In this document: piece after piece, positions 1 to 27,148 of the stretch
Layout: each line of letters begins with the position of its first letter
How positions within the stretch are numbered: position 1 is the stretch's first letter
Origin: a bacterium
Lineage (GTDB): Bacteria > SM23-81 > DAOVCL01
DNA length: 27,148 nt
Reading direction: 5' to 3'
NCBI GenBank assembly: GCA_029932675.1
Contig: JAOZPP010000018.1
Location: forward strand, 1-27,148
Notes under the pieces: generated by a model
Told to the model about the DNA's origin: nothing
The model's database searches: none
What the model saw: the letters and a program-made list of their open reading frames with translations, nothing else
Made by a program: the position numbers and the translations under genes

Positions 1-2
1 AT

Positions 3-2444
3 GGCCAGTGCGATGTGCCTGCGCCCAATGGGGACTTTGTGGCCGTTGCCGCGGGCTATGGGCACAGCCTGGGGTTGAAATCCGAAGGGAGCATCGTGGC
101 TTGGGGTCTCAACAACGATTGCCAATGCCATGTGCCTGCGCCCAATGGGGACTTTGTGGCCCTTGCCGCGGGTGAGGATCACAGCCTGGGCCTGAAATCC
201 GATGGGAGCATCGTGGCTTGGGGGGACAACAACTGGGGCCAGTGCGATGTGCCTGCGCCCAATGGGGACTTTGTGGCCCTTGCCGCGGGTGAGGATCACA
301 GCCTGGGCCTGAAATCCGATGGGAGCATCGTGGCCTGGGGTTACAACTACTATGGCCAGTGCGATGTGCCTGCGCCCAATGGGGACTTTGTGGCCGTTGC
401 CGGGGGCGGGTATCACAGCCTGGGCCTGAAGACCTCGTCAGAGAGGCATGGCGTCATCGCTGGCACGGTGAAAGATTCATATACCCAAGGCCCAATAGGG
501 GGTGCTCTTGTAGAGGCAATGCAGGGAGAGAACATAATTGGTAGCGGCAACACAGCATCAGATGGGCGCTATAGCATTTCCAATTTGCCTGCGGGCACTT
601 ATAATGTCCGCGCCTCAAAGGATGGTTATGAGACCAAAACGGAAAATGATGTTGCCGTAACAGCGGATCAGACCACAACCGTTGATTTTGAGTTAAATCC
701 CAGTCCTTATTTCATCCATTTAACGGATACTCATTATGGATACTTTGGAACAAGAGCAAACGTAAACAGCATTATTACTGCTATCCTTAACATGGATCCC
801 AAACCTCGTTTTGTCCTCGTAACAGGAGATATTCTCTCTTGGGGTGCTAGTTCACCAGGTTTACCGCCGGGAGCGTCGGGCTTGGCGGTTGCGGACGATA
901 ATGACTACAATGCTGTTAAGAATGATTTCCAATATCTTACGGAATCAGGTATTCCTGTTATAGTCTGTCCCGGAAACCATGATTACTATAAGTTTCCGCT
1001 GGTATCATCGAATCTAAATAAATATGATGATTATTTTCCAATTTATTCCGACATCGATGTTGGTAACAACATGCATGTTATTGGAATTCCTTCAGGGGGC
1101 GATTACTTGCTTGTTAATCCGTATAGGCCCCCCGTGGGTAATGGATTATCATCCTCTGATATCTCCTGGATGGAAGGTATTTTGGATAGCTTAGATGGCA
1201 TAGACAACGATTGTGACCTCAGCAACCTGAAAAAGGTAATTATAATGCATCATCCGACAATTAATTATATGGCAGGCGCAACCAACAGGGATCCGTGCTG
1301 GTGCTTGACCAGGTGGGGCTTGGCAAGATGCGATAGTTGGGATGCTGGGGTCATACTAAATAACCGAACAGGATTTATGGACCTGTGTGATCAGTATGAT
1401 GTAGATGTCGTTTGCTCTGGTCACATACACTGGGATAGGGTTTATGATCGCTCTATGGACGGGAGTTCCAATCCTGCCGACCAAAGAGGCTATAGCGAAG
1501 TGAGTCCTGAGGGATACTTGATACATCCACCCACTTCTGATACGCCCTTATATGTAAATACAGGTGCAGCGGGTTGGGGTTGGTATAGAAGGTTGACCAT
1601 TGAGCCGGACGGTATCAAGATAGCAGCAACAGAACGGATTAATAATAATATCCAGGTTGAAATGTTTTGGCCTGGTTACATTTCTAAAGAAGGACGCCAG
1701 GATAGTAGCGGTTGTCCTGCGGCTTTACACCTCTACGACAGCGCTAACAATCATGTGGGCAGAAACGACACTTCAGCAGTAGACTTTGAAATTGAGGGGG
1801 CTACCTATTACATTATGCCATTGGTTGAGACCGAGGAGACGGATCCCACACTGTGGGAAGGAACCATAGAGGAAATCAGTGTGTCTATAGACAGCGGATA
1901 TTATCGGTATGAGATCAGAGGAATAGGAGAGGGTTCAATAAATATTTCAGCAGAGAAGAATCTGTGCGACGGAAGTCGTACGGCCTGGTATTACGATAGT
2001 GTGGCAGTAACAGAGAACTGCATAGGCAATATGTATATACAAAATGACTCAGTGGATTACACTATCTATATGGATGATAACGGCGATGGCATTGTTGATA
2101 GGGAGATTGAACCTGACACAATAATAGTCGCTGGCATCGAAAGAGAAGAGGATTTTGCTGAATTACCAAAATTATTTTCCCTTTACCAAAACTACCCTAA
2201 TCCATTTAACTCCACTACCCAAATCAAATACACTTTGCATAAAGATTGCCAGGTCAGGCTGGAGGTTTATAACATCTTAGGGCAGAGGGTGGCAACTTTG
2301 GTGGATGGGAAGCAAAGGGCTGGATATAAAACTGTGAGGTGGGATGCGGGGAGCTTTGCCAGCGGCATCTATCTCTACAGGTTAGAGGTGAAAGGTGATG
2401 GGTTTGAGGTAACAAAGACGAAAAAGATGATTTTGCTCAAGTAG
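3..2444 (+). CDS. Secreted RCC1-repeat / metallophosphoesterase / T9SS-sorted protein (5' partial)
   Basis: The reading frame is open to the left edge. Base 15 is a GTG inside a repeat (residue 1 in this numbering) and is not a true start. Domains: RCC1-like repeats of 39 residues (1-145, motif GQCDVPAPNGDFVALAAG then HSLGLKSDGSIVAWG); a carboxypeptidase-regulatory-like beta-sandwich (about 147-228); a calcineurin-like metallophosphoesterase (about 232-545) with DTH 238-240, GD 271-272, GNHD 320-323, HH 412-413 and GHIH 469-472, so all metal-ligand blocks are present; an acidic DDNGDGIVD loop near 687-695 that could bind calcium; and a T9SS type A sorting domain (about 720-809, YPNPF). Expected role: an exported, probably cell-surface phosphohydrolase; the substrate is unknown. 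It is the only plus-strand gene and converges on the gene ending at 2713. The phosphoesterase part looks more AT-rich than the repeats. Domain calls are firm; biological role is inference. Confidence 0.9.
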   Translation, partial: GQCDVPAPNGDFVAVAAGYGHSLGLKSEGSIVAWGLNNDCQCHVPAPNGDFVALAAGEDHSLGLKSDGSIVAWGDNNWGQCDVPAPNGDFVALAAGEDHSLGLKSDGSIVAWGYNYYGQCDVPAPNGDFVAVAGGGYHSLGLKTSSERHGVIAGTVKDSYTQGPIGGALVEAMQGENIIGSGNTASDGRYSISNLPAGTYNVRASKDGYETKTENDVAVTADQTTTVDFELNPSPYFIHLTDTHYGYFGTRANVNSIITAILNMDPKPRFVLVTGDILSWGASSPGLPPGASGLAVADDNDYNAVKNDFQYLTESGIPVIVCPGNHDYYKFPLVSSNLNKYDDYFPIYSDIDVGNNMHVIGIPSGGDYLLVNPYRPPVGNGLSSSDISWMEGILDSLDGIDNDCDLSNLKKVIIMHHPTINYMAGATNRDPCWCLTRWGLARCDSWDAGVILNNRTGFMDLCDQYDVDVVCSGHIHWDRVYDRSMDGSSNPADQRGYSEVSPEGYLIHPPTSDTPLYVNTGAAGWGWYRRLTIEPDGIKIAATERINNNIQVEMFWPGYISKEGRQDSSGCPAALHLYDSANNHVGRNDTSAVDFEIEGATYYIMPLVETEETDPTLWEGTIEEISVSIDSGYYRYEIRGIGEGSINISAEKNLCDGSRTAWYYDSVAVTENCIGNMYIQNDSVDYTIYMDDNGDGIVDREIEPDTIIVAGIEREEDFAELPKLFSLYQNYPNPFNSTTQIKYTLHKDCQVRLEVYNILGQRVATLVDGKQRAGYKTVRWDAGSFASGIYLYRLEVKGDGFEVTKTKKMILLK
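13..441 (+). repeat. Tandem 117-bp RCC1 repeat units (4 visible)
   Basis: Units start at 13, 130, 247 and 364, an exact 117-bp period, giving 39 residues each. The second and third units are identical over their first 88 bases, and differences cluster in the variable loop before the next GQC. The last unit decays near 440. The array continues off the left edge. Such near-identity at DNA level means recent duplication or gene conversion, and is also a place where short-read assembly can miscount copies. Confidence 0.95.
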
Positions 2445-2471
2445 CGGCAAAGAGGAAAGGGTAAGAGAAGG

Positions 2472-2536
2472 AAGTCTTTGCCATCTCCGATGGTGCAAAC
2501 TTGGAGTGCTGCTTTTAGGCAGAGCCCTGACAGCAC
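2472..2536. repeat. Pair of imperfect intergenic hairpins
   Basis: Arms 2472-2485 and 2489-2502 pair over 10 of 14 positions around a 3-base loop. GTGCTG at 2506-2511 pairs with CAGCAC at 2531-2536. There is no T-run on either strand, so this is not a classic terminator. The minus strand of 2522-2537 reads TGTGCTGTCAGGGCTC, which matches 19001-19016 at 15 of 16 bases and suggests a dispersed palindromic element. The surrounding 2445-2712 gap holds no convincing gene. Confidence 0.5.
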
Positions 2537-2570
2537 AGAAGATGGATACAATTTCACATTCTCTTTAGTT

Positions 2571-2589
2571 CTCCCCCGTCAAGGGGGAG
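2571..2589. repeat. Short GC-rich inverted repeat
   Basis: CTCCCCC (2571-2577) and GGGGGAG (2583-2589) form a perfect 7-bp stem with a 5-base loop. It lies between the convergent genes ending at 2444 and 2713. Neither strand has a following T-run, so a role as bidirectional terminator is possible but unsupported. Confidence 0.4.
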
Positions 2590-2614
2590 GAAAACAGTAG
2601 GGGGATGAGCTTAA

Positions 2615-2679
2615 TCCCGTTCATCCTGTTATCCTGTCCAAAAAGATTTAGACGGGATTTACTGGATTGACAGGATGAA
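2615..2679. repeat. Inverted copies of an ATCCTGT-type 9-bp intergenic repeat
   Basis: TTCATCCTGT at 2620-2629 is exactly inverted at 2670-2679. Each arm continues as further ATCC(T/A/C)GT words spaced about 9 bases apart (ATCCCGT, ATCCTGT, ATCCTGT on plus; ATCCTGT, ATCCAGT, ATCCCGT on minus). From general knowledge, short ATCCTGTxA-type repeats are common in intergenic DNA of several bacterial phyla; their function is unknown. Confidence 0.65.
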
Positions 2680-2712
2680 TAATTAAACAAAGTAAAGGGG
2701 TTAGTTAAAGAT

Positions 2713-3258
2713 TTAAAGTCCGGTGGAACGGGTGATGGGAGGAGAGCGGAGGTTTTGAGAAGTTCCAAAATGGGGGTCTACCAGTTCCTTTAGCTCCTCA
2801 GGGGTCAGGGGTGCCTCCTGGCTCCATCCCTGAACCTTTTTGGTAGGCGGGGTTTCCAAATCTACCCGTTTGAGAAATACCCTCCCCTCATCAGGGAGGA
2901 GATATTCGTAAACCTCCCACCCCTCCCTTAAAAGGTAGGAAAGGGCGGTCCTGATCTTGGAGGGGAGGTGAGAGGCTACCAAGATCACCCCCGGGGGCTC
3001 GGAAGGATCAACCTCATTGATGAAGAGGCTGAGATTCTTCAGGTTCTGATGGGCCCAATCGAATCCATTTAAGAGTTGGCAGATGAGAGCTTCATCGGGA
3101 TGGGGGGAGAGGCTGATGAGGAGAAGCCTGCTTCCCTTCACCGCTAAAAGGTCTATAACCCCTATCCCTTCGATATCCACCCCTCTCTGGATTGGCTTAA
3201 TCCCCCTTCTTTCCAACTCCTCGATGAGGAGGTTCAGGAGTTCATCCTTAGTATGCAA
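2713..3258 (-). CDS. Hypothetical protein, degenerate PD-(D/E)XK-nuclease-like
   Basis: 181 residues, not recognised with certainty. The region GIGVIDLLAVKGSRLLLISL (31-50) followed by EALICQLLNGFDWAHQN has the strand-strand-helix order of RecB/Mrr-like PD-(D/E)XK nucleases (D36, then the core strand). The expected acidic-x-Lys of the core strand is replaced by S49-L-S51, so it would be catalytically dead if the fold is right. The start is TTG at 3258, preceded by AAAGGA with 8-base spacing. The first 11 bases overlap the 3' end of the upstream pseudo-ATPase gene, so the two are translationally coupled and the protein probably works with that ATPase. It is the last gene of a four-gene operon. 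The fold assignment is inference from pattern only. Confidence 0.6.
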   Translation of the reverse strand: MHTKDELLNLLIEELERRGIKPIQRGVDIEGIGVIDLLAVKGSRLLLISLSPHPDEALICQLLNGFDWAHQNLKNLSLFINEVDPSEPPGVILVASHLPSKIRTALSYLLREGWEVYEYLLPDEGRVFLKRVDLETPPTKKVQGWSQEAPLTPEELKELVDPHFGTSQNLRSPPITRSTGL

Positions 3259-4024
3259 GTTTCAGATCCTTTAAACTTAGTTTTAGCCGCGCACAGAAAT
3301 TGTTATCTTCACCCCCCTTGACCTCCTCAATGAGGTCAGCTATATTCCGGATTGACCTTCCCAGGCGAGAGTGGGAGGTGAGGAAAGGTGGTCTTCCTTC
3401 CCTGATCGATCGGGGGATGTGGAGATCGTTAAGCAAAAAGCCGTAATTCTCTAATTCTACTCCCAGGTGTTTCTTAGCAATGGCCCTTATCCCCTCATAA
3501 GTGGTTCTTGCCTCCTGGGCCGTGCATGCCTTGGTGATGAGCAGTCCCAGTTTCATCTCTTCCCGAAAAAGATGAATGCTTTTGATCAATTGATAGCCAT
3601 TGACCCTCCCGGGGAGCTCAACCGGGAGGATAATTATTGCCTCATCAATTAGTTTAAGGATGATCTGGGTTAGGGGAGAGGCAAATTGTGGTGCATTGAT
3701 GAGGAGGATCTCTTTCTCCCTTCCCATTTCCTCAATCCTCTGCAGAAGGGATGGAGAAGGGGGGAGGAGGAGCGGCAGGGTATCTATCTGTGGATGAAAT
3801 TGACCGAGGAGATGGGCTATGGGGGGAAATTGGAGATCTGCTTCGATGATGCCAACTTCTCTTCCTTTATGAGTTAGGGCTATAGCCAGGTTAGCGAGGA
3901 GGAAAGGCTTTTCTACTCCCCCAGGAGGGGAAAAAAAACTCACCACCCTTCCCGGGGTGGTAATTTCACCCTTTACCTCCTGGGAGAGAAAGAGGTGGGA
4001 GAAATCCTCTAACCCTCGGCCCAT
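3248..4024 (-). CDS. FlhG/MinD-like ATPase homologue with degenerate nucleotide site
   Basis: 258 residues with the layout of the MinD/FlhG/ParA (SIMIBI) family: P-loop strand and loop (28-40), EADL switch region (61-64), hydrophobic Walker-B strand (105-112), and a C-terminal region of FlhG type (GFLLNDLHIPRSIREGRPPFL, residues 195-215, reads like the usual V-x-x-A-V-x-x-x-x-PF stretch). The deviant Walker A, normally KGGVGKT, reads PGGVEKP, losing the signature lysine, the last glycine and the threonine. The Walker-B aspartate is Asn110 (LLINAPQ). It therefore probably does not hydrolyse ATP and may serve as an adaptor or as a partner for the canonical ParA encoded 5 bases upstream. The start follows the ParA stop closely (TGA, AGAAG, ATG). 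Family assignment is good; the pseudo-enzyme role is inference. Confidence 0.8.
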   Translation of the reverse strand: MGRGLEDFSHLFLSQEVKGEITTPGRVVSFFSPPGGVEKPFLLANLAIALTHKGREVGIIEADLQFPPIAHLLGQFHPQIDTLPLLLPPSPSLLQRIEEMGREKEILLINAPQFASPLTQIILKLIDEAIIILPVELPGRVNGYQLIKSIHLFREEMKLGLLITKACTAQEARTTYEGIRAIAKKHLGVELENYGFLLNDLHIPRSIREGRPPFLTSHSRLGRSIRNIADLIEEVKGGEDNNFCARLKLSLKDLKLAY

Positions 4025-4029
4025 CTTCT

Positions 4030-5097
4030 TCAGGGGACAATGATGACCGAGTTCTCTTCGCCAAAGGGATTGGAAACGACCCGGGGATTATGGGGGTCTG
4101 TTATCCACTTCCCATTTACCACCAATCTGTACTCATATCTGCCTTTGCCCAAGGGCAGAAACCGGCTCCACCTTCCGTCTTGATCCCTTTTCAACTGGGC
4201 CCCTTCACCCATCTTCCAGTTGTTGAAATCCCCGACCAGTTGAACATCCTTCGCCTCTGGGATCCGATAGGAGAAGAAGACACCATCCTCCAATACTTGC
4301 GGACCAACAATTTCCAATTCCGCCTTTTCACCCCAAACCTTTCCGCTGATCACCTCCTCAGTGAGTTTGCTGTAGTCCTTGTATCCATTTGCTGTCCTGT
4401 CGAGTTTGGAGATGGGTATCCTCTTCAGGGACGCCTCCCGCAATTTTATATTTGCGTGGATAACGGTGGTGAAGACCATCCCCGCAAAGCGTTCCCGGAT
4501 TCTCTCTAAGATCTCTTTGGCCAGTTTGGTGCGCCGGTCATAGATGGTGGCGAGGGCAGCCACCCTTAGCTGGTGGCCCGCTCTCTCCCTCAGCACCCTG
4601 GTCGTCTCTAAGAGCTTGTCCACCCCATGGAGGGAGAAGATGCTGGTTTCGATGGGGACGATTACCTCATTACAGGCCCGGAGGGCGTTGAAGGTGAGAA
4701 GGCCAATACTGGGAGGGCAGTCGACGAGGAGATAGTCATATGGAGTAGAAAGGGATCCCAATGCCCGGTATAGTCTTGCTTCCCTACCTGGTCTTCCCGA
4801 GAGTTCCTGTTCTAAGGCGGAGAGGATAACGCTGGACGGAGCCAGGTCAAGATTGGGAAGAATGGGTTGGATGATTTCGTCCAAGGTGACCGAGGTGGAT
4901 GAATCGGAGAGGACATCATACATGTTCCTCTCCACTTCCTCTGGATTACCCTTTAACCCTAAGGTGGCATGGGCCTGGGGGTCTAGGTCGATGAGAAGGA
5001 CCCTTTTCTCCCTTTCTGCCAAACAGGCAGCCAGGTTTATTGCCGTGGTTGTCTTTCCACATCCCCCCTTCTGATTGGCAATGGCTATCCTTCGCAT
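4030..5097 (-). CDS. ParA-family ATPase fused to a C-terminal CBM48/AMPK-beta glycogen-binding domain
   Basis: 355 residues. Residues 1-252 are a canonical ParA/Soj ATPase: deviant Walker [10 protein letters not shown] (10-18), DLDPQAHAT (37-45), Walker-B strand LLVDCPPS (123-130). Residues about 262-355 form an early-set glycogen-binding domain of the AMPK-beta type. It holds FNNW (W294), YRLVVNGKW (R324, W331) and N349, which line up with the sugar-contacting Trp, Lys, Trp and Asn of the AMPK-beta domain, so binding to an alpha-glucan is plausible. The ribosome site AAGGAG lies 5 bases before ATG, 9 bases after the DUF3467 stop. ParA proteins normally move DNA or protein cargo over the nucleoid. 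A carbohydrate-binding tail suggests positioning of glycogen or another glucan, or use of the sandwich as a protein-binding module. Domain calls are strong; function is inference. Confidence 0.9.
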
Positions 5098-5106
5098 CCG
5101 CGCTCC

Positions 5107-5424
5107 TTATGGGGTTTCCCCTTCCTTCTGAAAACCGATTTCTTTCTCCTCTTTCCCATGGATCTTGATCGTCCCGAACTGGTTCTCATACTTCTTTATG
5201 TTCTCTTCCAAGGCGGAAAGCAACATCTTTGCGTGTTGAGGGGTCATTACTATCCGGGCATAGACCTTGGATTTGTTTGTCCCCGGAAGGACCCGGGCGA
5301 AGTCGATGATAAACTCTGAAGGGGAATGGGCGATAAGGGCAAGATTGGAGTAGATTCCCTCGGATTCCTTCTCTCCCAATTCGATCTTGATTTGCTGCGG
5401 TTGTCTCTGTCCCATTGCCTCCAT
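5107..5424 (-). CDS. DUF3467 family protein
   Basis: 105 residues; the body (IYSNLALIAHSPSEFIIDF, then PGTNKSKVYARIVMTPQHAK, then LLSALEENIKKYE) matches the DUF3467 pattern, a small single-domain family of unknown function that is widespread in bacteria. The start at 5424 is preferred because GGGGGA lies 9 bases upstream; the second in-frame ATG (5415) would sit too close to its GGAGG. It is the first gene of the compact operon with the ParA-CBM48 fusion, pseudo-ATPase and PD-(D/E)XK-like protein, so it is a candidate accessory subunit of that system. No signal peptide or membrane segment. Confidence 0.8.
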   Translation of the reverse strand: MEAMGQRQPQQIKIELGEKESEGIYSNLALIAHSPSEFIIDFARVLPGTNKSKVYARIVMTPQHAKMLLSALEENIKKYENQFGTIKIHGKEEKEIGFQKEGETP

Positions 5425-5472
5425 AATAAACCATCCCCCAATAAAAAGTCAAGGACTAATTTTTAAATTTTG

Positions 5473-5486
5473 GGGACCTTTGTCCC
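5473..5486 (-). terminator. Possible weak terminator after uvrB
   Basis: GGGAC (5473-5477) and GTCCC (5482-5486) make a 5-bp stem with a 4-base loop. On the minus strand it is followed by an AT-rich run, CAAAATTTAAAAATT. The stem is short and there is no clean T-run, so termination would be partial at best and the uvrB transcript may continue into the DUF3467 operon. Confidence 0.25.
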
Positions 5487-5506
5487 TCTTGGTAGGGTGG
5501 ATAAAG

Positions 5507-7492
5507 TTAGCCCACCTTATTATCAGCTTTTAGCCTCCTCAGTTCATCCCTTATCTGAGCAGCCTTCTCAAATTCTAACCTTCTCGCCGCCTCGGCCATC
5601 GCCTTCTCCAGTGCCTCTATCCTCTCCTCCCTGTCCATTTTGAAGAGGTAATCTAAGGGGAGCTTCTTCTCCTCCGATACCTTGGAATCGGCTACAGCAG
5701 TAGCCTTGAGCACCTCTTCGGTGGATTTGTATATGGTCTTTGGGGTTATATGATGAACCAAATTATATTCCCTTTGGATCCTTCTGCGGCGATTTGTCTC
5801 CTCCACGGTCCTCCTCATCGAATCGGTGAGGGTGTCTGCATACATTATCACTTCTCCATCCACATTTCTGGCTGCCCGACCAGCGGTCTGGATCAGCGAC
5901 CTCTCTGAACGGAGAAAGCCCTCCTTGTCCGCGTCCAAGATGGCCACCAAGGAAACCTCTGGGAGATCCAGACCCTCCCGGAGGAGGTTTATCCCCACTA
6001 AGACATCGAACTTAGCCAACCTAAGGTCCCTTAAGATGTCCACCCTTTCTATAGCGCCGATCTCAGAGTGGAGATACCTTACCCTTACTCCCAAACCGTT
6101 AAGGTAATCAGCAAGATCCTCAGCCATCCTTTTGGTCAGGGTAGTAACCAGCACCCTTTCCCCCCTCTTCACCCTCTTGTGGATCTGGGCCAAAAGATCG
6201 TCTATCTGCCCCTCCACGGGTTTAACCGTGATCTTGGGGTCCATCAAACCTGTTGGCCTGATTATCTGCTCGACAACTATGCCTTTTGATTTCTCCAACT
6301 CATATTCCGCAGGGGTGGCGGAGACGAAGATGCACTGATCGATAAGGGATTCAAACTCCTCAAAGTAAAGGGGACGATTGTCCAAGGCGGAGGGGAGCCT
6401 AAATCCGTGTTCGACCAAGACTTCCTTGCGTGATCTGTCCCCGGCAAACATACCCCTGATCTGGGGGACGGTGACATGGGATTCGTCGATCACCAGGAGG
6501 TAATTGGGGGGGAAATAGTCTATCAGACAGGAGGGACGCTCCCCGGGCTTTCTGCCGGAAAGGTGACGGGAATAGTTCTCGATCCCTGGGCAATAACCGA
6601 TCTCCCGCATCATCTCCAGATCATACCTTGTTCTGGAACTAAGCCTTTGTGCTTCCAATAACTTTCCCTGGGAGCGGAACCATTCTAACCTCTCCTCCAG
6701 CTCTTTTTCTATGGCCTTGATGGCCTCTTCAATGCGGGGAGCAGTGGTAACGAAGTGTTTGGCAGGGTAGATCGCTACCCTCCTCTTTTCCTCCTTTTTA
6801 TGCCCGGTAAGCGTATCGACGATTGATATGGCCTCTATCCGATCTCCAAACAGCTCGATTCTAATAGTGGCATCCTCGTAGGCTGGATGAACTTCGATCA
6901 CATCCCCCCTCACCCGGAAGGTCCCACGCAACGGATCAAGGTCATTTCTGGAATAGTGGATACCAATGAGCTCCCGCAATATCCGGTCCCTTTCTTTCTC
7001 CTCTCCCACCTCCAAAAGGACGAGGAGTTCCCGAAAATCCTTGGGGGAGCCAAGGCCATAGATGCAGGAGACACTGGCCACAATGATCACATCCTCCCTT
7101 TCTAAGAGGGATGAGGTAGCCCTCAGCCGGAGCTTGTCGATTTCATCATTTATGGAAGTGTCCTTTTCAATATATGTATCAGTGGAGGGGATATAAGCTT
7201 CGGGTTGATAATAATCGTAATAACTGATGAAATACTCTACCGCATTGTGGGGGAAAAAGGCCTTGAATTCACCATAGAGCTGCGCGGCCAGGGTTTTGTT
7301 ATGGGAGATGACCAAAGTTGGTTTTCCCACTTGGGCGATCACATTTGCTATGGTAAAGGTCTTCCCTGAACCGGTTACTCCCAAGAGGGTCTGGAACTTT
7401 TCCCCCCTCTTGATCCCTTCGGTGAGCTCCCTTATGGCCTTGGGCTGATCGCCAGTGGGCTTAAATTTGGAGACCAGCCTAAACTCAGCCAT
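5507..7492 (-). CDS. uvrB: UvrABC excinuclease subunit B
   Basis: DNA helicase-like subunit of nucleotide excision repair that receives damaged DNA from UvrA and recruits UvrC. About 661 residues, the normal family length. Visible: Walker A GVTGSGKT (near residue 40), the beta-hairpin region [12 protein letters not shown], the [10 protein letters not shown] helicase region, motif [11 protein letters not shown], and the C-terminal UvrC-binding helix pair [15 protein letters not shown]. The ATG at 7492 is chosen over the ATG at 7498 because GGAGG stands 9 bases before it (only 3 before the other) and because UvrB proteins usually begin MxxF. The start overlaps the end of the upstream rel gene by 8 bases, so the two are co-translated. 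Nothing odd in the catalytic regions. Confidence 0.97.
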
Positions 7493-9626
7493 CTTCATCC
7501 ACCTCCCTGATGCTTCTCCGGACCCTGTTTACTCCCTTTATCTTGCTCAACTTTTTGATCAATCCTCTCAATTGATGTAGGTTTTTCACCTCCAGGAGGA
7601 TAGAGCCCTTTCCTCTACCGTTCTTAGTGGTTAAGTTTACCCCTTTTATATTTATCTCTTCATCGGCGATAACCTTTGTAATCTCGTGGAGAAGCGATTT
7701 TCTGTCCTCTGTGAAAAGCTCTATCTGAGTGAGGAAGGATTCCCCCTCCTCAACATCCCATTCTACCTCTACCCTCCTTTCCCGCTCCTCTTTGAGGAGG
7801 TTGTCAAGATTAGGACAGTCAATTCGATGGATAGAGACCCCTCTTCCCCTGGTGATAAAACCCATAATTATATCCCCGGGAATGGGCTGACAGCATTTAG
7901 CGAACCTGACCATAAGGTTTCCCATCCCCTGTACCCTAATCCCCCTGCCCACCCTGCGTCGCTTGATTAGTTTCTTCACCCGGGAGAGGGCTTGGGTTGG
8001 TTTTTTCTCCAGGGGGAGGAACCTTCGGGTAACTTGGCTGAGGGAGATGTCCCCCTGTCCAATGGCGGCCAGGAGGTGGTCCACATCTGGATAGCCAAGG
8101 GCTGAAGCAACTTCGATTTCCTCCCTTTTGGATTGAGGTCTATGTTTGCCCAACTCCCTTTCCAGCATATCCCTTCCCAGCCTGACGCTTTCCGCAAATC
8201 CCTCCTGTTTAAGCCATCTCTTAATCTTGCTTCTGGCCCGGGAGCTCCTTACTAACTCAATCCAGTCCTGATTGGGATTCTGGTGTGGTGAGGTAATTAT
8301 CTCCACTGTGTCGCCATTCTTCAAGGGGGTATCCAAGGAGACCAATCTCCCGTTTACTTTGGCCCCTAAACAATGGAGGCCAACTTGGGTGTGTACGGAA
8401 AAGGCAAAATCAAGAGGGGTGGATCCTTTGGGTAGCCTTTTTAAGTCCCCCTTTGGGGTGAAGACAAAGACATCGTCGTGGAAGAGGTCTATCTTGAGGA
8501 ACTCCATAAACTCACGCGGATCCGGGACATCGCCTTGCCATTCCATTACCTGTCTGATCCAGCTTATCTTCTTATCCAGCTCATCGGGCTTTTCCCTTCC
8601 TTCCTTATATAACCAATGGGCGGCAATACCATATTCTGCCGTGCGATGCATCTCCTCGGTTCTTATCTGTATCTCCACCATTTCTCCCTTTGGCCCTACT
8701 ACAGTTGTATGGAGTGACTGATACATATTTGACTTGGGAGTGGCTATGTAATCCTTAAACCTCTCCTGTACCGGTGTCCAAAGGTTGTGGATGTGACCCA
8801 GGACATGGTAACAGTCTGCTTCTGTTTTGGTAATCACCCTTATAGCCATTAGGTCATATATTTTGTCCAGGGGGAGGTTTTGGCTCTTCATCTTTCGGTA
8901 GATGCTGGTGAGGTGTTTGATCCTCCCAGTCACTTCGGCCTGGATACCTTCCCTTTGGAGGATGGAGATCAGTGGCTTCTTTATGCTCTCCAGATACTCA
9001 TCGCTTTGTTGTCTTCTGGAGGAAAGCTTTTCCGCTAAGGTACGGTAGCCTTCTGGATCGAGGAACTTAAGGGACAGGTCTTCTAACTTCGCCTTGATTT
9101 TTGCCATTCCCAGCCTATGTGCTAAGGGAGCATAGACATCCCTGGTCTCTAAAGCAATTCTCATCTGTCTCTTTTTGTCCAGATACTCAAGGGTTTGCAT
9201 ATTGTGGAGTCGATCGGCAAATTTGATGAGGATGACCCTTATATCCTTTGCCATAGAGAACAACATCTTCCTAAAATTCCCCACCTGCCGTTCCTCCCAG
9301 GATTGAAACGTGAGTCCGCTGAGTTTAGTTACCCCATCTACCAAATCTGCGATTACCTCTCCGAACTTCTCCCTCACTTCGGAGATCTCGATCCCCGTGT
9401 CCTCTACCACATCGTGGAGCAATCCAGCGGCAATGGTTGCTGTATCTAAACGGTGTTCCGCCAAGGTAGTGGCTACCTGGAGGCAGTGGGTCAGGAAGGG
9501 TTCACCAGACTCTCTGGTCTGTTTTCGATGTGCGTTTTCCGCAAAGGTATAAGCCCTTCTGATTAGTTCCTCATCAAGGCTGGGTTGCCACCTCTTTAAT
9601 TGGGCTATAAATTCCTCTCTCTCCAT
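7485..9626 (-). CDS. rel: Bifunctional (p)ppGpp synthetase/hydrolase (RelA/SpoT)
   Basis: 713 residues, the standard long RSH length. The HD hydrolase domain (about 25-180) keeps H33, H47 and the H71-D72 pair in LLHDVVEDT, so ppGpp hydrolysis should work. The synthetase domain (about 215-335) holds [32 protein letters not shown] and EIQIRT. These are followed by TGS (382-445), a cysteine-containing conserved region (KCCQPIPGD to HRIDCP, 577-604) and an ACT domain (632-705). It controls the stringent response in the cytosol. ATG at 9626 has no clear Shine-Dalgarno sequence and lies 15 bases after the inositol-phosphate enzyme stop, so translation probably depends on coupling. Its 3' end overlaps uvrB. 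Expected to be transcribed from the promoter near 11150. Confidence 0.96.
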
Positions 9627-9641
9627 TTATGTTAAATTTGG

Positions 9642-10997
9642 TTATTGATTGAGGTCAAGGTTAAGGTCCTTCTTTACCCCCCAGAGCCGTAAGCCAGCAC
9701 ACAGATTGGAGATTAAAGCAAGGAAAAGGATTGTTGGATAGACCAGATTTAAGATACCGCCGCCCATTATCAGGAAGAGGCGCACATCCCTCCCCTGAAT
9801 ATGGGAGGAGAGCCACTTAAGGAGGCCGTCACTCCTGTGAACAATTAATCGTTTGCCTGTTAGAGCTATATACTTTTCCTTGCCCAGCATAGACATAAAT
9901 GATCCCACTATAGCTCCGATGCCCGCTATCCATATCCAGGGACTGGGGCTGACTTTAAACTGGCTATAGGTCATCCCCAGGATGATGAAGGCATCAGCAT
10001 ATCGATCGAGGATGGCATCAAAATAGGCACCAAACCTTGTTTCTGTGAGCTTCAATCTGGCTATTTCCCCGTCCACCCCATCCATAATGGAGGCCAATTG
10101 GGCTGCTAAACCACCAAATAGATAGCTGTGAAACCAGAAGAGACCTCCAGAAAGAAGCCCGATCATAAAGCTTAATAGAGTTACTGAGTTGGGAGTGATC
10201 TTCGTCCTCACCAGTAAATGGGTTAGCCTTTGAGAAAAGAGTCGGTTAAACTTCCGAGAGATAGGGCCATCACCAGACTTCCCTGAGGAATTACAAAGGT
10301 ATTTCTCTACTTTGCGCAGAAGCTGAGGTGTGTCAATATCAGCCCAATAGTGCTCACCTATATCGAATGTACCTATCATACCTTTCCTGGCTAAAATCCT
10401 TATTCCATCTGACAGAAAGATATTATCTGAGGTGTTTGCTTCCTCCAGAGCAGTGAAGATAGCCGGCGTGCAGAGGAAGATACCACAGTCTATAGCATTA
10501 TATCTCTTTAGGTCTTTTCCAATTGCTTTGACCTTTCCGTTGATTACTAAAACTTTGGTTGCGTCCTCTAAATCGTGTACCTGAGAAATTTTTCTGTCTA
10601 TACAAAGGGAGCACTTCTTCCGCTTATCCAAGAATTCTTCCAGTAATTGAGGTTCCCAGATATGGTCTGACATAAGGAGGAGGAAGGACTCCTCCTCAGC
10701 GAAAAGATTTTTTGCTTTAAGGACGGAGCTGCCGTTTCCCTTTCGCCATTCTGGGTTATGGATGTACTTGATTTTTACTCCATATTTACCCCCGTTTCCC
10801 AGTGCTTGCTCGATCTTTTCAGCTTTATATCCGGTAACGATGAAAAAATCCCTTACCCCGGCCCTTTTTGCTGAGAGGACTACTCTCTCCAACAGGGTCA
10901 AACCAAATAGGGAATTTAGTTGTTTGGGAGTTTTTCCTCCTCGTTCCCTGAACCTTGATCCTTCACCAGCGGATATGATTAAGGCCTTCATTTTCAT
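9642..10997 (-). CDS. Bifunctional inositol-1-phosphate cytidylyltransferase / CDP-inositol:inositol-phosphate transferase (DIPP synthase type)
   Basis: The N-terminal half is a sugar-nucleotidyltransferase domain: SAGEGSRF with GGKTPKQL downstream, the PEWRKGNGSSVL region, LLLMSDH, and DLEDATKV. The C-terminal half is a membrane CDP-alcohol phosphatidyltransferase with the full signature D-x2-D-G-x2-A-R-x8-G-x3-D-x3-D (MDGVDGEIAR, then FGAYFDAILD) and several hydrophobic segments. This fused order is that of IPCT/DIPPS enzymes, which make di-myo-inositol-phosphate phosphate, the precursor of the heat- and salt-protective solute DIP in many thermophiles. Alternatives are a CDP-alcohol used for an inositol-type lipid. 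Start: ATG 10997 or 10991 (AGGGA/AAAGGA just upstream). A longer TTG-start form reaching 11099 has no ribosome site and an unconserved leader. It heads the operon with rel and uvrB. Confidence 0.78.
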   Translation of the reverse strand: MKMKALIISAGEGSRFRERGGKTPKQLNSLFGLTLLERVVLSAKRAGVRDFFIVTGYKAEKIEQALGNGGKYGVKIKYIHNPEWRKGNGSSVLKAKNLFAEEESFLLLMSDHIWEPQLLEEFLDKRKKCSLCIDRKISQVHDLEDATKVLVINGKVKAIGKDLKRYNAIDCGIFLCTPAIFTALEEANTSDNIFLSDGIRILARKGMIGTFDIGEHYWADIDTPQLLRKVEKYLCNSSGKSGDGPISRKFNRLFSQRLTHLLVRTKITPNSVTLLSFMIGLLSGGLFWFHSYLFGGLAAQLASIMDGVDGEIARLKLTETRFGAYFDAILDRYADAFIILGMTYSQFKVSPSPWIWIAGIGAIVGSFMSMLGKEKYIALTGKRLIVHRSDGLLKWLSSHIQGRDVRLFLIMGGGILNLVYPTILFLALISNLCAGLRLWGVKKDLNLDLNQ

Positions 10998-11120
10998 CCT
11001 TTCCCTGAATGCCTCGAGTGACTGAACCCTATCCCAAAAGGAGCTATCCCGGATTATTCGTAGACCCTGGACAACTACAGCAAAACCGCAACCGAACAAA
11101 CATCGTAGACGGTTTTTTTA

Positions 11121-11140
11121 ACCTATAATCCGACCTATAA
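11121..11140 (-). promoter_or_regulatory. Direct repeat at the transcription start, possible operator
   Basis: TTATAGGT occurs twice on the minus strand (11133-11140 and 11121-11128), 12 bases apart, immediately after the -10 box and spanning the expected start point. Position and spacing suit an operator for a repressor bound close to one helical turn apart. No binding protein can be named. Confidence 0.35.
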
Positions 11141-11142
11141 CT

Positions 11143-11171
11143 AATTTAGCATAATAATATCGCATTGTCAA
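11143..11171 (-). promoter_or_regulatory. Sigma-70-type promoter for the DIPP synthase-rel-uvrB operon
   Basis: Minus strand: TTGACA (11166-11171, perfect -35), exactly 17 bases, then TAAATT (11143-11148, 4 of 6 to TATAAT) preceded by TGC, an extended -10. The expected start point is about 11136, leaving a leader of roughly 140 bases before the ATG at 10997. Confidence 0.7.
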
Positions 11172-11398
11172 GGGAAAATGCCTTTGTTGGTCGTAGGCAA
11201 GAAATTAGATTTCATAATTGATGTAGTTTTAAGGAATTAGGAGGGGAATTCCTTCAGGGGTGATTGAGGGATATACCCCACGCTTTGGAGGTGAGATTGG
11301 AGTGCTTGTTCGGGGAGGGTTTAGTCCATCTATGGCATTTTTTGAATCTGCAGCCGCTGTTGTAAGCCAAGTAGGGATTTTCAGGAATTTCCCTTGTG
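11172..11398. other. Intergenic region with one perfect hairpin
   Basis: No convincing gene is seen. AAGGAATT (11231-11238) and AATTCCTT (11247-11254) form a perfect 8-bp stem whose 8-base loop is AGGAGGGG, a ribosome-site-like sequence on the plus strand. The rest holds no clear terminator for the diguanylate cyclase gene that ends at 11399; an imperfect GGGA/TCCC hairpin near 11374-11393 lacks a T-run. Confidence 0.4.
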
Positions 11399-12403
11399 CT
11401 ATCTCTGGGATTCTGAGTAGGAGAGGGTAAGGTTACGCCCAGAGTTTTTGGCTTTAAAAAGGGAGATATCGGCCTTGTAGATGAGTTCCTCTACTGTCTT
11501 TGCATCATCGGGGAGGGTAACTCCGCCCAGGCTGGCGGTTAGCCTCCCCTTTGGTTGAAGTTTCTCGCCGGGGAAGGGATAGTCTTCCACATTGGCCCTT
11601 ACCATTTCCATCAGTTCCTTACAGTTCTTTCCATTCGCTTCAGGCATAATGAAAACGAATTCTTCTCCTCCATACCTGAAGGGGATATCCACCTCCCGCA
11701 ATGAACTTCTCATTATCGCAGCCACCTGTTTTAATACCAAATCCCCTTTCTTTTTACCCTCCCTTTGGTTGTAGAGGTCAAAGAAATCCAAATCGAGAAT
11801 GGCCAAAGATAGATACCTTCCAAATCTCTTGGCCCGTTGCACCTCTTCTTTTAACCTCATTGAAAATGAGCGGTAGTTGTAGAGGCCGGTTAATTCATCG
11901 ATATGGGAGATCTTCTCCAATTTTTGGGCTTGATTGATATTGGCGATGGCCACTGAGATCATATTGGAAAAGATGGTAAGTAGCTCTAAATCCATAGGGG
12001 TAAAGGGTTCCTGCTTCAACTTATCCCCCACCGCCAAAATGCCCAAAAGCTGATCTGGGGAACCTATGGGAACTAGGACCTTGAATGGGTATCCCTGGAG
12101 AGGAAGAGGGTTACCCTGTTGAAGGAGATGACTTAATAGGGGGTCCTTTTCTCCGATGCGCCACTTTCCGCTTTCCTTGGCTCCCTTGGAATAATTGGCT
12201 CGGAACCCCCCTTCCTTTTGGGGAAGGAGAACAGCAGCACTTCTACATTTCAACTGTCCCAATATGGTCAAAAGGAAGGAGTTGAGCAGTTCCTCTAAGT
12301 CTCCTAAGAATTTTACCCTTCCACTCAGAAGGTAGAGGTCATGAAGGCTGTATGCCTTTCTCTTTAGTTCCCTATCTCTTGGTTTGCTTCGTGATACCCT
12401 CAT
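11399..12403 (-). CDS. GAF-GGDEF diguanylate cyclase
   Basis: 334 residues, cytosolic. A GAF-like sensor domain occupies about 25-157 and is joined by a short helix to a GGDEF domain (about 160-330). The active site is GGEEF (245-249) and the product-inhibition I-site RxxD is REVD (236-239), exactly five residues ahead, so it should make c-di-GMP and be feedback-inhibited. The DxDxFKxxND motif is altered to DLDFFDLYNQ (Lys to Asp, final Asp to Gln) while the guanine-contacting Asn212 remains. The ATG shares one base with the stop of the STAS gene (TGATG), indicating translational coupling and a job in the same pathway. Last gene of the signalling cluster. Confidence 0.92.
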   Translation of the reverse strand: MRVSRSKPRDRELKRKAYSLHDLYLLSGRVKFLGDLEELLNSFLLTILGQLKCRSAAVLLPQKEGGFRANYSKGAKESGKWRIGEKDPLLSHLLQQGNPLPLQGYPFKVLVPIGSPDQLLGILAVGDKLKQEPFTPMDLELLTIFSNMISVAIANINQAQKLEKISHIDELTGLYNYRSFSMRLKEEVQRAKRFGRYLSLAILDLDFFDLYNQREGKKKGDLVLKQVAAIMRSSLREVDIPFRYGGEEFVFIMPEANGKNCKELMEMVRANVEDYPFPGEKLQPKGRLTASLGGVTLPDDAKTVEELIYKADISLFKAKNSGRNLTLSYSESQR

Positions 12404-13077
12404 CAGTCCTTGTATCTTTCGATAAACTTCTCCTTACGGCTAAATCTCAATCTCCTCCTCTTGCTCTTTAACCCCTTTTCCTTCAATATCCTTCTGATTT
12501 GCCACCAACTGAGGGATCTGGTTTCATCCAATCTCTTTACATCCCTTTTGATACCTGAGATGCTCAGGAATGGATTTTCCTTAACTACTTGAAGAACGAC
12601 CTCTTCGTCGCTCATCTTCTTTAATTCCTTGACCTTAGATTCCTCCTTAGAAGATGCTTCTGCTCTCCTCTTTTCAAACTCTTCCTTAATTTCCTCGGCC
12701 TCCTCCACCTTAAAACTGGGTTCTACCCCAAAGTCCTTTTTTGCTTCCTCCAGGCTGTCATACGCCTTGAGGATGGTGTCGAATTCTAAGAGTTCAAAGA
12801 CTTCATAAACCTCCGGTATCATCCTTACCAGCTTTATATCTCCCTTATTCAGCCTTATCTCCCTGATGTTAGAGATGAAGATCCCCCAGCCAGCACTGCT
12901 GATATATTCCACCCCGGCTAGATCCACGATTACTTTGTACCTTTTCTGGTCAACGAGGGAATTCATTACCTTTTCCAGTTCGGTAGATGTAGTTGTATCT
13001 ATTACCCCATCCACCCTTACTATAGAGATCTCGTTGTTCGGTCCCTCGGCATTCAGTGATATTCTGATGTCCTCCAT
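12403..13077 (-). CDS. STAS-domain anti-sigma-antagonist-like protein with C-terminal winged-helix DNA-binding domain
   Basis: 224 residues. Residues 1-115 are a STAS domain (VDGVIDTTTSTELEK, VIVDLAGVEYISSAGWG) of the SpoIIAA/RsbV kind; Ser60/Ser61 in ISSAG are the expected phosphorylation site. A charged helical linker (116-152) leads to a C-terminal basic winged-helix-like domain (156-224, with VVKENPFLSISGIKRDV and WWQIRRILKEKGLKSKRRR). This resembles the second DNA-binding domain of IS481/IS3-type transposases and aligns with residues 718-780 of the SpoIIE protein of the same cluster. The usual STAS antagonist is a bare domain, so this fusion is unusual: the phosphorylation switch could act directly on DNA instead of through a sigma factor. 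GGAGG lies 4 bases before ATG. Substrate relation to the upstream kinase/phosphatase is inference from synteny. Confidence 0.88.
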   Translation of the reverse strand: MEDIRISLNAEGPNNEISIVRVDGVIDTTTSTELEKVMNSLVDQKRYKVIVDLAGVEYISSAGWGIFISNIREIRLNKGDIKLVRMIPEVYEVFELLEFDTILKAYDSLEEAKKDFGVEPSFKVEEAEEIKEEFEKRRAEASSKEESKVKELKKMSDEEVVLQVVKENPFLSISGIKRDVKRLDETRSLSWWQIRRILKEKGLKSKRRRLRFSRKEKFIERYKD

Positions 13078-13188
13078 TATTCCTCCGTAGTTTAAGTTTA
13101 CTCAAAGCAGTTTACAGGGCTCAGCTTCAGGGGTTATTTTTGACAACCGCCAACTGGCGAATTCCTGACTGCTGACCTCTGAGAACTT
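13078..13188. other. Gap with short palindrome between the RHH and STAS genes
   Basis: This 111-base gap holds CGCCAACTGGCG (about 13149-13160), a 12-base near-palindrome, and a stretch rich in CTGAC/GCTGA words. No promoter or terminator is convincing, so the operon may continue through it. Confidence 0.35.
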
Positions 13189-13479
13189 TTATGGCTGCTT
13201 TTTCACCGGGAAATCGGAGATGTATGTATTGTTGATGGCAAAGCTGAGTATCTCCGCCTTACTGTATTCCCCATACCCGTTGTTTCTCAATCCTTCTTGT
13301 AGTTTCCTTATCCTTTCCACATCCTCTGCCTTTAAGAGGACTGTAACCTTCATCCATTTCCCTTTTCCTGGTTCGGGGTCGAAATCCGGTTCATTGCCTA
13401 AGGAGAGCAATCTACCTAAACTCTCCTTTTCCCCTTCTCGGGTGAAGATATCAGTTCCTATTCTCCTTCTCCCAGTCAT
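13189..13479 (-). CDS. Small ribbon-helix-helix-like partner of ParA
   Basis: 96 residues. A basic, flexible N-terminus (1-42) precedes a segment KVTVLLKAEDVERIRKLQE followed by GEYSKAEILSFAINN (44-84), which has the strand-helix-helix pattern of RHH/CopG-type DNA-binding proteins. Small RHH proteins with a basic tail are the usual centromere-binding partners of short ParA ATPases (the ParG/Omega type), and the tail often stimulates the ATPase. The start lies inside the parA 3' end (29-base overlap), with GGAGG 9 bases upstream, so synthesis is coupled to ParA. No ParB-type domain is present. Role as partition adaptor is inference from size and context. Confidence 0.75.
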   Translation of the reverse strand: MTGRRRIGTDIFTREGEKESLGRLLSLGNEPDFDPEPGKGKWMKVTVLLKAEDVERIRKLQEGLRNNGYGEYSKAEILSFAINNTYISDFPVKKQP

Positions 13480-14209
13480 AATTTAGCACCTCCTCGGTTA
13501 ATAGATAGTAATCCTGGGAGCCATAGGAATAAGGAGCATATTCGAAGATTGTTTTATGAAACCCAGGGGCTTCTTTAAGTGACGTATTCGTCCTAATTAC
13601 GGTCTTAAACACTTTTTCTTTAAAGTGTTGTTTGAGGGTATGTAATACTTCATGGGATACTCTTGTACGGGAATCAAAGAAGGTGGGTAAGATCCCCCAT
13701 AGTCTCAATTGATGGTGCAGCCTTTCGTTTACCTCTGCGATGATCTCCAATGTCTTTTTTACCCCTACCATACCTAAGAAATCCATACTCACCGGTATTA
13801 TCGCGTAATCGGCAAAGGTAAGGGCATTGATGTTGATCAAATTCGTAGATGGTGGGCAATCGCAAATAACCCAATCAGAGCCCTTCAAGTTGGAAAGCAC
13901 CTTTCTCAACCTCAGTTCCCCCCCTTTTCTGCGGGCAAGCAATGTTTCAGTCTCAGCCAACTTCCTTCCTCCGGAGTCAATAAAAAATAGGTTTTTGCGC
14001 ACCCCCAGGATATCAACTTTTCCCCAGAGGAGGAGATCCGGCAGGGTTTGGTTTCCATAGATGTCAAAGATTGTGGCTACGTTTCTCTGCGGATCACAAT
14101 CTATAAGCAGGACCTTCTGACCGAACATTGCTAGTCCATAGCTTAAATTGATAGCAGTAGTGGTCTTTCCTGTTCCCCCCTTGGAGGTGACAATAGCGAT
14201 TTTTTTCAT
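13451..14209 (-). CDS. ParA/Soj-family ATPase
   Basis: 252 residues with the intact deviant Walker A SKGGTGKTTT (9-18), DCDPQRNVAT (37-46), and the Walker-B strand WVICDCPPS. It has no N-terminal HTH, so it is a short ParA (type Ib or orphan kind) that binds DNA non-specifically in the ATP state. It is directly followed by the small RHH-like gene, and its ATG abuts the TAG of a 30-codon upstream ORF. Located inside a partner-switching cluster and away from any visible replication origin, it may position a protein complex or surface apparatus instead of the chromosome. Its cargo cannot be told from sequence. Confidence 0.92.
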   Translation of the reverse strand: MKKIAIVTSKGGTGKTTTAINLSYGLAMFGQKVLLIDCDPQRNVATIFDIYGNQTLPDLLLWGKVDILGVRKNLFFIDSGGRKLAETETLLARRKGGELRLRKVLSNLKGSDWVICDCPPSTNLININALTFADYAIIPVSMDFLGMVGVKKTLEIIAEVNERLHHQLRLWGILPTFFDSRTRVSHEVLHTLKQHFKEKVFKTVIRTNTSLKEAPGFHKTIFEYAPYSYGSQDYYLLTEEVLNYDWEKENRN

Positions 14210-14302
14210 CTATTCCGATACCAATTTAACCCTGAATCCCCTTGAATTCCATGACGCAGCAAGCGGCAACCTCTCATAAGAGAAAGAGATTACTTTCCTC
14301 AT
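14210..14302 (-). CDS. Possible 30-residue small ORF between the SpoIIE and ParA genes
   Basis: ATG at 14302 directly follows the TAA of the SpoIIE gene, and its TAG directly precedes the parA ATG, so it fills the gap without a spare base. AGAGG lies 9 bases before the ATG, inside the upstream gene. The peptide begins MRKVISFSYERLPLAASWN and ends LVSE; it has no membrane segment or known motif. It is in the same frame as both neighbours. It may be a real small protein, a coupling leader for parA, or a remnant. Confidence 0.45.
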   Translation of the reverse strand: MRKVISFSYERLPLAASWNSRGFRVKLVSE

Positions 14303-17080
14303 TTATTGCTTCCTCTGGTTGATCTTCCTCTTCAACTTCTGGGCATATTTTGACCAATCCCTCTCTTCAGGTTCAGGGAGGGAAGGTTCCAATTGTTTCA
14401 CCTCCAGCCCATCAATTTCCTCCTGCCAGTCCTCCTCTGCCGAGACCTCTACCACCTCTTCCTCCCAGCTCTGATCTTCCTCCCCTGCGGTCTTCCGCTG
14501 GAGGAGCTTACCCTTAAGTTCATTAACCAGCTTCTCCGCCTTTTCCGCAGGCGCTACTTTTTTCAGTTCTTTTAGGATGGAGCCGTATATCTGGACGTCC
14601 TCTTTACTTAACCCAACTTCCTCTTCCATAGGAGTAATTACTTCCGGTTGAACGGGCTCAGCCTCCTCTTGGGGAACTTGGGCTAACCTCTCTTGTCGCT
14701 CCTTCTCCCTCTCCAGTTCCCTCTTCAGCTTCTCATCCAAGAATCCCTTAGTTCGTTTAACAAATTCCAGCCTTTTTAGCTTTGTATTAAGCCGTAGGCT
14801 CTTCAATTCCTGGTAAATCCTCACTTCATCCAACTTTGTGAAACCATATTTCTCTGTGTTCAGCTCTTCAGCGATCCTCTTTGCCCCAAATTGAGGATGT
14901 TGCCTGATTATATCTAAGATCTTATTCCGATCCTCCAAGCTAACCCTCTTGATTACCTCGGCGGAACGAGACACCTTATCCAAGAGGCCCAGCTCACCAA
15001 ACCTTTCCATTCTCTTTTTATATCTGTAATAAGTGGAAGGAGATACATTGCTTTTCTCACAAGCAACTTTAACAGGAACTCCTGATTCCACCATCTCAAT
15101 TAATTTTTTCCTCTCCTTAAGCAGAACGTCATCGGCCATCTTCTTTTCCTTTATGGCCACTAAGGTGATATCGTCGTTCTGGGGGGCATTTCCGGTAAAC
15201 TCGGAGAGTGCCCCTTCAAGTTTCTCCACAAAGTCCTTAGGGGAGAGGTGACCATATTCCCTGATTAGATTGAGAAACCTCTCCTCGCCGAACTGCTCCT
15301 TACTGCGATTCATCGCCTCTGTTATTCCATCGGTGTAGATGACCAACATATCGTCCTTCTTCAGCTTAATGTTTTCTTTCCTAATCGATTTCTCGAATGA
15401 GTCCTCTTCCATGAGGTTAAGGCCTACAGGTATCCCCTTGGGATTGAGGAAATAAGTCTTCTTTGTTTCACCACGATAGAGGATCATCGGGTTGTGACCA
15501 GCGCTGGCGAAGTTTATTATCCGGCGTTTGGAGTCCAAGATAATATAAAAGATAGTTACAAACATCCCCTTTTTCACATCATCGGAAACGAAGTTGTTCA
15601 CCTTAGCTAAAACATCGGCTGCTGACTTGTTCCCCCTTGCTTCCAGCCTCAAGGCGGTGCGGATCATTGTCATTACCAAGGACCCCGGCACGCCTTTTCC
15701 AGAGACATCGGCGACCACTATCCCCAAAGTGTGATCATCCACCCAGACGAAGTCGAAATAATCTCCTCCCACCTCTTTTGCTGCCCGGTAGATGGTGCTT
15801 ATTTCATAACCTTCCACCTGGGGAAATTTCGATGGCAAAAGGGTGTGTTGGATCTCTTGGGCCACCTGCATCTCCTTCTGAAGCCTTTCCTGCTCTAAGA
15901 CATTCTTTTGGGCCTGTTTGAACTTGAGGGTGATCTCGTTGAAAGCCCTGGCTATCTCACCGAATTCGTCATTGCTCTCTACAGGTATCCTCGATTCTAA
16001 ATCACCGTTTCCTATCTCCAAGACACCCTTGGTGAGCTTCTGAATAGGTTTGACGAAGAAATTGGAGAGCAGATAGATGGCCACAAAGCCAGCAATCAGC
16101 CCTAAGATGGCGATGAGGAAGAGCCCCTTGCGAGCCTCGGCCACCCTGTAGCTAATCGCCTCTTCGGGGAGGCCCACATGGACGGCCCCAATTACTTTCC
16201 CCTTAAGCTTTATCGGTTGGGCAAGGTCATAGATGGCCCTGCCCTCCTTGGTGGTAAAGAGCTGGGGATCTCCGTATTTTGAGGGTTCGATCCCCGGGGG
16301 AGGGTTATATTTTGTCATTATCTTGTGCACGTCGGAGTGGGCCCAAATTGTGCCCTCCTCATCAAGGATGAGGGCATAGACTAAATTTGAACTTCCTCCC
16401 ACTGTGCCCTTGATCAAGTTGGCCATATCCAAATCGTAGCCTAAGACAAGAAGGTCAGCGCTGCTCGCCGCTAAGTTGCCTGCCACCCCGAGAGCGTCCT
16501 TGAGGAGTTTATCCCGGAGGGACCCAGCCACTTGGCGGCTGAAGTAGGAGTAGACCCCAGCAACGATAAAGAGCATTACCAGAGAGCCCCAGAGGCCGAA
16601 TTTTACCCTAATGCTCATCCCTCTTCTCTTTCCTTTCGGCCTCTTTGGTTTCTCAATGTATTTGACCATCCTCAGTTCATTTTCCTCATCCGTGGATTTA
16701 TACTCTACCTCGCTCATTATCTTCCGGATGAGGAAAATGCCCAGTCCACCCTTTCTGCCGGTCTTGATGTATCTCTGCAGGTCGGGAGGGGTATCAAGTT
16801 TGTCGAAGTCGAAGCTGCGTCCCTTATCGATTACCGAAAAGGTGATGTCCGTTGGCTTGATCACCACCTTCAGACCAATATCGCCTTCGGCATAATGGTA
16901 GGCGTGCCTGATTACATTGGTGCAAGCCTCCTCCACGGCCAGTTGGATCCCGGTGATCTCCTTCTGGGGTAGGGAGGTCTCCTCCCGGCAGAGGTGCCCC
17001 ACATAGCGCCGGATCTCTTCCAACTTTTCCTCTTTAGCTGGAAATGTGATGAAGATCTCCTTTACCGGCTTCTTACCCAT
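14303..17080 (-). CDS. Membrane partner-switch protein: HATPase kinase, sensor, HAMP, SpoIIE phosphatase and transposase-type DNA-binding tail
   Basis: 925 residues. Residues 1-145 are an RsbW/SpoIIAB-like HATPase (VEEACTNVIRHAY, DKGRSFDF, GGLGIFLI). TM1 lies at about 161-180, an extracytoplasmic sensor at 181-316, TM2 at 317-340, HAMP at 341-393 and a coiled coil at 394-418. The PP2C-type SpoIIE domain spans 420-645 with all metal aspartates (GGDYFD, ADVSGKG, TDGITEA, NDDITL). A helix-turn-helix follows (654-705: VKVACEKSNVSPSTYYRYKKR, GELGLLDK), then a winged helix (712-775) and an acidic coiled tail (780-925). The two DNA-binding parts match the N-terminal half of IS481-like transposases, without any catalytic domain. 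Kinase and phosphatase in one chain, both presumably acting on the STAS protein encoded downstream, plus a DNA-binding end, is unusual. GGAG stands 6 bases before the ATG, which abuts the PorV-TPR stop codon. Confidence 0.93.
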   Translation of the reverse strand: MGKKPVKEIFITFPAKEEKLEEIRRYVGHLCREETSLPQKEITGIQLAVEEACTNVIRHAYHYAEGDIGLKVVIKPTDITFSVIDKGRSFDFDKLDTPPDLQRYIKTGRKGGLGIFLIRKIMSEVEYKSTDEENELRMVKYIEKPKRPKGKRRGMSIRVKFGLWGSLVMLFIVAGVYSYFSRQVAGSLRDKLLKDALGVAGNLAASSADLLVLGYDLDMANLIKGTVGGSSNLVYALILDEEGTIWAHSDVHKIMTKYNPPPGIEPSKYGDPQLFTTKEGRAIYDLAQPIKLKGKVIGAVHVGLPEEAISYRVAEARKGLFLIAILGLIAGFVAIYLLSNFFVKPIQKLTKGVLEIGNGDLESRIPVESNDEFGEIARAFNEITLKFKQAQKNVLEQERLQKEMQVAQEIQHTLLPSKFPQVEGYEISTIYRAAKEVGGDYFDFVWVDDHTLGIVVADVSGKGVPGSLVMTMIRTALRLEARGNKSAADVLAKVNNFVSDDVKKGMFVTIFYIILDSKRRIINFASAGHNPMILYRGETKKTYFLNPKGIPVGLNLMEEDSFEKSIRKENIKLKKDDMLVIYTDGITEAMNRSKEQFGEERFLNLIREYGHLSPKDFVEKLEGALSEFTGNAPQNDDITLVAIKEKKMADDVLLKERKKLIEMVESGVPVKVACEKSNVSPSTYYRYKKRMERFGELGLLDKVSRSAEVIKRVSLEDRNKILDIIRQHPQFGAKRIAEELNTEKYGFTKLDEVRIYQELKSLRLNTKLKRLEFVKRTKGFLDEKLKRELEREKERQERLAQVPQEEAEPVQPEVITPMEEEVGLSKEDVQIYGSILKELKKVAPAEKAEKLVNELKGKLLQRKTAGEEDQSWEEEVVEVSAEEDWQEEIDGLEVKQLEPSLPEPEERDWSKYAQKLKRKINQRKQ

Positions 17081-18901
17081 CTATTTCTCCATCCCCCTTA
17101 GCCTTGCCTTTGCCTCCTCGAGGTTTCTTAGGGTGTTTCCATTGTTGGGATAATGCTCCAGGACTTTCTTCCAAAGCCTTATGGCCTCACGATAATTCCC
17201 TTGTTGATACTGAGAGAGACCCTCTAAGTAAAGCCTCCACACCTGGGGGTCTTTTCTCAGTTCGGCCAGAGAGGTGGGCTTGGCCGACTTGCCAATGGCC
17301 TTTTGGAGGTAATCCTTAGCCATTTGGTTCCCAGGCTCGACCTCTAAGATGGCGTTGAACTCCAGAATTGCTCCCTTATAGTCTCCAGTTTCAAACTTCT
17401 CCACACCCTTACGGATGTGTTCTGAGACCTTCAGCTTCTCCCTGGCCAGCTTCAAACCTCTCTCTGCCTCCGGATCTCCAGGAAGGAGGTCTAAGAGGCG
17501 GTTATACTCATCGATTGCCCCAATGAAGTTTTCTAAGGTCATATTTTCCTTAGCCTTTCTCCGATGGGAGGCTATCTCCTCTTTGAGGAGCCTTTCGATA
17601 CTTCCCAGGTACTTCCTCGCCTCCTCATTTTGGGGGTCGAGCTTGAGTATCTTTTCAAACTCTTCGATGGCTAAGTTATACTTGCCCCTTTTTCTATACT
17701 CCAAGCCTGATTTTATGTGGCCCTCAATCAGGGCCCTGTTTTTCTCTGCGGCGATGTTGGCGACGAGCTTCTCGTTTATCTCCTGGCTAATGGAGTCTAT
17801 TCTGGCGATGGCCCACTGGTTTTGGGCATCCCAGGCTAAGGCCCTCTGATATTCAGCTATAGCTCCAGAGAGGTCCTCCTTGTGGTAGAGCTCCTCGCCC
17901 CTTTCCATATGGAATTTTACCCTCTCCCTCTTGCGGGCCTCAGCCCTCCTTTGCTCCTCTTCCTGCCTTCTCCTCTCTTCAGCAATCCTCTTCTCCTGGA
18001 GGGTGGAACCAAACCTTGTGGTGAAAGAGATCCTATGGGTGAGGCCCAAGTCCTGGTAGGAGCAAAGGGCATAGTCGATTTGAAAGCTCCGGTAGCTTAT
18101 CCCCCCGCCAATGGCCAATTTCCCTTCATCCAGGCCAGACCTGAGGAAGAAACCCACCCGGGGCTCAAGTTGAAAACCCAGGTGTAACTTGGGGGTACAG
18201 CCCTTCACCTTGTCCATATCGATGGCCAAAATTCCCCATCTCCTTGCCCCGTTAGTCAGATCGTAGCTCAAACCAAACTTGAGGTTGAGGGGGGTTATAT
18301 CTGCCCTCTCCCTCAGTTTGAGGGAGACTCCGCCAATGTCCTGGAGATTTATGCCCCAATTTAACCTTTCCTTTATTCGACGAAGAAGTCCGAGATCGAA
18401 GCTAAAACCTGAGGCGGAGTAAGGACCTAACCTGTGGGTGAGAAACTTAAAGCTTAATCCCCCCTGGAAGGAGAAGGGGAGAGTAGTTCCCCAGGAGAGG
18501 AGGTATTCCGACTGCAGGTTCTCCCAATAATCCAATATTTGAGGACTATCCGTTGTATGGGGGATCCCACCTGTGGAGATCCAAATCCCCCCTAAGCCAA
18601 AGTTCCCCCACCTTAGGGTGGGATATACATATCCGACGAAGTTATAGTTTGTTCCCGCAAAGAGAAAGCAGCGGAGGGCGGTGAGTTCCTGTTGGCCCAA
18701 ATTGTGTAGCCCAGCAGGGTTCCAGTAGATGCTGGTGGCGTCATCGCTGATGGCCACGAAGGCTCGCCCCATCCCCATTGACTTAGCTCCGGCCCCAAAG
18801 CCGAATATGCTCCCCACCCCACCCTCCTCATCAGCAAAGGAGAGGGGTGAAAGCCCAATCCAAAGGGCAAGGAGATATAAAGTTGTTCTCTTTAAGCTCA
18901 T
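17081..18901 (-). CDS. PorV/PorQ-family outer-membrane protein with C-terminal TPR repeats
   Basis: 606 residues. Signal peptide 1-23 (LYLLALWIGLSPLSFA, then DEE). Residues 24-300 are a PorV/PorQ (UPF0164-like) beta-barrel, with the family start GAGAKSMGMGRAFVAISDDA and SIYWNPAGL and alternating barrel strands to FTTRFG. A charged coiled coil (301-330) leads to about five TPR units (332-370, 395-432, 447-482, 494-530, 555-590). PorV-type proteins are outer-membrane factors of the type IX secretion route; the TPR tail probably works in the periplasm, gathering partners or peptidoglycan. No Shine-Dalgarno sequence is seen before ATG. The stop abuts the start of the kinase/phosphatase gene (TAGATG), so an outer-membrane sensor or export component is co-made with the signalling proteins. 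An alternative is a general OmpP1/FadL-like transporter. Confidence 0.88.
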   Translation of the reverse strand: MSLKRTTLYLLALWIGLSPLSFADEEGGVGSIFGFGAGAKSMGMGRAFVAISDDATSIYWNPAGLHNLGQQELTALRCFLFAGTNYNFVGYVYPTLRWGNFGLGGIWISTGGIPHTTDSPQILDYWENLQSEYLLSWGTTLPFSFQGGLSFKFLTHRLGPYSASGFSFDLGLLRRIKERLNWGINLQDIGGVSLKLRERADITPLNLKFGLSYDLTNGARRWGILAIDMDKVKGCTPKLHLGFQLEPRVGFFLRSGLDEGKLAIGGGISYRSFQIDYALCSYQDLGLTHRISFTTRFGSTLQEKRIAEERRRQEEEQRRAEARKRERVKFHMERGEELYHKEDLSGAIAEYQRALAWDAQNQWAIARIDSISQEINEKLVANIAAEKNRALIEGHIKSGLEYRKRGKYNLAIEEFEKILKLDPQNEEARKYLGSIERLLKEEIASHRRKAKENMTLENFIGAIDEYNRLLDLLPGDPEAERGLKLAREKLKVSEHIRKGVEKFETGDYKGAILEFNAILEVEPGNQMAKDYLQKAIGKSAKPTSLAELRKDPQVWRLYLEGLSQYQQGNYREAIRLWKKVLEHYPNNGNTLRNLEEAKARLRGMEK

Positions 18902-18918
18902 TTGATCAAAGATTTAAA

Positions 18919-18982
18919 CACGAATTTCACGAATTTTAATTGACTTAGCTTTCAGTGTTCAGCCGTCAGCACTCAGCCAACG
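18919..18982. repeat. Short intergenic repeats upstream of the PorV-TPR gene
   Basis: CACGAATTT occurs twice in direct tandem (18919-18927, 18928-18936), followed by a run of TCAG/GTCAGC words to about 18982. Both are short-period repeats of the kind scattered in intergenic DNA of many bacteria. No clear promoter could be placed among them. Confidence 0.5.
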
Positions 18983-19004
18983 ATCTTTCTTCTTCCTCAT
19001 TGTG

Positions 19005-19062
19005 CCGTCAGGGCTCCTGCCCTGACGGACGGTGCTGGTGGCGGAATCGTGGTTCTGCCACC
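19005..19062. repeat. Two adjacent long-stem palindromes (REP-like)
   Basis: CCGTCAGGGC (19005-19014) and GCCCTGACGG (19019-19028) form a perfect 10-bp stem with loop TCCT. GGTGGCGGAA (19037-19046) and TTCTGCCACC (19053-19062) form a second 10-bp stem with one wobble pair. No T-run follows on either strand. Position is between the giant protein stop (19139) and the PorV-TPR start (18901). The sequence 19001-19016 recurs, inverted and with one mismatch, at 2522-2537. Confidence 0.65.
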
Positions 19063-19138
19063 CCTCCTTAAGGGTCTTCTTCCTATTTTCCGCCTTCCTG
19101 ATCTACTACTCCCCCATTCGTCTTCTTAAGTGTTTTGA

Positions 19139-22100
19139 CTATTTCACTACAGCTATCTTGGTCATTGCCTTCTTCCCCCCGGCCTCAACCTGACAGATGT
19201 AGACCCCATTTCTCACCATTATACCTCGCCCATTTCTCCCATTCCATTTTATGATATTCTTTCCTTCCTTTCCCCCTTCCTCCCCAGCCCTGCGATGGAG
19301 TTTTCTCACTAATTCGCCAGTTAAGGTATATATCCTCAAGGCCACATCGGAGTCCTTGGGAAGATAATAGACTATGTGGGAGAACTGGCTGTGGGGATCA
19401 AAGGGGTTGGGATAGCTGACCAGTGAACTCAGGTCTGCTTTTAAGACCACTAACTTCTTCGACCGCAAGGGGAAGCCCTCTGCAGAGCCGACATAGGCCT
19501 GGCCGATGGGGACCCCCTCCACCATATCTGAGGCCTTAATGCCGGCTGAATCAATCACTACCCTGAAGCTCTTTCCCTCGCCTGTTGGGGAGATATTCAG
19601 GCTGAGGATGAGGGTATCCTTGTAACCAGGGTCTAAAAGAAATGGTGGCGATAGGGCTATCCTGACCTGATCGGCTTGGGATTCTCCCTGCCCAATTACC
19701 TGGGAACCTCTTTTGAGAAAGGCTCCGGTAAGAAATTGTGTTGGATGGAGTGGCTTATTCTTTCCATCGTCTAATCCAAACCTCAGCTCGGTTATCCCTA
19801 CCTTATGACCTTCCTCCCCGTTCTCATTGATCACCTCCAGGCCCAATATATCGACCTCCTCTCCTACACCCACGGAGATGGAGTCCAAATCCAGCGCGGA
19901 GTTCACCAGAAGGGATGGGGCCTCCACCCTGATCTCATCCACCGAGAAAAACTTTTGCCAAGGCGATTCATTGTTCTGCAGCCCATAAAGCCTTACCTGG
20001 GGTGGGTAGGCCTTGGGGTTGATATCCTGGGGAACGGAGTGCGGTTGGAAGCTAATCTCCGTCTCCCCCTCCCCCCACAGATAGGAGGTGGCCGGATTAA
20101 GCCTTGAGAGAAACCCCTGGGGGCCTCCAAATCGGATGAAGGAGGAGTCTGGATCGAGTTGGATAAACGAACTCCCACTATTCTTCACCTTAAGGGAGAA
20201 ACTCACTTCCTCACCAGGGCTGACCACTTTGGGCTTCACCGAGCCCTGAAGGTAGGATACCTTTGCCTCAGTTTTTACCCAAACCGTATCGGTTAAAGAG
20301 ATCGTATCCCCAAACCCCATCCCGTTCTCCCAACCCAAGAGTATAAGTCGGATATCTGTATACTGGGATGGATCAAGTCCCATCAACTTCTGGTTAAAGG
20401 AAAGCAGGGCTGAACCTCCACCAGGTATGTGGGTAGTTGATTTCAAGTAAGAGGAGTAGCCACCCATCTGGATCATTGTCCTTGCCGTGTCCAGGTTGAC
20501 CCCGGCCTCACCCCTGTTCGCTACCTCTAAAGAGAAACCTACCTTTTCCCCCTGATATATCTGCCGAGGGGAAAGGCCTCCTTGATAGACGAGTTGAGCC
20601 CTTCTCTCCACTCTGATCTGAGGCAGATCTGGGGTTGAGCTGGAGCTAAAAAAGAAGGAGTCGGGATAGCCGTTTTCCCACCCCACCAGAGAGATTATCG
20701 GTTTATAATTTCCTGATTTCAGGGAATCGGGGGCTCTCCCTTCAAAGGTGAGAAGGGTTTGGGTCATCACTCCTCGCGGAGAGCTTAGCTTTACTGCCTT
20801 CCTTCTACTGTGATCGAAAGTAGGGGAACCCCCACCGGAGATGATCGGGGGCTCGGTGGTAAGATTGGCCACCAGAGTGTCCCCCTCCTGGTCGAAGATG
20901 ATAAATTTTGATTTGGCCTTCTCTAATACCACATCCGCCTCTCCGGAGTTGCTTACCCACAGCTCAAATACTCCCGGTTTTCCACTGGAGACAACCGTAT
21001 CTTGGCCTCCCACCAGAGTGATTGAAGCAGGGGTCTGAACCAATAGGGCCAAAGGGACCGAAAGTTCCTGGTGAAAAGGTGCACTGTTTTCCTCTCCCAC
21101 TAAGGTGAGGAGTATATCCCAATAACCCAAGGAATCCACCTCTGTGGACTGGAAGCCAATAGGGGTTATTGCGCCATTCCCTTGTATGGTGGTTGTGCTA
21201 TCCAACCAGGCCCTGAATCCGGTAAACTCCAGCTTGGTAGAATCGGGGGATAAAGTCACCTTAGCCTCTCCATTATTTTTCAAGCTTATAGAGAACTTTC
21301 TCATCTGCCCTTGAGAGACCGTATCTGGATCAAGAGAGAGGTATTCCAATGAGGCTGGAATCTGAACTAAGAGGCTCTCTGGCCTCTGAGCCCCTGGAGC
21401 CCAGAGCTGCAGATCGCTGTTTATGTCCCTCCCCCAGGCCTGGGCGTCGATTTTCACCCAACCAGGTGGAGTACTCACCCCTATCTTTAGCCCAAATTGA
21501 TAGGTTTTGGGGTAACCACCACCAACGATGGTATCAGGGAGGGTGCCTATTAGGCTATCCCGGATACCGGCCCCCTCCGGGAGAACCAACTTTAGGCTGT
21601 CTAAGATCGCCTCTGCCCCTCCCTGGTCCTTCACCTCCACCGCCAAGTAAACCCCCTCCTGTCCCTGGGAAACTATGGGGGGGTAGGGGGAGAGGTCCTC
21701 AATGACTATCGACGCTCCCCCCACCGTTTCAATTCCTAAGCTGTCCTGGGGTACAGAGGAGTAGGAAGGTTGGTCGGAGTTTTCATCTAAGGGGAGGGTA
21801 TCAATCTCCACGGTTATGTGGGACCTGGTCGTGGGGTTATCAGGGGCTTTAACCCTCCAGGTGACTGGTTCATGGACCTGAAAGGGTTTGTTTAGGGAAT
21901 CCGTTGTGCATCCAGTTAGACCAAAGTCTATGGAGAGCCTTCCGGAGCCATAAACTCCGGCACGGCCCATATTTTCCACCAAAGCCTCTATGGTGAACTC
22001 CTGCCCAGTGGAGAGGATTCCATCTCGGGCATCAGGTGGGTCGGTAATGGAGAGGCTGAGTCTGAGATCTGACCTGGGAAGGAGGTAAATTTCTATGCTA

Positions 22101-25100
22101 TCCGCTCCCTCTACTGCCTGGCCACTGTTTTCATCCCAGCCCTGGGTGGTAACCTTGAGCCATCTTCCGGCTAAACTTGTATCCTGGGGGGCCTTTACCC
22201 TCCAGGTTACCTCACCCAGAGAAGCATCCTTCTTAGTAGGTTCGTCCGTTAAGTAACCAATAGGGAGGTTAATGGTAGCACTCGTTCCTATAACCGTTGA
22301 GGTGGCAAAGACCTTTGTTCTCACGGTAAAATACTGATCCGTAGAGAGGGTGTCATCCCTGGCCCCAGCCGGTTCGCTGACTTCCACTGTATCGGTTAGC
22401 ACCCCCTTCTCCAGAACAACAACTCCTACTGAATCCCTCCCTTCGCTGACCCAAGCTGTTTGGTCAGAGTTGACATCCAGGGGAGGGTTGGTTAACCTCG
22501 CCACAAGCCAGGAAAGGGGGAGAGGGGTTTCCGGTGCGCTAATCTCCCAGCTCACTGAACAAGTAGGAGCTCCATTAAGGTAGAAGGTGCGCGTGGAATC
22601 CTCAGTCCAGAATCCCACCTCCCCAGTTATCAGGCTAAGCTCTCCAGGGCCGGTTACTCCGGCGGATCCCTTGTTCTCTACCCAGGCGGTGAGAACGAAC
22701 TGTTGATCTGTGGAGAGGGTATCATCTGTGGCCCCAGAAGGGGTGGTGATCTGGGTGGAGACGGCCAAATCGGCTCTCCTTACGGTCTCAATCATAATTG
22801 TATCAATTAAAACACTAACCAAGGCTGTGGAATCTGTATTCTCGTCATTAGGAACCGCGTTCATCCTCATGGTCAGTTCACTAAGGGAAATGGCACTATC
22901 AGGGGCAGAGAGAAACCACCTGACCGTATCCCCTGGGATAAATGCCTGGGAGGTATCGTCGGAGAGGAGGGTAAGGCCGGTGTTGCCCAAGTCGATCTTT
23001 AATCTGCCTGTGGAATCTACTCCTGCTTGGCCTTGGTTGGTGACTAACCCATCCACCTCAAACCACTGGTGGGTGGAGACAACACCATCTCTTGCTCCTT
23101 CAGGGGAGTTAATAAATGAGAAAAGCTTTAAATCTGCCCTCTCTATGGTTTTCACCAGGATTGTATCCAAACTTTGCACTGGTATCCCGCTGTTCTGATC
23201 AATTCCCTGGGCCTCGATGAGGATAATCGAATCTAAGAGGACGGGGACCGATGGTGCCCTTAACCTCCAAGTAACTTTCCCATCTACCGGTTTTTGCACG
23301 GAGTCACTGAGTAAGGTATAGCCTACGGGGTATCTTTCCAAGAAGCCAAGTGTATCTATCAGGTTAGGGGTGGCGGAGATAGTGGCATTCACCCAAAAGT
23401 CCTGATCGGTAGATAATGTTCCATCACTGGCCCCGACTGGACTGCTGATTTGAGCAATAATAGCTACACTTCCCGCATAAACAGTGGTAATGGGGATGCC
23501 CTCCTCCCATCTATTCACCCAGGCATCCGCGTCGGTGTTCTCATCCTTGGGTGGTTGAATTAATCTCACCTTAATTGTATCCAGGGCTTGGCTCGTCTCC
23601 GGAGACTGAACCTCAAATTCGGCCGTATCTCCCACCTCAATTTGGACGGGGTTAGAACCAGAATATAGGGTATATCCTGAAGGGAGGGAGAGGTTTAAAT
23701 AGCCTTGGCCATAGGTTCCGGCTTCACCTAAATTTTCCATCCAGGACTTGAGGGTGAAGACCTGATTGGTAGAAACGGTGTCCTCTGGTGCTCCTGGCAG
23801 GCGAATAATTTCGAGGTTAGTAGAGAGCTCAGCCCTTCTCACTGTAACTACCCAGATGCTATCCTCCCCTTTGTTCACAAAGGCGGGTTGATGGGTGTTG
23901 GCATCCAAGGGAGAGGTGCTTATCTGGGCCGATAACAGCTCAGGTGTTCGGGAGGAATCAGGAGCCGTTACCTCCCAAATGCGGGGGGAGCCAACGGTAA
24001 AATTGATACTGGTATCCTCCGTCGAGTAGCCAGGGGGTAGGTTCAGGGCGATAGTCCCGGAGTCCTCCACTCCTGCCTCCCCTCCGTTAGTAACCAGGGC
24101 CATGACCTGAAATGACTGCTGGGTGGAGAGGGTATCGTCACACGCTCCCGCAGGGGAGTCAATCCATATCGATAGGTTTAAATTGGCCTGGGTCTGCACC
24201 TGGAAGGGGTGGTTACCCCAGATCTCTTCTTCTATCTTTGCCTGACTGGTCAGATCCTCTCCCCAGAAGAACCCCCTGATCGTGGCCGTTCCCAGGGTAG
24301 TCCCCGTGGAATCGACCAGGAAGGCTAAACTGTCAGTTTTCCCACCGGAGATGATGGTACTGCCACTTCCTTCAAACGTTTGGGGTTCCTGGATAGTATA
24401 TTCCCCAGTTACCTCACCACCAATATAGAACCTTACTTTGCTACTATCCAACCTAACGGAAGCATCTCCAGAGTTGGAGATAATCAGAAAGACTTGCCAG
24501 TCAACCCCTTGGTTCTGGTTTACCTTAGATTGGGAGGGTCTTACGGAAAGTAAGTTAATGCCGGCAGGAGCCTCCACCTCCCAACTATCCGTTTGGTTGG
24601 CTCCTATGTCTGATGTAGGATAATTTGAATTGGCATCTCGGCCAAAGATCTTTCCATCCAGAGTGGTTAAGCCTTGGGGGGCATTTCCTTCCACATCAAC
24701 CAAAAAGCTATAAACTGTGTCTTCGGTGCTACCAGGGATTTCGGTCGGGCCGTTATTCAGTTGCACCTGATAATAGGGGCTTACATCAGTGGCCCCCTGC
24801 CAGAAGGTCAAATCAACACTGTCCACGAGAGCAGTTGCTTGACCGTTATTGTCCACAATCAAACTGACTGTTATACCTGACTGTCCCTGATTTACAGTAG
24901 TTGGGAAGGTTTCTATCTTATCCAGAACCAGAGAAGCTGGGGTCTGCACCACCCAGTTGTGGGGTTGGGAAGGGGAGCTGTCTGAGATCTGGTTACCGGA
25001 GTTGGCATCTGTCCCTGTAACAGTTCCCTTGATGGTTACAGTTCCTAGATGGGCGTTATTTCTTACCTTCACCTGATAGGAGAAGGTACGGGAGCTCGAA

Positions 25101-27148
25101 CCAGGGATGAAGTCTGGGTTGCTTCCTGGGGTGACTATATAGTCTGAGGTACGGTTTGTTGTCCCCTGCCAGAAGGTTAACCCCGCACTGCTGATATATG
25201 CTATAGCTCCTCCTGGGTTGCTTACGGTCATAGTTACCGGAATCCCCTGCTGGCCCCGGCTTACTGAGGGATAAGTACAGGAAATGCTTCCGATGCTCAG
25301 ATAGGCAGGGGTCTGAATGGTGACCCAATTGGAAGACGAGGAACCTGAACTCACCGGATTGCCTGAGTTGGCATCTGTGCCTGAGGCATTGCCAGTGAAC
25401 CTTACCGTTCCGTGGTCACCAGAAATAGTGGAGTAAATCCAGACAAAATCCACCGATTGAGCATGGGCGAGGTCAGCGTTGGGTGGTGATGGACCGCTAT
25501 ATAGATGGGCATCTCCTGTTCCAGAAAGAGTTAAAATAGATGGGGTTACACTATCCACAGTGGCCCCTCCGTTATTGGTCACGGTCATGGTAACCGAAAT
25601 ATTCTGTCCCTCACTGAGCTGGTTTGGGCTGGCCGCGATTGTCGAGACCAGATCCGATGATGATTGGACTGTCCAGCCGTCGGTCTGACCCGCTGAACTG
25701 TCTGAAGCGGTTGCCCCGGAGTTGGCATCCTGACCGGCTATCAATCCGTCAATGGTGATGTATTCGGGTGAGGCAGTGGGGCTAACATCTACGGTGAAGG
25801 AGAAAGTATCCTGAGAGCCACCCAAAATGGAGTTTGGGTTATCTCCAGCAGGGGTAACGGTATAGTCACCATTTCTGTTGACAGTTCCCGCGGTAAAGTT
25901 CAAACCGGAGGAAGTTATCAATGCCCTTGCTTGCCCTAAATTATTCACGCTCATCGTTACCGTTAACCCAGCTTGTCCTTGGCTAACTACGGTGGGGGAA
26001 GTATAGATGGTGTTTATACTTAGGTTTGCAGGAGTTTGCACTACCCAGGTATCGGCTGTGTTTGCCCCTGAGTCTGAGACAGTATAGCCTGAATTGGCAT
26101 CCCTTCCGGTAGCCCTTCCGTCGATGCCTATGGTCCCCGGAGAGGAGGTTCCCCCTATGGTCACATTGTAGACGAACCTTCCTTTCTCACCTCCGGCTAT
26201 TACCCCTGGCCCGGAGCTGAGAGTTATCCCATACTGGTTATTCCCGCTGGAGAAGACTGGCCCTGTTTGGCTTAAATCCCCTTCTATCTGAGCATTGGCC
26301 TCCCCCAGGTTCAAGACGGTCATCCATACCGTAAGCCCAGTCTGTCCTTGGGAGACGGTATCGGTGGAAGCCCAGACCGAATCTACTGCAAGCTGTGCCG
26401 GCCTCTGCACCACCCACCAATCCGCTTGTTGGGGAGTGTTATCGGTAACTTGCACGGAATTAGACGTTCCATTCACAAACCCACTTATGGTGACCGTGTC
26501 ATCCACGGTGGCCGAGTCATCTGTCTGAACCCAAAAGGAGAGGGTAACTGTAGCTCCGGGGGCTATGCTGTCTGGGTTGGTTGAATTTGCTGTAACGGTA
26601 TATTCGGAGGTCAAATCTCCACTTAGTTTACCGGTAAAGCTGAGACCTGCCGTGTCTAGGTGGGCAGTCCCTGCCCCTTCATTCCTCACGCTCATACTTA
26701 CCGTATCGACCTCTCCCCGGGAGACCAGACTGCGTCTGGTGAAGATGGTGAGCAGGTTTAGTTTCTCCATCCTCACCGTAGTTGTCCCATAGGCATCCCC
26801 ATCCACAGAATGGGCGGCCACTAAAGCCTCTCCTCCAGTGGTGGAGTCGGATTGGAGGGTAAAAGTTATCTTTCCCAAGGAATCCGTGGCTACCTGCCTT
26901 CCTGGAATTGATGGATTGGCATCAGGGGTGGTTATAGAGCCCAAAGTAGTGCTCACTGTAATCAGAGTTCCCGTGCTTACAAGGTTTCCATAAGAATCCC
27001 TTATCTCGGTGGATGTGATAGTAGAACTACTATCACCATTGGCAGGGATAACAGGAGGGTTGGGAGTAAGAATTATGTTGTTAGAGGGGATGCCCGGAAC
27101 AGTGGTGACCGTAAAGGTGACCGTATCGGCAGGGGAAGCCATAACCGC
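19139..27148 (-). CDS. Giant repetitive surface protein with Ig-like repeats and C-terminal sorting domain (5' partial)
   Basis: At least 2,669 residues; the frame is open to the right edge and the Met at 27142 sits inside a domain, so it is not the start. Numbering from that Met: an invasin/Big_1-like Ig domain (about 10-125); 19 tandem beta-sandwich repeats of 109-143 residues (128-2408) resembling CARDB/Ig-like folds, each starting ASLxL-like and carrying a V-x-N-x-G-x-A strand; a different beta domain (2409-2567); and a FlgD-Ig/T9SS type A sorting domain (2568-2667, YPNPFDP, then LRIYTLTGELVRKL and NGVYICQV). Expected to be a long, stiff stalk or adhesin exported through the outer membrane. 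It lies upstream of the PorV-TPR gene on the same strand with a 237-base gap, so it could be a client of that protein. Domain family names are by pattern and moderately sure; the export signal is strong. Confidence 0.9.
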   Translation of the reverse strand, partial: AVMASPADTVTFTVTTVPGIPSNNIILTPNPPVIPANGDSSSTITSTEIRDSYGNLVSTGTLITVSTTLGSITTPDANPSIPGRQVATDSLGKITFTLQSDSTTGGEALVAAHSVDGDAYGTTTVRMEKLNLLTIFTRRSLVSRGEVDTVSMSVRNEGAGTAHLDTAGLSFTGKLSGDLTSEYTVTANSTNPDSIAPGATVTLSFWVQTDDSATVDDTVTISGFVNGTSNSVQVTDNTPQQADWWVVQRPAQLAVDSVWASTDTVSQGQTGLTVWMTVLNLGEANAQIEGDLSQTGPVFSSGNNQYGITLSSGPGVIAGGEKGRFVYNVTIGGTSSPGTIGIDGRATGRDANSGYTVSDSGANTADTWVVQTPANLSINTIYTSPTVVSQGQAGLTVTMSVNNLGQARALITSSGLNFTAGTVNRNGDYTVTPAGDNPNSILGGSQDTFSFTVDVSPTASPEYITIDGLIAGQDANSGATASDSSAGQTDGWTVQSSSDLVSTIAASPNQLSEGQNISVTMTVTNNGGATVDSVTPSILTLSGTGDAHLYSGPSPPNADLAHAQSVDFVWIYSTISGDHGTVRFTGNASGTDANSGNPVSSGSSSSNWVTIQTPAYLSIGSISCTYPSVSRGQQGIPVTMTVSNPGGAIAYISSAGLTFWQGTTNRTSDYIVTPGSNPDFIPGSSSRTFSYQVKVRNNAHLGTVTIKGTVTGTDANSGNQISDSSPSQPHNWVVQTPASLVLDKIETFPTTVNQGQSGITVSLIVDNNGQATALVDSVDLTFWQGATDVSPYYQVQLNNGPTEIPGSTEDTVYSFLVDVEGNAPQGLTTLDGKIFGRDANSNYPTSDIGANQTDSWEVEAPAGINLLSVRPSQSKVNQNQGVDWQVFLIISNSGDASVRLDSSKVRFYIGGEVTGEYTIQEPQTFEGSGSTIISGGKTDSLAFLVDSTGTTLGTATIRGFFWGEDLTSQAKIEEEIWGNHPFQVQTQANLNLSIWIDSPAGACDDTLSTQQSFQVMALVTNGGEAGVEDSGTIALNLPPGYSTEDTSINFTVGSPRIWEVTAPDSSRTPELLSAQISTSPLDANTHQPAFVNKGEDSIWVVTVRRAELSTNLEIIRLPGAPEDTVSTNQVFTLKSWMENLGEAGTYGQGYLNLSLPSGYTLYSGSNPVQIEVGDTAEFEVQSPETSQALDTIKVRLIQPPKDENTDADAWVNRWEEGIPITTVYAGSVAIIAQISSPVGASDGTLSTDQDFWVNATISATPNLIDTLGFLERYPVGYTLLSDSVQKPVDGKVTWRLRAPSVPVLLDSIILIEAQGIDQNSGIPVQSLDTILVKTIERADLKLFSFINSPEGARDGVVSTHQWFEVDGLVTNQGQAGVDSTGRLKIDLGNTGLTLLSDDTSQAFIPGDTVRWFLSAPDSAISLSELTMRMNAVPNDENTDSTALVSVLIDTIMIETVRRADLAVSTQITTPSGATDDTLSTDQQFVLTAWVENKGSAGVTGPGELSLITGEVGFWTEDSTRTFYLNGAPTCSVSWEISAPETPLPLSWLVARLTNPPLDVNSDQTAWVSEGRDSVGVVVLEKGVLTDTVEVSEPAGARDDTLSTDQYFTVRTKVFATSTVIGTSATINLPIGYLTDEPTKKDASLGEVTWRVKAPQDTSLAGRWLKVTTQGWDENSGQAVEGADSIEIYLLPRSDLRLSLSITDPPDARDGILSTGQEFTIEALVENMGRAGVYGSGRLSIDFGLTGCTTDSLNKPFQVHEPVTWRVKAPDNPTTRSHITVEIDTLPLDENSDQPSYSSVPQDSLGIETVGGASIVIEDLSPYPPIVSQGQEGVYLAVEVKDQGGAEAILDSLKLVLPEGAGIRDSLIGTLPDTIVGGGYPKTYQFGLKIGVSTPPGWVKIDAQAWGRDINSDLQLWAPGAQRPESLLVQIPASLEYLSLDPDTVSQGQMRKFSISLKNNGEAKVTLSPDSTKLEFTGFRAWLDSTTTIQGNGAITPIGFQSTEVDSLGYWDILLTLVGEENSAPFHQELSVPLALLVQTPASITLVGGQDTVVSSGKPGVFELWVSNSGEADVVLEKAKSKFIIFDQEGDTLVANLTTEPPIISGGGSPTFDHSRRKAVKLSSPRGVMTQTLLTFEGRAPDSLKSGNYKPIISLVGWENGYPDSFFFSSSSTPDLPQIRVERRAQLVYQGGLSPRQIYQGEKVGFSLEVANRGEAGVNLDTARTMIQMGGYSSYLKSTTHIPGGGSALLSFNQKLMGLDPSQYTDIRLILLGWENGMGFGDTISLTDTVWVKTEAKVSYLQGSVKPKVVSPGEEVSFSLKVKNSGSSFIQLDPDSSFIRFGGPQGFLSRLNPATSYLWGEGETEISFQPHSVPQDINPKAYPPQVRLYGLQNNESPWQKFFSVDEIRVEAPSLLVNSALDLDSISVGVGEEVDILGLEVINENGEEGHKVGITELRFGLDDGKNKPLHPTQFLTGAFLKRGSQVIGQGESQADQVRIALSPPFLLDPGYKDTLILSLNISPTGEGKSFRVVIDSAGIKASDMVEGVPIGQAYVGSAEGFPLRSKKLVVLKADLSSLVSYPNPFDPHSQFSHIVYYLPKDSDVALRIYTLTGELVRKLHRRAGEEGGKEGKNIIKWNGRNGRGIMVRNGVYICQVEAGGKKAMTKIAVVK
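19919..21355 (-). repeat. Class C repeat block of the giant protein (4 units)
   Basis: Units begin at residues 1930, 2039, 2182 and 2293. They keep the N-x-G-x-A strand but replace the D-A-N-S-G motif by G-[WE]-E-N-[GS] (GLQNNES in the last). One class A-like unit (1810-1929, with GRDINSD) sits between the B and C blocks, and one transitional unit (860-985) between A and B. Confidence 0.75.
21716..24187 (-). repeat. Class B repeat block of the giant protein (7 units)
   Basis: Units begin at residues 986, 1104, 1225, 1336, 1457, 1581 and 1691. Each opens with P-x-G-A-x-D-[DG]-T-[LV]-S-T-[DQ]-Q-x-F and most carry D-x-N-[ST]-[DG] near the end and a linker of ETVRRADL type. Units 1225 and 1581 lack the N-x-G-x-A-G-V strand, a shared variant that suggests they arose together as part of a multi-unit duplication. 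Confidence 0.85.
24566..26761 (-). repeat. Class A repeat block of the giant protein (6 units)
   Basis: Units begin at residues 128, 249, 372, 496, 613 and 736. Shared features are S-x-G-Q-x-G-[IL]-x-V near the start, a strand V-x-N-x-G-x-A, TF(W/T)xG(T), and near the end G-x-D-A-N-S-G then a WVVQTPA linker. Units are about 117-124 residues. Confidence 0.85.

Follow-up and report, generated by a model that had tools for sequence, protein, structure and literature searches.

The closest described scheme to the locus analysed here is the HsbR-HsbA-HsbD system of Pseudomonas aeruginosa, which consists of one kinase/phosphatase, a STAS protein, and a diguanylate cyclase (PMC5085249). HsbR carries both the kinase and the phosphatase in one protein and acts on the anti-anti-sigma (STAS) protein HsbA; HsbA that is phosphorylated on Ser56 binds the diguanylate cyclase HsbD and drives biofilm formation (PMC5085249). 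In SiaABCD, also from P. aeruginosa, a PP2C phosphatase with a HAMP domain, a kinase, a switch protein, and a diguanylate cyclase are likewise encoded in one operon (PMC7647112, PMC8457831), and SiaC activates the cyclase SiaD by direct contact (PMC8457831). The RsbU-RsbW-RsbV and SpoIIE-SpoIIAB-SpoIIAA systems also have a HATPase kinase, a PP2C phosphatase, and a STAS protein with a conserved serine. Partner switches of this kind are usually regarded as free protein-protein exchanges, and we know of no HTH on HsbR, on HsbA, or in SiaABCD.

The window (the whole stretch of 27,148 nucleotides that was analysed) encodes a system with the same parts, in which the enzyme and its presumed STAS substrate share one DNA-binding-type domain (Table 1). 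HsbR is a response regulator without Cache or HAMP domains, whereas the window's enzyme has both of these and no match to a receiver domain in the domain search. HsbA has another partner, FlgM, and we saw no FlgM counterpart at the window's system. The kinase and the phosphatase are separate proteins in SiaABCD and are fused in the window; the family matched by the window's STAS protein is PF01740, and its matches up to E = 1 include no SiaC-type family (the families listed are the STAS families PF01740 and PF13466, the HTH, and weak unrelated matches). As in RsbW/RsbV/RsbU-type systems, there is a serine at the DS(A/S)G position, a HATPase_c_2 domain, and a PP2C/SpoIIE domain with the conserved motifs (GGDYFD, DVSGKG, TDGITEA, and NDDIT). 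In contrast to the RsbU-RsbW-RsbV and SpoIIE-SpoIIAB-SpoIIAA systems, the two activities of the window's enzyme are fused and membrane-bound, both the enzyme and the STAS protein have an HTH, and no sigma factor is conserved nearby: we found none among the annotated or recurrent neighbours, and one might be encoded elsewhere in the genome.

We consider it probable, if by no means assured, that this is an HsbR/HsbA/HsbD-like partner switch to which a DNA-binding module has been added, and that a sister clade makes two STAS products by way of an A10 tract. The membrane sensor unites a kinase (HATPase) and a phosphatase (PP2C) in one polypeptide, and would add phosphate to Ser61 of the STAS protein and remove it again. 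The state of the STAS protein would then set its partner. The diguanylate cyclase encoded next to it is the most likely candidate, and exopolysaccharide export would be controlled through that cyclase. The added HTH is transposase-like, with a RED-like half on the STAS protein and a full PAI-RED pair on the enzyme in one large lineage that includes the window. This HTH likely binds DNA, so that the switch would act on, or sit at, chromosomal sites. Each of the ingredients is known, and it is their combination that is new. The initial annotation knew of no described partner switch of such build, and our search of the open-access literature (subscription papers were outside it) also turned up no paper on a partner switch with such an HTH or on a STAS gene with slippage. 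The arrangement matters because a module that is conserved across whole phyla would link a partner switch to a captured DNA-binding domain of transposase type, present on the enzyme and on its presumed substrate alike.

Table 1. Features of the locus, with positions in the window; E values are from domain searches.
Feature	Positions	Strand	Evidence
GAF-GGDEF diguanylate cyclase, overlapping the STAS gene; presumed output	11399..12403	-	PF00990, E = 2.9e-38
STAS-HTH protein, 224 aa: STAS domain, long helix (aa 125-154), HTH	12403..13077	-	ORF list, domain search, AF2
C-terminal HTH (RED-like half) of the STAS protein, aa 156-224, pI 10.6	12406..12612	-	profiles, AF2, hhalign, pI
STAS domain, aa 1-117	12727..13077	-	PF01740, E = 6.5e-18 (aa 15-112); fold match to SpoIIAA (1thn_B, Z = 19.3)
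Ser61, presumed phosphorylation site (ISSAGWG)	12895..12897	-	alignment to TM1442 (YMDSAG)
Small protein, 96 aa, between ParA and STAS; no confident family; seen only in the window's genus	13189..13479	-	
ParA-type ATPase between the enzyme and STAS	13451..14209	-	PF13614, E = 7.6e-38
Kinase/phosphatase, 925 aa: HATPase_c_2 - TM - Cache - TM - HAMP - PP2C(SpoIIE) - HTH tail	14303..17080	-	
Second HTH (RED-like) of the enzyme tail, aa 712-785, common to the STAS protein	14726..14947	-	HTH_32, E = 9.9e-7; hhalign
First HTH (PAI-like) of the enzyme tail, aa 648-702; no counterpart in the STAS protein	14975..15139	-	HTH_28, E = 5.7e-8; AF2 and fold matches
PP2C/SpoIIE phosphatase domain, aa 396-645	15146..15895	-	PF07228, E = 1.1e-48
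HAMP domain, aa 337-382	15935..16072	-	PF00672, E = 3.4e-13
sCache_3_2 sensor domain, aa 196-317, flanked by two predicted TM segments	16130..16495	-	PF17203, E = 2.1e-12; hydropathy
HATPase_c_2 (RsbW-type) kinase domain, aa 13-140	16661..17044	-	PF13581, E = 8.3e-28
PorV/UPF0164-like beta-barrel and TPR protein, conserved upstream neighbour	17081..18901	-	strong TPR-family matches, weak UPF0164 match
Very large protein with repeats and, by eye, a T9SS-like sorting signal at its C terminus; conserved neighbour in the operon	19139..27148	-	

The initial annotation had placed the phosphorylation at Ser60/61. In an alignment to TM1442, the equivalent of the phosphosite is Ser61, and Ser60 occupies the position of the usual aspartate. 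Both serines are invariant among 82 relatives.

Compared directly by BLASTP, the tails of the window's enzyme and STAS protein do not match (E = 2.7), so their resemblance is not significant from the window alone. At the level of family profiles, the two tails do match (hhalign, 97.9%, E = 3.4e-13 over 71 columns), and the alignment pairs aa ~707-779 of the enzyme with aa ~149-218 of the STAS protein, which are almost exactly the ranges that had been proposed to share a domain. An HMM built from enzyme tails only found 42 of 85 STAS tails at E < 1e-3, an HMM built from STAS tails only found 46 of 49 enzyme tails, and neither HMM matched any of the reversed decoys. Furthermore, the window's enzyme tail used as a single query already detects STAS tails in relatives, with E values as low as 2e-12, which means that the link is not a product of circular profile building. 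The profile-profile comparison and a survey of co-occurrence, which had been suggested as checks, thus both bear out the shared domain.

For the survey, we scanned a genome collection, which gave 364 candidates, and retained the best 80 loci; their labels are mainly Zixibacteria, KSB1, and Calditrichota. Among these best 80 of the 364, the STAS protein has the HTH tail in all 80. In one KSB1-labelled phylum, the domain is present in every one of the 61 genomes surveyed (all at least 85% complete), and another phylum has it in 85 of 97 genomes. Genomes of the KSB1-labelled phylum mostly have three copies of the domain; among the matches listed, two are in STAS-sized ORFs and one is in an enzyme-sized ORF. 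Most genomes of this phylum have a second STAS-HTH protein. In one of them, the second STAS-HTH gene (L041:9078-9851) lies directly before polysaccharide-export-like and Wzz/CpsD-like genes. In a separate locus (L213:6819-7832), the STAS-HTH protein has ~120 extra residues ahead of the STAS domain, and we saw no enzyme alongside it.

What kind of domain is shared? AlphaFold2, run with fetched relatives, gave a model of the STAS-HTH protein (pLDDT 91.6) with the STAS domain at 1-116, a 30-residue helix, three helices at 157-167, 173-183, and 191-200, and a C-terminal helix at 206-222 that is basic. There are no strands after residue 116 in this model, and the model of the enzyme tail has no strands either, so a beta wing is absent from both. 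The name "winged helix" in the initial annotation is therefore unsupported, and the models instead show a tri-helical HTH with a basic C-terminal helix. The enzyme tail was modelled as two tri-helical HTH units (pLDDT 88.4). Its top fold matches include TnsB (8rdu, Z = 6.8), Pax5 (1k78) and Pax6 (6pax; both Z = 6.6), and Tc3 (1u78, Z = 5.6), and there are further bipartite matches to Drosophila paired, IstA, Mu, and the RED subdomain of Sleeping Beauty; with Z of 4-7 overall, these matches are middling and would suit other HTHs too. Foldseek alone gave no E below 0.1 with the enzyme tail, and a sequence search of the PDB with the enzyme-tail profile gave weak matches only (best E = 0.014). At the sequence level, aa 657-772 in the enzyme tail (HTH_28 plus HTH_32) match NF033577, a model of IS481 transposases (E = 8.7e-15). 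Taken together, the fold matches and the IS481 match point to a bipartite, paired-domain-like PAI-RED unit on the enzyme, of which the STAS protein has the second (RED-like) half only. A fold search with the whole STAS-HTH model returned a list filled by STAS domains; the STAS HTH resembles the RED fold, as judged by its profile match to the enzyme tail and by the same order of helices. It also has a weak match to HTH_Tnp_Tc3_2 at aa 161-211 (E = 2.8e-4, under the cut-off).

The PAI-RED order of the enzyme tail is that of the Pax paired domain and of the bipartite HTHs of Tc1/mariner, IS481, and TnsB, with the RED-like half alone on the STAS protein. Unlike in transposases, the HTHs are fused to signalling proteins, and domain-model searches of the enzyme and of the STAS protein found no catalytic (DDE) transposase domain in either. 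The tail of the window's STAS protein is strongly basic (Table 1) versus an acidic STAS domain (pI 4.6), and among 76 relatives the median pI of this tail is 10.3, with 97% above 9. Given the basic charge and the type of fold, the HTH tail is likely to bind DNA, although RNA or protein is also a conceivable target for a basic HTH. The earlier proposal of a shared DNA-binding module stands as regards the fold and the charge; it needs to be narrowed in that only the second of the enzyme's two HTHs is shared.

It might be that transposases of one kind gave the enzyme and the STAS protein their HTHs in separate events, in which case the sharing would be uninformative about a joint function. The enzyme tail is indeed near to real transposases (E = 2e-21 to a 345-aa integrase-like ORF), and the enzyme has both HTHs while the STAS protein has one. 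Also, a midpoint-rooted tree is compatible with a later, one-step gain of the enzyme tail, with a support for the tail clade of only 0.63. Independent capture does not sit well with the results for the window's genome, where the matches of the STAS-tail profile are the enzyme tail (E = 8.7e-16), the STAS protein itself, and a second STAS protein, and include no transposase. We regard independent capture as doubtful.

Alternatively, the HTH could be a docking domain for proteins: the tails of the enzyme and the STAS protein would heterodimerise and so bring the kinase/phosphatase to its substrate, with no DNA involved. That the STAS-tail profile finds the enzyme tail and nothing outside the system in the window's genome, and that the pair usually co-occurs, would fit such a role. 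But in one large, monophyletic clade, the enzyme ends after the PP2C domain and the STAS protein retains its HTH (42 distinct loci with an A tract, described below, and four without), so an enzyme tail is not needed there as a dock. In these tailless loci, we found no HTH ORF beyond the STAS one in any other frame. Heterodimerisation through the domain, which the initial annotation had raised, is therefore not a general mechanism, and the strongly basic charge and the DNA-binding fold of the tails also argue against docking as their main role. We consider pure docking to be quite improbable; the tails may heterodimerise where both exist.

In 46 distinct loci of the tailless group, a tract of 9-11 A lies between the STAS domain and the HTH, and in 39 of them it is exactly A10. 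The enzyme is included in 42 of these loci and is tailless in all 42, while the tract is absent from all 51 distinct loci with a tailed enzyme. In the window's STAS gene, for example, the longest A run at the junction is 6. Four tailless-enzyme loci lack the tract; in one of these, the STAS protein (L214:7117-7977, minus strand) has two matches of the STAS-tail type. Within 389 kb of A-tract loci there are 48 runs of at least nine A or T, and 46 of them are at the STAS-HTH junction. Codon bias was ruled out as the source of the tract, as lysine codons in the same genes are split 117:121 between AAA and AAG. (The loci with A9-A11, mostly A10, are L069, L071, L073-L075, L077, L080, L086, L109, L110, L113, L115, L206-L211, L216-L220, L222-L234, L239-L245, and L250-L252.)

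After the tract, the HTH is in the same frame as the STAS domain in half of the loci (23 of 46, "fused") and in another frame in the other 23 ("split"); in 22 of the 23 split genes, it is in the -1 frame. About one-third of the split genes have no ATG, GTG, or TTG in the HTH frame past the tract (within the stretch examined). Split and fused genes have similar first residues past the tract in the HTH frame (VTRLTVVD-like), which makes it probable that this frame is already being translated directly past the tract. In the fused genes, both of the other frames reach a stop within 17 codons. Sequencing error was ruled out as the main cause of the split genes, since the tract is conserved in 46 distinct loci and in most of the split genes the frame is lost although A10 is unchanged.

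Nine consecutive A are known to induce transcriptional slippage, and in Thermus dnaX half of the product is the short form (PMC1088944); the dnaX of Chlorobi carries A10 (PMC3711429). At the STAS tract, there was no signal for a downstream hairpin (mean z = -0.17), and we saw no SD-like stimulator by eye, so we prefer transcriptional slippage over stimulated ribosomal frameshifting. The tract and its frame relations suggest that slippage makes STAS proteins with and without the HTH from one gene in the tailless clade. Like the dnaX genes of Thermus thermophilus and Chlorobi (PMC1088944, PMC3711429), the STAS genes of this clade would combine a conserved A9-A11 tract with products that differ at the C terminus. 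Unlike in dnaX, slippage would add or remove a DNA-binding-type domain, and the coded frame flips between species.

The tract might instead serve phase variation, by slippage during DNA replication rather than during transcription or translation. A10 is mutable, and the split or fused state flips at least eight times on the tree (clade support 0.99). Against this, the tract is retained through these flips, its length is nearly fixed, in most split genes A10 is preserved and the frame is shifted by changes elsewhere, and the HTH-frame peptide past the tract is similar in split and fused genes. We consider phase variation to be very improbable. If the tract is a site of transcriptional slippage, then a signalling system joins the short list of bacterial genes that use it.

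A more specific version of the added-module reading is that the partner switch is tethered to DNA and that recoding sets the share of it that binds. One lineage would have captured a PAI-RED unit on the enzyme. In the sister clade, with its fixed A10, slippage by RNA polymerase would set the ratio of chromosomal to cytosolic STAS protein, which in turn would control c-di-GMP and exopolysaccharide. We put this forward tentatively, as a possible reading that falls somewhat short of probable.

The gene neighbourhood bears on what the switch controls. In Zixibacteria, the usual order is a large secreted protein, the PorV-like/TPR protein, the enzyme, (ParA), STAS-HTH, GGDEF, Wza, Wzz, a TPR protein, and a CpsD-like protein. 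The diguanylate cyclase gene thus adjoins the STAS gene: they overlap in the window, and in most Zixibacteria loci the cyclase gene is next after STAS. By analogy with HsbA and SiaC, we infer that the STAS protein acts on the cyclase in Zixibacteria and in the window. The output must vary between lineages, since in KSB1 and Calditrichota loci STAS is usually followed by a gene other than a diguanylate cyclase. The enzymes of these two groups also have a long extension, which contains TPRs in the one that we tested (L089). Overall, the module adjoins genes for a diguanylate cyclase and for exopolysaccharide export, in phyla of which hardly any members have been cultured.

The same neighbourhood could be explained if the STAS-HTH protein were a classical transcription factor whose binding to exopolysaccharide and secretion promoters is controlled by phosphorylation of Ser61 or by capture by the enzyme; the cyclase would then be merely co-regulated. 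The protein has a basic HTH and a place in exopolysaccharide operons, and KSB1 and Calditrichota loci lack the GGDEF neighbour. Furthermore, the exopolysaccharide part of the window's genome is on a separate contig, together with a further STAS protein that has two HTHs. However, we found no shared operator: a search of the intergenic regions of the two STAS loci for a recurrent DNA site, shared k-mers, or palindromes gave nothing convincing. The adjacency of STAS and GGDEF, conserved in Zixibacteria and overlapping in the window, and the precedents of HsbA and SiaC also favour a direct action on the cyclase. We think that a purely classical transcription factor is somewhat unlikely. In the partner switch with an added DNA-binding module, which we prefer, the HTH could steer transcription, position the complex (as the ParA neighbour may hint), or both.

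In Zixibacteria, most loci with a tailed enzyme encode ParA between the enzyme and STAS, and loci with a tailless enzyme lack it. The presence of the tail switches a single time on the tree, so this counts as one evolutionary comparison and not several.

Two other genes of the window's genome deserve mention. The second STAS protein (L040:8677-9915, minus strand) has a long charged stretch between its two HTH units and is encoded inside a Wza/Wzz/CpsD exopolysaccharide locus. Within the window, another ParA-type ATPase (4030-5097, minus strand) has an apparent C-terminal stretch that, by eye, resembles the glycogen-binding CBM48/AMPK-beta domain.
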